Assembly: GCA_945901765.1 (NCBI GenBank)
Contig: CAMDLO010000004.1
Location: forward strand, 1 to 63,378
Reading direction: 5' to 3'
Length of the DNA stretch: 63,378 nucleotides
DNA from: Cyanobium sp. NIES-981
GTDB taxonomy: Bacteria > Cyanobacteriota > Cyanobacteriia > PCC-6307 > Cyanobiaceae
The notes under the pieces were generated by a model. The model did no database searches and was not told where the DNA came from. It worked only from the letters and a program-made list of their open reading frames with translations. Below, in pieces: positions 1 through 63,378 of this stretch (the first letter of the stretch is position 1; each line of letters begins with the position of its first letter). The translations under genes and the position numbers were made by a program.

Positions 1-240
1 GACGAACTGCCCGGCATCTTCGAAAGCCGGTTCGCCACCAGGCTCGAACCGCTGTTGAGCGAACGCAACCGGCTCACAGGGGAGACCGAACAGCTGCGAC
101 AGACGCTGCAGGAGCTGCAGCCGCTGGCGACCAGAGCCTGCCTGCCGCCGCCTCAACCGCAGCCACCCACCCCGCGTCAAGGACGGATCGGCGGGGCCCT
201 GCGTCACGCCTTCGGCCTTGTGGTGGACCGAGCTGCCTGA
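1..240 (+). CDS. C-terminal end of an unidentified protein (partial)
   Basis: The reading frame is open from the first base and stops at 238-240, so only the last 79 residues are visible and the start lies outside the window. The visible part begins with a charged, probably helical stretch, followed by a proline-rich linker (around residues 50-60) and a basic, Ala/Gly-rich end. I recognise no domain. It converges on argG with a short gap. That it is coding rests on frame continuity from the edge and codon use like its neighbours, not on homology. Confidence 0.5.
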   Translation, partial: DELPGIFESRFATRLEPLLSERNRLTGETEQLRQTLQELQPLATRACLPPPQPQPPTPRQGRIGGALRHAFGLVVDRAA

Positions 241-261
241 CCCCGCCCGCAGCCCGGGGAT

Positions 262-1466
<1,205 letters not shown>

Positions 1467-1467
<1 letters not shown>

Positions 1468-1739
1468 CAACGCTGTCCTTGAGCACGATCGCTCGATTCT
1501 CCCCTGTCGCCGATCAGCAAGCGCAGAGCCATCAGCAGGGGCAGCCCCAGCACCAGGGCCCAGACGGCAAGGGGTTCGGGCTCCAGCGGCTGGGGCCAGT
1601 GCTGCCCGGCTGCCACCAGCAGGGCACTGAGCAGCAGAGCCAGCATCCAGAGCCAGACGACGGCGCGCCAGGGCGAGTGGTGCGCCGGACCGGTAGGTGA
1701 GGCTGCCGTGCTGATCGGCCCAGGGTCCGGTGATGGCAT
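1467..1739 (-). CDS. Small two-helix membrane protein upstream of argG
   Basis: Predicted 90-residue protein with a short polar N-terminus and two hydrophobic segments (about residues 27-45 and 55-75) separated by a Pro/Glu-rich turn, ending in a charged tail. Its stop overlaps the argG start by one base, so both are probably on one transcript. The ATG at 1739 was chosen because residues upstream of it in the open frame do not look structured; another ATG lies 16 codons earlier. No named family recognised. It may be a conserved cyanobacterial hypothetical, which the sequence alone cannot prove. Confidence 0.55.
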
Positions 1740-1877
1740 GGATTGAGGGGTGCTGGAGTACCACCAGGTAGGATGAACGATTGGCAAGGGCTGAAGTCAG
1801 TCACGTTCATCCCTGCCGGATCAAGCCCTCACCACCCCATCGCTGCCTGACTGCAGGTTGCCCGGACGCCGGATCGC

Positions 1878-2153
1878 ATGAGCAAGCTCTCCCCCACCAG
1901 CCTGTCCCGCCTGGATGGTGTCAACCCCTCCCTCACGCGCTTCGACCGCCGCGAATCGGCGCCGGTGCTGCCGCTGCGCGACGAACCCGATCTGCTGAGC
2001 TGGCTCGAAAGCAGCGGCCGTCTCGTGGCCGATGAGGAAACGGCGTCCACCGAGGTGAGCACGGTCGAAGAGGAGGAACTCTCCGCGCTGATGGGCGAAA
2101 AGGAGGATTACAACCAGGCCGACGAAGCCCAGGACGAAGACTGGGAAGACTGA
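1878..2153 (+). CDS. DUF3134 family protein
   Basis: Acidic 91-residue soluble protein of the cyanobacterial DUF3134 family, function unknown. The hallmark is the central [16 protein letters not shown] stretch (about residues 39-54), followed by a Glu-rich region with [11 protein letters not shown] and a very acidic C-terminus. The length fits the family. It lies between the divergent argG operon and mraY, 41 bases before the mraY start. No signal peptide or membrane segment is visible. Confidence 0.8.
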
Positions 2154-2194
2154 AACACCCGGGGTTCGGGGGAGACTGGGGCGGATTCCACCCA

Positions 2195-3358
2195 GTGCCG
2201 GTGACCCAGCAGCCCCCTTCTCCTGCCGTTTCAGGCTCGACCTCTGCTGCCCAGGGGCCGCCTGGGCCACGCCAGCCAACGCCAGCCCAGCCGAACGCCC
2301 GAGCGGTGGCCCTGGGCCTCACCCTGCTTCTGCTCCTCGCCTGCCTCCTCAGCGACTGGCGCCTGCCCAACTCCGCACTGACCCTGCCTCTGGTGCTCGC
2401 AGCACTGGTGTCCTGGGGGGTGACGGCCTGGGGAGTGCCCCGGCTGCGGGCCCTGAAGCTGGGACAGGTGATTCGCCAGGAAGGCCCCCAGGCTCACCAC
2501 AGCAAGGCGGGCACCCCCACGATGGGCGGCCTGCTGGTGGTGCCGGTGGGGGTGATCATCGGCGCCCTGATCAGCCCTGGCGACGGCCGACTGCTGGGCA
2601 TCGCCGCGGTGACACTGGCCACCATGGCGATCGGCGCCGTGGACGACTGGCGCAGCCTCACCCGCCGTCACAACACGGGCCTGACCCCCCGCGGCAAGCT
2701 GCTGCTCCAGGCCGGCACCGCCGTGCTGTTTCTGATCACCGCAGCGGCAGCGGGATGGATGGGCGGGGCCGACTCCGGCGATGTGGCCCTGCCCCTGGGC
2801 TGGGTGCTGCCGCTGGGTCTGCTGATCTGGCCCCTCGGGCTGTTCGTGTTCATGGCCGAGAGCAACGCCACCAACCTCACCGACGGCCTCGACGGCCTGG
2901 CGGCCGGCTGCGGGGCGGTGGTGTTCACGGGGATGGCCCTGCAGCTGATGCTGCGCGGCAACGGCGGCGACCCCGCCCTGGCCGGCTTCTGCGCAGCGAT
3001 GGCAGGCTGCTGGCTGGGTTTCTTGGGCCACAACCGCCACCCGGCCCGATTGTTCATGGGAGACACCGGCTCCCTGGCGATGGGTGCGGCTCTCGCCGCC
3101 GTGGCCCTGCTCTCCAACAGCCTCTGGCCGCTGCTGGTGATGGGCGGCGTGTTTCTGGCTGAATCCCTGTCGGTGATCATCCAGGTGTGGGTGTTCAAGG
3201 CCACCAAGGGAGCCGATGGCCAGGGGCGGCGGGTCTTTCGCATGGCCCCCCTGCACCACCACTTCGAACTGGGTGGCCTGCCTGAGCAGCAGGTGGTGCT
3301 GCGCTTCTGGCTGGCCAGCCTGGCCCTGGTGGGGCTGGGGCTGCTCCTGCTGCCCTGA
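2195..3358 (+). CDS. mraY: Phospho-N-acetylmuramoyl-pentapeptide transferase
   Basis: Integral membrane enzyme that transfers phospho-MurNAc-pentapeptide from UDP to undecaprenyl phosphate, making lipid I for peptidoglycan. The 387-residue protein has about ten hydrophobic helices. Signature motifs are [24 protein letters not shown] (Asp-Asp motif), [23 protein letters not shown] and the C-terminal APLHHHFE histidine motif, all essentially canonical. The frame starts with GTG at 2195 (another GTG at 2201). The Pro/Ala-rich N-terminus before the first helix at about residue 37 is longer than in many MraY proteins, so the true start may be slightly downstream. Confidence 0.96.
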
Positions 3359-3422
3359 TCCGCTCCGGCCCCGAACCGTTCACGCCGCCCCGATTCACGC
3401 CAACCCAAATCAATGCGAACCG

Positions 3423-3665
3423 ATGACTTACTTCACCTGGAAGGAAGCGGGCCTGACCGCCGACTGCGCCAGCCTGGAAGCCATGGCGGCCCGGTTCGAG
3501 GAAGCGGCAGCCCTGATGCGGCGCATGGCGGATGAGGGCTTCCAGCTGGAGCGGGGCGGCACCGGTCAGCGGATCACCCATCCCGACCCGGCGGTGTTTG
3601 AGGCCTACGGGTTTGTGAGCGAGGAACCACCCGTGCGCCAGCTCACCCTGCTCGAAGACAGCTGA
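3423..3665 (+). CDS. Small conserved-looking hypothetical protein
   Basis: 80-residue soluble protein starting MTYFTWKEAGLTADCASLE. The middle (EAMAARFEEAAALMRRMADEG) should form an amphipathic helix and the C-terminus is acidic. It sits 64 bases after mraY, same strand. The ATG at 3423 is preferred over in-frame upstream codons because the sequence from here is compositionally protein-like, while upstream is the mraY overlap. I believe similar short proteins occur in related Synechococcus strains but cannot name a family. Function unknown. Confidence 0.6.
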   Translation: MTYFTWKEAGLTADCASLEAMAARFEEAAALMRRMADEGFQLERGGTGQRITHPDPAVFEAYGFVSEEPPVRQLTLLEDS

Positions 3666-3827
3666 TCAGCCGCGGCGCAGATACCCCAGCACCCACACCA
3701 CCACAAAAGCGAGCGACGACACCCCCAGATAGACGAGCGCCGAGGTCTGCAGGGTGGCGATGTCCCAGCCGAACAGGAGGCCCTGCGCCGCGTCACCGGC
3801 GGTCTGCAGTGCCAGCACGCTTCCCAT
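3666..3827 (-). CDS. Single-helix small membrane protein
   Basis: 53-residue product beginning MGSVLALQTAGDAAQGL, with one clear membrane helix near the end (YLGVSSLAFVVVWVLGY) and a positively charged tail RRG, which suggests the C-terminus faces the cytoplasm. Its stop directly abuts the stop of the 80-residue gene on the other strand, and its start faces purT across 69 bases. The short length and helix resemble small thylakoid or photosystem-associated peptides, but it matches none I know. The open frame extends further upstream, yet that part reads as a shadow of purT. Confidence 0.5.
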   Translation of the reverse strand: MGSVLALQTAGDAAQGLLFGWDIATLQTSALVYLGVSSLAFVVVWVLGYLRRG

Positions 3828-3896
3828 CGAGACTGCGGCAGCTGAGGCCGGTCTAGCAGGCCCCCTGCCAGGCTGAATCGGATCGGCGCCAAGCCC

Positions 3897-5105
3897 ATGG
3901 GAGACAAGACCACCCCCTGCCTGCCCCGCACCCTGATGCTGCTCGGCAGTGGCGAGCTTGGCAAGGAAGTGGCGATCGCCGCCCAGCGCCTCGGCTGCCG
4001 GGTGATCGCCGTCGACCGCTACCCGCAGGCACCAGCCATGCGGGTGGCCGATCAGGCGGAGGTGATCGCCATGACCGACGCCGCAGCGCTGCTGACCGTG
4101 GTACGGCGGCACCAGCCCGATCTGGTGATCCCGGAGATCGAGGCCCTGGCGGTGGATGCCCTGGTCGAGCTGGAGCGCGAGGGCCTGACGATCATCCCCA
4201 CAGCCCGGGCCACGGCGCTGACGATGAACCGCGACCGCATCCGCAACCTGGCGGCACAGGAACTGGGGCTGCGCACCGCCCGCTTCGCCTATGCCGGCAA
4301 TGCGGAGGAACTGGCAACCGCCGCCGAGCCCCTGGGCTGGCCGGTGGTGGTGAAGCCGGTGATGAGCTCCTCAGGCAAGGGGCAGAGCGTGGTGACGGGT
4401 CCCGAAGGGATCGCGGCGGCGTGGGATGCGGCGATGGCGGGCGCCCGCGGCGCCGGGGAACGGGTGATTGTGGAGGAGTTCCTGCAGTTCGAGCTGGAAA
4501 TCACCCTGCTCACGGTGAAGCAGTGGGATGGGCCCACCCTGTTCTGCCCACCGATCGGGCACATCCAGGAACGGGGCGACTACCAGTGCAGCTGGCAGCC
4601 GGCAGAGCTGCCGGCTGCGGCCCTGAGCTCCGCTCAGGCAATGGCGGCAGCCGTCACCGCAAACCTTGGCGGCGCTGGCCTGTTCGGCGTGGAATTCTTC
4701 CTCTGCCGCCGCCCGGGCAGCAGCGATCCTGCCGATGTCGAGGTGGTGTTCTCCGAGCTGTCACCCCGGCCCCACGACACGGGTCTGGTGACGCTGATGG
4801 GCCAGAACCTCAGTGAATTCGAACTGCATCTGCGCGCTGTGCTGGGTCTGCCGATCCCGGAGATCCGCAGCGTCGGCCCGGCGGCCAGCCGGGTGATCCT
4901 GGCGCCGGGGAGTGGGGCGGCGGTGCGCTACGAAGGCGTGGCAGAAGCCCTGAGCGAGCCCGACACCACGGTGCTGCTGTTCGGCAAACCGGAGGCCAGG
5001 CCCCAGCGGCGCATGGGGGTGGCCCTGGCGCGGGGACGCAACGAACAGGAGGCGCGACGCCGGGCCGACCAGGCAGCAGGCCAGGTGCGGATAGTGGCCG
5101 AATGA
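3897..5105 (+). CDS. purT: Formate-dependent GAR transformylase
   Basis: ATP-grasp enzyme that formylates glycinamide ribonucleotide using formate and ATP, the folate-independent form of the third purine step. The 402-residue length matches the family. Visible motifs are MLLGSGELGKEVAIAAQRLG (N-terminal nucleotide-like fold), VVKPVMSSSGKGQS (ATP-binding loop), FGVEFFL and FSELSPRPHDTGLVTL near the metal-binding end. purL and purF are about 18 kb downstream, so three purine enzymes lie in this window. A HIP1 octamer is embedded at 3972. Confidence 0.96.
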   Translation: MGDKTTPCLPRTLMLLGSGELGKEVAIAAQRLGCRVIAVDRYPQAPAMRVADQAEVIAMTDAAALLTVVRRHQPDLVIPEIEALAVDALVELEREGLTIIPTARATALTMNRDRIRNLAAQELGLRTARFAYAGNAEELATAAEPLGWPVVVKPVMSSSGKGQSVVTGPEGIAAAWDAAMAGARGAGERVIVEEFLQFELEITLLTVKQWDGPTLFCPPIGHIQERGDYQCSWQPAELPAAALSSAQAMAAAVTANLGGAGLFGVEFFLCRRPGSSDPADVEVVFSELSPRPHDTGLVTLMGQNLSEFELHLRAVLGLPIPEIRSVGPAASRVILAPGSGAAVRYEGVAEALSEPDTTVLLFGKPEARPQRRMGVALARGRNEQEARRRADQAAGQVRIVAE

Positions 5106-5157
5106 CCCCTGGTTTCCAGCGGGTCTCACCCTTATGGTGCGGTGATCAGGACTCGCC

Positions 5158-6243
5158 ATGAGCCAGGCTCAGCCCCTACCCCCCCGCAGCGGCGGTGGTG
5201 CTGCACGGCGCAGTCGCCAGCGCGGCGCTTCCAGCCCCGCCGTTGAGCGGACCGGCAGCAGCAGAGAGAGACTGCTCACGGCGGTGGCGGCGAGCCATCG
5301 GCAAGGCCATGGAGCCCCCGGCACTCCCAGACGACGCAACCGCAGGCCCCTGATCGCCTTTCTGGCAGGCCTCGGCCTGGGTTTCGGTCTGGCCGGTCCA
5401 CTGCCGGGCCTGGTGGGCGGAACCCTGGCGGCCCTGCAGAGAGGCCAGAACCCACTCGGCAACCTGATCAATCCGTTGGCCGGACTCACCGGCAAACCCA
5501 TTCTGCTGATCGGTGTCGACCGGGTTGGGGACAACACCGACGTGATCCTCACCGCCCAGGTGAAGGATGGTGAGACGAAACTCACCCAGGTGCCGCGCGA
5601 CACCTTCGTGGAGACCGAACGCTACGGCGTGCTCAAGGCGAATGCGCTCTACGCCTTCGGGGGCATGGACGCGGCCCGCAAGGAGCTCGGTCAGTTGCTC
5701 GGAGCACCGTTCTCCGGCTACCTGCGCGTGAATCTGCGGGCGGTGGAGCGGATCGCCGATGCCCTGGGGGGAATCGAGGTGGACGTGCCGAAGCGGATGT
5801 ACTACATCGACAACGCCCAGGGCCTCTACATCGACCTCTATCCGGGTGTACAGGTGCTCAAGGGCGAGCAGCTGGAGGGTTTTTTGCGGTATCGCAACGA
5901 CGAACTGGGCGATCTGGGCCGGCTGGAGCGCCAGAAGCTGGTGCTGCGTCAGATGTTCACCAAGCTGGCCCAACCCGCGACCCTGGCCCGGTTGCCGGAC
6001 TTGCTGCAGATCGCCGGCGAAGACATCGACACCGATCTGTCGCCTCTGCAGATGGGTCAGCTGCTCACGGCGATGGCCACCACCCGCCTCAGCACCAGTC
6101 AGGTGCCCGGTCGGCTGTTCTGGCACAACGACCTCAGCTTCTGGATGCCGGACAGCAACCCCCACTACGGGGTGAACACGCCTGACTACAACCTGAGCGG
6201 CAGCGAGAGCGCCAGTGGCGAGGGCAGCAGCGAAGCGCTCTGA
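5158..6243 (+). CDS. LytR-CpsA-Psr (LCP) family envelope protein
   Basis: Membrane-anchored LCP enzyme, a family that attaches polysaccharides or other glycopolymers to peptidoglycan from lipid-linked donors. 361 residues: a basic Ser/Arg-rich cytoplasmic tail (1-60), one membrane anchor (about 62-85), then the extracytoplasmic LCP domain with ILLIGVDRVGDNTDVI, TQVPRDTFVE, a conserved middle containing EVDVPKRMYYID, and FLRYRNDELGDLGRLERQ. These carry the Arg and Asp residues that bind pyrophosphate and metal in the family. Which polymer it handles here is unknown. The gene stands alone, 52 bases after purT. Confidence 0.9.
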   Translation: MSQAQPLPPRSGGGAARRSRQRGASSPAVERTGSSRERLLTAVAASHRQGHGAPGTPRRRNRRPLIAFLAGLGLGFGLAGPLPGLVGGTLAALQRGQNPLGNLINPLAGLTGKPILLIGVDRVGDNTDVILTAQVKDGETKLTQVPRDTFVETERYGVLKANALYAFGGMDAARKELGQLLGAPFSGYLRVNLRAVERIADALGGIEVDVPKRMYYIDNAQGLYIDLYPGVQVLKGEQLEGFLRYRNDELGDLGRLERQKLVLRQMFTKLAQPATLARLPDLLQIAGEDIDTDLSPLQMGQLLTAMATTRLSTSQVPGRLFWHNDLSFWMPDSNPHYGVNTPDYNLSGSESASGEGSSEAL

Positions 6244-6266
6244 CGGATTCGTCTCCCAGGCGACGG

Positions 6267-8441
6267 TCAGGCTGTGAGCGATCGCCGCAGGAAACGATGG
6301 TGCTCCAGACCGTCCAGCAGCCCCCAGGCCTGCGGGCGACTGGAGAAATAGACACGCCGGTGGCTGCGCAACCCCTCGAGCACCGGATCATGGTCCTCGG
6401 GCACAACCCCAAGCGAGAGCCCCCGGAGCAGTTCGCCGTCACCCTGCTGGCTGGCTTCGACCAGAATCGCCTCGATCGGTAGCTGCCAGCGGAGAGCCAC
6501 ATAGCGCAGCGCCTCGGTCTTGGAGGCCGTGAGCGGCAGCACATCCAGGTAGTAATGGTGGAACAGATGGGGGCGGGCCATCAGCCGATGGCTGCGCAGG
6601 GTCTGCCGCACCACCGGCAGAATGCCCTGATCCGGCTCAGTGAGCACATAGCTCACCTTGTAAGCACCCTGATCGCCCTCCGGCTGGCGCTGCAACCGCG
6701 GTTCCAGTTCCGCCATGGCCGCCTCGACGGCGGCCCGGTCCCAGTGGCTGCCGATCTGGGCCTGCCAGTGCAGATCGGGCTGATCCGCTTCGGGGGTGCT
6801 GGTGTGAATCTCCGTGCCGGACTGGGTGATCCAGAGGCAGGGATCGGGCAGGTGCAGCTCGCCATAGCGCTGGCGGGCGGCCTTGAAGCCCCGGCCGCTC
6901 ACCACACCGATCGCCAGGTCGGTGTCGGCCTTGAGCCGGCGGCGCAGCTCGGCGAGGCTGATGGGATCGGGCGCGGCCAGACTGGCGTCCAGATCGAGCA
7001 CGAGCAGGCGCTGGGGTGCTGGCGCACGCCTGACGGCAGTGCTGAGACCGACGGGCTCCGAACCGTGGCGGAACCAGAGGGCCGGGCGCTGACGGGCGGC
7101 ATGGAGACAGGCCTGCCGTGCCGCCCCCAGGTAGTGGGAGCCATGGGCATCCCAGCTGAAGTGGCGGCTCACCGCCTCGATGCCGTTGTCACGCCAGCGT
7201 CGCCATGGTTCTGGCTGGGCAAGCACCTCCTCGATCGCTGTCTGCAGGGCATCGAGATCAGACACATCCACCAGAATTCCGTTGCCACAGCGGGCCAGGA
7301 TGTCGCGCGGCCCGCCGTCATCGGTGGCCACCACCGGCAGGCCGCTGGCGGCGGCCTCCAGCAGGGTGAGTCCAAACGGTTCGGTGAGGGCAGGATTGAC
7401 AAACACTCCGCCCAGCCGGGACGCCCAGCGGTAGATCTCCGGAATCTGCTGGCGCTGGTGCTGCTTGGGGTAGGCGATGCGCCCGTAGAGGTCGAAACGA
7501 TCGACGAGCTCGAACACCTGCTGAAACACCTCCCGCTGAGCCTTGTCGAGCTGGCGCGGATCGTCCCGGCAGCCAAGCACCAACACCAGATTGGCGTTGA
7601 GCCGGAGGTTCTCGGAACGCCCGAACACCTCCACCAGGGCAGGGATGTTCTTGCGGTGATCAGCTCGGCAGATCGCCAGCACCGGGGGCTTGCCGGGGTC
7701 GCGCAGAAAGGGCGCCATCAGCTCGGCGATCGCCTGTTCCTGCCCACCGGCCTGGGGGGGATGGAACTGACGGCTGTCCACCCCGGGGGGGATCACCTGG
7801 GCCAGCTCGGGATGGAAACGGCCGTAGCGGGCGTACTGGCTATCCCGTTCCTGGGCCGTGCTGGTGACCAGCAGGCTGGCATGCGCCAGTGCGAGCTCCT
7901 CCGCGTCAATGCGCTGGGCCATGGCGTACTGGCTGTCGATCTGGGTGGCCTCCAGACCGCTGGCGAGCAGCCGCCGCCGCTTCTCCCGACCGAGGGAATG
8001 ACCGGTGAAGACCAGGGGAATGCCGAGCCGGCGGCGCAGCAGGGCGCCCACATAGCCGGCGTCGGCGTAGTGGGCATGGATCCAGTCCGGCAGGCGTGGC
8101 TGGGCCAGCAGACGCTCCGTGAGGCGATCGACCAGCTCATCGAGATAGGGCCAGAGCAGCTCCTTGCGCAGATACCGGGCCGGGCCGAAGGGCAGACGCT
8201 CGATCGTGGCGCCCGGACAGATCGGTTCGCTGGGGCGGGCGTAGCTGGCGGAAACGCGGCGGTCGCGGATCAGCCGGGTCACCACCTCCACCCGTTCAAC
8301 CTCCGGGCGATTGGCAAGGGCGCGAACCAGCTCGAGCACGTAGGTGGTCTGACCGCCGGTGTCAGCATCCCGACCGAGTTCAAGGTCATGGGAGCGAAAC
8401 AATCCGTGCAGGTGCAGATGCAGAACGTAGTGACCACCCAT
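6267..8441 (-). CDS. sps: Sucrose-phosphate synthase, two-domain type
   Basis: Makes sucrose-6-phosphate from UDP/ADP-glucose and fructose-6-phosphate; sucrose is a compatible solute in these cyanobacteria. The 724-residue length fits bidomain cyanobacterial SPS. The N-terminal GT-B glycosyltransferase (about 1-450) starts MGGHYVLHLHLHGLFRS and has DTGGQTTYVLELVRAL, HAHYADAGY, GHSLGREK and the donor-binding PALTEPFGLTLLEAAA. The C-terminal part (about 470-724) is a HAD domain like sucrose-phosphate phosphatase: motif I LDLDASL keeps both Asp, but the usual GDSGND motif reads QQGDGELLRG, so phosphatase activity is doubtful. The start at 8441 was chosen over an ATG 40 codons upstream because the family begins here. 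Confidence 0.93.
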   Translation of the reverse strand: MGGHYVLHLHLHGLFRSHDLELGRDADTGGQTTYVLELVRALANRPEVERVEVVTRLIRDRRVSASYARPSEPICPGATIERLPFGPARYLRKELLWPYLDELVDRLTERLLAQPRLPDWIHAHYADAGYVGALLRRRLGIPLVFTGHSLGREKRRRLLASGLEATQIDSQYAMAQRIDAEELALAHASLLVTSTAQERDSQYARYGRFHPELAQVIPPGVDSRQFHPPQAGGQEQAIAELMAPFLRDPGKPPVLAICRADHRKNIPALVEVFGRSENLRLNANLVLVLGCRDDPRQLDKAQREVFQQVFELVDRFDLYGRIAYPKQHQRQQIPEIYRWASRLGGVFVNPALTEPFGLTLLEAAASGLPVVATDDGGPRDILARCGNGILVDVSDLDALQTAIEEVLAQPEPWRRWRDNGIEAVSRHFSWDAHGSHYLGAARQACLHAARQRPALWFRHGSEPVGLSTAVRRAPAPQRLLVLDLDASLAAPDPISLAELRRRLKADTDLAIGVVSGRGFKAARQRYGELHLPDPCLWITQSGTEIHTSTPEADQPDLHWQAQIGSHWDRAAVEAAMAELEPRLQRQPEGDQGAYKVSYVLTEPDQGILPVVRQTLRSHRLMARPHLFHHYYLDVLPLTASKTEALRYVALRWQLPIEAILVEASQQGDGELLRGLSLGVVPEDHDPVLEGLRSHRRVYFSSRPQAWGLLDGLEHHRFLRRSLTA

Positions 8442-8571
8442 GGCAGGTGCAGCGCGCAGTGGAACGGACCAGAGCAGAAGCTGTTCCCTCCATGCATAGC
8501 CACGGACTGGCTTTCCGGCAGCACCCCTGACCGACGGTTCACCGAACTGCCAGATCAGCACCAGTTCAGCA

Positions 8572-8590
8572 CCTGTTCAACAGGCCTGTT
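8572..8590. promoter_or_regulatory. Overlapping palindromes upstream of sps
   Basis: CCTGTTCAACAGGCCTGTT contains two overlapping inverted repeats: CCTGTT-C-AACAGG (8572-8584) and the perfect 12-base palindrome AACAGGCCTGTT (8579-8590). It therefore holds three copies of the same half-site in alternating orientation. It lies about 130 bases upstream of the sps start, in the 232-base gap between sps and the DUF1400 hydrolase. Such spacing suits a dimeric regulator, but no regulator is assigned and chance is not excluded. Confidence 0.35.
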
Positions 8591-8658
8591 GTCAACCCAT
8601 CTGCCGCGTCAATCCGGCGATCAGACCCCGAACGTTGGTCGGGAGATGAACACAGGTT

Positions 8659-8684
8659 GGGTGCGCTGCAGTCTCAGCGCACCC
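8659..8684. terminator. Perfect 10-bp hairpin at the end of the DUF1400 hydrolase
   Basis: GGGTGCGCTG, a 6-base loop CAGTCT, then CAGCGCACCC form a perfect stem that straddles the stop codon (8674-8676) of the minus-strand hydrolase gene. It could end or stabilise that transcript before sps. No T-run follows on the minus strand, so it is not a classical Rho-independent terminator. Confidence 0.35.
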
Positions 8685-10173
8685 GCACCAACGGCATCTC
8701 GTCATTGCCCCAGCCGGCATCGGGCAACAGGGGCCGGGCCTGCGGGCCCGGAGCGGCGGCAGCCCCGGCAGCGAAGGCGCCATTGGTCCAGGCCAGCAGC
8801 AACCCCCGCAGCGGTCCACCATCACCATCGGCCGGAGAGCGCAGATTGAAGTGATCGCCGCCGTCCACCAGCACCAGGGCATGACCATTGGCAGCGGCAA
8901 CACGGAAGGGCTCGACAGCCTCGGGATCGGGACTGACCACCCAGTCACGATTGCCACTCACCAGCAAGGCCCGGGCCTGCATGCTGTCGGCGGCGCCATG
9001 ATCAAACAGGAGCCGCAGCGGTGGGCTGACCGCCACCACCGCCCGCACCCGCGAGTCCGCCAGGCCGGCACGATCGGCAGACCCCAGGAAACTGCACTGC
9101 AGCACCCAGCTGAGATTGCGCTCCGGATCGTTGAGATCGTCGCAGCGCTCCCGCAGACGATTGGTGCTCGGTTTGGTGCCCGCCAGCTGAAGAACGGTGG
9201 TGGCCCCCCAGGAATGGCCGATGACCACCACGTTGCGAGCGCCGGACGCGTCGATCACCGCCGTCACATCCAGGGGCCGCAGGCGCAGTTCCTCCGGACT
9301 CGGGGGCGCCGTCTTGCCGGTGAGCATGGCCTGCTGCTGGCTGTTGTCGCTGCCGGGATGACGGGGCAGCAGCACGCGGTAGCCATGGCTGGCGAGATGG
9401 CGGCCCCAGCCCTCGAAGTTCTCCGGGCTATCCCAAAGACCGTGGGAGATCACAACCACCCGGCCGTTAGCGTCCCGTTCCGGCTCAATCACCACCACCT
9501 CGAGGGTCTGGGCCCGATGGGCGGCAGGCACGCTGATCAGACTGCGGCGCAGCGGCCGCGCACCGGGACGCACCAGCGCGGGCGCAGCGGAGACCGCAGG
9601 CCCCTGCTCCACCAGAGCATTCGCCTGCCGGCGCTGGGCCACCATCCGCTGCAGCATCATCACGGCACGGGGCAGATCAACGGTCACGCTTTTACCGGGC
9701 AGAGCCCGCAGGAGCGTGAGCAGGGTGAGTTCACCACGGGCGGTGGCCCGCTCCACCGCCACGGTCAATTCGGTGCCGGAGGGATCGACGGGCAGACCAT
9801 CCACCTGGCCGAGGGCTGAGGCGGCCAGCAGGGCCTGCTCCAGCAGCGGTGAGCCCACGATCTGCCCCACCACCTGGCGGGTCTGAATGGGCAGCGGCGT
9901 GTCGAACACCTCGATCAACCGACGGCCCACGGCTCCATCGCTGGCCCGGTTCAGCTCGGCCAGATCACTCTGACCGTTCCAGAGTGCGGCTGGGTCCTGC
10001 AGCTCCCGCAGGCTCACCGTGAAGCCGATCTCGAGCAGGGGCAGATCGAGCACCACCTGATCGATCGCACGCGCTGGCAGACCCCCACCGACTGCGATGG
10101 CCGTGGTGGCAAGAGCGGTGCAAAAACGGCGAAGCATGGAGGAAAGAGCCCGTCCGCAGGCACGATGGCTCAT
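8674..10173 (-). CDS. Secreted alpha/beta hydrolase with DUF1400 N-terminus
   Basis: 499-residue protein: a signal peptide near the N-terminus (hydrophobic stretch ATTAIAVGGGLPARA), then a DUF1400 region (about 35-190) typical of cyanobacterial secreted hydrolases, then an alpha/beta-hydrolase domain (about 225-480). The nucleophile elbow is GHSWG (Ser), preceded by VVISHGLWDSPENF; a candidate His is in DGGDHFN. The substrate is unknown; family members resemble dienelactone hydrolases and platelet-activating-factor acetylhydrolases. The first ATG at 10173 is used, but an ATG 12 codons later (10137) gives a neater signal peptide. A second DUF1400 protein lies at 18,361. Confidence 0.85.
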   Translation of the reverse strand: MSHRACGRALSSMLRRFCTALATTAIAVGGGLPARAIDQVVLDLPLLEIGFTVSLRELQDPAALWNGQSDLAELNRASDGAVGRRLIEVFDTPLPIQTRQVVGQIVGSPLLEQALLAASALGQVDGLPVDPSGTELTVAVERATARGELTLLTLLRALPGKSVTVDLPRAVMMLQRMVAQRRQANALVEQGPAVSAAPALVRPGARPLRRSLISVPAAHRAQTLEVVVIEPERDANGRVVVISHGLWDSPENFEGWGRHLASHGYRVLLPRHPGSDNSQQQAMLTGKTAPPSPEELRLRPLDVTAVIDASGARNVVVIGHSWGATTVLQLAGTKPSTNRLRERCDDLNDPERNLSWVLQCSFLGSADRAGLADSRVRAVVAVSPPLRLLFDHGAADSMQARALLVSGNRDWVVSPDPEAVEPFRVAAANGHALVLVDGGDHFNLRSPADGDGGPLRGLLLAWTNGAFAAGAAAAPGPQARPLLPDAGWGNDEMPLVRVR

Positions 10174-10189
10174 TCTCCTTCATTCGGCA

Positions 10190-10633
10190 TCAACAGGGGC
10201 CGAACAGGCTTGCCTCCAGCCGCCGGAACCAGCGATGGGTGAGCTCTCCATCAAGCCCGCTCACAGCGATCGACACCGTGCCGCGCCTTGGGTTGCAGTC
10301 GACGCTGAGACTGAGGCTGAGGTCGGCGTGGTCAACGTGCCAGCTGGCGCTGCTGCCATCGGGGGCGTAACAGGTCTCGGGATGGCTCTGAAAGCCAAGC
10401 TCACGGGCCAGCCGTGAAATGCCGGTGAGGGAGGTGACCAGGTCTGCAGAGGTCTGAATCGCCGTGGTGTAGACGAAGGGAATAACGCCAGCCTGCGTCT
10501 CCGGCTCCGGATCGATCGTGAGGCTTGTGGCAAGGCTGCTGATCAGGGCGCGAAACCGCGGCCGTGACCGGCCTGCCGGATGCTTCGACAGGGGGCCTGA
10601 GATGGCAATTCCTTCGACGGGTGTCCTGGTCAT
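10190..10633 (-). CDS. Orphan hypothetical protein
   Basis: 147-residue soluble protein that I do not recognise. It starts MTRTPVEGIAISG and ends with a tryptophan-containing helix and a terminal cysteine (FGPC). The middle has YTTAIQTSADLVTSLTGISRLARELGF and a probable beta-rich part SLSLSVDCNPRRGTVSIAVSG. The ATG at 10633 was chosen because AGGA sits six bases upstream on the coding strand; the open frame runs back to 10756 with another ATG at 10717. It ends 17 bases before the DUF1400 hydrolase start on the same strand, so the two may be co-transcribed. Ser/Thr-rich composition differs from the housekeeping neighbours. Confidence 0.5.
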   Translation of the reverse strand: MTRTPVEGIAISGPLSKHPAGRSRPRFRALISSLATSLTIDPEPETQAGVIPFVYTTAIQTSADLVTSLTGISRLARELGFQSHPETCYAPDGSSASWHVDHADLSLSLSVDCNPRRGTVSIAVSGLDGELTHRWFRRLEASLFGPC

Positions 10634-10889
10634 CGGTGTCCTGGGGCTGGCCTCCCGGATATGGGATTCCTGAAGCTGGTTGCCCTGATTGATCTGGTTC
10701 TTGACCTTAATCCTCATTCCACCAGCGGTGGTGTAACGACAGTCACAGACCACCACAGCTGGTGATCAAGTGCCAGTCCAACCCGATGTGGCGCTGCGAA
10801 AGATGGCGAAGCGTGGGCCTTCGTGTCGGAATCACCCGAAAACGAAAGATTTCCTTTAGAAACAGCCGGTATGGCAGCGGACGGGATCG
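10634..10889. other. Gap upstream of the orphan gene
   Basis: This 256-base stretch shows an in-frame extension of the orphan gene up to 10756, then sequence with A-rich patches (for example CGAAAACGAAAG near 10840). I see no convincing gene, RNA or repeat. It probably holds the minus-strand promoter for the orphan/hydrolase pair. Confidence 0.4.
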
Positions 10890-10985
10890 ATGGGATTGTC
10901 AGGACTGACTTCCTTGCTGGTGCTCACGGGTCTGACGGGACTGCTGATGCTGCAGGTGGCGATCAGCATGGGCGTGATGGCCTGA
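10890..10985 (+). CDS. Possible 31-residue hydrophobic peptide
   Basis: An ATG frame encodes 31 residues starting MGLSGLTSLLVLTGLTGLLML and ending in MGVMA. It is almost entirely hydrophobic and could span a membrane once. There is no strong ribosome-binding site directly upstream. The surrounding region is gene-poor and of lower GC, so chance cannot be excluded; support is composition only. Another frame through the same bases gives a 39-residue Asp/Gly-rich peptide that looks artificial. Confidence 0.3.
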   Translation: MGLSGLTSLLVLTGLTGLLMLQVAISMGVMA

Positions 10986-11112
10986 GGTAACAAGCCCAAA
11001 ACGGCGCAGTACCTCGCCTAGGCCCTGAGGCCTGATCAGCAGAGGCCTTGGCCTGACTTCAGGCAGTGACCTCCGTAAGGCGAACCCAGGCTGATCAGTC
11101 TCCATACCCTGA

Positions 11113-11301
11113 TCAGTCTCCGAACAAAGATCGCTCCAGCAGATAGGCGGCCAGATTGCTCAATGATCGACCTTCCTGCTCACTGCGATCCAGCAGCCCT
11201 TGGTAAATCAGAAATGGAATGGTGACAGTGATTCGCTCGGGCTTGCGCATTGCCGACAAACCTGCAAAAGATTTGGATTGACGAGTAGATGACTCGGTCA
11301 T
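11113..11301 (-). CDS. Ribbon-helix-helix (CopG-like) small DNA-binding protein
   Basis: 62-residue protein. After a polar N-terminal tail, RKPERITVTIPFLIYQGLLDRSEQEG followed by SLSNLAAYLLERSLF shows the ribbon-helix-helix pattern: a beta strand with alternating exposed residues (RITVTIP), helix A, then the turn before helix B. Such proteins bind DNA as dimers, often as antitoxins, plasmid copy-number regulators or autorepressors. No toxin gene is adjacent. The start has a GGAG ribosome-binding site, and heptad repeats lie 23 bases upstream. The gene sits in a patch clearly poorer in GC than its surroundings, suggesting acquisition by transfer. Confidence 0.7.
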   Translation of the reverse strand: MTESSTRQSKSFAGLSAMRKPERITVTIPFLIYQGLLDRSEQEGRSLSNLAAYLLERSLFGD

Positions 11302-11323
11302 ACATTCTCCATTGACAGGATAG

Positions 11324-11343
11324 ATTAGAGATTAGAGATTAGG
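11324..11343. promoter_or_regulatory. Heptad direct repeats before the RHH gene (candidate operator)
   Basis: ATTAGAG at 11324-11330 and 11331-11337, followed by ATTAGG at 11338-11343, form two and a half to three tandem heptads. Read on the coding (minus) strand they give TAATCT words resembling a -10 element. Ribbon-helix-helix dimers commonly bind tandem short repeats overlapping their own promoter, so this is a candidate autoregulatory operator. Inferred from position and repeat structure only. Confidence 0.4.
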
Positions 11344-11520
11344 CAAAACCACAACAATAATGTCTCAGACCCATAGGCCTTGATGCAAGGCAGTCGCAAC
11401 ATCGCAAAACAACAATGCGGTTAATGCATCAATTTGTATTAACAGCTCCTTTCTGGCTTGATTGCTTGCCCCCCAGCATAGAGAACGAATGATTGAAAAA
11501 CGTCACTTGAGGGAGCCGAC
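11344..11520. other. AT-rich gap between uvrA and the RHH gene
   Basis: No gene is visible. GC content is near 40-48 percent by counting two 60-base lines, against roughly two-thirds in neighbouring genes. Past the uvrA stop (minus strand) there is a short T-run (GTTTTTC), but only weak stem potential precedes it. It is probably the downstream end of uvrA plus the promoter of the RHH gene. Confidence 0.5.
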
Positions 11521-14500
11521 TCAGCCAGCCAAAGGCAGGGGAGGGTGCTGCTCCAGCACCTGCTGGAGATAGCGTCCGGTATGGGATGAGGGATGCTGAG
11601 CCACCTCTTCAGGCGTTCCGCAAACGACGATCTGGCCGCCCTTGTCGCCGCCTTCGGGGCCGAGATCGATGATCCAGTCGGAGCAGCGGATCACATCGAG
11701 GTTGTGCTCGATCACCAAGATCGAGTTGCCCTTGTCGACCAGGCGCTGCATCACATCCATCAGCTTGTGCACGTCGTAGAAGCTGAGGCCGGTGGTGGGC
11801 TCGTCGATCAGATAAAGGGTCTTGCCCGTGGCGCGGCGTGACAACTCGGTGGCCAGCTTCACCCGCTGGGCCTCGCCGCCGGAGAGGGTGGGCGCCGGCT
11901 GGCCGAGCTTGACGTAACCAAGGCCCACATCCACCAGCGTGCGCAGGCGATCGGCAGCCTGGGGAATGGCACTGAACACCTCGGCAGCCTGCTCCACCGT
12001 CATCTCCAGCACCTCGGCAATGGTGTGGCCCTTGTATTTCACCTGTAGCGTTTCGCGGTTGTAGCGGGCGCCCTTGCATACATCGCACTGCACATACACA
12101 TCAGGCAGGAAGTTCATCTCAATCACGTTCACTCCCTGACCGCCGCAGGCCTCACAGCGGCCCCCCTTGACGTTGAAACTGAACTGGCCCACCTGATAGC
12201 CGCGGGCCTTGGCCTCCACCGTGGCGGCGAACACCTGGCGGATCGGATCGAAGGCGCCGGTGTAGGTGGCCGGGTTGGAGCGGGGGGTGCGGCCGATCGG
12301 GCTCTGATCAATCACGATCACCTTGTCGATCGCCTTGATGCCGCGCAGCTCCCCCAGCCCAGCCGGGAAGGGCACCTTCAGCCCCAGCTGGTGCTCCAGG
12401 GCCGGGTGCAGCAGCTCGTTCACCAGGGTGCTCTTGCCGCTGCCGCTCACACCGGTGACGCACACCAGTCGGCCCAACGGGATTTCCACGCTGAAGCCGG
12501 AGAGGTTGTTGCGCTGGCAATGCTCCAGGGTGAGCTTGCGCGAACCGCTGCTGCGCCGCTCCGCCGGCGTGGGAATGGTGCGGCGGCCGCTGAGGTAGGC
12601 ACCGGTGAGCGACTCTTCCGCTGAGAGCAGCGCCTCGAGATTGCCTTCGGCGACAATGCGGCCGCCGTGCACACCGGCGCCGGGGCCGATATCGACGATG
12701 TGATCAGCGGCGCGAATCGTGTCCTCATCGTGCTCCACCACAATCAGGGTGTTGCCCAGATCGCGCAACTTGATCAATGTGTGCAGAAGCCGGTCGTTGT
12801 CGCGCTGATGCAGGCCGATGCTCGGCTCATCCAGCACATACAGAACGCCGGTGAGACCGGCGCCGATCTGGGTGGCCAGACGGATGCGCTGGGCTTCGCC
12901 ACCGCTGAGGGTCATCGCCGGGCGATCGAGGCTCAGGTAATCGAGGCCCACATCCAGCAGGAAGCGCAGGCGCATGCGGATCTCCCGCAGCACCAGCTCA
13001 CCGATCTGAATCTGGCGCGGGCTCAGCAGCGGTTCAGCACCCTCACTCTGACCCACCCCCATCAACTGCTCGATGCGGCGCAGGCTCTCAGCCACACTGC
13101 TGCTGGTGAGTTCATGGATGCGGAAGGGCCCAACCCGCACCGCCAGGGCCTCGGGCCTGAGGCGCAACCCCTGACAGCTGGCACAGGGCACCAGCTCCAG
13201 GTATTTCTCCAGCTTCTGGCGCATCGATTCACCGCTGGCGTCGCGTAGCTGACGCTCGAGAATCGGCAGGATCCCCTCAAACGGGCGCACGTAAGTCTGG
13301 GCCTTGCGGTAGCGGCTGTCGGCCTGAATCGTGATCGGTTCACGGGAGCCGTTCAGCAGCACATCCTGTTGTTCGGCGGTGAGTTGGCACCAGGGAGTCT
13401 TGATCTCGAAGCCGAAGGCCTCCCCCACTGAATACAGCAGCGAGAAGTAGTAGGAGTTGTCCTTCTCGGCCCAGGGCGCCACCGCCGCGTACACCGGCAG
13501 GCTGGGATCGGGGATCACCCGCTCCTCGGTGAACTTGCGCAGATGGCCGATGCCATGGCAATCGGCGCAGGCACCGTAGGGGCTGTTGAACGAGAACAGC
13601 CGGGGCGAGAGCTCCTCCATCACGGCGCCATGCACCGGGCAGGCGAAGTTTTCGGAGTAGAGGCGCTCCTTATCCACCCCTTCCGGCAGCTCCTCGTCGG
13701 CCTTCGGCACCACCTCCATCAGGGCCAGGCCGTCCCCACGCTTCAGGGCCGTGCGCAGGGAATCGGTGAGCCGTTCCTGAATGCCCTCGCGGGCCACCAA
13801 CCGGTCCACCACCACCTCGATGTTGTGGCTGTGGTTCTTGTCGAGCTCGATGTTGTCGGCCAGCTCGCGCACCTCGCCGTTGATGCGCACCCGGGCGAAA
13901 CCCTCGGCCACCAGACCGGAGAGCAGCTTCACGTGGGTGCCCTTCTTGCCGCGCACCACCGGAGCGAGCAGCTGGTAGCGGGTGCCCTCCGGCAACCGGA
14001 GGATCTGGTCGACCATCTCGTCGATCGACTGGGGCCTGATCGAACGGTCGCACTCCGGACAGTGGGGCTCACCGGCGCGGCCGAACAGCAGGCGCAGGTA
14101 ATCCTGAATTTCGGTGACCGTGCCGACGGTGGAGCGCGGGTTGTGGCTGGTCGATTTCTGATCGATCGAGATGGCGGGGGAGAGCCCCTCGATCGCATCG
14201 ACATCGGGTTTGTCAACCTGCCCAAGGAACTGACGGGCATAGGCCGAGAGGCTCTCGACGTAGCGGCGCTGGCCCTCGGCAAAGATCGTGTCGAAGGCCA
14301 GGGAGCTCTTGCCGCTGCCGCTCACCCCTGTGAACACCACCATCCGGTTGCGCGGGATGGTGACATCGACGTTCTTGAGATTGTGCTGGCGGGCGCCCCG
14401 CACCCGGATCACCTCCTCGAGGGAACCACCGCTCAGCGCCCGGCTGCCGTCCAGCTGGCTCTGCCGCTGGGCCGCCTTCTCATGCAGGGTGAGGGCCGGG

Positions 14501-14586
14501 GGGGATTGGCGCGCACGGTCGGGTGCTGGCTGCTCCGCCTGGGCCGGCTGGACGGCCTTGACCTTGCTGCTCTGGGCGCGGGGCAT
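11521..14586 (-). CDS. uvrA: Excinuclease ABC subunit A
   Basis: Damage-recognition ATPase of nucleotide excision repair; a dimer that loads UvrB on DNA lesions. 1021 residues with two ABC modules. Walker A loops are GVSGSGKSSLAFDTIFAEGQ and GVSGSGKSTLVNELL; both signature motifs LSGGEAQR are present. Zinc-binding cysteine pairs are visible in CPECDRS, in CASCQG, and in the module CEACGGQG with CDVCKG. The N-terminal 50 or so residues are Gln/Ala/Pro-rich and longer than most UvrA proteins, so translation may start at a later codon before EEVIRVRGARQHNLKN. recN lies just upstream on the same strand, giving a small repair cluster. Confidence 0.97.
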   Translation of the reverse strand: MPRAQSSKVKAVQPAQAEQPAPDRARQSPPALTLHEKAAQRQSQLDGSRALSGGSLEEVIRVRGARQHNLKNVDVTIPRNRMVVFTGVSGSGKSSLAFDTIFAEGQRRYVESLSAYARQFLGQVDKPDVDAIEGLSPAISIDQKSTSHNPRSTVGTVTEIQDYLRLLFGRAGEPHCPECDRSIRPQSIDEMVDQILRLPEGTRYQLLAPVVRGKKGTHVKLLSGLVAEGFARVRINGEVRELADNIELDKNHSHNIEVVVDRLVAREGIQERLTDSLRTALKRGDGLALMEVVPKADEELPEGVDKERLYSENFACPVHGAVMEELSPRLFSFNSPYGACADCHGIGHLRKFTEERVIPDPSLPVYAAVAPWAEKDNSYYFSLLYSVGEAFGFEIKTPWCQLTAEQQDVLLNGSREPITIQADSRYRKAQTYVRPFEGILPILERQLRDASGESMRQKLEKYLELVPCASCQGLRLRPEALAVRVGPFRIHELTSSSVAESLRRIEQLMGVGQSEGAEPLLSPRQIQIGELVLREIRMRLRFLLDVGLDYLSLDRPAMTLSGGEAQRIRLATQIGAGLTGVLYVLDEPSIGLHQRDNDRLLHTLIKLRDLGNTLIVVEHDEDTIRAADHIVDIGPGAGVHGGRIVAEGNLEALLSAEESLTGAYLSGRRTIPTPAERRSSGSRKLTLEHCQRNNLSGFSVEIPLGRLVCVTGVSGSGKSTLVNELLHPALEHQLGLKVPFPAGLGELRGIKAIDKVIVIDQSPIGRTPRSNPATYTGAFDPIRQVFAATVEAKARGYQVGQFSFNVKGGRCEACGGQGVNVIEMNFLPDVYVQCDVCKGARYNRETLQVKYKGHTIAEVLEMTVEQAAEVFSAIPQAADRLRTLVDVGLGYVKLGQPAPTLSGGEAQRVKLATELSRRATGKTLYLIDEPTTGLSFYDVHKLMDVMQRLVDKGNSILVIEHNLDVIRCSDWIIDLGPEGGDKGGQIVVCGTPEEVAQHPSSHTGRYLQQVLEQHPPLPLAG

Positions 14587-14632
14587 CCGGCCGGCACGGA
14601 AACAGCGGATTCTATGGGGGATCTGGAGTGAA

Positions 14633-16306
14633 TCAGGGCAGGCGCTCCAGCAGGCTGGCGGCGTAGCTGCGGGCCTCCTGGTGATCCCCTCCGGCCAGCA
14701 GGGCCAGCTCGCTCTGGCGGGCCTGAGTGTCCCGCAGCTGGGACACTCGCGTGTGGGTGAGACCCTCCACTACCTCCTTGCTCACCAGGAAATGGTGGTC
14801 GGCGGCCGCGGCCACCAGTGGCTGATGGGTGACGCAGAACACCTGCCGCTGCTCGGCCAGGCGGCGCAGCAGGGCGGCCATGGCCCCGCTCACCCGACCG
14901 CTCACACCAGCGTCGATCTCGTCGAACAACAGGGTCACGTGGGGATCGGCTGCGGCCAGGCAGGTCTTCAGGGCCAGCAGAAAGCGGGACATCTCACCGC
15001 CGGAGGCCACTTCCGCCAGGGGCGCAAGCGGCTGACCCGGGTTGGCGGAAAACAGGAAGCACACGGCGTCCGCCCCTTCCTCGGTCGGATCTGCAGGCTG
15101 GAACGCCACGCCGAACCTCACCGCTGCCAATCCCATCGGCCGCAGGGCCTCCATCAGTTGCTGTTCCAGCTGCAGCGCCGCCTGCCGGCGGGCGGCACTG
15201 AGGGAGGCATTGACCTGATCCCGCCGCAGCCGGGCGGATCGCTCAGCCTCCTCCAGGACCTGCAACGCCGCTTCAGGGCCGCCGGGCACCAACTGCTCAC
15301 GCAGCTGATCACGCCAGTCGATCAACCCGGCCAGATCCCGGCCATGGCGGCGCTCCAGGGCCTTCAGCGCAGCGATGCGCTCCTGCAGGGCCGCCAGACT
15401 TTCGGGATCGCTCTCCAGCACCGCGCCGTAGCGATCGAGCTCGCGGGCCAGATCCTGCAGCTGGGCCAGCCCATCGCTGCAGCGCGCGGCCAGCGCCGCC
15501 ACGGCGGGATCGAGCTGCTGCAGCAAGGCCAGCTCGGCTTCACAGGCCGCCAGGTGATCCAGCACGGACGGAGCCTGCTCAGCCCCCTCCACCAACCGGC
15601 CCAGCAGGCCCATCACACCCTCCTGCAGACGCACGCCGTGGGCCAGCCGGTTCTCTTCGGCCTGCAGGCGCTCCCGCTCCTGGGGATCCTCCAGGCCGGC
15701 CGCCTCCAGATCAGCCAGCACCTGCTCCTGGCGCTCCCGCTCCTGCTGCAGCTGCTGACAGCTGGCCCGGGCCGCCGCCAACGCTGACGCCGCCTGCTTC
15801 CAGGCCCGACAGGCCGCCGCCACCTCAGGCAACTGCTGTTGCAGCGCCTCACCGCCATAGCGATCGAGCCACCGCCGCTGCTGACCGGGCCTCGCCAGCT
15901 GCTGACTCTGGCCCTGCACGGTCAGATCGAGCAGCAGGGGCCGCAGCTCGATGATCTGACCGCGGTTCACCGCCACCCCATTGAGCCGATGGCGACTGCT
16001 GAGCCTGCCCTCGCTGAGGCGCCATTCCCGGCTGAGCAAAATTCCCTCCTCATCCGCCTCCAGCTGCTGCTGGTCCAACCAAGCGCCCAGCGGCGGATTG
16101 AGGCTGAAACTGGCCTCGATCACGGCGCGCTCGGCCCCCTGGCGCAACAGGCGCGGCGCGGTGCCCCCCAACAGGGCGTCCAGGGCGTCCAGCAGGATCG
16201 ACTTGCCCGCGCCGGTTTCGCCGGTGAGCACGGTGAAGCCCTGGCTGAAGCTCAGCTCCAGCTGCTCGATCAGCGCGATGTTCTGCAGGCGCAGCCCCGT
16301 GAGCAC
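14633..16306 (-). CDS. recN: DNA repair protein RecN
   Basis: SMC-like ATPase of double-strand-break repair by recombination. 557 residues: N-terminal LQNIALIEQLELSFSQGFTVLTGETGAGKS with Walker A, a central region rich in Leu/Gln/Glu with long coiled coils (about 150-370), and a C-terminal ATPase half with VASGGEMSRFLLALK (signature) and LLFDEIDAGVSG (Walker B). Length matches RecN. Translation starts with GTG at 16306. The gene is followed by uvrA after 46 bases and faces the ABC1-kinase gene across a 123-base divergent promoter gap. Confidence 0.95.
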   Translation of the reverse strand: MLTGLRLQNIALIEQLELSFSQGFTVLTGETGAGKSILLDALDALLGGTAPRLLRQGAERAVIEASFSLNPPLGAWLDQQQLEADEEGILLSREWRLSEGRLSSRHRLNGVAVNRGQIIELRPLLLDLTVQGQSQQLARPGQQRRWLDRYGGEALQQQLPEVAAACRAWKQAASALAAARASCQQLQQERERQEQVLADLEAAGLEDPQERERLQAEENRLAHGVRLQEGVMGLLGRLVEGAEQAPSVLDHLAACEAELALLQQLDPAVAALAARCSDGLAQLQDLARELDRYGAVLESDPESLAALQERIAALKALERRHGRDLAGLIDWRDQLREQLVPGGPEAALQVLEEAERSARLRRDQVNASLSAARRQAALQLEQQLMEALRPMGLAAVRFGVAFQPADPTEEGADAVCFLFSANPGQPLAPLAEVASGGEMSRFLLALKTCLAAADPHVTLLFDEIDAGVSGRVSGAMAALLRRLAEQRQVFCVTHQPLVAAAADHHFLVSKEVVEGLTHTRVSQLRDTQARQSELALLAGGDHQEARSYAASLLERLP

Positions 16307-16429
16307 ACCGGCCTCCCCGATGGAACAGATGTACGCCGGAACCGTAGCGAGGGTGGGATTCGTTTAAAAGTGTGGCGGTGGCGGTTCACGCACCCGCACC
16401 CCCTTCCCGTCCGCCCTGTTCGCTCCCCC

Positions 16430-18340
16430 ATGGTCCGCACCCCTGCCGACAGCGCCGAACTGGGGGACTTCATCGAGGCCGCCGGGCTGCTCGAGTACGA
16501 CCCGGCTGCGATCACCCGCATCTATGCCGGCCACCCCCAGCGTCTGCTGAAGCGCCTCTGGCAGACCCTGGTGCCGATCGGGCTGTATCTGCTGGGGGTG
16601 GGATTCGACTGGCTCAGCCGGCGCCTGAAGAATCCCCAGCGCGCCCGCAGCCGCGCCCGCGAAGCGGCCGACCTGGTGGCGTCCCTCGGCCCGGCGTTCA
16701 TCAAAGCCGGCCAGGCCCTCTCCACCCGACCCGACATCGTGCCGCCGGTGCTGCTGGAAGAGCTGGCCCAACTGCAGGACCAGCTGCCGGGCTTCGATCC
16801 GGCCCTGGCGATGGCCTGCATCGAGGAGGACCTGGGCCAGCCGGTGGACACGATCTACGCCCAGCTCGACCGCGAACCGATTTCTGCAGCCTCCCTGGGC
16901 CAGGTGCACAAAGGTCTGCTGCACAACGGCCAGAAGGTGGCTGTGAAGGTGCAGCGCCCTGGCCTGCGCGAGCAGATCACGCTCGATCTCTACATCGTGC
17001 GCAACATCGCCGCCTGGCTGAACCGCAACGTCGGCCTGATCCGCTCCGATCTGGTGGCCCTGATCGATGAGCTGGGCAAGCGGGTGTTCGAGGAGATGGA
17101 CTACTGCAACGAAGCCAGCAACGCCGAGACCTTCGCCCGGCTGCACGCCCACAACCCGCGCATCGCCGTGCCCCGCATCCACCGGGAGGCCACCAGCCGA
17201 CGGGTACTCACCATGGAGTGGATCGAAGGCGTCAAGCTCACCAACCTGGAGGCGGTGCGGGAGCTGGGCATCGACCCCGATGAGCTGGTGCAGGTGGGGG
17301 TGAACTGCAGCTTGCAGCAGCTTCTGGAGCATGGCTTCTTCCACGCCGATCCCCATCCGGGCAACCTGCTGGCCCTGCCCGATGGGCGCCTGGCCTACCT
17401 GGATTTCGGGATGATGAGCGAGGTGAGCCGCGAGAGCCGCACCGGCCTGATCCAGGCGGTGGTGCATCTGGTGAACCGCAACTTCGCCAAACTCTCGAAG
17501 GATTTCGTGAGCCTGGGCTTTCTGGCCGAGGACGTGAACCTCGAGCCGATCGTGCCGGCCTTCGAAGGGGTGTTCGGCCAGGCCCTGGAGATGGGCGTCA
17601 GCCGCATGGACTTCAAGGCGGTCACCGACGACCTCAGCGGCGTGATGTACAAATTCCCGTTCCGGGTGCCGCCCTACTACGCCCTGATCATCCGCTCGCT
17701 GGTGACCCTGGAGGGCATCGCCCTGAGCGTGGATCCCGACTTCAAGATCCTGGGCGCCGCCTATCCCTACTTCGCCCGGCGGCTGATGGAGGATCCCGAC
17801 CCCAGCCTGCGCAACAGCCTCAAGGAGATGCTGTTCGACGGTGAGGTGTTCCGCTGGCAGCGGCTCGACAACCTGATCGCCAGCGCCGCCCAGGGCAGCC
17901 AGCTGGATCTGGATGGCCTGCTGGATCAGGTGCTCGATTTCCTCTTTTCACCGAACGGCGGCCTGCTGCGCCAGCAGCTGGTGGACGCCATGGTGCAACG
18001 GATCGATGGGCTCGCCTGGCAGACCACCCTGCGGCTGGGCAAGCGCCTGCCGGAACGGCTGCAGCCCCCTGGTCTGCGGCAGCGTCACCCAGGCCCGGGC
18101 CTTGATCCCAGGCTCGAACTGGAACCGATCCGTCAGCTGCTGGTGATCCTCAACAGCCTGCCGGGCTTTGAGCCCCAGCTGCTGCTGAAGCGGCTGCCAC
18201 GCCTGATCGGCGAACCCGAGCTGCGGCGCATGGGTCTCGATCTGGCCCGGGGCCTGGCGGAACGGAGCGTGGTGCGCCTGCTGCGCGATGTGCTGACGGA
18301 TCCGGCCCTGCAGAACCGAGAAGCATTGGCCGGCGCCTGA
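16430..18340 (+). CDS. ABC1 / AarF / UbiB family atypical kinase
   Basis: 636-residue member of the ABC1K family, related to UbiB and to plastid ABC1K proteins that act in prenylquinone metabolism. Family marks: KAGQALSTRPDIVP (the KxGQ motif), an Ala-rich loop ASLGQVHKG in place of a Gly-rich loop, VAVKVQRPG (ATP Lys), FFHADPHPGNLL and YLDFGMMSEV. The start is the ATG at 16430; the frame is open far upstream but that part is the shadow of recN. In cyanobacteria the likely role is plastoquinone or tocopherol-related lipid metabolism (inference). A C-terminal extension beyond residue 450 has helices of unknown role. Confidence 0.93.
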   Translation: MVRTPADSAELGDFIEAAGLLEYDPAAITRIYAGHPQRLLKRLWQTLVPIGLYLLGVGFDWLSRRLKNPQRARSRAREAADLVASLGPAFIKAGQALSTRPDIVPPVLLEELAQLQDQLPGFDPALAMACIEEDLGQPVDTIYAQLDREPISAASLGQVHKGLLHNGQKVAVKVQRPGLREQITLDLYIVRNIAAWLNRNVGLIRSDLVALIDELGKRVFEEMDYCNEASNAETFARLHAHNPRIAVPRIHREATSRRVLTMEWIEGVKLTNLEAVRELGIDPDELVQVGVNCSLQQLLEHGFFHADPHPGNLLALPDGRLAYLDFGMMSEVSRESRTGLIQAVVHLVNRNFAKLSKDFVSLGFLAEDVNLEPIVPAFEGVFGQALEMGVSRMDFKAVTDDLSGVMYKFPFRVPPYYALIIRSLVTLEGIALSVDPDFKILGAAYPYFARRLMEDPDPSLRNSLKEMLFDGEVFRWQRLDNLIASAAQGSQLDLDGLLDQVLDFLFSPNGGLLRQQLVDAMVQRIDGLAWQTTLRLGKRLPERLQPPGLRQRHPGPGLDPRLELEPIRQLLVILNSLPGFEPQLLLKRLPRLIGEPELRRMGLDLARGLAERSVVRLLRDVLTDPALQNREALAGA

Positions 18341-18360
18341 TTTCTGTTTAGGGTTGGGCC

Positions 18361-19017
18361 ATGAGCAGACGCACCCGCCGCCCTCTGCGGCATCGTCCCT
18401 TCCAGCCCGCAGCAGCCAGGCCTGTGGTGGCAACCGTGCTGGCCCCGCTCTCCGGGCTGGTGGTGGCACTCAGCCTCGCCCTGCCGAGCCCGCTGCCGGT
18501 GCGGGCGGCCGACAATCTGGTGTTCGTGAGCGGCGCTTTCCGCCGCTCGATCGCCGTGAGCGACCTCGACGTTCTGGCCCGAACCGGTGTAGCCCGCGGA
18601 CTGCTCGTCGACGTGCTGCGCTTCAGCGGCCAGCAGCCGGCTGAGATGGCCAAATTGCTCAACCAGTCCATCAGCCTGCCGGTGACTCTGGTGAGCCGTC
18701 TGCTCAACACCCGGATCGGTGAGGCGTTGCTGCAGCGGCTCGCTCAGGTGGTGTTTCCCCTCAAGGCCCGCAACGTCGGTCTGCCTGCCCTGCGCTCGGC
18801 CGTGGTGATGGGACTGATCAACGGCAATGGATCCCTCTCGGCCGTGTCATTCCTGAAGGCGTATCCCGCCTCTGATCTGGAGGTGAACATCCCAGCCCTG
18901 ATGGCCCTGATCCAGAAAGCGAGCTCCGTGACGGAGCTGGTGCGCTTCTTTGCCGAATCCCCTCTGGATGGGCTGCGCAGTGACACCAACGACAAACCGG
19001 CCCGAGTCGAGCCGTAG
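18361..19017 (+). CDS. Stand-alone secreted DUF1400 protein
   Basis: 218-residue protein with an N-terminal signal peptide (hydrophobic stretch ending LPVRAADN, cleavage probably after an Ala). Then comes a DUF1400-like domain starting VFVSGAFRRSIAVSDLDVLARTG. The region resembles the N-terminal module of the hydrolase at 8,674-10,173, but there is no hydrolase domain here. That fits a lumen or periplasmic helper of unknown function. It lies 20 bases after the ABC1 kinase and runs up to thrC, so the three may be one transcript. Confidence 0.75.
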   Translation: MSRRTRRPLRHRPFQPAAARPVVATVLAPLSGLVVALSLALPSPLPVRAADNLVFVSGAFRRSIAVSDLDVLARTGVARGLLVDVLRFSGQQPAEMAKLLNQSISLPVTLVSRLLNTRIGEALLQRLAQVVFPLKARNVGLPALRSAVVMGLINGNGSLSAVSFLKAYPASDLEVNIPALMALIQKASSVTELVRFFAESPLDGLRSDTNDKPARVEP

Positions 19018-19042
19018 ATTCAGCACAGCCACCGCCTTCTCC

Positions 19043-20161
19043 TTGCCACTGCTCCAAACCCTGCGGCGCCTGGGCTTGGGGCCTGGCGGTAGCCGACCCA
19101 CCCTGCAGGACTGGCCCGGTCTGATCGAGGCCTATCGCCGCTGGCTGCCGGTCACTGATCGCACTCCGGTGATCACCCTGCGCGAGGGAGGCACCCCACT
19201 CATCCCCGCCAGGGCCATCGCCGAACGCATCGGTCGTGGCGTGAAGGTGTTCCTCAAATACGACGGCCTCAACCCCACCGGGTCCTTCAAGGACCGGGGT
19301 ATGACGATGGCGATCTCCAAGGCTCGTGAAGCGGGTTCGGAGGCCGTGATCTGCGCCAGTACCGGCAACACATCCGCCGCCGCCGCCGCCTACGCCCGTC
19401 GCGGCGGCATGCGGGCCTTTGTGCTGATCCCCGATGGCTATGTCGCCCAGGGCAAGCTGGCCCAGGCGCTGCTCTACGGCGCCGAAGTGCTGGCGATCCA
19501 GGGCAACTTCGACCGGGCCCTGGCGATCGTGCAGGAAGTGGCGGAGCGCTACCCGGTCACCCTGGTGAACTCGATCAACCCATTCCGGCTGCAGGGCCAG
19601 AAGACAGCGGCCTTCGAAGTGGTCGACGCCCTGGGAGAGGCCCCGGACTGGCTTTGCATCCCAGTGGGTAATGCGGGCAACATCAGTGCCTACTGGATGG
19701 GCTTCAACGAATACCGCGATGCCGGCCACTGCCGCAGGCTGCCCCGGATGATGGGATTCCAGGCCTCAGGCTCAGCGCCGATGGTGCTGGGACACACCGT
19801 GGAGCAGCCTGACACGATCGCCACCGCGATCCGCATCGGCAACCCCGTGAACCGGGACCGGGCCCTGCGGGTGCGCGAGCAGAGCGGCGGCGCCTTCACA
19901 GCCGTGAGCGATGCCGAGATCCTCGAGGCCTACAAGCTCCTGGGTAGCCAGGAGGGGGTGTTCTGTGAACCGGCGAGCGCCGCTTCCGTTGCGGGCCTGC
20001 TGCAGCGACGTGACGAGGTGCCGACCGGGGCAACGGTGGTCTGCGTGCTCACCGGCAACGGTCTGAAGGACCCCACCACGGCGATCGAACACAACGAAGC
20101 GCGGTTCCACACCGGTCTGGAGGCAGACACCAACCGGGTTGCCCAGGTGATGGGCTTCTGA
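19043..20161 (+). CDS. thrC: Threonine synthase
   Basis: PLP enzyme converting O-phosphohomoserine to threonine and phosphate. Motifs: FLKYDGLNPTGSFKDRGMT, where Lys in SFKDRG binds PLP, ICASTGNTSAAAAAYA, and the phosphate-binding VGNAGNISAYW. Typical cyanobacterial ThrC proteins begin about 15-25 residues before WPGLIEAY, so the TTG at 19043 (372 residues) is preferred. The open frame extends to 18950 (TTG) with an ATG at 18968 that would overlap the DUF1400 gene by 50 bases. A good terminator follows at 20190. It is the last gene before the dnaN region. Confidence 0.94.
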   Translation: MPLLQTLRRLGLGPGGSRPTLQDWPGLIEAYRRWLPVTDRTPVITLREGGTPLIPARAIAERIGRGVKVFLKYDGLNPTGSFKDRGMTMAISKAREAGSEAVICASTGNTSAAAAAYARRGGMRAFVLIPDGYVAQGKLAQALLYGAEVLAIQGNFDRALAIVQEVAERYPVTLVNSINPFRLQGQKTAAFEVVDALGEAPDWLCIPVGNAGNISAYWMGFNEYRDAGHCRRLPRMMGFQASGSAPMVLGHTVEQPDTIATAIRIGNPVNRDRALRVREQSGGAFTAVSDAEILEAYKLLGSQEGVFCEPASAASVAGLLQRRDEVPTGATVVCVLTGNGLKDPTTAIEHNEARFHTGLEADTNRVAQVMGF

Positions 20162-20189
20162 GCGCCATCCAGGTCTCCTGACTGGTGAG

Positions 20190-20215
20190 CAAAGCCCCCG
20201 ATGCGGGGCTTTTTT
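20190..20215 (+). terminator. Rho-independent terminator after thrC
   Basis: AAAGCCCC, loop GATGC, then GGGGCTTTTTT: a GC-rich stem extended by A/T pairs and followed by a T-run, 28 bases past the thrC stop. This is the clearest intrinsic terminator in the window. It separates thrC transcription from the dnaN upstream region. Confidence 0.85.
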
Positions 20216-20216
20216 G

Positions 20217-20614
20217 TTGGCCGCCCGCCGGAACCAATGCACAAAGCGTCTGCGGAAAGGGGCTGGAAAAACTGGTTTCAATCTGGGACTGGCAGGCGCG
20301 GATCAGGGACACCACAGCGCCCTCGCTCTCCCCAGGGGTGGGAATCAGGGGAAAAGGACCCGGTTTTCCCAACAGCGCTCTGGAATTCCTCAGGCCTGTG
20401 CCGACGACATGCCAGGTGCTGAACATGCTCTGGCTTGGTTTGCCCAGTTTCCCCAGGCTCTACGACTACGGTTCATCTTGTTTTTCCTTGGATCCATTCC
20501 TTTGAACAGTCGTTCCCGAAAGGACCGGAGAACCGGCGTTGCGGAATGGCCGTTGCTGTGGAAGCGTGGGAGGCCCGTCGGTCCCGGATCCATCCAGGCT
20601 CCGCTGCACACCCC
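20217..20614. other. Origin-like region upstream of dnaN with DnaA-box-like words
   Basis: About 400 bases with no convincing gene. Words one or two changes from the box TTTTCCACA used by cyanobacterial DnaA (or E. coli TTATCCACA) occur at 20262-20270 (reverse), 20347-20355 (reverse), 20364-20372, 20447-20455 and 20557-20565 (reverse, TGTGGAAGC); each matches 7 of 9 bases. The core TTTTCC occurs four times on either strand, where well under one is expected at this GC. In Synechococcus elongatus and, as I recall, picocyanobacteria, the chromosomal origin lies beside dnaN. Candidate oriC by position and motif, unproven. It also holds the dnaN promoter. Confidence 0.5.
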
Positions 20615-21769
20615 ATGAAGCTGGTCTGCTCCCAATCGGAACTCAGTGCCAGCCTGCAGCTGGTGAGCCGTGCGGTGGCCGCACGCCCCACCCATCCGGT
20701 GCTGGCGAATGTGCTGCTCACCGCCGATGCCGGCACGGGGCGCCTCAGCCTCACCGGATTCGATCTCAGCCTCGGCATTCAGACCAGCATCCCCGCCCAG
20801 GTGGAAGCCAGTGGTGCGATCACCCTGCCAGCCAGGCTGCTCGGCGAGATTGTGGCTCGCCTCGCCGCCGATACCCCGATCACCCTCGATTGTCCGGAGG
20901 GGGCCGAACAGCTGCAACTCACCAGCCTCTCCGGCAGCTACGAAATGCGTGGCATGCCGGCCGATGACTTCCCGGAGCTCCCCCTGGTCCAGACCGGCCA
21001 ACCGATCCGCCTGGAGGCCGATTCGCTGGTCAAGGGCCTGCGCGCCACCCTGTTCGCCAGCAGCAGCGACGAAGCCAAGCAGCTGCTCACCGGCGTGCAT
21101 CTTCAGCTGGATGCCAACGGTCTGGAGTGCGCTGCCACCGATGGCCATCGCTTGGCGGTGCTGCGCCTCCGCGAAGGAAACGGTCCTGCTTCTGATCCTG
21201 GCGCCGAACCGGTGGACCCGTTTGCCGTCACGGTGCCCGCCCGCTCCCTGCGGGAGCTTGAGCGGCTTCTCTCCGGTCGTCAGTCCCAGGACCCGCTCAG
21301 CCTGTTCTGCGACCGGGGCCAGGTGGTGTTCCTGTGGGCTGACCAGGTGCTCACCAGCCGCAGCCTTGACGGTGCCTATCCCAACTACGGCCAGCTGATC
21401 CCCGACAGCTTCAGCCGCTGCATCACCCTTGAGCGCCGCGCTCTGGTGGCAGCGCTCGAGCGGGTGGCCGTGCTCGCCGATCAGCACAACAACGTCGTCA
21501 AGCTCAGCACCGAAGCCGATGGCGGCCAGGTGCTGCTCCAGGCAGACGCCCAGGACGTGGGCCGGGGTTCGGAGTCGCTCGCTGCAGAGATCCAGGGGGA
21601 TCCGATTCAGATCGCCTTCAATGTGCGCTACCTGCTGGATGGGCTGAAAGCGATGGCTGCAGATCAGGTGGCCCTGCATTGCAATGCCCCCACCACACCT
21701 GCCGTGCTGCGCCCCCTTGATGAGGCCGCCTTCACCTACCTGGTGATGCCGGTGCAGGTCCGCGCCTGA
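20615..21769 (+). CDS. dnaN: DNA polymerase III beta sliding clamp
   Basis: Ring-shaped processivity clamp of the replicative polymerase. 384 residues beginning MKLVCSQSELSASLQLVSRAV, with three repeated clamp domains. Recognisable pieces include RPTHPVLANVLL, ATDGHRLAVLR, FVAAALERVAVLADQ-like helix (VAALERVAVLADQHN) and the C-terminal YLVMPVQVR. The ATG at 20615 matches the conserved N-terminus; the frame is open upstream to 20435 but the extra sequence is not clamp-like. It starts the gene block conserved near picocyanobacterial origins. Confidence 0.97.
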   Translation: MKLVCSQSELSASLQLVSRAVAARPTHPVLANVLLTADAGTGRLSLTGFDLSLGIQTSIPAQVEASGAITLPARLLGEIVARLAADTPITLDCPEGAEQLQLTSLSGSYEMRGMPADDFPELPLVQTGQPIRLEADSLVKGLRATLFASSSDEAKQLLTGVHLQLDANGLECAATDGHRLAVLRLREGNGPASDPGAEPVDPFAVTVPARSLRELERLLSGRQSQDPLSLFCDRGQVVFLWADQVLTSRSLDGAYPNYGQLIPDSFSRCITLERRALVAALERVAVLADQHNNVVKLSTEADGGQVLLQADAQDVGRGSESLAAEIQGDPIQIAFNVRYLLDGLKAMAADQVALHCNAPTTPAVLRPLDEAAFTYLVMPVQVRA

Positions 21770-21774
21770 CCGCC

Positions 21775-22506
21775 TTGGCTCTCCCCGATCAGCTGCTTCT
21801 CAGCGATCTGCTGAAGCGCCGTGTGCGCTGTGATCAGGGCCTCGAGCATGGCATTGGCCTGCAGGTGTGGATGCATCCGCCCGTGCACCGGGTGCTCGGT
21901 TGGTCCAGCCGCCCATCGATGTTCGGAGACCGGCGTCAGGTCTGGCGCCTGGATCAGCTCAGGGCCCTGCTCGAGCTTGAAGCGCTGGTGAAGGGAGAGC
22001 CCGCTGAAACCGATTCGCTCACCCTGGAGCGGTTGCCCACCCTGATCGATGCGGCGTTGCTGGATCGTGAGCAGCACCCGATCGGGTCGGTGGTGGATGC
22101 GGCGTTCGAATCCGCCACTGGCCGGATTCGCCACTATCTGGTGAGCCGCAGCGATCCGCGCCTGCCGGGCAGCAGCCGCTGGCGCCTTGCCCCGGATCGC
22201 ATCGTCGACCAGCAACCCGGTCGGGTGCTCACCGCCCTTGCCGGCCTCGACGACCTGCCGCTGGCCCGCGCCAGCGTGCGGCAGGAGTTCCTGCGCCGCT
22301 CACGGCGCTGGCGTGATCAGGTGCAGCAGGCGGGCGGGCGGTTTGAAACCCGCCTGGAGGGCTGGCTGGAAGAGCCTCCCTGGGATACCCCCGCTCCGGG
22401 CCCTGCGGACGCCGGTGAACCCTGGGACGAGCAGGACTGGCTCCAAGCGCAGGAGCATCCGCCGGCCAGAGACCGGGGCGGTCGCGATCAGGATCCCTGG
22501 GTCTGA
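21775..22506 (+). CDS. PRC-barrel-like protein
   Basis: 243-residue protein starting with TTG five bases after dnaN, so translation is probably coupled. The middle (about residues 80-150), with LIDAALLDREQHPIGSVVDAAF and IRHYLVSRSDPRLPGSSRW, looks like a PRC-barrel, a small beta-barrel seen in RimM and photosynthetic reaction-centre H subunits. The C-terminus is acidic and Pro/Gly-rich. A homologue follows dnaN in picocyanobacterial genomes (from memory). The role is unknown; link to replication or translation is only by neighbourhood. Confidence 0.7.
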   Translation: MALPDQLLLSDLLKRRVRCDQGLEHGIGLQVWMHPPVHRVLGWSSRPSMFGDRRQVWRLDQLRALLELEALVKGEPAETDSLTLERLPTLIDAALLDREQHPIGSVVDAAFESATGRIRHYLVSRSDPRLPGSSRWRLAPDRIVDQQPGRVLTALAGLDDLPLARASVRQEFLRRSRRWRDQVQQAGGRFETRLEGWLEEPPWDTPAPGPADAGEPWDEQDWLQAQEHPPARDRGGRDQDPWV

Positions 22507-22544
22507 GCCGGTCAGCCACACTGGAGTGATCCGAACGTCCGGCC

Positions 22545-24959
22545 GTGGTTGCAGGCTCCCAGACCACCTGTCAAGACAGCGCCCCGGGCTACGACGTGGC
22601 CGCGGCCCTGCGCAAGGAAAACCTCAGCCAGGCCGACTACGACGAGATCTGCCGCCGCCTCGGCCGCGCCCCCAACCGGGCCGAACTGGGCATGTTCGGG
22701 GTGATGTGGTCGGAGCACTGCTGCTACCGCAATTCGCGGCCCCTGCTGCAGGGCTTCCCCACAAGCGGTCCGCGCATCCTGGTGGGGCCCGGCGAGAACG
22801 CCGGCGTGGTGGATCTGGGGGAGGGCCAGCGGCTGGCCTTCAAGATCGAAAGCCACAACCACCCCTCGGCGGTGGAGCCGTTCCAGGGGGCCGCCACCGG
22901 CGTGGGCGGCATCCTGCGCGACATTTTCACCATGGGCGCCCGGCCCATCGCCCTGCTCAATGCCCTGCGCTTCGGGCCTTTGGAGGATGAGCGCAACGTG
23001 GGCCTGATGGAAGGCGTGGTGGCCGGCATCGCCCACTATGGCAACTGCGTGGGTGTGCCCACCGTGGGCGGTGAGGTGGCCTTCGATCCCAGCTATTCCG
23101 GCAATCCGCTGGTGAACGCCATGGCCTTGGGGCTGATGGAAACGGAGGAGATCGTCTGCTCCGGTGCCGAGGGGGTGGGCTATCCGGTGGTCTACGTGGG
23201 CAGCACCACGGGCCGTGATGGCATGGGCGGTGCCAGTTTTGCGTCGGCGGAGCTCAGCGCCGCCTCCCTCGACGACCGGCCCGCCGTGCAGGTGGGTGAT
23301 CCGTTCCTGGAAAAAGGGCTGATCGAAGCTTGTCTGGAGGCCTTTCAGAGCGGCGATGTGGTGGCGGCGCAGGACATGGGCGCCGCCGGTCTCACCTGCA
23401 GCTGTTCGGAGATGGCGGCCAAGGGAGGGCTGGGCATCGAGCTGGATCTCGATCGCGTGCCCGCCCGCGAAGCCGGCATGACGGCCTACGAGTTCCTGCT
23501 CAGCGAGTCCCAGGAGCGGATGCTGTTTGTGGTGAAGCCCGGCCGCGAGGCGGCGCTGATGGCTCGTTTCAGCCGCTGGGGTCTGCAGGCGGCGGTGGTG
23601 GGCCGGGTGCTGGACGACAACGTGGTGCGGGTGCTCCAGCACGGCCAGGTGGCCGCCGAGGTGCCCGCCAGTGCCCTGGCCGACGACACACCGATCAACC
23701 ACCACGAGCTGCTGAGCGAGCCGCCGGCCGCCATCCAGGCCCACTGGCGCTGGAGCGAGGCTGAGCTGCCGGCGGCCACCCCGGCCGGCATCACCCCGGC
23801 AGCCGGCAGCCGTGCCGGTCAGCCCACCAGCTGGAACCAGGCCCTGCTGGAGCTGCTCGATGACCCCACGATCGCCTCCAAGCGCTGGGTGTACAGCCAG
23901 TACGACCACCAGGTGCAGGCCAACACCGTGGTGCTGCCCGGTGGGGCTGATGCGGCCGTGGTCCGTCTGCGGCCCCAGCAGGGCGAGGGTTCCCTTGAAC
24001 CTTCCCGTCGCGGTGTGGCGGCGGTGGTGGACTGCCCCAACCGCTGGGTGGCCCTCGATCCTGAACGGGGCGCCATGGCGGCGGTGGCCGAGGCGGCCCG
24101 CAACCTCAGCTGCGTGGGCGCCGAGCCGCTGGCGGTCACCGACAACCTCAACTTTCCCTCCCCCGATACCCCCACCGGCTACTGGCAGCTGGCCCTGGCC
24201 TGCCGGGGCCTGTCGGCGGCCTGCTCGGCCCTCGACACCCCGGTCACGGGCGGCAACGTGTCGCTCTACAACGAGACCCGCCAGCCCGATGGCTCCATGC
24301 AGCCGATCCACCCCACGCCGGTGGTGGGCATGGTGGGTTTGGTGCATGATCTCGATCACGTCTGCGCCATGGGCTGGCGCCAGGCCGGCGATGTCATCTG
24401 GCTGCTGGGGGTGCCATTGGAGGCGGGTGAGGCCCCAGCCGATCCACGCCTGGGCCTGGCCGGCAGCAGCTATCTGGAGCGGCTCCATGGGGCCGTCACG
24501 GGGCGCCCGCCGGACATCGACCTGGCGCTGGAGCGCGCGGTGCAGGGCTTCCTGCGCCAGGCGATCGCCGCCGGCCTGGTGGCGTCCGCCCACGACCTCA
24601 GTGATGGCGGTCTGGCCGTGGCGGCGGCCGAGTGCTGCATCGCTGCCGGTCTGGGGGCGGAGCTGGAGCTGCCGGTGGGCACCGCCCGCCTGGATCGCCT
24701 GCTGTTTGCCGAAGGTGGCGCCCGTGTTCTGGTGAGCGTGCCGGCGGCCCAGGCCGATGCCTGGCAACAGGCCCTGGCGCAGGCCAATGCCAGCGCCGCT
24801 GCCGGCAGCGCTGTGCCGGCCCAGCGGCTCGGTCAGGTGAGCAGCCTGGACAGCCTGCGCCTCCAGTCGGCCGACCAGGCCTTGCTGGAGCTGCCGGTGG
24901 CCCGGCTGGGAGAGTGGTTCGAACGGGCGATTCCCCGCCGGATGGCAGGCCCGCAGTGA
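22545..24959 (+). CDS. purL: Phosphoribosylformylglycinamidine synthase, large subunit
   Basis: Converts FGAR to FGAM with ATP; the 804-residue short form works with separate PurQ (glutaminase) and PurS. It starts with GTG at 22545. Motifs: [12 protein letters not shown], the ATP/FGAR-binding [36 protein letters not shown], and [19 protein letters not shown]. The second half-repeat has [19 protein letters not shown] and [12 protein letters not shown]. purF follows after seven bases, so both are one operon. purQ and purS are not in the window. Confidence 0.97.
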
Positions 24960-24966
24960 TGCACTG

Positions 24967-26527
<1,561 letters not shown>

Positions 26528-26538
<11 letters not shown>

Positions 26539-29029
26539 TCTGAGGCACCAGTGCGGTGACGGTCAGCCCCGCAGGCAGGCCGTCGCTGCCCGGGTGCACC
26601 GGCTGCCCGGCGGCGTCAGCCGCCTCCAGGGGCAGGTCCGCCGGGTTCAGTCGCAGGCTGCGCTGTTCTCCCAGCAACACGGCCACCAGGGGACTGTCGG
26701 CATGGCACAGGCTCACCAGCTGGTCGTCTCGCTGGCTGAACCGGAAACCGATCTGACCGAGGTCGCCCCGCTGGCAGCTGCGCAGGCCGTCGACCGCCAG
26801 CCGCTTCAGCAGCCCGCAGCGGCTGGCCAGAAGCACCGCTGAGCCGGGGCCTGCAACGGCTGCGGCTCCTGCCAGGCCTTCCCCCGGCAGCAGGCGCAGC
26901 AGCATGGCCCCCTGCGCGGTCCGACCCATCAGGGGCAGCTCCTGTTCGTTCACCGTCAACCGCAGCATCCGGCCGCTGCTGCTCGCCACCACCAGGGTGT
27001 CGCCATCGCGGCAGGGCACCACCTCCTGCAGCTGCACCCCCTCCTTCAGCTTCAGCACGCTGGTGGCTCGGCCGGACAGGTCCTGCAGATCTTCCAGGGC
27101 GAGTCGTTTGAACCGTCCGTCGCTGCTCAGCAGGCCAATGCCCAGGCTGCGGCCGTCGTCACCAGCCGGCAGGCACAGCAGCCGCAGCACTTTGGCTCCG
27201 ATCAGGCTGTCGGGCAGGAAGCGCTCCAGCGGGCCCGGCTGCTGGCCGGCAAACTCCCAGCGCAGCAGGGCGACCCGACCGTCGGTGGTGAAAGCAAGCA
27301 CCTGAGGTTGGTGCTGCACAGGCACAATCAGCTGGGCCGGCGCCGGATGGTCACCCAGATCGGCCGGGTCCTCCAGATGCAGCCGCCCCAGCACCTGGGG
27401 CGTGACGATCCTGACGGCACCATCGGTCTGGATCAGCAGACGGCCGTCGCTGGCAAGGGCCGCGAAGGCCTGTTGACGCTGCAGTTCCGCATTCGGTCGC
27501 TGGGCTGCGCTGCGCTGCGCCACCAGGGCATCGCCGCCCTCCACCAGGCGGGTGCGCCTCGGTGTGCCGTGGCGCTTCTTGAGCGCTCGTAATTCGCTCA
27601 CCATCGCCTCAAGCAGGGCTGGGCGGTCATCGAGCAGGTGGCGAAGCTGGGCCCGCTCCGCTGCCAGCTGCTCCGCCTCCTGGCGCAACCCGGCCTGCTC
27701 CAGTCCGGTCAGGCGTCGCAGCGGCATGGCCAGCACGGCATCAGCCTGCCGCTCGCTCAGATCCAGGTGCACCTGCAGGCTGGCCCGGGCACTGGCGGCG
27801 TCCCGCGCCTCCTGGATCATCGCGATCACCCGGGGCAGGTCGTTGAGGGCCCGGATCAATCCCTCCACCACCTCCAGGCGCTCCTCCGCCTTGCGGAGGG
27901 CGTGCCGGGTGCGACGGATCAGGGTCAGTTCCCGGTAATCGAGAAAGTGCTGCAACAGCTGGCGCAGGCTGAGCTGCAGCGGTTGACCATGCACCAGCGC
28001 CAGCAGGATCGCTCCGAAATTGCTCTGCAGGGCGGTGCGTCGCTGCAGTTCGGAGAGCACCTTCTCCGGATCGGCATCGCGGCGCAGTTCCACCACCACC
28101 CGCATGCCCTCGCGGTCGCTTTCATCGCGGATATCGGCGATGCCGCCGATCTTGCCGTCGTTCACCTGTTCGGCCAGCTTCTCGATCCAGCCCGCCTTGC
28201 TGAGCTGGTACGGAAGCTCGGTGACCACCACGGCACCGCGCCTGTGGCGGCCTTTACCGGGCTGCACTTCCTCGATATGGGCCACGCCCCGCATCGGGAT
28301 GCTGCCGCGGCCCGTGAGGTAGGTGTCGCGGATGCCGCTGCCGATCAGGACCTCGCCTCCGGTCGGGAAGTCGGGGCCTGGCACCAGCTCCAGAAGCCTG
28401 TCGTCGCTCAGGTCCGGCTTGCGGATCAGGCTGATCAGGGCATCAACGATCTCGCCCAGGTTGTGGGGTGGAATGCTGGTTGCCATTCCCACGGCGATCC
28501 CCGTGCAGCCGTTGAGCAGCAGGAAGGGAAGCTGGGCGGGCAGCACCGTGGGCTCCTGCTGCGAACCGTCGAAGTTCGCCGCGAAATCAACGGTGTCGTC
28601 GCCGATCTCATCGAGCAGGGCCTGGTTGGCAATCGGCGCCAGCCGGGTTTCGGTGTAGCGCATTGCCGCCGGCGGGTCGTCGTCGACGGAGCCGAAGTTG
28701 CCGTGGCCGTCCAGGAGGGGGTGACGGCTGGCAAAGGTCTGCACCAGGCGCACCAGGGCGTCATACACCGCCTGGTCGCCATGGGGGTGGTATTTGCCGA
28801 GGACGTCGCCTACCACACGGGCGCACTTGCGGTAGGGCCGATCCGGGGTCAGCCCCAGTTCGTGCATGGCGAACAGGATGCGGCGCTGCACGGGTTTGAG
28901 ACCATCCCGCACATCGGGCAGGGCTCGGCCCACGATCACGCTCATCGCGTATTCGAGGTACGAGCGCTGCATCTCCTGATGCAGGGCAATGGGCTGAACC
29001 CTGAGCTCTTCGGGACGCTCCTCGGCCAT
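26528..29029 (-). CDS. DNA gyrase / topoisomerase IV subunit A-like protein
   Basis: 833-residue type IIA topoisomerase A subunit: breaks and rejoins DNA, partner GyrB/ParE elsewhere. N-terminal catalytic part: [41 protein letters not shown] and [14 protein letters not shown], with the active Tyr in MRYTE. The C-terminal beta-pinwheel (about 500-830) is divergent: I cannot find the GyrA box (QRRGGKG), which is needed for gyrase-type wrapping, only a weak [10 protein letters not shown]. The usual Ser of the quinolone pocket (HGDSAVYD) is Gln. Cyanobacteria often carry two GyrA-like proteins; this looks like the second, ParC-like one. Convergent with purF. Confidence 0.88.
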
Positions 29030-29120
29030 CCGGTGCTGAGATTCCAGGGCGGAATGAGGGGCTCAGCCTACTGATGCAGGGCCAGGGCTCCCACAGGTCC
29101 TGCGTCCTGGACGCCGCGGT

Positions 29121-30014
29121 TCACTCGTCGTCGCCGCTCTCCGCCTCCGGGTTGGCATTGGCCTGCGCCCGTTCCACCGTCGTTCGCAGCTCCGGTTGAA
29201 GCAGCAACAGCCTGGTGGTGGCGCGCAGTTTCTGCCCCCACAGCTGCTCTTTCTGGTAGTCGTCCAGCACGTAGTTGGGTTCGGCGTCGAGGGCCCGCCT
29301 GGCCCTTTCGATCGCCTCCTGCCGGGCCTCCCCGCCCCGCTGGAACAGAGCTGCCGCCAGGGCCAGGTTCGGCTCCGCTCCATCGGCCTTGAGCGCCAGC
29401 ACCCGCCGCCAGCGCTCGATCGCCTGGTCGGCCTGCCCCTGCTCGTAGAGCACGAGAGCCTGGTTGTTGATCGCTTCCCAGAAGTCCTTGCGCAGGCTGG
29501 AGGCCCGCTCGAAAGCCTTCAGAGCCGCGCCGGGTTGCCCCAGCAGAATCTGGGCATTGCCCAGGTCGAAATAGGCGCTGGCATTGCGTGGGTCGCGCCG
29601 GAGGCCCTGATTCAGCAGGCCGATCGCCTCCTCGGCCCGGCCATCGCGCAGGGCCAGTGATCCCTCCGCGAACCAGATGCCGGCGTTGTCGGGATCCAGT
29701 TCCTTGGCCCGCGCCAGGGAAACGCCGGCGGCCTTGAGCTGGCGGCTGCGCAGCTGGGCTTCGGCAAGCAGCACCCAGCCCCGGGGATCACCCGGCAGCA
29801 GTTGCACGGTGAGGCTGGCCAGCCGGGCCGCATCCTCCGCCTGGCCGAGCTGGAGCAGTCGTGCTGCCGCCTGGGCGATGCCCAGGCCCGCCCCTTCCAG
29901 GGCCTGGCGCTGCGGCACGTAGACGTAGGGCACCAGAGCCCGCGCCGGAGGGATTGATGTCAGCAGCGACCCCAGGGCCAGCAGCGGAAGAACGCGCAGC
30001 CAGCGCGGTGCCAT
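29121..30014 (-). CDS. Secreted TPR-repeat protein
   Basis: 297 residues with an N-terminal signal peptide (LRVLPLLALGSLLTSIPPARA) followed by about five to six tetratricopeptide repeats from residue 45 to 230. Repeat marks include WVLLAEAQLRSRQLKAAGVSLARAKELDPDN, AYFDLGNAQILLGQPGAALKAFERA and NNQALVLYEQGQADQAIERW. TPRs mediate protein-protein contacts; the signal suggests a lumenal or periplasmic scaffold, perhaps for photosystem assembly (inference). It lies between the gyrA-like gene and queG, the same order as in picocyanobacteria from memory. Confidence 0.83.
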   Translation of the reverse strand: MAPRWLRVLPLLALGSLLTSIPPARALVPYVYVPQRQALEGAGLGIAQAAARLLQLGQAEDAARLASLTVQLLPGDPRGWVLLAEAQLRSRQLKAAGVSLARAKELDPDNAGIWFAEGSLALRDGRAEEAIGLLNQGLRRDPRNASAYFDLGNAQILLGQPGAALKAFERASSLRKDFWEAINNQALVLYEQGQADQAIERWRRVLALKADGAEPNLALAAALFQRGGEARQEAIERARRALDAEPNYVLDDYQKEQLWGQKLRATTRLLLLQPELRTTVERAQANANPEAESGDDE

Positions 30015-30038
30015 GAGGGTGAGGCGAACGCTTCCAGC

Positions 30039-31001
30039 CTAGGGATCCCGCCACGGCCCACCCTGGCCGATCGCCGCCTGGATGTTGCGGCGCCACATCC
30101 ACGGTTTGATGCGCCGCAGGGCCGAGGCCTGCAGCTTGGCGTTCCACTCCGCGTCGCTCCAGCCCAGGGCCTGCTCCGCCAGCAGCTCCAGCCACCAGGC
30201 CCGGGGCTGCACTGCCGGATCCTCGCTGCTGATCAGGGACCGGCCATTCCAGGGGCACACCTCCTGACAGATGTCGCAGCCGGCCACCCATCCCTGCAGC
30301 CGTTCGGCGATGGCTGCAGGCAGCTGCGGATCCCGGTTCTCGATCGTGTGGAAGGCGATGCAGCGCCGGCTGTCGACCACGAAGGGTTCCCGGATCGCTC
30401 CCGTGGGGCAGGCGGGCAGGCAGCGGCTGCAGCTGCCACACAGGGAGCGGGACGGCTGATCGGCGGGCAGCTCCAGGGTGGTGAGCAGGTGACCCAGCAG
30501 CAGCCAGGAGCCTCGTCTGGGGTTGATCAGATTGCCGTGCTTGCCGATCCAGCCCAGTCCGGCTTCCTCCGCCCACGCTTTGTCCAGCAGCGGAGCGCTG
30601 TCGACGCAGGCCCGCCAGCGCACTTCCGGCTCCCGGTCCGTCAACCAGCGCCCCAGCTGCCGCAGGCGCTGATCGATCACCCGGTGGTAGTCGCGACCCC
30701 AGCCATAGCGGGCCACCCGCAGGCTGCCGGGCGCCACCTGCCGCTCCACGTGGTAGTTGAGCCCAACGGCCAGCACGCTGCGCACCCCGGGCAGCAGCGC
30801 CTCGACGGCCCGCCGGCGCGGATCTGCCATCCACCCCATCCCGGCCTGATGCCCCGCCGCCAGCCACCGCTCCAGGGCGGCGTGACGCAGGGTCAGCCTC
30901 GGGCTGCCCGGAACCGCGGCCAGCCCCACCGGATCGAAGCCGATCCGTTCCGCTTCCCGTTTCAGCTCCACCGCCAGCGCCCTGGCCGCGCCGGTGATCA
31001 C
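30039..31001 (-). CDS. queG: Epoxyqueuosine reductase
   Basis: Iron-sulfur and cobalamin enzyme that makes the last queuosine step in tRNA wobble-base modification. Two [4Fe-4S] motifs are visible: CGSCSRCLPACP and CDICQEVCPWN. Conserved regions include GMGWMADPRRR, RVARYGWGRDYHRVI and GWIGKHGNLINPRRGSWLLLG. The GTG at 31001 (320 residues) is chosen because the longer ATG start at 31055 would overlap the divergent membrane-protein gene beginning at 31043. Confidence 0.92.
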   Translation of the reverse strand: MITGAARALAVELKREAERIGFDPVGLAAVPGSPRLTLRHAALERWLAAGHQAGMGWMADPRRRAVEALLPGVRSVLAVGLNYHVERQVAPGSLRVARYGWGRDYHRVIDQRLRQLGRWLTDREPEVRWRACVDSAPLLDKAWAEEAGLGWIGKHGNLINPRRGSWLLLGHLLTTLELPADQPSRSLCGSCSRCLPACPTGAIREPFVVDSRRCIAFHTIENRDPQLPAAIAERLQGWVAGCDICQEVCPWNGRSLISSEDPAVQPRAWWLELLAEQALGWSDAEWNAKLQASALRRIKPWMWRRNIQAAIGQGGPWRDP

Positions 31002-31042
31002 CCGTACAGTTGCAGCGATCTTCAGTCTGATCCCTCCTGCCC

Positions 31043-31714
31043 GTGAGCACCCCATCCACCGGCCGCTTTGCCCCCCTGCTGCGTTGGCTGGGCCTCACAC
31101 TCGTGGTGCTGATGGCACTGCAGCTCGTTGGCCTGCTGGTGAGCTGGAACTGGGAGCTGGAGCCGTTCCGTCAGCTGTTCCTGGATCGGCTGATCGGGGA
31201 GGCACCGATGGCGCTGGTGGGCCTGCTGCTGATGCTGATCGCCCAGCGTCTTGAGTCGGGTGTGACGGCGCGCACGCCACTGCGGACTGTGGTCGGCATC
31301 CTCAGCGCGGTGCTGGCGATCGCCATGCTGGTGGCCGTTCCGCTCTCGATCGGCGCCGAGAACGACCTGCTCAATCAGGCCCAGCAACAGGATGCGGCGA
31401 TTGCTCAGCAGACCCAGCAGCTCGAAGCCCAGAAGCAGCAGGTGGCCAATCCGGCCTTCATCGACCAGCTGATCGCCGAAGCGGAGAAGGAGGGCCGCAT
31501 CCCTCCCGGCGCCACTTCTGAGCAGAAGAAGCAGCGGGCCCGTGAGTTCATCGATGGCCAGATCCGTCCCCAGCTCGAGCAGGCCGAACGGCAGCTGGCT
31601 CAGGCCAGGCTCGGCCGGGATCTGGCCGTGCAGCAACGGCGTTTCGCCGGCACCGGCAGGGCGGTGGTGCTGACGGTCGCCTTTGTGATCCTGGCCCTGA
31701 TCGCCCTGGCCTGA
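31043..31714 (+). CDS. Membrane protein with coiled-coil middle (possibly HpsJ-like)
   Basis: 223 residues starting with GTG. Hydrophobic helices at about 15-35, 55-70 and 85-105, then a long Gln/Glu-rich coiled coil (about 110-200), then a final membrane helix at the C-terminus (VVLTVAFVILALIALA). This layout resembles the cyanobacterial HpsJ family of exopolysaccharide genes, but the match is from memory and weak. Divergent from queG and followed by the DUF502 gene. Function unknown. Confidence 0.6.
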   Translation: MSTPSTGRFAPLLRWLGLTLVVLMALQLVGLLVSWNWELEPFRQLFLDRLIGEAPMALVGLLLMLIAQRLESGVTARTPLRTVVGILSAVLAIAMLVAVPLSIGAENDLLNQAQQQDAAIAQQTQQLEAQKQQVANPAFIDQLIAEAEKEGRIPPGATSEQKKQRAREFIDGQIRPQLEQAERQLAQARLGRDLAVQQRRFAGTGRAVVLTVAFVILALIALA

Positions 31715-31786
31715 TGCTGGTCACCCCGGCAGCTCGCCTGGCTAAGTTGCCTTCATGAGCTGTCGGCCGGATCTCCGGGTTTTGCC

Positions 31787-32515
31787 TTGGTCCAATCCAG
31801 TCCCCGACCTGATGAGCCACTGGGGGACCGCCTGCAGCAGGATCTCAAAAATGATCTGATCGCCGGTCTGCTGGTGGTGATTCCACTGGCTACCACCATT
31901 TGGCTTGCCACGACGGTGAGCCGGTTTGTGCTCGCCTTTCTGACCTCGATTCCCAAGCAGTTCAACCCCTTCAACACCCTCAACCCGGTGTTGCAGGAAC
32001 TGATCAATCTTGGCGTCGGTCTGCTGGTGCCCCTGCTGGGCATCCTGCTGATCGGTCTGATGGCCCGCAACATCGTCGGCCGCTGGTTGCTGGAGTTCGG
32101 TGAGGGAACCCTGCAGCGCATCCCCCTGGCGGGATCGGTCTACAAGACCCTCAAGCAGCTGCTTGAGACCTTTCTGCAGGGCAGCTCCAGCCGTTTCAGG
32201 CGGGTCGTGCTGGTGGAATATCCCCGTGAGGGTCTTTTTGCACTCGGATTCGTCACCGGCATGCTGGGCACCTCCCTGCAGGCCGGCTTCAGTGAGCCGA
32301 TGCTGAGCGTCTTCATTCCCACCGCTCCCAATCCCACCACCGGCTGGTACGCCCTGGTACCGGAAACATCCGTGCGGGACCTCGACCTCTCGGTTGAGGA
32401 CGCGTTCCGCACCATCATCTCCGCTGGCATCGTCAGTCCTGACGAGCGAGCCACTCCGTCCACCCGCAGCTTTTCAAGCCTGCTGGCCCAGCTGCGCGCC
32501 CCCCAGATGTCCTGA
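31787..32515 (+). CDS. DUF502 family membrane protein
   Basis: 242 residues with two strong membrane helices (LIAGLLVVIPLATTIWLA at about 24-42, and LGVGLLVPLLGILLIGLMA at about 75-93), then a soluble domain with PLAGSVYKTLKQLLETFL and VVLVEYPREGLFALGFVTG. These are hallmarks of DUF502, widespread in cyanobacteria and other bacteria, of unknown role. TTG start at 31787. The stop is directly followed by the nusB ATG with no gap, so the genes form one operon (DUF502-nusB-ftsY). Confidence 0.88.
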   Translation: MVQSSPRPDEPLGDRLQQDLKNDLIAGLLVVIPLATTIWLATTVSRFVLAFLTSIPKQFNPFNTLNPVLQELINLGVGLLVPLLGILLIGLMARNIVGRWLLEFGEGTLQRIPLAGSVYKTLKQLLETFLQGSSSRFRRVVLVEYPREGLFALGFVTGMLGTSLQAGFSEPMLSVFIPTAPNPTTGWYALVPETSVRDLDLSVEDAFRTIISAGIVSPDERATPSTRSFSSLLAQLRAPQMS

Positions 32516-33202
32516 ATGCAGAGCCGCAGCCTCTCCCGTGAACTGGCCCTGCTGATGCTGGGCCAGACCAGCGACCGCAGTGCCGCCTCCGCCCGAACCA
32601 CGCCGGAGTCCAGTGCCGCTGCACCTGCCGCTGCACCGCCGCCTGCCGATCTCTCCCTCGAGAGCCTGCTGCAGCGAGCCCTGGCCAGCCTCAGCCAGCA
32701 TGTGCGCGACGCCCTCGACCGTTCGGCGGCCGACCTGCAGACCGCCCAGCAGGAGCTGCTCGACAGCGAACTCCAGGATCAGGGCGGCAGCGACCAGCTG
32801 CCTCGCGTGCGCCGCCATCTGCAGGATGGTCTGCAGGCCGCCGAACAGGCACTGAACCGGTTATCGGCCAGCCTGGAGCTGCCCCGCCTGCTGCTGCTGG
32901 CAGATCAGGAGGCGGTGCGCCGCGGTGCGATCGAGCGCGCTGCAGCGGTCCTGCAGGACCGGGAGAGCATCGACCAGCGCCTTGACGCCGTGATGGAGGG
33001 GTGGCGTCTGAGCCGCCTGCCCCGCATCGATCGCGACATCCTGCGGCTTGCTGCTGTTGACCTCTCCAGCTTCGGAACTCCGGCCGCCGTCGCCTGCAAT
33101 GAAGCTGTCGAACTGGCCAACCGTTACAGCGATGAGCAGGGACGCCGCATGATCAATGGTGTGCTCCGCCGTTTCACCAGCGCAGAGGGGGCTCGGACCT
33201 GA
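32516..33202 (+). CDS. nusB: Transcription antitermination factor NusB
   Basis: Binds boxA RNA with NusE to keep rRNA transcription going. 228 residues, longer than the usual 130-150: an extended N-terminal region with an Ala/Pro insertion (about 20-45) precedes the core helices, as is common in cyanobacteria. The conserved end reads RIDRDILRLAAVDL, ACNEAVELANRYSDEQGRRMINGVLRRF. It abuts DUF502 and shares one base with the ftsY start (TGATG at 33200), so translational coupling is likely. Confidence 0.93.
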   Translation: MQSRSLSRELALLMLGQTSDRSAASARTTPESSAAAPAAAPPPADLSLESLLQRALASLSQHVRDALDRSAADLQTAQQELLDSELQDQGGSDQLPRVRRHLQDGLQAAEQALNRLSASLELPRLLLLADQEAVRRGAIERAAAVLQDRESIDQRLDAVMEGWRLSRLPRIDRDILRLAAVDLSSFGTPAAVACNEAVELANRYSDEQGRRMINGVLRRFTSAEGART

Positions 33203-34743
33203 TGGTGTTCGACTGGTTCCGGCGCAACCTTCAGCCGTCCCAGGCCCCGGATGCCGCTCCGGATGCCGCTCCGGATGCGACGGCTGAGGTCACCACTGAT
33301 GTCACGGCGGATGTCACGACTGATGTCACGGCGAACGTCACGGCGGATGGCCCGGCTGAAGCCGTCCCTGGTCCCCCGCTGCCCGCCGCGGCTGCCGTCG
33401 CTACGGCCCCCGCTGCCGTGGCTCCGTCAGGTGATGAGGACGCCCTCGCGTGGGCCCGCCAGGCCTACGCGCGCCTGAAGGCGCAGCAGCAGGCCCCCCT
33501 GCCGCAGCCCACTCCAGAGCCGGCCACCCAACCGGAGCCGTCAGGAGCTGAGCGGTCCGTTGCCGAGGCGTCAGGCGATGCTGCCGCTGCCGACCCGCCT
33601 GCCTCGACCGGGCTCTCCCTGCTGGAGCAGGCGGCGGCCCAGCGGGCGGAACGGCAGCAGGCCCTGGTGGCACCGGAGCCGGCACCGGCCTCGCGCGAGT
33701 CTGCAGCGGGCGATGCGGCCGAACCGACCCTCGGCGCCTTTGATGACACCTTCACCTGGTCGGCTGAGGTGCTCGCCGCCCAGGGCCGGCGAGTGGAGCA
33801 GGTGTCGCTCGAGGAGATCGACTGGCTGGGTCGTCTCCGTCAGGGTCTGGAGAAGACGCGCCGCGGTTTTGTCACCCAGTTGCTGGAGAACCTCGGCGAC
33901 GATCCCCTCACGGCCGATGTGCTCGACGATCTGGAGTCAAGCCTGCTTCGGGCCGATGTGGGGGTGAGCGCCACCGATCAGGTGCTCGATGCCCTGCGGC
34001 GCCGCCTCAATCAGGAGGTGGTCGAGCCTGCCGAGGGGCTCCGTTTTCTGAAGGACCAGCTGCGGGGCGTGCTGGAGGACCCGATCACCGCAAGCGGTGA
34101 GCCCTTGCTCGCCCCCCGCAAGGGGCGCCTCAATGTCTGGTTGCTGGTGGGCGTGAACGGGGTCGGCAAGACCACCACCCTGGGAAAGCTGGCCAATCTG
34201 GCGGTGCGCAGTGGCTACAGCTGCCTGATCGCGGCGGCCGACACCTTCCGGGCTGCTGCCGTGCAGCAGGTGCAGGTCTGGGGGGAGCGCAGCGGAGTAC
34301 CGGTGATTGCCAATCCCACCGCCAACGCCGACCCCGCTGCGGTGGTGTTCGATGCCATCGGCGCTGCCCGCTCCCAGGGCACCGAGCTGGTGCTGGTCGA
34401 CACCGCCGGCCGCCTGCAGACCAAGCACAACCTGATGGAGGAACTGGCCAAGGTGCGTCGCATCGTCGACAGGCTGGCGCCGGAGGCCGCCGTGGAATCG
34501 CTGCTGGTGCTCGATGCCAGCCAGGGCCAGAACGGCCTGCGCCAGGCGATGGCCTTTGCCGGAGCCGCCGGTCTCACCGGGGTGGTGATCACCAAGCTCG
34601 ACGGCAGTGCCCGGGGCGGCGTCGCCCTGGCCGTCGCTTCCGAGGCACGGCTGCCGATTCGGTTCATCGGCGCGGGCGAGGGCCTGCGCGATCTGCGTCC
34701 CTTCAACAGTTTCGAGTTCGTCGAGGCGCTGCTGGCGGGCTGA
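33202..34743 (+). CDS. ftsY: Signal recognition particle receptor FtsY
   Basis: SRP-GTPase that docks ribosome-SRP complexes at the membrane. 513 residues: a low-complexity Ala/Asp/Thr/Val/Pro-rich acidic region (about 14-170), then the NG domain (about 195-513). G motifs: GVNGVGKTTTLGKLA, AADTFRAAAVQQ, LVDTAGRLQTKHNLMEEL, ITKLDGSARGG. The N-terminal part contains short tandem repeats (see repeat entry). Overlaps nusB by one base. Confidence 0.96.
   Translation: MVFDWFRRNLQPSQAPDAAPDAAPDATAEVTTDVTADVTTDVTANVTADGPAEAVPGPPLPAAAAVATAPAAVAPSGDEDALAWARQAYARLKAQQQAPLPQPTPEPATQPEPSGAERSVAEASGDAAAADPPASTGLSLLEQAAAQRAERQQALVAPEPAPASRESAAGDAAEPTLGAFDDTFTWSAEVLAAQGRRVEQVSLEEIDWLGRLRQGLEKTRRGFVTQLLENLGDDPLTADVLDDLESSLLRADVGVSATDQVLDALRRRLNQEVVEPAEGLRFLKDQLRGVLEDPITASGEPLLAPRKGRLNVWLLVGVNGVGKTTTLGKLANLAVRSGYSCLIAAADTFRAAAVQQVQVWGERSGVPVIANPTANADPAAVVFDAIGAARSQGTELVLVDTAGRLQTKHNLMEELAKVRRIVDRLAPEAAVESLLVLDASQGQNGLRQAMAFAGAAGLTGVVITKLDGSARGGVALAVASEARLPIRFIGAGEGLRDLRPFNSFEFVEALLAG
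33247..33351 (+). repeat. In-frame 12-base tandem repeats in ftsY
   Basis: Two copies of GATGCCGCTCCG are followed by several variants of a 12-base unit around GATGTCACG(G/A)C(G/T). They encode repeats of DAAP and then DVT(A/T)/NVTA, giving Ala-Pro-Asp and Val-Thr-Asp runs in the acidic linker of FtsY. The unit length keeps the frame, so copy number can vary between strains without breaking the gene. Confidence 0.8.
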
Positions 34744-34806
34744 TCCGCATCCTTCCGGGCAGCGGCGGATCCGGTCGCTATCTTGCGGGCTCTCCACGGC
34801 CGCTTG

Positions 34807-36213
34807 GTGAGCCAGACGCCGCCAGCCGTGCTGTCCGCCACCGCCTCGATGCGGCAGCTGCTGGACAGCCTCAGCCGCGAACAGCGGCGCAACCAGGAGT
34901 TGCTGGCTTCGCTTGCCTTCGTGCTGCGCAGCTTCACCAATCTCAGCCGCCTGCTTGAACTGGTCCCCCTGGTGGTGGCCCGACTGGTGGGCGCCGAAGC
35001 GGCCCTGCTTGTGGTGTTTCGCCAGGATGGTCGGCTCTGGCGTGAGCAACTCCACGCCTTTCCGCCGGATGGCAGTGCAGACCTGCTGCGTCAGCTCGCC
35101 GGCCTGGCGGATGCAGAGCTGCTTCCCGAGGCTGGTGCCGGTAACGAGGCCGAGCTGGAACGGGCCTCCCGCCTGGATCAGAGGGTGCGGGCCCTGCTCG
35201 GTTCGCCGGATCTGTTTGCCACCTCGGTGGTGGCCCGCGGCCAGGCGCGGGGGCGCCTGTACGTGATCGGGGGGGCCACGGGATTCAGCTGGAGTGAGGT
35301 GCACCGCCGCCACGTCCAGCTCGTGGCTGATCTCACTGCGGTGGCCCTCGAGACCGACAGCCTGCAGGAAGACCGGCGCCGCCACGAGCGGGTGGACCGG
35401 CAGCTGAGCAGCGGTGCTGAGATCCAGGCCCAGCTCGTGCCGGATCACTGCCCGCTGATTGAAGGCGTTGATCTGGCCGCCCGTTGCCGCCCTGCCTTTC
35501 AGGTGGGTGGGGATTATTACGACTTCATTCCCACCAGGCCCAGACAGCTGGGCCGGCGCCGTGAACGGGGCCGCTGGGCGCTGGTGGTCGGAGACGTGAT
35601 GGGCAAGGGGGTGCCGGCTGGCCTGCTGATGACCCTGCTGCGCGGCATGTTGCGCGCCGAGGCGATCAGCGGCCATGCCCCTGACAGGATCCTCCACGAT
35701 CTCAACCAGTTGGCCGAGGAGGATCTGGCCCACTCACACCGGTTCGTGACGCTGTTCTATTCGGATTACGACCCGCTCACCCGCCTGCTTCGCTACGCCA
35801 ACGCCGCACACAACCCACCTCTGCTCTGGCGCAGTCAGCGCAACCGGGTGGAACGGCTCGATGCTCCGGGTCTGCTGATCGGTCTGCAGAGCGAAGCTGA
35901 ATATCACACCGAATCCATCGTGCTCGATCCGGGCGATGTGGTTCTGTACTACACCGACGGTGTCACGGAAGCAAGCCGGCTCAACGGTGAGCGCTACGAC
36001 GAGGAGCGGTTGATCGGCACACTCCAGGACGCGTGCCGGGCCGGCCTTGGGGCTCAGGGCATCCTCGACCAGCTGTTTGCCCGTCTGGACCGGTTTGTGG
36101 GAGTGGATCGCCAGCTGGAGGATGACGCCTCGATGGTGGTGTTCCGGTTGCGGGAGGACGTGATGCTGCCGCCGTTGCCCGGCAGGGCCCCAGGCAGTCG
36201 GGTGTCAAGCTGA
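34807..36213 (+). CDS. GAF-like / PP2C (SpoIIE, RsbU type) serine phosphatase
   Basis: 468-residue regulator. The N-terminal half (about 45-190) looks like a GAF sensor domain; then a short helical linker (DSLQEDRRRHERVDRQL) leads to a SpoIIE-type phosphatase (about 205-450). Metal-binding Asp motifs: VGGDYYDFIP, GDVMGKGVPAGLLM, NAAHNPPLL, LYYTDGVTEA, EDDASMVVF. Such enzymes reverse phosphorylation in partner-switching (anti-anti-sigma) circuits; no partner is encoded nearby. GTG at 34807 preferred over TTG at 34783. Lies between ftsY and argH, as in picocyanobacteria from memory. Confidence 0.88.
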   Translation: MSQTPPAVLSATASMRQLLDSLSREQRRNQELLASLAFVLRSFTNLSRLLELVPLVVARLVGAEAALLVVFRQDGRLWREQLHAFPPDGSADLLRQLAGLADAELLPEAGAGNEAELERASRLDQRVRALLGSPDLFATSVVARGQARGRLYVIGGATGFSWSEVHRRHVQLVADLTAVALETDSLQEDRRRHERVDRQLSSGAEIQAQLVPDHCPLIEGVDLAARCRPAFQVGGDYYDFIPTRPRQLGRRRERGRWALVVGDVMGKGVPAGLLMTLLRGMLRAEAISGHAPDRILHDLNQLAEEDLAHSHRFVTLFYSDYDPLTRLLRYANAAHNPPLLWRSQRNRVERLDAPGLLIGLQSEAEYHTESIVLDPGDVVLYYTDGVTEASRLNGERYDEERLIGTLQDACRAGLGAQGILDQLFARLDRFVGVDRQLEDDASMVVFRLREDVMLPPLPGRAPGSRVSS

Positions 36214-36246
36214 GCTCCGGTTCATCCACCTGTCGCGCCCCGGTTC

Positions 36247-37656
36247 ATGGCTGTCGATTCCTCCGCATCCACCTGGAGCGAGCGGTTTGAGCAGGGCCTG
36301 CATCCGGCGATCGAACGGTTCAACGCGTCGATCGGCTTCGACATCGCGCTGCTTCAGGAGGATCTCGATGGATCCGTGGCCCATGCCCGCATGCTGGGCC
36401 GTTGCGGCGTGATCAGCGAGGCGGAGGCCCACCAGCTGGTGGCGGGGCTGGAGCAGATCCGGGCCGAAGCGGCAGCCGGCAGCTTCAAGCCCGATCTTGC
36501 CGATGAGGACGTCCATTTCGCCGTGGAGCGGCGCCTCACCGAACTGCTCGGTGCGGTGGGCAAGAAACTGCACACCGGCCGCTCCCGCAACGACCAGGTG
36601 GGCACCGATGTGCGGTTGTGGCTGCGGCGTCAGATCGATGCGATCGATGGCGATCTGGAGCGGCTGCAGCTTGCTCTGCTGACGCAGGCTGAACAGCATG
36701 TCGAGACTCTGATTCCGGGGTACACCCACCTGCAGCGCGCCCAGCCTCTCAGCCTGGCCCATCACCTGCTGGCGTACATCGAGATGGCGCAGCGCGATCG
36801 GGATCGCCTGGCCGATGTGCGGCGCCGCGTCAACCTCTGTCCGCTGGGGGCGGCAGCCCTGGCCGGCACGCCCGTGCCGATCGATCGCCGGCAGACCGCG
36901 GCTGAGCTCGGTTTCGAGGCCATCTATGCCAACAGCCTCGACGCCGTGAGCGACCGCGACTTCGCTGTGGAGTTCATGGCCGCCGCCAGTCTGGTGCTGG
37001 CCCACCTCAGCCGCCTCAGCGAAGAGGCGATCCTCTGGGCCAGTGAGGAGTTCGGCTTCGTCACCCTCACCGATCGCTGTGCCACCGGCAGCAGCCTGAT
37101 GCCCCAGAAGAAGAACCCCGATGTGCCTGAACTGGTGCGGGGCAAGAGTGGCCGGGTCTTCGGCCACCTGATCGGTCTGCTCACGATGATCAAGGGCCTG
37201 CCGCTGGCCTACAACAAAGACTTCCAGGAAGACAAGGAAGCGTTGTTTGACGGGGTCGCCACCGTGCGGGCCTGTCTGGAGGCGATGGCGATCCTGTTCG
37301 AGGAGGGGCTGGAGTTCCGTCCGCAGCGCCTGGCGGCGGCGGTGGCTGCTGATTTCGCCAACGCCACCGACGTGGCCGACTATCTGGTGGCCCGCGGTGT
37401 GCCGTTTCGGGAGGCCTACCAGCTGGTCGGCGGTCTGGTGAAGACCTGTGTGGCCGAGGGCACGCTGCTGCGCGATCTGCCTCTCGGGCGCTGGCAGCAG
37501 CTGCATCCCGCCTTTGAGAGCGACATCTTCGCCGCGATCGAGCCCCGGCAGGTGGTGGCGGCCCGCCGCAGTGAGGGGGGGACCGGTTTCGAGGGGGTGC
37601 GGCAGCAGCTGGCGGCCCACCGGAATCGACTCGGCACGGTTGGCAGGCCGACTTAG
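36247..37656 (+). CDS. argH: Argininosuccinate lyase
   Basis: Splits argininosuccinate into arginine and fumarate, the last arginine step. 469 residues. Fumarase/aspartase superfamily signature [15 protein letters not shown] carries the catalytic Ser loop; other motifs are [18 protein letters not shown]-type ([11 protein letters not shown] is written [13 protein letters not shown] here), [21 protein letters not shown] and DRDFAVEFM. Starts at ATG 36247, 33 bases after the phosphatase gene. Its partner argG is at the window start. Confidence 0.97.
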
Positions 37657-37695
37657 GCTGGCGCAGCTGTCGGTCCGCTGGGCCTGTTCCGGTTC

Positions 37696-38130
37696 GTGAG
37701 CATTTTTGTTGGCAATCTTCCCTTCCGCGCCGAGCAGGGGGATGTGGAAGACCTGTTTGCACCATTCGGTGAGGTTCTCAGCTGTGCCCTGCCCCTGGAG
37801 CGGGACACGGGGCGCAAGCGCGGATTCGCCTTTGTCGAGATGGCCGACGCCGAGATGGAGGCCCGGGCGATCGAGGCTCTCCAGGGCGTCGAGCTGATGG
37901 GCCGCCCCCTGCGCATCAACCAGGCCGAACCGCGCAGCACTGGGCCCCGCCGCAGCGGCGGCAACGCTGCACCCGCTTACAGCCCGGACCGGGCTTCCGG
38001 TGCCCGCGGTTGGGAAGATCGCAGCTACGGCAGCGCCGCCGCCGATCCAGACTTTGAAGCCGCCCGTACCCGGCGCCGGCGCAGTGGCAGCGGTGCAGGC
38101 GGCTTTGATCAGTCAGGTGTCGACGGCTGA
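37696..38130 (+). CDS. RRM-type RNA-binding protein
   Basis: 144 residues with one RNA recognition motif at the N-terminus (1-80): RNP2 SIFVGNLPF and RNP1 KRGFAFVEM are both clear. A Gly/Ser/Arg-rich tail with RTRRRRSGSGAGG follows. This is the cyanobacterial Rbp class, linked in other strains to cold response or mRNA localisation. Starts with GTG at 37696. The 3' end overlaps the convergent dusA stop by 22 bases. Confidence 0.92.
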   Translation: MSIFVGNLPFRAEQGDVEDLFAPFGEVLSCALPLERDTGRKRGFAFVEMADAEMEARAIEALQGVELMGRPLRINQAEPRSTGPRRSGGNAAPAYSPDRASGARGWEDRSYGSAAADPDFEAARTRRRRSGSGAGGFDQSGVDG

Positions 38131-39203
38131 GACGCTGGCCCCTGCTCCAGCCATCGGGCGGCCCGTTCCAGCACGTCCGGGCCGGCCTCACCGATACCGG
38201 CTGCCCTGGTGAGCTCCTGTCGCCAGCGGCGAGCTCCGGGCACTCCCTCCACCAGCTTCACCAGGTGGCGGGCAATCGGCCAGAGTCGCTCCCCTCGGCC
38301 GCGCCACCGTTCCGCATGCGGAATCAGACCCCGCAACACCCCGGCCGCTGCGGCGGCCGTGCGCTGACGGTCGCCACAGATGTCACCGTCCGGCCCGTCC
38401 GGGTCGCCGTGGATAGCCCGGTCCACCCCCAGCCAGCGCAGTGGATGGTCGTAGGCCGCGCGCCCCACCATCACACCGTCCACCCGCTCCAGTTGCTCCA
38501 GGCAGTCCTTCAGGCTGGTCAGGCCACCATTGAGTTCGATCATCAGCCCGGCCCGCTCCGCCTTCAGCCTGTGCACCCAGTCGTGGCGCAGCGGCGGGAT
38601 CGTGCGGTTCTGTTTGGGGTCGAGTCCGTTCAGCCAGGCCTTGCGGGCATGCACGCTGAAGCGCCGGCAACCGGCGGCCGCCACCGTGTCAACGAACGCC
38701 AGCAGTTCCGGGTAGGAGTCGCGGTCGTCGATCCCGATGCGGTGTTTCACCGTCACCGGCAGCGTACCGGCCGCCGCCATCGCCGCCACGCAGCGGGCCA
38801 CCTGGTCGGGGTCGGCCATCAGGCAGGCGCCGAAGCGGCCTTTGCGCACCTTTTCGCTCGGACAGCCCACGTTCAGGTTGATCTCGTCGTAGCCCCAGTC
38901 GGCCGCCAGCCTGGCGGCATCGGCCAGCAGCGCCGGCTCGTCGCCACCCACCTGCAGACTCAGGGGCCGCTCGCAGGCATCGAAGCCGATCAGTCGCTCC
39001 AGCCTGCCGCCGGGGCGCCCCGCATCCGCTTCGCGGCGGGCGTGGTGCAACGCCTGGGCCACCACCATCTCGGTGTACAACAGACTGTGACGGGTGATCT
39101 GCCGCATCAGCACGCGGAAGTGCCGATCGGTGCAGTCCAGCATCGGCGCCACACTGAACCGGTGGCTGTCTCCCGGAAGGGTTGATTCGGCCTGGTGCTC
39201 CAT
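38109..39203 (-). CDS. dusA: tRNA-dihydrouridine synthase A
   Basis: Flavin enzyme that reduces uridine to dihydrouridine in tRNA D-loops. 364 residues: RFSVAPMLDCTDRHFRVLMR (FMN-binding start), LYTEMVVAQAL, DEINLNVGCPSEKVRKGRFGA with the catalytic Cys, VTVKHRIGIDD, IELNGGLTSL and DGVMVGRAAYDHPL. The start at 39203 (MEHQAEST) fits the family; an ATG at 39224 would overlap the divergent flavoprotein start. C-terminus is longer than in E. coli DusA. Confidence 0.94.
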   Translation of the reverse strand: MEHQAESTLPGDSHRFSVAPMLDCTDRHFRVLMRQITRHSLLYTEMVVAQALHHARREADAGRPGGRLERLIGFDACERPLSLQVGGDEPALLADAARLAADWGYDEINLNVGCPSEKVRKGRFGACLMADPDQVARCVAAMAAAGTLPVTVKHRIGIDDRDSYPELLAFVDTVAAAGCRRFSVHARKAWLNGLDPKQNRTIPPLRHDWVHRLKAERAGLMIELNGGLTSLKDCLEQLERVDGVMVGRAAYDHPLRWLGVDRAIHGDPDGPDGDICGDRQRTAAAAAGVLRGLIPHAERWRGRGERLWPIARHLVKLVEGVPGARRWRQELTRAAGIGEAGPDVLERAARWLEQGPASQPSTPD

Positions 39204-39222
39204 CTCCCCATGCTGCCCAGCC

Positions 39223-40479
39223 ATGCTTCCTGAGCAGGTGTCCATCCTGGTGGCCGGCGGCGGTCCGGCCGGTTTCATGGCTGCGATCAGTGCCGCCGAG
39301 GCGGGGCTGACGGGGGTGCATCTGCTGGAGGCCACCGCGGAGCCCCTGCACAAGGTGCTGATCAGCGGCGGTGGCCGTTGCAACGTCACCCATGCCTGCT
39401 GGGATCCGCGTGATCTGGTCAGCCACTATCCCCGGGGCAACCGGGCCCTGCGCGGTCCGTTCTCCCGCTTCGCCGCCGGCGACACGGTGGCCTGGTTTGA
39501 CAGCCACGGACTGGAGCTGGTGGAGGAGAGCGATGGGCGTCTGTTCCCCCGAGCCAACCGTTCCAGCGCTGTGGTGGCGTGCCTGCGCCGGACTGCTGCG
39601 GCTGCCGGCGTGACCGTGCATGCCGGCCAGGCTGTGCAGACCGCCGCCAGGGAGGCGGAGGGCTTCCGGGTCAGCCTGCGCAACGGCCGGGCCGTGCATG
39701 CCGGCCGGTTGGTGCTGGCCACCGGCAGCCATCCCAGCGGTCGGCGGATCGCCGCCGGTTTCGGCCACACGATCGTGCCGCCGGTGCCGTCGCTGTTCAC
39801 GCTGGCTCTGGCTGACGATCCGCTGCTGGAGCTGGCGGGGGTGAGCATGGATCCGGTCGTGCTCTCGCTGGAGTTGCCCGGTGGCGGCCGCCAGCAGCAG
39901 CGTGGGGCGGTGCTGATCACCCACTGGGGGCTCAGTGGGCCGGCGAGTCTGCGGCTCACGGCCTTCGCGGCCCGGCAGCTGCAGGCCTGCGCCTACCGGG
40001 CGGTGCTGCGCATCGACTGGAGCGGCGGCCTGGGCCCTGAGGCGATTGTAGGACTGTTTGCGCAGTGCCGCCGGGATCAGGCCCGCCGTCAGCTGGCCAA
40101 TTGGCGACCCTGGCCAGAGCTCGGCAGCCGTCTCTGGCAGCATCTGCTGCGGCGATCGGGGGTGGAGCTGGACCGCCGCTGGGCGGATCTGGGCAAGGCT
40201 CAGCAGCAGCGCCTCATCGGCGATCTATGCGGTTCTCGCCACACCATCAGCGGCCGCGGCCCGTTCGGCGAGGAGTTCGTCACCGCCGGTGGTGTTGCCC
40301 TGGGTGAGGTGAATCTGGGGCGGATGGAGAGCCGGCTCGAGGCCGGTCTCCACCTGGTCGGTGAGCTGCTGGATGTGGATGGAGTGACCGGCGGATTCAA
40401 CTTCCAGCACTGCTGGAGTTCGGGCTGGCTGGCTGGTCAGGCCCTGGCGGCTGTTTCGTCGGGTCCGGCACCTGCCTGA
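39223..40479 (+). CDS. BaiN / HI0933-like FAD-dependent oxidoreductase
   Basis: 418-residue flavoprotein. FAD-binding start: VSILVAGGGPAGFMAAISAAEAG; the family mark ISGGGRCNVTHA follows, then LVLATGSHPSG and a C-terminal FAD motif with ITGGFNF-like VTGGFNFQHCWSSGW. Homologues are called BaiN, RdsA or aminoacetone-oxidase-like; the true substrate is unknown. Divergent from dusA with only about 20 bases between starts. The frame continues upstream, but that is the dusA shadow. Confidence 0.9.
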   Translation: MLPEQVSILVAGGGPAGFMAAISAAEAGLTGVHLLEATAEPLHKVLISGGGRCNVTHACWDPRDLVSHYPRGNRALRGPFSRFAAGDTVAWFDSHGLELVEESDGRLFPRANRSSAVVACLRRTAAAAGVTVHAGQAVQTAAREAEGFRVSLRNGRAVHAGRLVLATGSHPSGRRIAAGFGHTIVPPVPSLFTLALADDPLLELAGVSMDPVVLSLELPGGGRQQQRGAVLITHWGLSGPASLRLTAFAARQLQACAYRAVLRIDWSGGLGPEAIVGLFAQCRRDQARRQLANWRPWPELGSRLWQHLLRRSGVELDRRWADLGKAQQQRLIGDLCGSRHTISGRGPFGEEFVTAGGVALGEVNLGRMESRLEAGLHLVGELLDVDGVTGGFNFQHCWSSGWLAGQALAAVSSGPAPA

Positions 40480-40492
40480 GCGGAGCACCTGA

Positions 40493-41752
40493 TCAGCGGA
40501 TGTTTTCGAAAACGGAGAACATCGGCAGGTACATTGCCACAAGAATCGAGGCCACGATGCCACCCACCAGCACAATCATCGCTGGCTCGAGCATCGAGGT
40601 GAGTGCCTTCACGGCAGACTCAACTTCATCCTCATAGAAGTCCGCCACCTTGGAAAGCATGGCGTCCGTTTCGCCGGTTTCCTCACCGATCGAAAGCATG
40701 CTGATCGCCAGCTCTGGAAAGACATCGAGCCGCCCAAGGGCGACGCTTAAGGGTACACCTTGAATCACATCTTCACGGCTCTGGCTGATCGCTTTTGACA
40801 TCACGGCGTTGCCGGTGATTTCTTTGACGATCTCAAGCGATAGCAGAATCGGCACGCCAGCTCGGGTGAGGGAGCTGAATGTGCGACAAAACTGAGCGGT
40901 GGTTGTTTTCTGAATCAGGTCACCAAACAGGGGTATCTTCAAAACCATGCCATCCACCTTCAGGCGTCCTGCCGGGGTGCTGTAGAAACGCACAAATAGA
41001 AAGACGAGCGCTGCCAGCACCGCAACCAGCAGGATTGAGAATGGCGATCGCAGCAAATTGCTGAAATCCACCATCATCTGGGTAAACCAGGGAAGCTCGG
41101 CACCGAGATCGTCAAAGATTCCTGCGAAGGTGGGAATGATGAAGATCGTCATCCCCAGAAAAACGGCAATGGCGATCACCAAAACCGCTACGGGATATCC
41201 CAAGGCGCCTTTGATCTGATTCTGCAGCTTGGCATTATCTTCAAGCAGTTTCGCCAGCCGCTTCAGCGATTCATCCAGCACGCCACCGGTCTCCCCGGCT
41301 TCCACCATCGCGACGGTGAGGCGGTCAAACACCTGCGGCCAGCGACGCATGGACTGGCCCAGGCTGCCCCCTTGATTCACGTCCAGGCTGATGGCCTGTA
41401 AAGCCCGTTTGAACAGCGGCAGCTTCTGCTGTGCTGCCATCAGATCAATGCCGCGCACGATGGGAACGCCAGCGTTCACCAGAGCAGACATCTTGCTGGC
41501 GAAGACCGCTTTGTGTTTGACGGAAGGCTTCGCTTCCAACAGCTTGCTTAAGGTGCCAAGCTGAAGTTGAGTGCCGAGTTTCTTGCCAGCTACCTGCGAT
41601 GTTTCTGATTGGCCGACTTTCGCTTTGATGTCAATAACCTTGATGCCGCGCTGACGAAGATTTCGTCGTGCTTGCACGGCGTCGGCTGCATTGATATCCA
41701 TGCTTGCCGTTTTGCCACGACTGTTTGTGTAACTGGCTGTGTAAACAGGCAT
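40493..41752 (-). CDS. pilC: Type IV pilus inner-membrane platform protein
   Basis: Couples the PilB and PilT motors to pilus fibre assembly and retraction. 419 residues, two T2SSF domains: an N-terminal soluble part starting MPVYTASYTNSRGKTASMD, membrane helices around 175-195 (VAVLVIAIAVFLGMTIFIIP), 225-245, and at the C-terminus (MIVLVGGIVASILVAMYLPMF). Conserved LARAGVPIL-like motif reads LTRAGVPILLSLEIV, and GGVLDESLKRLA is typical. Last gene of the pilB-pilT-pilC run. Its GC content is clearly below that of the neighbours. Confidence 0.95.
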   Translation of the reverse strand: MPVYTASYTNSRGKTASMDINAADAVQARRNLRQRGIKVIDIKAKVGQSETSQVAGKKLGTQLQLGTLSKLLEAKPSVKHKAVFASKMSALVNAGVPIVRGIDLMAAQQKLPLFKRALQAISLDVNQGGSLGQSMRRWPQVFDRLTVAMVEAGETGGVLDESLKRLAKLLEDNAKLQNQIKGALGYPVAVLVIAIAVFLGMTIFIIPTFAGIFDDLGAELPWFTQMMVDFSNLLRSPFSILLVAVLAALVFLFVRFYSTPAGRLKVDGMVLKIPLFGDLIQKTTTAQFCRTFSSLTRAGVPILLSLEIVKEITGNAVMSKAISQSREDVIQGVPLSVALGRLDVFPELAISMLSIGEETGETDAMLSKVADFYEDEVESAVKALTSMLEPAMIVLVGGIVASILVAMYLPMFSVFENIR

Positions 41753-41767
41753 TGAGTGAAGTCCAGC

Positions 41768-42847
41768 TCAGGTCAATTGGCTGATCAGGCGCTTGAGCTC
41801 TTCTGGTTTGCCTGTTTTGGCTAGTGCTTCCTCCAGGGTGATCTGCTTGGAGATCACTAGATCTGAAAGCGACTTCTCTAAAGTTTGCATCTGGGACTGA
41901 CCACCGGTCTGGATTTGCGAATAAAGTTGGGCGGTTTTACCCTCGCGAATCAGGTTGCCGATGGCAGGGTTGTTGATCATGATTTCCTGCGCCATCACAC
42001 GACCGAACTGGCCCGGAGAGGGGTTGTGGCGTTTGCACAATGTTTGTGCGAACACAGCGACAAGGCTCGTGCTCAGCTGCACCCGGATCTGGGTCTGCTG
42101 GCCTGCTGGGAAGACGTCGACCATCCGGTCCACGGTCTGGGATGCGGAGCTGGTGTGCAGGGTACCGAACACCAGGTGCCCCGTCTCGGCGGCAGTGATC
42201 GCCAGCTGAATGGTCTCAAGGTCTCGAAGTTCCCCCACCAGAATCACATCGGGGTCTTCGCGCAGGGCAGCTCTCAGAGCATTGGCGAAACTGCGGGTAT
42301 CGTCATTCAGTTGTCGTTGGTGCACCACGCTTTTCACAGACTTGTAGGTGAATTCAATGGGGTCTTCAATGGTGAGAATATGTTCGGCTCGCGTCTTGTT
42401 GATATGGTCAAGGATTGCCGCCAATGTTGTGGTCTTGCCGGAACCGGTGGGTCCTGTGACCAGCACAAGTCCCTTCGGTACTCGGCTCACCTCCTCCACA
42501 ACGTTTGGCAAGCCAAGCGTTTCCAGATCAGGAATCGTATTGCCAAGCGCTCGCAGGCAAGCCGCGTATGTTCCTCGCTGTCGGTAGACGTTGACCCGGA
42601 AGCGCGCAACTCCTTTGAGGCCATAGGAGCAGTCGAGCTCCCACGTTTGTTCAAGCTGCTTGCGTTGCGCGTTGTTGAGCATCGAAAAGATCAGCTTGTT
42701 GCAGGATTCTTCATCCAAATGTTCGTCTACAATTGGCCGTAGCTGTCCGCTGAAGCGGCCATAGGGAGGCAGGCCTGCGCTGATGTGAAGGTCGCTGCCC
42801 CCATCGGCAACGAGCTGATTCATCAGATCTTCAATCATTACGGTCAT
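41768..42847 (-). CDS. pilT: Pilus retraction ATPase
   Basis: Hexameric ATPase that depolymerises pili, driving twitching and DNA uptake. 359 residues. Walker A: VTGPTGSGKTTTLAAILDH; Asp box HILTIEDPIEF; Walker B region VILVGELRDLETIQLA; His box TAAETGHLVFGTLHT; C-terminal retraction marks near AIGNLIREGKTAQLYS, the PilT-specific AIRNLIRE-type motif. pilC follows after 15 bases. GC is near 50 percent in sampled lines, lower than pilB. Confidence 0.96.
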   Translation of the reverse strand: MTVMIEDLMNQLVADGGSDLHISAGLPPYGRFSGQLRPIVDEHLDEESCNKLIFSMLNNAQRKQLEQTWELDCSYGLKGVARFRVNVYRQRGTYAACLRALGNTIPDLETLGLPNVVEEVSRVPKGLVLVTGPTGSGKTTTLAAILDHINKTRAEHILTIEDPIEFTYKSVKSVVHQRQLNDDTRSFANALRAALREDPDVILVGELRDLETIQLAITAAETGHLVFGTLHTSSASQTVDRMVDVFPAGQQTQIRVQLSTSLVAVFAQTLCKRHNPSPGQFGRVMAQEIMINNPAIGNLIREGKTAQLYSQIQTGGQSQMQTLEKSLSDLVISKQITLEEALAKTGKPEELKRLISQLT

Positions 42848-42905
42848 GCTGGGCCTGGCGAGGGGGTAAAACGGTGAAGAGTCTGGGTGGTTTTCAGGTC
42901 AGATG

Positions 42906-42933
42906 TTGAAATCGAATTTGAAAACGATTTCAA
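42906..42933. repeat. Perfect 9-bp inverted repeat between pilB and pilT
   Basis: TTGAAATCG, a 10-base spacer, then CGATTTCAA. It lies 59 bases before the pilT start in a 174-base, AT-rich gap, otherwise without a gene. It could be an operator, a processing hairpin, or a partial terminator separating pilB from pilT-pilC. No T-run follows on the minus strand, so simple termination is unlikely. Confidence 0.45.
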
Positions 42934-43021
42934 TTCAGAATCCATTTAGAAGGCAGTATTCCTGGTCGTTGGGGACACCGAACGGATTGAGACCAAAATG
43001 GCAAGAGATTGGCATGCTTGT

Positions 43022-44875
43022 TCATCGACTGGTCAGACAGTACGGGCATTCCAGCCATTCTTCCCGCATGCCCGCTCCACAACCGCTGCAGGTCAGCGTG
43101 CTGAGGGATCGGGAGCGTCGTTCACTTTCCAGGCTCGAATCGGTGAGCAGCATCCGTTCCACCTCCGCCAGAGTGGTATGACCATCCCGCACGAGCTGCA
43201 GTCCATAGCCGAGCAGGGTGCGCATGCCGTTTTCCAGGGCCAGCCTGCGGATCGCGTCGGTGCTCTGACGCTTGGCCACCGCTGCGGCGATCGGATCGCT
43301 CATGCGCAGAATTTCATACACCCCCACCCGACCTTTGTAGCCCGTGCCGCTGCAGACCTGGCAACAGCCAGGTGAACCACTGCCGGTGGTGTTCGCTCGG
43401 TAGAACGTCACGTCGGACTCCTGGCTTGCCAGCAGACCGAAGCGGCTCAGTTCCTCCGGTCTTGGTCGATAACTGATCCGGCAGCTTGAGCAGACCCGGC
43501 GCACCAGGCGCTGGGAAATGATGCCGAGCAGCGATGCGCTCACCATGAAAGGCTCGACTCCCATTTCGTCCAGACGGGCGATGGCGCTGGCGGCGTCATT
43601 GCAGTGCAGTGTCGTCATCACCAAGTGACCGGTGAGAGCCGCTTCGATCGCTGTCTTGGCGGTTTCCCGGTCGCGGGTCTCACCCACCAGCAGCACGTCG
43701 GGGTCCTGGCGCATGAAGGCCCGCAGGGTCGTGGCGAAATCCAGTCCCTTTTCACGATTCACCTGGGTCTGGGTGATGCCGTGCAGGGTGTACTCGATCG
43801 GATCCTCCACGGTTGAGATGTTGATGCCCGGATCATTGCGCTCCGCCAGCAAGGCATAGAGCGTTGTCGACTTACCAGAGCCGGTCGGCCCTGTGACCAG
43901 CAGCATCCCGTAGGGCTTGGCCCCCAGATCCCGCAGGGTTTCCCGGGCTTTGGCATCGGTGATCAGGGTGTCGAGTCCCAGTTGGGTCGCGCCGCTGTCG
44001 AGCAGCCGCATCACCACCTTCTCGCCGTTGCGCGATGGCAGGGTGCTGACGCGGAAATCCATCTTTCGCCCCCGGAACATCCGCCGGATCCGGCCGTCCT
44101 GGGGAAGTCGCCGTTCGGCGATGTCCAGGTCGGCCATGATCTTCAGACGGGAGGTGACCGCCGGGGTCAGTCCCCGCGGCAGATCCTCAAACTGTTTCTG
44201 GAGCACACCGTCGATCCGGAAGCGGATTTCGAGGGCTGTTTCCTGAGGTTCGATGTGGATGTCACTGGCGCCGCTGGTGAGAGCCTCGATCAGGATCCGG
44301 TCGACCAGGCTGACGATCGGGGAGGCATTGGCGTTGGAGTTCGCCTCGGCGGCGCTGACCTCCAGATCTTCAGGGTCAGTGACCTCCTGCAGTTGCCCGA
44401 CAGCAGTGGGCAGGCTCAGGTCTTTGGTGAGCGAGCGGGGCGGGCTCGGCGGCAGGTTGGCCCCAGCCACCTCTGCCGGTGTGGGCTGGTTGTCGCCAGT
44501 CGGCGCGAAGCCAGGCTCGGTGTCGCCCCGCTCGCGGCTGGCCGCCTTCTCCAGTGCGGCGGCGATGTCCTCGTCGAGGGCGAGCTGGAAACGGGGGCTC
44601 AGGCCATGGACATCGAGTTCGCCGCTGAGGCTGTCGCGCTCCGGGATCCCCCAGCTGCTTGGTACGGCCACGGGCAGCTGGCCGGCCTGCACCGGTTCGG
44701 TGGGACAGGCCCCGAGCTCCCGCCAGCGGCTGAGCGGCAGCACGAGGTCGGTGGTGAGCTCAGGCCGCATCTGCGTGTGGCTCAGCACCGGTTCGCCGCG
44801 CAGCAGTTCCAGTTCGAGCCTTCGCTGCTCCAGGCTGGTGGGCTGGGGTACCGGTCTGGTCGGAGTGACGGTCAT
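43022..44875 (-). CDS. pilB: Type IV pilus assembly ATPase
   Basis: Hexameric ATPase that powers pilus extension. 617 residues. The N-terminal 190 residues are low in recognisable structure; then DRILIEALTSGASDIHIEP starts the conserved N2/C core. Walker A: VTGPTGSGKSTTLYALL; Asp box STVEDPIEY; Walker B VLLVGETRDRETA; His box TGHLVMTTLHCND. A tetracysteine zinc motif of PilB is present (CSSC and CQVCSGTGYKGRVGVYE). Unusually, the extreme C-terminus has another zinc-ribbon-like pair, CSGCG and CPYC. Start at 44875 (MTVTPTRPV); upstream open frame is the grpE shadow. Confidence 0.95.
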   Translation of the reverse strand: MTVTPTRPVPQPTSLEQRRLELELLRGEPVLSHTQMRPELTTDLVLPLSRWRELGACPTEPVQAGQLPVAVPSSWGIPERDSLSGELDVHGLSPRFQLALDEDIAAALEKAASRERGDTEPGFAPTGDNQPTPAEVAGANLPPSPPRSLTKDLSLPTAVGQLQEVTDPEDLEVSAAEANSNANASPIVSLVDRILIEALTSGASDIHIEPQETALEIRFRIDGVLQKQFEDLPRGLTPAVTSRLKIMADLDIAERRLPQDGRIRRMFRGRKMDFRVSTLPSRNGEKVVMRLLDSGATQLGLDTLITDAKARETLRDLGAKPYGMLLVTGPTGSGKSTTLYALLAERNDPGINISTVEDPIEYTLHGITQTQVNREKGLDFATTLRAFMRQDPDVLLVGETRDRETAKTAIEAALTGHLVMTTLHCNDAASAIARLDEMGVEPFMVSASLLGIISQRLVRRVCSSCRISYRPRPEELSRFGLLASQESDVTFYRANTTGSGSPGCCQVCSGTGYKGRVGVYEILRMSDPIAAAVAKRQSTDAIRRLALENGMRTLLGYGLQLVRDGHTTLAEVERMLLTDSSLESERRSRSLSTLTCSGCGAGMREEWLECPYCLTSR

Positions 44876-44961
44876 GGGCCGGAGGTGCGGGCTTCCGCCG
44901 CTTGTGGGACGACTGCCTGGAGCTCCAACATGTTTAAAGCCAAAGTGAAGTCTTGTCAGCC

Positions 44962-45714
44962 ATGACTGGAGCATCTGCAGTGGGGTCCGAATCCGGAAAT
45001 GGCGAGGAGCTGCAGCCGCAAACGATTGTCCAGGGGGTGGTCGCTGAAGCCGAAGCGGCCTGCCCTGACTCCGGCCTGCCCGCAGCGGCGGCGGAGCTGC
45101 CGGATTCCCAGCCCGCTGACGGCCAGGCCTCTTCCATCGGCGCGGCGCACGGCGCGGCGGATGCACCGGCTGACCTGGATCGGCAGTTGGCTGCCCTCAG
45201 GGCTGAACACGAGCATCTCAACGGCCAGTACATGCGTCTGGCCGCCGACTTCGACAACTTCCGCAAGCGTCAGGCGCGGGACAACGAGGATCTGCGCGCT
45301 CAGATCGTCTGCAGCACCCTCAGCGAGATCCTGCCGGTCGTTGACAATTTCGAGCGGGCCCGCCAGCAACTCACCCCGCAGCACGAGGAGGCTCAGGCCC
45401 TGCACCGCAGCTACCAGGGCCTCTACAAGCAGTTGGTCGATGTGTTCAAGCAGCTCGGTGTCTCCCCCATGCGCGTGGAGGGAGAGCCCTTCGACCCAAG
45501 CCTGCACGAGGCGGTGCTGCGGGAGGAGAGCGATGAGCACCCCGAGGATGTGGTGGTGGCCGAGCTTCAGCGCGGCTACCAGCTCAACGGCCGGGTGCTG
45601 CGCCATGCCCTCGTGAAGGTGTCGATGGGTCCGGGTCCCGCATCCAGCGGGGGCGCCGCCGGGCCGGAACACCGCCTCGAGGATCAGGTCCCGCCCACCG
45701 CCGCCGAGGCCTGA
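44962..45714 (+). CDS. grpE: Nucleotide exchange factor GrpE
   Basis: Releases ADP from DnaK. 250 residues: a long acidic, Ala-rich N-terminal tail (1-75), then the helix [28 protein letters not shown], and the beta domain with [26 protein letters not shown] and [16 protein letters not shown], all typical. A second TTG start is possible at 44953. dnaJ follows after 3 bases. Divergent from pilB across 86 bases; no CIRCE element is visible there. Confidence 0.95.
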
Positions 45715-45717
45715 TCG

Positions 45718-46845
45718 ATGGCCGATTTCTACGATCTGCTGGGGGTCAGCCGCGATGTCGATGCCGACACCCTCAAACGCGCCTACCGGCGCCTGGCGCG
45801 CCAGTACCACCCCGACATCAACAAGGATCCGGGTGCGGAGGACACCTTCAAGGAGATCGGCCGGGCCTACGAGGTGCTGAGCGATCCCCAGAGCCGGGCC
45901 CGCTACGACCAGTTCGGCGAAGCGGGGCTCGGCGGTGCCGCCGGCATGCCCGACATGGGCGACATGGGGGGGTTTGCGGATCTGTTCGAGACCTTCTTCA
46001 GTGGTTTCGGCGGTGCACCGGGCGGTGGTGGTCCCCGCCGCCGCGGGCCGCGTCAGGGCGATGATCTTCGCCTGGATCTGACGATCAGTTTTCAGGAGGC
46101 TGTCTTCGGCGCCGAGAAGGAGGTGCAGATCCGCCATCTCGAGACCTGTTCCGCCTGTCAGGGCTCAGGAGCCAAGGCCGGCAGTGGTCCCACCACCTGC
46201 GGCACCTGCGGCGGGGCCGGTCAGGTGCGCCGTGCCACCCGCACCCCCTTCGGCAGTTTCACCCAGGTGGCGGCCTGTCCCACCTGCGAAGGCTCAGGCC
46301 AGGTGATCGCCGATCCCTGTGCCGCCTGTGGCGGCCAGGGCCTGCAGCAGGTGCGCAAGAAGCTGCGGATCAACATTCCCGCCGGTGTTGACAGCGGCAC
46401 CCGCCTGCGGGTGGCCAATGAGGGCAATGCCGGGCAGCGGGGAGGCCCGGCCGGAGACCTGTACGTGTTTCTGAGCGTGCAGCCCCATGGCCAGCTCCGG
46501 CGTGACGGCATCCACATCCATTCGGAGGTGACGCTCAACTACCTGCAGGCCATCCTCGGCGACATGATTGAGGTGGAGACGGTCGACGGTCATCAGCAGC
46601 TGGAGATTCCTGCCGGCACCCAGCCCGGTGCCGTGCTCACCCTGCAGGGCAAGGGGGTGCCGAAGCTGGGCAATCCCGTGGCGCGCGGCAATCACCTGTT
46701 CACCGTGAAGGTGCAGCTGCCGACCCGGCTTAACGATCAGGAGCGCGAGCTGCTCGAGCAGCTCGCCGGCCATCACACCAGCAGGGGTCAGAAGCATCCC
46801 CACAAGAGCGGCCTGTTCGGCGGCCTGTTCGGCCACCGCGACTGA
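45718..46845 (+). CDS. dnaJ: Chaperone protein DnaJ
   Basis: Hsp40 co-chaperone of DnaK. 375 residues: J domain (1-70) with YHPDINKD (HPD motif), a Gly/Phe/Met-rich linker (75-115), the zinc centre with four repeats [24 protein letters not shown] and CAACGGQG, then the two beta C-terminal domains. Type I DnaJ of full length. In an operon with grpE and possibly the TusA-like gene, which starts seven bases later. Confidence 0.97.
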
Positions 46846-46851
46846 GCCGCC

Positions 46852-47127
46852 GTGGTGCCCCCTGACTCCGTTCAGCCCGGTGATCCGCAACGGCTCGACC
46901 TGCGGGGCACCCCCTGCCCGATCAATCTGATCCGCGCTCGACTCGCTCTGGAGACCATCCCATCCGGTGCCTGGCTTCAGCTGGCACTCGATCGCGGCGA
47001 GGCCGAGCAGAGCGTGCTGGCGGGTCTGGAGCAGGCCGGTCACCGCCTGCAGTGCCAGCCCCACCCCGCCGATCCCGCCGCCGTGCTGGTGCTGGTGCAG
47101 CCAGGGGAGGGTCCGGCTGGTGTCTGA
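46852..47127 (+). CDS. TusA-like sulfur carrier protein
   Basis: 91-residue SirA/TusA family protein. The mark LDLRGTPCPINLIRARLALE (about 15-34) contains the CPxP-like sulfur-carrying Cys in TPCPINL. It likely relays persulfide sulfur for tRNA thiolation or cofactor synthesis. GTG start seven bases after dnaJ; its end overlaps the rsgA start by 8 bases, so it belongs to the same operon. Confidence 0.85.
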   Translation: MVPPDSVQPGDPQRLDLRGTPCPINLIRARLALETIPSGAWLQLALDRGEAEQSVLAGLEQAGHRLQCQPHPADPAAVLVLVQPGEGPAGV

Positions 47128-48205
47128 GCCTGCCTGCGGGCGGGGGCTGGTGGTGGCCCTGCAGGCCAACTACTGCTGGGTGGAGCTGGAGCGGGTCGGC
47201 CCCCACGATTGCCGACGTCTGCTCTGCACCCGCCGCACCCGGCTGGCGAAGAGTGGCCAGATCATCTGTGTGGGAGACCGGGTGGGTGTCGAGAGCATCG
47301 ACTGGCCCGCCGGCCGTGGTGTTATCGCTGCCCTCGAGCCACGTTCGGTTCTGCTGGTGCGGCCACCGGTCGCCAATGTCTCCCTGGTGGTGGTCGTTGT
47401 CGCCCTGGCCGAACCCGCACCCGATCCCCTGCAGCTGAGCCGGTTCCTGCTCACGGCGGAGGCCACCGGTCAGGCCGTGCTGCTGGTGTTCTCCAAGGCC
47501 GACCTGCTGCCGGAGCAGGCCGTTGCGGCCTGGCTCGGCCGGGTAGCGGCCTGGGGCTACCCGGCCCTGGCCGTGTCATCCCAGAGCGGCAGCGGCCTCG
47601 ACCAGCTGCGTGAGCGGCTCAGCCAGCCAGGTCTTGCCGTGGTCTGCGGCCCGTCCGGAGTGGGAAAGAGCAGTCTGCTCAATGGCCTGAAGCCCGAACT
47701 GGATCTGCGCGTGGCGGCGGTCTCCGGCCGCCTGCAGCGGGGTCGCCACACCACCCGCCATGTCGAGCTCTTTGCGCTTGCGCCGGGTGCGCTCGTGGCT
47801 GACAGCCCCGGTTTCAACAGGCCGGAGCTGCCCGGGGATCCCGCCGGTTTCGGTCTGCTGTTTCCGGAGGTGCGCCGTGGTCTGCAGCAGGCCGCGTGTC
47901 GCTTCAGCAATTGCCTGCATCTGGGCGAGCCCGGCTGCGCGGTGAGCAGCGACTGGGAACGGTATGGCTGGTATGTGGAGTGGGTGGGTGATCTGCGTGA
48001 GCGGGCTGCCAGGCCTGAGGTTCACGCCCAGGGCCAGCGGGCCGCTGAGCCGGGCCTGCGCAGGCGGGGTGATCGGCTCGAGCCTCGGCTGGATCAGCAG
48101 TGGCGGCAACCCTCCCGCCGCAGCCAGCGTCAGCAGGCCTGGCGGGAGGGCCGGCAGGAGCAGGATGGGGCGGAACCGCTCAGCCTCCCAGACCGGGAAG
48201 ATTGA
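47120..48205 (+). CDS. rsgA: Ribosome small subunit-dependent GTPase A
   Basis: Circularly permuted GTPase that helps mature the 30S subunit. 361 residues: N-terminal OB fold, then G4 motif SKADLL, G1 [15 protein letters not shown]3 DSPGF, and a zinc domain [16 protein letters not shown]. The C-terminus (about 295-361) is long, basic and Gln/Arg-rich. GTG start at 47120, overlapping the TusA-like gene. Its 3' end overlaps the convergent ebfC gene by 26 bases. Confidence 0.94.
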
Positions 48206-48521
48206 GGTTGAGGCCGCCGGTCAGCTCTTCCATGCGCCCCTTCATCGTGCCGGTGGAGTTGTCGTAGGCGGCCTGCAGGGCCTCCAGCACGGCCGACTCA
48301 CAGGCTGGTGCACCTTCGCTGACCAGGGCGGGATCCAGCCGCACCCGCAGCGGCTGCTGGTTGCCCGACAGCCAGACGCTGGCCCGGCCGTCCTGACTGC
48401 ATCCCTCCAGCTCCATCGCATCCAGTTCCTCCTGCAGTTTCTGGGCGTTCTGCTGGAGTTCCTGGGCCTTTTTGAAGGCTTCGGTGAGCTGACCGAAGTT
48501 GGGAAGTCCGAAACCAGCCAT
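48180..48521 (-). CDS. YbaB/EbfC family nucleoid-associated protein
   Basis: 113-residue small DNA-binding dimer of the YbaB/EbfC family. Helical N-terminus with [26 protein letters not shown] and a strand segment [16 protein letters not shown] are typical. The Gly/Leu/Asn-rich end reads [14 protein letters not shown]. Followed on the same strand (upstream) by murB. Role: nucleoid compaction or gene regulation (inference from family). Confidence 0.88.
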
Positions 48522-48545
48522 TGGGTGTCAGTGACTGGGCGCAGG

Positions 48546-49469
48546 CTACGCGCTGGGCTGGGGCCTGGCGAAGCCGAGCCGTTTCACCTCCGGATGCAGC
48601 TGGATGGCGTGGCTGGCGGCCACCCGCTCCTGCACGGCGCGGATCAGGTGGTCGATGTCATCGGCGGTGGCTGTACCGGTGTTGACGATGAAGTTTGCAT
48701 GGATCGGTGAAACTTCCGCGCCGCCGATCCGCAATCCCTTCAGGCCCAGTCCTTCGATCAGCCGCCCGGCCTTCTGTGGCTCCGGGTTGCGGAACACGCT
48801 GCCGCAGCTTGGTTGTTGGTAAGGCTGGGTGCTGGTGCGGCTGTGAAGATTGGCGCTGGTGCGCGCCGAAACCTCGGCTGGATCATGGCCTGGATCCAGG
48901 CGGAAACGGGCCGACACCACCAGCAGATCCTCCTGCTGCAGGCGGCTGTGCCGGTAGTCGAAGTCCAGCTCTCTGGCGCTGATCTCGAACGGGTCCCGCT
49001 CCGGCCGGGACGGATCGAGCACCAGCACCGAATGGAGCCATTCAGCCGTGCAGCCCCCCTGGGCGCCGGCGTTCATCACCGCAGCTCCACCAACCGTGCC
49101 GGGAATCCCAACCGCCCATTCCAGCCCGCTCAGACCGGCTTTGGCCGCCTTGCGAGCCAGGGTTGGGATCGGTTCCCCGGCCTGCGCTTCCACCCAGCCC
49201 TCGCCGCTGTCGATCCGGCTTCCCTGCAGGCGCCGCAGGCAGAGGGTGAGGCCGGCAAGGCCGGCATCAGCGATCAACAGGTTCGAGCCGGCGCCGATGC
49301 AGTGCAGGGCCTGACCGCTCTCCCTGGCCCAGTGCAGCAAACCGGCCAGGGCCGATGCGTCCGCCGGCTCGGCGAACCAGGCAGCCGGACCACCCACTTT
49401 CCAGGTGGTGAAATCGTGCAGTCCAACGGCCTGACGCAGGCCGTTCGGCAGAGGGGCGGGGGTGCGCAT
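48546..49469 (-). CDS. murB: UDP-N-acetylenolpyruvoylglucosamine reductase
   Basis: FAD enzyme that makes UDP-MurNAc. 307 residues. Motifs: [15 protein letters not shown] (FAD-binding start), [47 protein letters not shown] with the catalytic Ser, and [11 protein letters not shown]. It begins eight bases downstream of murC, so murC-murB form an operon. Confidence 0.96.
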
Positions 49470-49477
49470 CGGCCTGC

Positions 49478-50914
49478 TCAGGCCACCAGCTCGGTGCTGC
49501 CCACGCTCAGCCTGGCCAGGCGATCCCAGAGGCTGTTCACGTCACCCGCCCCCATGGCCAGCACCAGATCGCCTTCACCCGATTGTTCATCGAGCTGGCG
49601 TGCCAGATCATCGAGACCGGACGTGACCGTGACCGTGATCCCCGGAGCCTGGGCCTGTACCGATCGGCCCAGGGCGTCGCTGCTGATGCCCGGGATGGGG
49701 GCCTCGCCGGCCGGGTAGAGGGGGGCGAGCAGCACCGCATCGGCCAGGGCGAGCTCCCGGGCGAAGCCCTCGAGAAACTGGGCTGTTCGGCTGTAGCGAT
49801 GGGGCTGGAACACCGCCACGATTCGACGCGGTACCGCCGGCAGCGAGGTGCGGCCTGTGTCCAGCATCAGCCTGGCCATCTTCAGGGTCGCCCCCACTTC
49901 GCTGGGGTGGTGGGCGTAGTCATCCACCACCATCCGGCCCTGCCAGCAGCCCCGGAAGTCGAAGCGGCGGCCAGGCGTGCGCAGATCCGCAACGGCCCTG
50001 GCCAGCGCCTCGAAGGGCACCCCCTCCAGCCGGCAGGCGGCCAGGGCGGCGGCGGCGTTGCTGAGGTTGTGGCGTCCGGGCAGTGGCAGATCAAGCTCCC
50101 CGACCCGCTCCCCATTTTCATAAAACGCCAGGCGGGTGCCGTCGCCACGCTCCTCGAGGGGGATGGCGGCGAAGGCGACCCCCTCGGCAGTTTCGGTGGA
50201 CCACCAGTGACTGGCATCGAAGTGCTGCCGCAGGATCGGACAATCCCGGTTCGCCAGCAGCCGGGACGAACCGGCGGCGAAGCGCTGCAGGGTGGCGACC
50301 AGCGCCGCCAGATCGGGGTAGTGGTCGGTGTGATCCAGCTCGATGTTGGTGAGAATGCCCAGCTGGGGCCTGAATTTCACCAGGGACCCATCCGATTCAT
50401 CGGCTTCGGCCACCAGCAGCCGGCCGTTGCCATTGCGGCCATTGCTGCCGAAGGCGGGCACCACGCCTCCGATCACAGCGGTGGGGTCCTGCTCCGCGGT
50501 GGCCAGCAGGGAGGCGATCAGGGTGCTGGTGGTGGTCTTGCCGTGGCTGCCCGCCACCGCAATCGAAGCCTGTGCGTTGATCAGGGCCGCCAGCACGTCG
50601 GAGCGATGGCAGACCGGCAGCCCGAGCCGGCGGGCTTCCATCAGTTCCGGATTGGTCTCGGGAACGGCGGAGCTGATCACCACCAGCGGGCTGGAGGTCG
50701 TGCCGTCGCGGATGGACGAAATCGTTGCGGCAGTCTGTTCCTGGAACACCTGCACCCCAAGGCGTCGCAGCCGCTCCACCACAGGCCCATCCTTGGGATC
50801 CGATCCGCTGACGCTGTGGCCCCGCTCCGCCAGGATCCCGGCCAGGGCCGACATGCCGATGCCGCCAACACCGATGAAGTGCAGGGGTTGAAGGCGATCA
50901 AGCGTCGGGATCAA
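49478..50914 (-). CDS. murC: UDP-N-acetylmuramate--L-alanine ligase
   Basis: Adds L-alanine to UDP-MurNAc with ATP. 478 residues from TTG at 50914: [22 protein letters not shown] aligns with family starts. ATP loop: [19 protein letters not shown]; others are [28 protein letters not shown] and [15 protein letters not shown]. The open frame runs to 51085 with ATGs at 51085 and 51064, but those would intrude into the divergent gap2 promoter and have no family counterpart. Confidence 0.94.
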
Positions 50915-51110
50915 GGTGGGCTCCGGTCCGGGTGCTGCTGGGGAAAGCTGATGGACAGGGGTGACCCGGCGGCCATCAGACCCGCCTGAAAATAGAGCCT
51001 GCGGCCCGGTTTGCAGCGCGAGCCCCCGACACACCGGGACTGAATCGTCGCCTTCGGTGATCATCCCGGTTTCAACCGGCGCCAAAAGCAGGTGCGGACG
51101 CTGATTTCTG

Positions 51111-51116
51111 TATGAT
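51111..51116 (+). promoter_or_regulatory. Candidate -10 element of gap2
   Basis: TATGAT, preceded directly by TG, lies 46 bases upstream of the gap2 ATG. No good -35 box is seen at the expected 17-base distance. The position argues against the in-frame ATG at 51112 being used as start, because it would sit inside the promoter. Confidence 0.35.
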
Positions 51117-51162
51117 CGGCGCCCAAATCCTCCCTGCCGGCGGGCCCTCCCGCCCTGACGCC

Positions 51163-52185
51163 ATGACGCTGAAGGTTGCCATCAATGGCTTTGGCCGCAT
51201 CGGTCGCAACTTCATGCGCTGCTGGCTCAGCCGCGGTGAGAACACCGGCATTGAACTGGTGGGGATCAATGGCTCCGGCGACACCCGCACCAACGCCCAC
51301 CTGCTCAAGTACGACTCGATGCTTGGCCCCCTTCGTAACGCGGAGGTGTCCACCACCGAAGACACGATCATTGTCAACGGCAAAACGATCAAAACCTTCT
51401 ACGACCGCAATCCCGCAAACCTGCCCTGGAAGGAGTGGGGTGTGGACCTGGTGATCGAGTCCACCGGTGTCTTCAACGACGATGTGGGCGCCAGCAAGCA
51501 CTTCGAGGCCGGTGCCAGGAAGGTGATCCTCACCGCCCCCGGCAAGGGTGAGAAGGTCGGTACGTTCGTGGTGGGTGTGAATGCGGATCAGTACCGCCAT
51601 GAGGACTGGGACATCCTCTCCAACGCCAGTTGCACCACCAACTGCATGGCGCCGATCGTCAAGACGATCGATCAGGCCTTCGGCATCGTCAAGGGCACGA
51701 TGACGACCACCCACAGCTACACCGGTGACCAGCGCATCCTCGACGCCGCCCACCGCGATCTGCGCCGTGCCCGCGCCGCCGCCGTCAACATCGTGCCCAC
51801 CAGCACCGGCGCCGCCAAGGCTGTGGCCCTGGTGTATCCCGCGGTGAAGGGAAAGCTCAGCGGCATTGCCCTGCGGGTTCCCACCCCCAATGTGTCGGTC
51901 TGCGACATGGTCTTTGAGACCGGCCGCGACACCAGCGCCGAAGAAGTGAACGCCGTGCTCAAGGCCGCCGCCGAGAACGGCATGAAGGGGATCATCAAGT
52001 ACTGCGATCTGCCGCTGGTCTCGAGCGACCATGCCGGCACCGACGAGAGCACGATCGTGGATGCCGATCTCACCCTGGTGATGGGCGGCAACATGGTGAA
52101 GATTGTCTGCTGGTACGACAACGAGTGGGGCTACAGCCAGCGCGTCGTCGACCTGGCCGAGATCGTGGCCAAGAACTGGAAGTGA
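51163..52185 (+). CDS. gap2: Glyceraldehyde-3-phosphate dehydrogenase, Gap2 type
   Basis: Calvin cycle/gluconeogenic GAPDH. 340 residues from [19 protein letters not shown] (Rossmann motif). Catalytic Cys in [15 protein letters not shown]; conserved [29 protein letters not shown] and [17 protein letters not shown]. Assignment to Gap2, the photosynthetic isoform that uses NADPH and NADH, is by overall likeness. The start is the second ATG of the frame (51163) because upstream residues are not GAPDH-like. Confidence 0.96.
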
Positions 52186-52218
52186 GCTGGGCGGGGTAGC
52201 ACGCTTCCCTGATCCTCA

Positions 52219-52313
52219 CAGCCCTCGCTGGCCCCCAGTTTTGTGCGGCCGCCTTCCAGGCGGCCATCTGTTCTGGTTATTCCACCTCCTGCGCCGTTCC
52301 GCAGCGAGGGCTG
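52219..52313. repeat. Nested inverted repeats between gap2 and thiL
   Basis: An outer perfect 12-bp inverted repeat (CAGCCCTCGCTG at 52219-52230, CAGCGAGGGCTG at 52302-52313) encloses a perfect 7-bp hairpin, GGCCGCC-TTCCA-GGCGGCC (52247-52265). The whole lies in the 147-base gap between two convergent genes. It may act as a two-way transcription end, or be an uncharacterised structured RNA or the scar of a small mobile repeat. No clear T-run follows the inner stem. Confidence 0.6.
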
Positions 52314-52332
52314 AACGGCTTGTCTAGGTCGG

Positions 52333-53379
52333 TCAGGCTGCAGGAACAGCTCCCGCTCCACTGAAGTGGCGGTAGCTGGCGAGCGCTTCCTCGTCGGCGC
52401 GCCAGGGGCTGCCATCCGCCCAGCCCAGCTCGCCCGGATCGCCGGCCACCAGCTCGCCAATCCGCAGTGCTTCCGGTTGGGCCGCCGCCAGCGCTGCCGC
52501 CCAGCCGGGCTCCAGGGCCAGGACCAGCTCAAAATCCTCCCCTCCTCCCAGGCACCACCGCTCCGCCTCCGGCATCGCGGCCATGGCTGGAGCGATCGGC
52601 AGAGCCCGCCGCTCCAGCCGGGCTGCGCAACCGCTGGCCGCGGCGATCGCCGCTACAGCCGCCGCCAGGCCATCGCTGCTGTCGCAGCCGCCCACTCGCC
52701 AGGGCAGCCCCGCCGGCCGGCTGGCGATCAGGGCGCCCACCGCGTCGAATCGCGGCTGCGGCCGCCGGTGAGCCGCGATCGCCCGCGCCGCCAGCGCCGA
52801 CGCTTCTGGTTCGCTGGCCTCGCCGGTCGGGAGCCGGAACTCCCCCTGCAGCAGCGCCAGCCCCAGGCGGCTCAGCCCATGGGGGCCGGTGCACACGATC
52901 ACATCGCCGGGGCGGCCGTCAGCGCGGCGGATCGTGCCGCCGGCAGTGCCAATCCGCCCCAGGGCCGTCACCGCCAGCAGCCTCTGGGCGCCGCCGCTGC
53001 AGTCCCCGCCAAGAATCTCGCCGCCATACCTCTCCAGGGCCTGGTGGAGCCCCGCGTACACCCCCTCCACCCAGCTCCAGGCGGTGCCGCCGGGTGCCAC
53101 CAGGCCCACCGTGATCCCTGCCACCTCCGTGCAACCCATCGCCGCCAGATCGGAGAGGTTGGCCGCTGCGGCCCGCCAGCCCACATCCGCCGGGCCGGTG
53201 GTGGCGTCGCTGAAATGCACGCCTTCCACCAGCACATCGGTGTTGAGCACCAGGCGCCCGGCTTCTCCTCCGCCATGGTTCACCAGCGCCGCATCATCGG
53301 CGAACTGGCCCGGCGGCGCGAAGGCGCCAAGCCGCCGGATCAGCTCCCACTCCCCAAGATCGGCCAGGGTTTCCCCCAT
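52333..53379 (-). CDS. thiL: Thiamine-monophosphate kinase
   Basis: Phosphorylates thiamine monophosphate to the active diphosphate. 348 residues. AIR-synthase-like ATPase marks: GEWELIRRLGAF, ADDAALVNH with metal-binding Asp, VHFSDATTGPADVGWRAAAANLSDLAAMG, GGDCSGGAQRL, CTGPHGLSRLG and GGCDSSDGLAAAVA. The order fits ThiL. The cyclophilin gene begins just upstream on the same strand, eight bases apart. Confidence 0.94.
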   Translation of the reverse strand: MGETLADLGEWELIRRLGAFAPPGQFADDAALVNHGGGEAGRLVLNTDVLVEGVHFSDATTGPADVGWRAAAANLSDLAAMGCTEVAGITVGLVAPGGTAWSWVEGVYAGLHQALERYGGEILGGDCSGGAQRLLAVTALGRIGTAGGTIRRADGRPGDVIVCTGPHGLSRLGLALLQGEFRLPTGEASEPEASALAARAIAAHRRPQPRFDAVGALIASRPAGLPWRVGGCDSSDGLAAAVAAIAAASGCAARLERRALPIAPAMAAMPEAERWCLGGGEDFELVLALEPGWAAALAAAQPEALRIGELVAGDPGELGWADGSPWRADEEALASYRHFSGAGAVPAA

Positions 53380-53387
53380 GGCCGTGC

Positions 53388-54503
53388 TCAGGCGTGAGGT
53401 TGGAGGTTGGCGGCCCCTTCGATCACCCGGGCCGACTCGATCCGGTCGTCCACACCCAGCTCCTCAAGCACGTCGAAACCCTCCACCACGTAGCCGAAGG
53501 CGGCATTGCGCCCGTCCACCAGGTTCAGCCCCGCCGGGGTCAGTTCGGGTTCGTACAGAAAGAAGAAGAACTGTGACGAGCCGTCGCTGAGGTTTTCGTC
53601 GGAGTGGGCCCAGCCCAGGGTGCCGTAGGTGGCGAAGGGGAGGACCGCTTCTGCCTTGTAGCGACCGAGATCTTCGAAAGTCTGGTTGTAGACGGGGGCT
53701 GGGTCGCCGGTGATGCGGATCTCCAGGGGAACGAGGCGCTCCTGCTTGCTTTTGGGGTCCACGTACCCCTGCGCGGGGCCGGTGGGATCGCCCGTCTGAA
53801 GCACGTAGAAATCCTCGGCCCGGGTGAAGGGCAGGCCGTCGTAGAAGCCCTTCTGCACCAGGTCCACAAAGGCACCGGCGGTGAGCGGTGCGTTGTAGCC
53901 ATCGACCACAACGCTCAGATCTCCCTTTGTGGTGCGGATCGTCACGGTGGCCCGGCCAAGCAGGCGCGGCAGGGAGGCGAACTCCTCCGGAATGGCGAAG
54001 GGGAACTCGCCCACGAGCCGTGCCTCCAGCTCGCCGATTGTGCTCAGGGCATCGCGGCGGGCGGCGAGAAAGCCGTCCCGATCCTTGATCGTGGTGCTTT
54101 CGGCCACCCGCTGCAGTTCGGCTTCCAGCGTGTTGAGCAGGTCTTCAACCGGGGCCGGATCGCTGCCGTCAAAGCGCTTGAGCACGCTGGCGCGCACGCC
54201 GTTCAGCTGCGACTGGCAGCGCCTCGCCGTGCCGGCCAGGGCTGTCCAGCGTTTGGCGCGCAGGTCATCGCTGGTCGCTTCCAGGCGGTGCTGCAGCTCC
54301 TGCAGCTGGGGGGCATCGACCGGCAGGGCGTTTCGCAGGATGGCGGTCGGATCCTTCACGGCATTGCCCTGGGGCAGGGCCGCCAGCGCCGCAGGCGCCA
54401 GCAGCACCAGGCTCAGCAGCGCGGTGACCAGGCCGATCACGGCCCGCGGCGGCAGGAGCCGCACCGGCAGAGGGGGGGTGCCCGGAAAGCGGCCGTCTGC
54501 CAT
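53388..54503 (-). CDS. TLP40/Cyp38-like lumenal cyclophilin
   Basis: 371 residues: signal peptide ([21 protein letters not shown], about 22-42), a helical N-terminal region (45-185), then a cyclophilin fold (about 190-371) with [45 protein letters not shown] and [11 protein letters not shown]. In plants and cyanobacteria such proteins act in photosystem II assembly in the thylakoid lumen; peptidyl-prolyl isomerase activity is doubtful in the family. The ATG at 54503 was chosen to give a proper signal peptide. Divergent from efp. Confidence 0.88.
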
Positions 54504-54616
54504 GGCCCATGCACGTGTCTGGCTGGACTTTGGCACAGCCGTCCCGAGGCCCGTGTGAGCGGGGCGGGCCCGCACCGGTAGCCAGCTCTACAATCCGCCG
54601 GATCCGACAGGCCGGA

Positions 54617-55177
54617 ATGATCTCCAGCAACGACTTTCGTACCGGGACCTCGATCGAGCTCGATGGCCAGGTCTGGCGCGTCGTTGAATTCCTGCATGTG
54701 AAGCCCGGCAAGGGTTCCGCCTTCGTGCGCACCAAGCTCAAGGCGGTCCAGAGCGGCAACGTGGTGGAGAAGACCTTCCGCGCCGGCGAGATGGTGCCCC
54801 AGGCCGTGCTCGAGAAGAGCACCCTGCAGCACACCTACATGGAGGGCGACGACTACGTCTTCATGGATATGGCCTCCTACGAGGAGACCCGCCTCACCGC
54901 CAAGCAGATCGGCGACAGCCGCAAGTATCTCAAGGAGGGCATGGAGGTGAACGTGGTGGCGTGGAACGGCAAGCCCCTGGAGGTGGAGCTGCCCAACTCG
55001 GTGGTGCTGGAGATCACCCAGACCGATCCGGGCGTGAAGGGCGACACCGCCACCGGCGGCACCAAGCCCGCCATCGTCGAAACCGGTGCTCAGGTGATGG
55101 TGCCCCTGTTTCTCTCGATCGGCGAGAAGATCAAGATCGACACCCGCACCGACAGCTATCTGGGTCGGGAGAACTGA
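54617..55177 (+). CDS. efp: Translation elongation factor P
   Basis: Helps ribosomes pass proline runs. 186 residues: [25 protein letters not shown] starts the KOW-like domain; the tip loop [14 protein letters not shown] bears the Lys that can be modified; the end [18 protein letters not shown] is canonical. Start at 54617 although the frame is open upstream. accB follows after five bases. Confidence 0.97.
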
Positions 55178-55182
55178 TCGCC

Positions 55183-55680
55183 ATGCAACTCGATCACGAT
55201 CAGCTTCATCGCCTGCTCGACCGTCTGGAAGAGAGCGACATCCAGGAGTTTCGCCTGGAGGGCGACGACTTTCGGCTGGAGGTGCGTCGCAATCTGCCCA
55301 CCGCCGCCGTGATGCCGGTCGGTGTCCCGGCGATGGCCGCTGCCCCCGCCCCTGCATCGCCCGTTGCCCCGGTTGCGGCTGCCCCGCTCACCGAGACGCC
55401 CTCCGCGCCACCGCCGCCCGCCGCCGCCAGTCGCACGGACCTGCTGGAGATCACAGCGCCGATGGTGGCCACGTTCTACCGCGCCCCCGCCCCTGGCGAA
55501 CCCTCCTTCGTTGAGGTGGGCACGCGCATCAATGTCGGCCAGACCGTGTGCATCCTCGAGGCGATGAAGCTGATGAACGAGCTGGAGACCGAGGTGGGCG
55601 GCGAGGTTGTTGAGATCCTGGTGGAGAACGGCACTCCCGTGGAGTTTGGTCAGGTGCTGATGCGGGTCCGGCCGGTCTGA
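55183..55680 (+). CDS. accB: Biotin carboxyl carrier protein of acetyl-CoA carboxylase
   Basis: Carries carboxybiotin in the first fatty-acid step. 165 residues: an N-terminal helix (1-35), an Ala/Pro-rich linker (40-85), and the biotinyl domain with VCILEAMKLMNELETE, whose Lys is biotinylated. ITAPMVATFYRAPAPGEPSF is also typical. In an operon after efp; pdxA converges from the other strand 16 bases later. Confidence 0.96.
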   Translation: MQLDHDQLHRLLDRLEESDIQEFRLEGDDFRLEVRRNLPTAAVMPVGVPAMAAAPAPASPVAPVAAAPLTETPSAPPPPAAASRTDLLEITAPMVATFYRAPAPGEPSFVEVGTRINVGQTVCILEAMKLMNELETEVGGEVVEILVENGTPVEFGQVLMRVRPV

Positions 55681-55696
55681 GGGGACGCCCCCCCGC

Positions 55697-56722
55697 TCAG
55701 CCCAGCCGCCATGCCGTCTCGATCGCGGCAGCCATGCTGTCCGGCCTGGCCACACCGCGGCCGGCGATCGCGAAACCCGTGCCGTGGTCGGGGGAGGTTC
55801 GCAGGAACGGCAAGCCCAGGGTGGTGTTGACCGCCGCATCGAAGGCCAGCAGTTTCACCGGGATCAGCCCCTGGTCGTGGTACAGCGCCAGGTACCCATC
55901 TGGTCCGCCTGCGGCACCGTGCCAGGCGGCCGCCGCGTCCAGCCAGCAGCTGTCGGCCGGTCGCGGCCCCTCCAGGCTGGCCTGAAGGTGGTCTGCCTGC
56001 CAGCGGCGCAGGGCCGGCTCCAGCCACTCGCTCTCCTCCCGTCCGAGGCCGCCGGCTTCGCCGGCATGGGGATTCAGAGCTGCCACCACCAGTCGGGGGC
56101 TGCTGTTGAACCGCTGGCAGAACTGGAGCAGCTGATCGAGTTTGCGGCGCACCAGCGCTTCGCTCAGCTGGTTCGTGACGGCGGCCAGGGGGATGTGGGT
56201 GGTGGCCAGCAGGGTGTTCAGCCGCCAGTGCCCTGTCGGTGCGAGGGCGGTGAACAGCATGCCGGCTTCGCTCACTCCCGCCAGCTCGGCCAGGCGCTCG
56301 GTCTGCCCCGGGTAGTGATGGCCGGCGGCGTGCCAGCTGGCCTTGGCGATCGGAGCCGTCACCAGCGCGCGGCAGTCACCGCTCTGCACCAGAGCGGTGG
56401 CCGCACTGAGCCAGGCGAAGCTGGCTGCTCCGGCTGCTGTTGTGCTGTGCCCAGGCTGCACCGGCTCGTTCAGGGGCAGATCCAGCACCTCCAGAACCGC
56501 CGGATCGCGCAACGGCGCGTCGCTGAGGCCCTGCAGGGTGCCGTAGCAGTGCTCCAGCCAGCGGCGGCAGCCCACCAGTACGGGCTCGAGCTGGGCTGGC
56601 CAGGGCTGGGCCAGAGCCTTGAGCACCACCTCCGCGCCGATGCCGGCGGGATCCCCCAGGCTGATGGCCAGTCGGCGGGTCCTGCAGTTGGATGGGGGCG
56701 CGCTACCGGTCGGGTTGCCCAT
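55697..56722 (-). CDS. pdxA: 4-hydroxythreonine-4-phosphate dehydrogenase
   Basis: Vitamin B6 pathway enzyme. 341 residues from ATG 56722: RLAISLGDPAGIGAEVVLKAL, HAAGHHYPGQTERLAEL, ALNPHAGEAGGLGREE, LYHDQGLIPVKLLAFD and LRTSPDHGTGFAIAGRG are PdxA motifs with metal-binding His. The open frame starts 19 codons earlier at 56779. Its ATG overlaps the divergent small gene's ATG on the shared CATG (56720-56723). Confidence 0.95.
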   Translation of the reverse strand: MGNPTGSAPPSNCRTRRLAISLGDPAGIGAEVVLKALAQPWPAQLEPVLVGCRRWLEHCYGTLQGLSDAPLRDPAVLEVLDLPLNEPVQPGHSTTAAGAASFAWLSAATALVQSGDCRALVTAPIAKASWHAAGHHYPGQTERLAELAGVSEAGMLFTALAPTGHWRLNTLLATTHIPLAAVTNQLSEALVRRKLDQLLQFCQRFNSSPRLVVAALNPHAGEAGGLGREESEWLEPALRRWQADHLQASLEGPRPADSCWLDAAAAWHGAAGGPDGYLALYHDQGLIPVKLLAFDAAVNTTLGLPFLRTSPDHGTGFAIAGRGVARPDSMAAAIETAWRLG

Positions 56723-56909
56723 GCTGCGCTGGTTGTTGCTGGTGGGGATGGTGTTTGGCCTGATCTCAGGCCTGCGCAACGGCTGGGTTGAGGTGCGCTG
56801 GGGCCGGATGCTGCACGACCTGGGCGTGCCGTTCGTGGATGATCCTGGCGCGCCGCGTTGTCCGCCCGCTCAGGAGGAGGGGCCGGAGCAGGCTGTGCCC
56901 GAAACCTGA
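56721..56909 (+). CDS. Small membrane-anchored hypothetical protein
   Basis: 62 residues: one hydrophobic helix near the start (MLRWLLLVGMVFGLISGLRNG), then WVEVRWGRMLHDLGVPFVDDPG and a Pro/Glu-rich end. Start codon overlaps that of pdxA on the opposite strand, and the end overlaps the SDR gene tail by 40 bases. The compact helix plus soluble tail looks real; no family name known. Confidence 0.5.
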   Translation: MLRWLLLVGMVFGLISGLRNGWVEVRWGRMLHDLGVPFVDDPGAPRCPPAQEEGPEQAVPET

Positions 56910-57826
56910 TCCGAAGCCTGAGCGGTTTCCTCCGCCAGGGAAGCGCGGAATCCTTCGCGATAACTGGGGTAGAGCAGGCGATAGCCGAGGTTGTGCAGCA
57001 GCCGGTTGCTGGTGCGACGGTTCTCCACCCAGAAGCTGCGGGCCATCGGCGTGAGATCCGCTTCGATGTCGGCGTACCGTTGCACCGAGGGCAATTTCAG
57101 ACCGAGCAGGTGGGCGGCGAAGCTCAGCGATTCTGTCGATGGGCAGGGGCAGTCGTCGCAGACATTGAGAACGGTCGGCCGGTCTGGGGGAGCCAGGGCC
57201 AGCAGGCAGTGCAGCGCTGCCCCGACGATGTCATCGACGTGGACCCGCGCGAAGACCTGGGCTGGCTTGTGCACCAGTCGGCAGCTGCCCTGTCGCAGGC
57301 TGTCGAAAGGGCAGCGGTGGGGGCCGTAGATGGCGGGCAGCCGCAGGATCTGCAGCGGCAGCCCCAGCGCCTGCCAGGCGTGTTCGGCGTCCAGGCGGCG
57401 CTGGCTCCGCTCGGACAGCGGCCGGGTTGGCGCGGTTTCGTCCAGCCAGGCTCCGCCGCTGTCGCCATACACACCGGTGGTCGAGAGATAGCCGACCCAC
57501 TCCAGGGGTTGCCGCTGCAGCATCGCCCCGAGCAGCGGCAGGAATGGATCACCCTGGCTGCCATTCGGTGCGCCGGTCACCAGCACGTGGGTGATCTCCT
57601 CCAGCGCCGCCGCCGCCCCCCCCGAGCCGCTGTCGCTGTCGAACTGGAGCCAGTGCAGAGCACCAGTCGCCATGGCTGGGGGCCTGCGGCTGGTGAGGGA
57701 CACCGCGAATCCCCGCGCCGCGGCGGCCCGGGCGAAGCGCTGGCCCGTGTAGCCGCCCCCGAGCACCAGCAACCGTTTCCCGGGGTTGACAGCAGGCGTC
57801 ACCGTGAGTACATCTGTATCATTCAT
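56870..57826 (-). CDS. NAD(P)-dependent epimerase/dehydratase-like (SDR) protein
   Basis: 318 residues, extended-SDR-like (YeeZ type): RLLVLGGGYTGQRFARAAAARG is the Rossmann Gly motif, YLSTTGVYGD carries the Ser/Thr-Tyr region, and RLPAIYGPHR follows. The substrate is unknown; family members include sugar-nucleotide epimerases and reductases. The usual YxxxK lysine is not obvious, so activity may be altered. Confidence 0.82.
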   Translation of the reverse strand: MNDTDVLTVTPAVNPGKRLLVLGGGYTGQRFARAAAARGFAVSLTSRRPPAMATGALHWLQFDSDSGSGGAAAALEEITHVLVTGAPNGSQGDPFLPLLGAMLQRQPLEWVGYLSTTGVYGDSGGAWLDETAPTRPLSERSQRRLDAEHAWQALGLPLQILRLPAIYGPHRCPFDSLRQGSCRLVHKPAQVFARVHVDDIVGAALHCLLALAPPDRPTVLNVCDDCPCPSTESLSFAAHLLGLKLPSVQRYADIEADLTPMARSFWVENRRTSNRLLHNLGYRLLYPSYREGFRASLAEETAQASDQVSGTACSGPSS

Positions 57827-57837
57827 TGATCACTCCC

Positions 57838-58260
57838 ATGGCCTCCCTGATCTTGCTGCCCCCTGCCGGGCTTGCTCCAGCTGTTTCCGCCGGTTCCGTT
57901 CCGAGCCGGCAACGGTTGAGTCTGTGTGCGGCATCGGGTCTTGTCCAGCCGCCCCTGCGGCCCATGCGGGTCGCAGGCCGGAGCCGTCTGGCTGGTGGAG
58001 CAGCGGTTGCTGGGACAGCCGACCGCCTGCCCCGATCCGACCGCAAGCTGCTGAGGGTGGATCGCCGATCGGCCCACGGGAGCCGCCGCACAGCGCTTTG
58101 GCTGCGTTCGCTGACCCGTGGTGGTTGGCGAGGGTGGCCGCAAGTGCTGCCCGTGGTGCTGCTGCTGGTCAGCGCGTTCTTCTGGGCGCCGGAGGCCCCC
58201 CAGGATCAGGCGGCCATCTGCCAGCGCCACAACGGGGCAGCGGCCTGTCGGGTCTGGTGA
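57838..58260 (+). CDS. Hypothetical protein with C-terminal membrane helix
   Basis: 140 residues from ATG 57838 (TTG at 57826 also possible). The first 90 residues are Arg/Ala/Ser-rich with no fold I recognise; then a membrane helix ([14 protein letters not shown]) and a short tail [15 protein letters not shown] with two Cys, perhaps a disulfide. The tail looks conserved in type with related cyanobacterial proteins I remember, so the true start may lie much closer to the helix. It overlaps the HNH gene end by 55 bases on the other strand. Confidence 0.5.
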
Positions 58261-58643
58261 GGGTTGCCGGTCTGCGCAAGGGAAGGAGCGGGCACCAGCT
58301 CCAGCAGCTTCAGAGCCAGTCGCAGGTCTCCCTCGGTCCAGGCTCGGATCGCCATCGCCCGGCGTGGGTCGTAGAACGTCTGGGCGCGATACCAGAAGAA
58401 CGCGTCCGCATCCCCTTTCTCACCGTTGCATGCCAGACAGGCCGGCACACAGTTTTCGGTCACGCTTGCGCCACCACGGGATTTGGGGTGCACGTGGTCG
58501 ATTGATTCGGACTGATCGCCGCAATAGATGCAGCTGTGGCCAGTGAGCTCGTGCAGGGATTGGCGCCAGCGGCGCAAGCGGAACTTGGGACAGAGATCTT
58601 CGAGAAAAACGCCGTCGGCGGGTCGTCCATCCCTGGCCTGCAT
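58206..58643 (-). CDS. HNH endonuclease family protein
   Basis: 145 residues. HNH core: [21 protein letters not shown], with CxxC zinc pair and the DHVHP catalytic His, then [15 protein letters not shown] with a second CxxC. Nuclease fold of the HNH superfamily; biological target unknown. Homologues are common in cyanobacteria. It starts back-to-back with the SNF2 helicase gene (75 bases between starts). Confidence 0.85.
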
Positions 58644-58717
58644 ACGACCGATCCGATTTGAGTCAGTCTGGCGGTATCGGCCTGGGTGGCAATGTGTCAG
58701 AGGCTGCCGTTCCGCCG

Positions 58718-60307
58718 ATGCGCTGCCTGATCCGGCTCGGCGCCACTGGCCGCATTGAGGTGGTCAGCCCTTATGACGCCGTCACCCAGGCCCAGTTGCG
58801 GGCGATCCGGCCGCGGGGAGAGTGGTGTGGCCACAGGCGCTGCTGGGAGTTTCCCCTGGAGGCGGCTCTGGCTCTGCAGACCGCCTTGGCCGGACGGTTT
58901 GCCGTCGACCCGGAAGTGGAGCAGTGGCTGCAATGGCTGCGCCAGCCTCTGCCGCCCTTACCCCCCCATCGGGATCTGGTGGCAGCTGCCGCTCTCGATC
59001 AGCCCCTGGCCGATGGCCGACGCCTGTTTGCCCATCAGCGGGCGGCGGTCCGTTGGTTGCTGGCTCGTCGCGGAGCGGTGCTGGCTGATGCGATGGGCCT
59101 GGGCAAGACGCTCTCGGCCCTGGTGGCGGCCCGGGCGATGGTGCGGCTGGCGGACTGCCGCCTTCTGGTGTTGGCACCCGTGGGCCTGCATGACCACTGG
59201 CGGCGGGAGGCCCTCAGCCTGGGTCTGCAGCTTGATCTGCACAGTTGGTCGCGGCTGCCCGCTGGTCTGCCGCCGGCGGGCACGGTTCTGATCGCTGACG
59301 AGGCCCACTACGCCCAGAACCTGCAGACGTTGCGCAGCCGAGGGCTGCTCCGACTTTCCCGCCATCCCCGGTTGCGGGCCGCCTGGCTGCTCACCGGCAC
59401 GCCGATGAAGAATGGGCGCCCTGTGCAGCTGTACCCCCTGCTCGCAGCCATCGACCATCCCCTGGCGCGCAACCGGCACCGATTCGAGGAGCTGTTCTGT
59501 CAGGGCCACTGGCGTGAGCAGGGGGGGCGCCGGATCTGGCAGGCGAGCGGTGCCAGCAATCTGGCGGAGCTGCAGCGGCTGATCCGGCCGTTGTTGCTGC
59601 ACCGCCGCAAGCAGGATTGTCTGGATCTGCCACCGAAACGCCGGCGCCTGCAGCCGGTGCTGCTCGAGCCGGCGGAGCAACGGGGGTTTCAGCATCGGCT
59701 GGAACAAACGGTTGAGGCCTATCGCCGGCGGGCGGCCCGGGGCGAGGTGCGGCGTGATGCCGAGGTGCTGGCGGTGTTCACGGCCCTGCGCCAGATCAGT
59801 TCCCACCACAAGCTTCCGGCTGCCGAGGCCCTGATTCGTTCCCTGCTCGCAGCGCAGCAGTCGGTGGTGATCTTCACGGCCTTCGTGGCTTCGGCCAGGT
59901 TGCTGGTGGAACGGCTCGGCACGGGGTTGCTGCTCACCGGCGCGGTGCCGGTGCCGGAGCGCCAGCGCCGGGTGGATGCGTTTCAGGCCGGCCGCAGCCC
60001 GTTGCTGGTGGCCACCTACGGCACCGCTGGCCTGGGGTTCACCCTGCATCGGGCTCGGCATGTGCTGTTGATTGAGCGACCCTGGACCCCGGGAGATGCC
60101 GAACAGGCTGAGGATCGCTGTCACCGGATCGGCATGGGCGGCGCCCTCACCAGCCATTGGCTGCAACTGGGTGTAGCCGATCAGCTCGTGGATTCCCTGA
60201 TCGCCAGCAAGGCCGAACGGATTGCGCTGGCGCTGCACCGTGGCGAACAGCTGCTGCGCCGTCGGTCCCTGCCCGCCATGGTGCGCGAGCTGCTGCGTCA
60301 CTGGTGA
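58718..60307 (+). CDS. SNF2-family helicase (SMARCAL1-like)
   Basis: 529 residues. A short N-terminal region (1-75), which may be HARP-like, with [17 protein letters not shown], then the SNF2 ATPase: [14 protein letters not shown] (Q motif), [14 protein letters not shown] (Walker A), [10 protein letters not shown] (DEAH), LLTGTPMKN, and C-terminal [33 protein letters not shown] and [10 protein letters not shown]. Fits the annealing-helicase subfamily of fork repair. Starts: ATG 58718 chosen; GTG 58694 and TTG 58658 also in frame. Confidence 0.85.
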
Positions 60308-60339
60308 AGCCAGCGCCGGTGGAACCGGCATCGGCGCCG

Positions 60340-60729
60340 TCAGCGTCCGGCAGCCGGAGCGGCACCCGCGGGAGTCGGGCTGCAGAGGCTTTGTCGCACG
60401 TCCAGATCGGTGCGCAGTTGTGGATCCAGTGTCCGGGCTGGGATCGAACGGGCCAGCTGCACAGCTCGCAGCAGATCCAGGCAGGCTGCCTTGTCGTTGC
60501 CTGCAAGGCTGTGGAGCAGGTAGCGGTCGTTCAGCGGGGCGGGATCGTTCGGATAGGCAGCCACCACCTGATTGCAGCGCTTGAGCCGGTCCTGGAGGTT
60601 GGCCAGGGTGACATCCCGCAGGCAGTCGTCGCGGCGCACGCCCTGGTCCGGCAGTGGTTGCTCCGCGCAGGCCCCGCAGCCCAGGCAGATGGCCACCAGC
60701 AGGGCCAGCAGCCTGGGCTTGCAAGCCAC
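60340..60729 (-). CDS. Secreted small TPR-like protein
   Basis: 129 residues from GTG 60729: a signal peptide with a lipobox-like end (LLALLVAICLGCGAC) then a helical region with NLQDRLKRCNQVVAAYPNDPAPLNDRYLLHSL resembling one or two TPR units and four more Cys. It ends in an Ala/Pro tail. It lies in a run with the DUF6554-like and AbrB-like genes upstream on the same strand, so co-transcription is likely. Function unknown. Confidence 0.6.
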   Translation of the reverse strand: MACKPRLLALLVAICLGCGACAEQPLPDQGVRRDDCLRDVTLANLQDRLKRCNQVVAAYPNDPAPLNDRYLLHSLAGNDKAACLDLLRAVQLARSIPARTLDPQLRTDLDVRQSLCSPTPAGAAPAAGR

Positions 60730-60730
60730 C

Positions 60731-61168
60731 TCAGGAGCCGTAGCGCTCACCGCGGCTGGCACCACTTGCCGGGGTGGTGGTGCCCGCCGCTCCCGGTTCG
60801 GGTTGACGGAACAGATCGCCCAAATAGCGACCACAATCCGGATACTCGTTGGGGTTCTGTACAACGGCCTCGGTGATCAGCACGGCGGCGTGCTGGGGGG
60901 AGGTCTTGAACAGGGAGTCGCTCTGCCGCTTGATCACGGCGTAGGCCGCATCCCAGCTCACCTGATGGCTGTTGCCACTGTTGCGCATGAAGCAATAGAT
61001 CTGGGCCCCCTTGCTGCCGGCTTCCCGCTCCTGGGCCTGCAGCGGTGAGCCGGCGATCAGGCCGACAACCAGGGCCACTGGCAGAGCAGCAGTTGCCGCC
61101 AGGCGGTTCCAGACGGGCTGGTGGCTCTGGGGCAGGGGCTGAACGGGCTGGCGCGGGGCCATGACCAT
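60731..61168 (-). CDS. Secreted DUF6554-like protein
   Basis: 145 residues from ATG 61168. Signal peptide (AATAALPVALVVGLIAGSPLQAQ), then a conserved-looking core GAQIYCFMRNSGNSHQVSWDAAYAVIKRQ and LFKTSPQHAAVLITEAVVQNP with YPDCGRYLGDLF, which I recall as cyanobacterial DUF6554. Two Cys may form a disulfide. An upstream ATG at 61237 overlaps the AbrB stop as ATGA, the usual coupling arrangement, and may be the true start. Next gene starts 1 base after its stop. Confidence 0.7.
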   Translation of the reverse strand: MVMAPRQPVQPLPQSHQPVWNRLAATAALPVALVVGLIAGSPLQAQEREAGSKGAQIYCFMRNSGNSHQVSWDAAYAVIKRQSDSLFKTSPQHAAVLITEAVVQNPNEYPDCGRYLGDLFRQPEPGAAGTTTPASGASRGERYGS

Positions 61169-61233
61169 GGCTTCAGAACCGGAAGCAGGGCCCAACTTAT
61201 CGAGCGTTTCCGCCGTCGTCGAGGGTGGGACCA

Positions 61234-61749
61234 TCATCCGGGTGGTCCGGTCTGGGGCAGCACCAGCCGCACCAGCAGGGGCAGCACGATCAGCACGGTG
61301 ATCAGTCGGATCGCATGCAGCGCCGCCACAGACGCCCCCACCCCGAATTCCGCGCCGACCAGGCTCATGCCGCTGATTCCGCCAGGAGCGGCGCCGAGCA
61401 GGGCCACCACTGGATCGAGACCGAGCAGGCGGCTGCAGATCAGAGCCACCACCAGGCCAGTGATCACCAGGGTGAGCGTGATCAGAAGGGCCGGTCGCCA
61501 CAGTTGCCGCAGATCGTTCAGGGCCGCCGCTGTGATGCCGGTGCCGATCACGGTGCCGATGCCGATCTCCAGGGCGGTGCGGGTCCCTGTTGGCCAGCTG
61601 GCCGGCTCCAGGTTTCCCGTGAGACTGACCAGGCCAGCGGCCAGCAGGGCGCCGGCCAGGGGGGCGGCCGGTATGCCGGTGCGCAGTGCCAGCAGGCCTC
61701 CCACTGTGCCGGCGAGCACCGGGAGCAACAACGACCAGATCGCAGTCAT
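61234..61749 (-). CDS. AbrB-family membrane protein
   Basis: 171 residues, about half the size of full two-repeat AbrB (AimA-like) membrane proteins. Helices cover most of the chain: IWSLLLPVLAGTVGGLLAL, AALLAAGLVSLTG, ALEIGIGTVIGTGITAAAL, ALLITLTLVITGLVVALICS. The mark LLGAAPGGISGMSLVGAEFG is the AbrB duplication-domain motif. Probable transporter or regulator of unknown substrate (not the Bacillus AbrB DNA-binding protein). Its stop overlaps an upstream ATG of the DUF6554-like gene. Confidence 0.82.
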   Translation of the reverse strand: MTAIWSLLLPVLAGTVGGLLALRTGIPAAPLAGALLAAGLVSLTGNLEPASWPTGTRTALEIGIGTVIGTGITAAALNDLRQLWRPALLITLTLVITGLVVALICSRLLGLDPVVALLGAAPGGISGMSLVGAEFGVGASVAALHAIRLITVLIVLPLLVRLVLPQTGPPG

Positions 61750-61835
61750 GGCTCCATCATCGACGCCTGTGGGTCCGTCCCGGCTTGGCTGCCCGGTTTT
61801 TCTGTGTTGTCATCGGCATCATTCCCACAACCGCC

Positions 61836-62123
61836 ATGGGCTCTGAATCGTTCTCCTTTCGCATCACCCGCAGCGCTGAGGATCTGGCCCAGACCACGCA
61901 CGCCCTCTCTCAGCGCCTGGTCACCCTCGAGCAGCGTCTGGAAACCCTGGAGCTGGAGCTGCTGCGGCTCCAGGATTCCGCTGACAGCAGCGAACCGGAG
62001 CAACGCGACAGCCTGGAAACAGTGGAGCGCCTGATGCACGACTGTCGCTCCCTGCTGGGACTGGAGAGCGAGCCCGGGCTCACCCCGTCGGTCTCCGGTG
62101 CGGTGTTTGCCGAGGCAGCCTGA
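61836..62123 (+). CDS. Coiled-coil hypothetical protein
   Basis: 95 residues from ATG 61836: MGSESFSFRITRSAEDLAQ, then a heptad-rich coiled coil (TLEQRLETLELELLRLQD, about 31-48), and a helix SLETVERLMHDCRSLLGLE. Divergent from the AbrB gene. The upstream open part of the frame is left out as it is the shadow of that gene. Role unknown. Confidence 0.6.
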   Translation: MGSESFSFRITRSAEDLAQTTHALSQRLVTLEQRLETLELELLRLQDSADSSEPEQRDSLETVERLMHDCRSLLGLESEPGLTPSVSGAVFAEAA

Positions 62124-62182
62124 TGGGGTGATCGGTCCCCGGGTGGCCCCGCACACCTCGGGGGCTGGTCAGCAGTGGCAAA

Positions 62183-62494
62183 ATGAAAAGAAAGTCAGCT
62201 ATGGCTTTCCCGACCTCGCCCCACCGCTTCAATTCCAGCTTCAGCGCCGCCTCCGGTGCGTCTTCTTGCGGTTCTGGCGATCCGAGTCCACCCCCTTCCC
62301 ACCTGCCGACCACCACCGCGGCGGTCGGTTGCGCACCGTCAATCCGCGTAGGCGGCAGTGAAGGCGAGCATCGGCTGGAGAAACTGGAGTTTGCCCTGGC
62401 CGTTGCCCTCAGCCGCAAGGACACGGCCCGGGTGCAGAACCTGCGCGATCAGATTGATGCACTCGGTGGCAACGCTGAAGAGCCCGGTACTTGA
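62183..62494 (+). CDS. Small hypothetical protein with conserved-looking C-terminus
   Basis: 103 residues from ATG 62183 (ATG 62201 also in frame). First 60 residues are Ser/Pro-rich and low in structure. The end, RLEKLEFALAVALSRKDTARVQNLRDQIDALGG, is a helical pair resembling a UvrB/UvrC-type motif seen in small cyanobacterial proteins. The real start might be nearer that part. Function unknown. Confidence 0.5.
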   Translation: MKRKSAMAFPTSPHRFNSSFSAASGASSCGSGDPSPPPSHLPTTTAAVGCAPSIRVGGSEGEHRLEKLEFALAVALSRKDTARVQNLRDQIDALGGNAEEPGT

Positions 62495-63046
62495 CAGCAG
62501 TTCTCACCTCTCAGCCAAGGACGGCACAATCCAGGTTGATCCCAGCCATGCCGCTCAGATCAGCCAACCTTGATCCCGAAGCTGAGACACCCAGCTTCAA
62601 CGGGTTCTCAACGTCTGAAATCAACGCCTTGACCGTCTCAATGGTTATTATTGACGGAGGCATTTGTGGATTGACAGCTTTTGCTGGATGCTTAAAACCC
62701 TCCCATCGCTAACCAGCTCTTCGCTTGGCAGTTCAGACCACCTGATCCGGCTCGCGGGATTCTTATTGCCCCGCCGTATTCGGTTCAAGAGATGATCGCA
62801 GCGCTCCTTCAGGGTCCAACCCGTACCATTGCCGCACTTCAGACCATCGTCATGGCCTGGGCTCGAGCTTCAGGTTTCCGCACAGCTGGCTGCTGTTCTT
62901 CAGCGTCTGTGCTCGTTGCCTGCGGCCCTTTGTTCCCCACGGGCGTCTTCCGGTTGAAGCAGGCAGTCGGTTCCATCCGCAACACAGCGATGTCTGCTCC
63001 AGCTGCTTTCGATCCACTGTTGTCTGCTTGATTTCACTGGTTTGCC
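62495..63046. other. Gene-poor stretch with two doubtful small frames
   Basis: 552 bases of lower GC than the neighbours. One frame (62548-62712, plus) could encode 54 residues starting MPLRSANLDPEAETPSFN with a mildly hydrophobic middle VSMVIIDGGICGLTAFAG; another (62792-63031) gives 79 Ala/Cys/Ser-rich residues starting MIAALLQGPTRTIAAL. Neither has family marks or a clear ribosome-binding site. No RNA gene or repeat is evident. Confidence 0.35.
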
Positions 63047-63289
63047 ATGACCGTTACAGCGCGTAAGCCGCCTTCTGAGAAGCCGATATCGAACCCATCG
63101 GTGGGTCAGGCCATCAACAAGCCCCGCCTCGAGGCGGAGACGATGCTTCTGGACAAGCAGGCCCGTCTCGCTGCCGCCGCCGGTGACCTTGATCAGGCCG
63201 GCAGAGCCATACTTGCCCTGCTGGACTGTGAACGTCGTCTGGCTGGAGCGGGCCCTCAGGTGCTGCAACTGATCAAACCCCGCTCCTGA
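63047..63289 (+). CDS. Small helical hypothetical protein
   Basis: 80 residues, MTVTARKPPSEKPISNPSV, polar start, then a helix pair KQARLAAAAGDLDQAGRAILALLDCERRLAGAGPQVLQLIKPR. The pattern (helix, DLDQAGRAILAL, helix) looks constrained; I believe similar short proteins occur in other Synechococcus. No function known. Imperfect hairpin follows at 63307. Confidence 0.55.
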   Translation: MTVTARKPPSEKPISNPSVGQAINKPRLEAETMLLDKQARLAAAAGDLDQAGRAILALLDCERRLAGAGPQVLQLIKPRS

Positions 63290-63306
63290 AGCGTCTCGAC
63301 GCGGAT

Positions 63307-63327
63307 GGCGGTTCCGGGGGAACTGCC
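63307..63327 (+). terminator. Hairpin after the last gene
   Basis: GGCGGTTCC, loop GGG, GGAACTGCC: nine pairs with one G-T wobble, 18 bases past the stop of the 80-residue gene. No T-run follows, so it may only stabilise or weakly end the transcript. Confidence 0.35.
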
Positions 63328-63378
63328 TCAGCTCAGTGAGAAGGTTCGTGAGAACGTCAGCCCTGCAGCCTGATCCAG

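Follow-up and report, generated by a model that had tools for sequence, protein, structure and literature searches.

A putative chromosomal replication origin with worn DnaA boxes upstream of dnaN in a Cyanobium-like cyanobacterium

DnaA boxes are conserved across a wide range of bacteria. In cyanobacteria, the replication origins (oriCs) are usually found beside dnaN and carry TTTTCCACA boxes (PMC4674748, PMC6323995), which are reported as exact in Cyanothece ATCC 51142 and in 7/11 repeats of Synechococcus elongatus PCC 7942 (PMC4674748). The oriC of S. elongatus lies near dnaN and is bound by DnaA (PMC7198777). DoriC 10.0 already places cyanobacterial oriCs beside dnaN and, for Cyanobium gracile PCC 6307, ascribes a drift of the boxes to high GC content (PMC6323995). 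The criteria for a basal unwinding system, as in Bacillus subtilis and others, are a DnaA box with at most two mismatches and, within 16 bp of it, a run of three or more NAN triplets; trios that lack the adenine in the middle are suspected to exist. Box/trio systems were predicted in several species from which DnaA was purified, S. elongatus being one of them (PMC8287927).

Here we describe the gap before dnaN in a 129-contig draft genome of 2.46 Mb, which is very probably the start of chromosome replication in the source cyanobacterium. The window, i.e., the whole stretch of DNA analysed, is the start of contig C4 (bases 1 to 63,378) and has a GC content of 67%. From sequence comparison we consider it highly probable that positions 20162-20614 form the oriC, which DnaA would open via boxes, a trio-like element and a T-rich tract; its worn boxes are probably linked to a DnaA with Ser at position 435. 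The region resembles the DoriC origins of S. elongatus PCC 7942 and Cyanothece ATCC 51142 in being intergenic, upstream of dnaN and provided with TTTTCC-based boxes, but differs from them in that TTTTCCACA boxes occur there, whereas no word matching at 8/9 or 9/9 was found in 20217-20614, and in that the expected middle base is missing from two of the four triplets. It would be an origin of a catalogued kind in the expected place, whose signals are worn in a lineage-specific manner; an explanation of this wear other than base composition is proposed below.

Gene context and box-like words

Judged by Pfam domains, the gene order is thrC-dnaN-(unknown)-purL-purF-gyrase/topo IV A (Table 1). The preliminary description had likened this order to that at the start of picocyanobacterial genomes. 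Four single-contig relatives (G006, G022, G036 and G045) have a numbering that starts 173 bp before dnaN, several others one that starts from dnaA. A 243-aa open frame without Pfam match lies at 21775-22503, between dnaN and the purL-like gene. The stretch between the thrC terminator and dnaN had been taken to be free of genes, and so it appears: the four open frames across the gap yielded no Pfam match, and Rfam at gathering thresholds none in the whole window. The gap is an intergenic region next to dnaN, as is usual for a cyanobacterial oriC, and is present in 77 of 80 named loci, the other three being sequence pieces from which thrC is absent. The best named relatives by DnaN were Cyanobium and other cyanobacterial records of at most 85% identity. 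A public MAG contig titled Bifidobacterium breve (L067) encodes a cyanobacterial DnaN 75% identical to that of the window and is apparently a mislabelled record.

The gene dnaA is located on a contig (C30) different from that of dnaN in the source genome, and far from dnaN in the relatives G007 and G056 too. A position of the boxes beside dnaA instead was considered and rejected, the TTTTCCNCA word occurring in one of the 27 upstream regions examined (three more loci were too short).

Four TTTTCC cores are present in 20217-20614, at 20265(-), 20350(-), 20364(+) and 20482(+), as the preliminary description had stated; 2000 dinucleotide shuffles of the gap gave a mean of 0.52 (P 0.0015), and the whole window has a mean of 0.05 per 398 bp, with its maximum in the thrC-dnaN gap. 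The expectation of 0.1-0.2 that had been given falls between these two controls. Regarding words that match TTTTCCACA at 7/9, the reported enrichment was borne out (shuffles 1.41, P 0.001) but the reported count of five was not, since six were found, at 20251-, 20262-, 20347-, 20364+, 20447+ and 20557-. Boxes of the E. coli type, TTATCCACA, were considered as the signal of the gap and dropped, none being found at 7/9 or better in 20217-20614. The pattern TTTTCCNCA is absent from the whole window.

Table 1. Features of the proposed oriC and its flanks (positions in the window; conservation measured on an alignment of 26 gaps, word counts in the 25 aligned relatives; distances are to the dnaN start)
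Feature	Position	Strand	Basis
thrC (PALP-domain gene; name threonine synthase from the preliminary description)	18950..20161	+	Pfam; start codon uncertain
thrC-dnaN intergenic region, proposed oriC	20162..20614		word enrichment, skew in relatives, conservation
Terminator-like stem-loop after thrC	20191..20212	+	2 overlapping matches, shuffles 0.8
Box-like word TTTTCCAGC, about -353	20262..20270	-	conservation 0.83
Box-like word CTCTCCCCA, about -289	20326..20334	+	TTTTCCCCA in 10/25; conservation 0.90 on 20327-20335
Box-like word TTTTCCCCT, about -268	20347..20355	-	commonest word TTTTCCACC (8 of 25); conservation 0.85
Word TTTTCCCAA	20364..20372	+	conservation 0.75, position kept only partly
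Tandem pair, first box GTTTGCCCA	20438..20446	+	TTTTCCCCG in 10/25; conservation 0.88
Tandem pair, second box GTTTCCCCA	20447..20455	+	word varies, GTTTCCCCA in 3/25; conservation 0.82
4-bp spacer GGCT	20456..20459		sequence layout
Degenerate DnaA-trio-like element CTA-CGA-CTA-CGG	20460..20471	+	conservation 0.84
T-rich tract, candidate unwinding element	20472..20489	+	conservation 0.60, no better than rest of gap
Conserved block CGTTGCGGAATG	20537..20548	+	conservation 0.87
Box-like word GCTTCCACA	20557..20565	-	identical in 20/25; conservation 0.96
dnaN, DNA polymerase III beta subunit	20615..21769	+	Pfam; ATG at 20615

Skew, conservation and layout

Because a whole-chromosome skew is impossible on a draft of 129 contigs, two single-contig relatives were used. 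In G007, a genome of the same genus taken as circular and represented by 24 stretches (480 kb, continuous except for the last 296 bases), the cumulative GC skew reaches its minimum where the 100-120 kb stretch ends, and the cumulative T-A skew where the 80-100 kb stretch ends, with dnaN at 101,697; both skews change sign near dnaN, and the turn lies within about 20 kb. With 20 sampled stretches round the chromosome of G007, P was 0.02 for T-A and 0.29 (not significant) for GC, and when GC is taken by itself, 32 of the 160 origins tried divide the chromosome better than dnaN does. G056 showed a clear V over twenty stretches (P 0.0002 for both skews), and its sampled minimum, between 2.315 and 2.430 Mb, brackets dnaN at 2.324 Mb. 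A skew minimum elsewhere had been named in advance as evidence against an origin at this site, and neither relative provides it. The source genome presumably behaves like these two relatives; within the window alone, the cumulative GC skew has its minimum near 34 kb and not 20 kb, an observation that speaks against the site but is not decisive. We take the picocyanobacteria to belong among cyanobacterial clades C-G. A V-shaped skew is reported for most species of these clades (PMC7198777).

Conservation of the cores in relatives, likewise chosen beforehand as a test that could tell against the origin, was found throughout. Considering the last 420 bp of all 77 named gaps (L093 and L096 being two contigs of one MAG), TTTTCC cores occur in 77 of 77, with a mean of 3.75 versus 0.81 in shuffles, and at least one TTTTCCNCA in 54 of 77, with a total of 90 versus 3.4. 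Together with the skew in G007 and G056, the cores in every named gap support the preliminary proposal of a candidate origin upstream of dnaN. Among 76 gaps of 300-1000 bp (75 named ones and that of the window; L077 and L106 were left out as too long), the cores recur at similar distances from the dnaN start, for example -352(-), -288(+), -267(-) and -176(+) in one subgroup and -308(+), -287(-) and -189(+) in a second. The 7/9 words at 20262, 20347, 20447 and 20557 are at conserved positions, those at 20251 and 20364 less so. Seven window elements were 87% conserved in the 26-gap alignment versus 58% for the remaining gap; no other circular shift of the element set equalled 87% (P 0.0026, about 1 in 398), a test to be read with the caveat that three of the seven had been picked from the family consensus. 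With at least 500 bp examined, TTTTCCNCA was missing upstream of dnaN in 10/20 genomes of the family with a Ser-type DnaA (see below), 1/19 with a Thr-type DnaA and 5/20 genomes outside the family; because it is missing in part of every group, the dnaN-side TTTTCCNCA cluster is not universal.

The order in 20438-20489, i.e., tandem boxes, a 4-bp spacer, triplets and a T-rich tract, is that of the basal unwinding system, and the box 20447-20455, with two mismatches to TTTTCCACA, is within the limit given for it. The triplets differ, being CTA-CGA-CTA-CGG here versus repeated CTA there, with departures from the expected middle base in the second and fourth triplet. Beyond a 16-bp spacer there are six triplets that do fit the pattern (TTC-ATC-TTG-TTT-TTC-CTT), in low-complexity and poorly conserved sequence. 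The box-spacer-trio layout is shared with other cyanobacteria: four or more CTA-like triplets, in most cases CTACTACTACTA, come after a box in 16 of the 69 genomes compared (8/20 outside the family, 7/21 Thr-type, 1/7 with unread DnaA and 0/21 Ser-type). On this model, DnaA would first bind the upstream cluster of boxes (about -353, -289 and -268) and then the tandem boxes at 20438-20455, extend from these over the neighbouring trio-like element (20460-20471) and unwind the T-rich tract, where the helicase would be loaded and from which forks would depart bidirectionally.

DnaA residue 435 and the drift of the boxes

The DnaA of the source genome has the motif GGKDHSTV, as opposed to GGKDHTTV in others, according to an alignment to solved domain IV (3pvp and 8btg). 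We take the Ser/Thr column of GGKDH(S/T)TV to be E. coli Thr435, by our own count along the E. coli protein. Among the 90 DnaAs read, 41 have Ser, all from the Cyanobium-like group, and 49 have Thr. The family is divided (Ser 21/50, Thr 29/50), the genomes outside it have Thr (20/20), and the named relatives, 21 of which were picked mostly for gaps of lower GC, have Ser in 20 of the 20 read; the 50 family and 20 named DnaAs may overlap as sets. Position 435 is listed as a box-contacting residue, and T435M is defective in box binding (PMC7561715, PMC5742627). Ser at this position is a changed box-contacting residue, as expected of a DnaA with altered specificity.

The boxes differ along the same division. 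In the dnaN gaps, A stands at position 7 of TTTTCCNCA in 73 of the 84 words from 20 genomes that do not belong to the family (A73 C10 G1, with the G072 class included), in 19 of 37 words from 19 Thr-type family genomes and in 2 of 17 words from 20 Ser-type ones; G006, G036 and G045, with 173 bp upstream only, were left out of these counts, and seven family genomes lacking a readable DnaA also out of the Fisher tests. Two observations are new: Ser occurs at DnaA position 435 in the Cyanobium-like group, and A at position 7 has given way mostly to C, also where the gap has a GC content of 44-60%. The probable reason for the degenerate boxes is that the DnaA of this clade, with Ser at the position of E. 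coli Thr435, is less strict towards the 3' half of the box or reads it in another way.

The published reading in DoriC 10.0 is that base composition alone drives the drift, a GC-rich genome turning A/T in the box to G/C with DnaA preference unchanged, and we regard it as a serious contender, if short of an even chance. It is what was put forward for the boxes of C. gracile PCC 6307 (PMC6323995), a Cyanobium origin with GC-shifted boxes like the present one, and it would suit a window of 67% GC. G at position 7 is indeed commoner in the GC-richer named gaps, with 15 of 59 words at a GC of 0.56 or more against 1 of 31 in the others, and the Thr-type genomes G041 and G055 also have C at position 7 in the dnaN gap. 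The shift described here, however, coincides with Ser435 and holds at moderate GC: in the 20 named Ser-type genomes with gaps of 44-60% GC, position 7 was C28, A4, T2 and G1, and named gaps below 56% GC gave C25, A3, T2 and G1. Within the family, regions with a GC content of 52% or more had A in 9/42 Ser-type versus 13/19 Thr-type words (P 0.0011; P 0.026 within 52-66% GC), where sites are not independent and Ser represents one or two events, and in a logistic fit GC was almost without effect next to the Ser label.

A DnaA tree from which the Ser/Thr column had been removed (49 rows, without outside genomes) needs two label changes, although the label may have arisen only once; one gain with a reversal is indistinguishable from two gains because the branches near the split are weak. 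Co-evolution of the DnaA residue with the boxes is rated as likely and no higher, because the position-7 tests count sites as independent, the label changed one or two times on the tree and the Thr-type family is already intermediate.

Box arrays upstream of DUF2811 genes

Convergent pairs of the form TTTTCCNCA-N40-60-TGNGGAAAA occur in 24 of 99 genomes (backward control 1). The source genome has its convergent TTTTCCCCA pair upstream of a DUF2811 gene (G000:C30) and not in the thrC-dnaN gap; it had been considered as a second origin, which was dropped in view of this location, the genome's other two DUF2811 copies having single TTTTCCCCA words. Convergent box pairs with partly homologous flanks in G011, G009 and G008 (L300, L301 and L303) were unmatched to DUF2811 in the comparison made.

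DUF2811 (PF10929, a domain of unknown function) is present in 94 of the 99 relatives; among 14 control genomes, it was found in S. elongatus only. A full-text search for DUF2811 in the literature library used yielded no paper. Full listing of TTTTCCNCA matches gave 54 in G056, 70 in G035 and 18 in G010, and their words at most 150 bp apart formed nine groups, counted by eye. Six of these precede DUF2811 genes, two are at dnaN (G010 has no group there) and one is elsewhere. Three TTTTCCACA words in L297 (G035:C1:3690339-3690444) are neither at dnaN nor near DUF2811 among the matches listed. Arrays of four to six TTTTCCACA words were seen in the other cyanobacteria G083, G085 and G061 (L287, L306 and L307) beside a guaA-like gene, the name guaA being our assumption.

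Most of the DUF2811 genes examined have words of the type TTTTCC(A/C)CA, often in arrays, at about 200-640 bp upstream of the domain (related loci L309-L338 and L340-L378). All three copies of the source genome have such a word, i.e., G000:C30:4704-5210 (L304, L145), G000:C36:11208-11716 (L339) and G000:C32:10419-10898. Among the matches listed, TTTTCCNCA occurs in the 650 bp before the domain in 17 of 20 Ser-type regions (expected 0.17) and 15 of 20 Thr-type family regions (expected 0.8); outside the family it precedes the domain in 23 of 25 regions, often in arrays spaced 11 or 21-22 bp (the cut-off locus L329 was left out of 30 in the outside-family DUF2811/dnaA upstream-word counts). Position 7 of these words is A in 7 of 25 Ser-type versus 14 of 19 Thr-type words (P 0.0055, among the matches listed) and in 55 of 72 outside the family. 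The upstream words suggest control by DnaA, or its titration, at the DUF2811 genes. Tentatively, and with the odds rather against so broad a claim, the DnaA residue (Ser for Thr), the origin boxes and the DUF2811-upstream words may have moved together in the Cyanobium-like clade, from TTTTCCACA to TTTTCCCCA; the DUF2811 arrays across cyanobacteria would then act as partners of oriC, either controlled by DnaA or titrating it, and DUF2811 itself would be a new regulator with a link to replication.

Similar words before DUF2811 domains, for which regulation is the likelier role, speak for the reading that the gap serves chiefly as an extended promoter and leader of dnaN by which DnaA regulates this gene, with the origin elsewhere. 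Of all elements measured, the word at 20557-20565, close to the start codon, has the highest conservation, as that reading would have it; the skew minima at or around dnaN in G007 and G056 and the box-trio layout argue against it, as does, weakly, a search of 20100-20700 in which no sigma-70-like promoter was found, and we judge it very improbable. As a separate observation, CGTTGCGGAATG and CTGTGGAAGCGTGG (window 20537-20565) are strongly conserved directly 5' of dnaN. Replication from several sites without DnaA, as in Synechocystis 6803, the boxes being decaying relics, was hinted at in the preliminary description on account of their degeneracy and could appeal to the loss of DnaA dependence in other cyanobacteria (PMC7198777) and to G037, a family genome of 95% completeness in which a DnaA match was looked for and none found, but it is not favoured and has hardly any likelihood, because dnaA is an open 475-aa frame in the source genome, DnaA was matched in 71/72 near-complete and 20/21 named relatives, the TTTTCC core and box positions are conserved, and V-shaped skew is seen in G056 as in most clade C-G species.

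The apparent joint shift of Ser435 and the boxes puts the published explanation by base composition in question. A clade with an apparent joint shift of a specificity residue and its boxes would constitute a small natural experiment in the co-evolution of initiator and origin. The DUF2811 arrays, in turn, may offer a concrete candidate for a role of DnaA besides starting replication, a point left open in PMC7198777.
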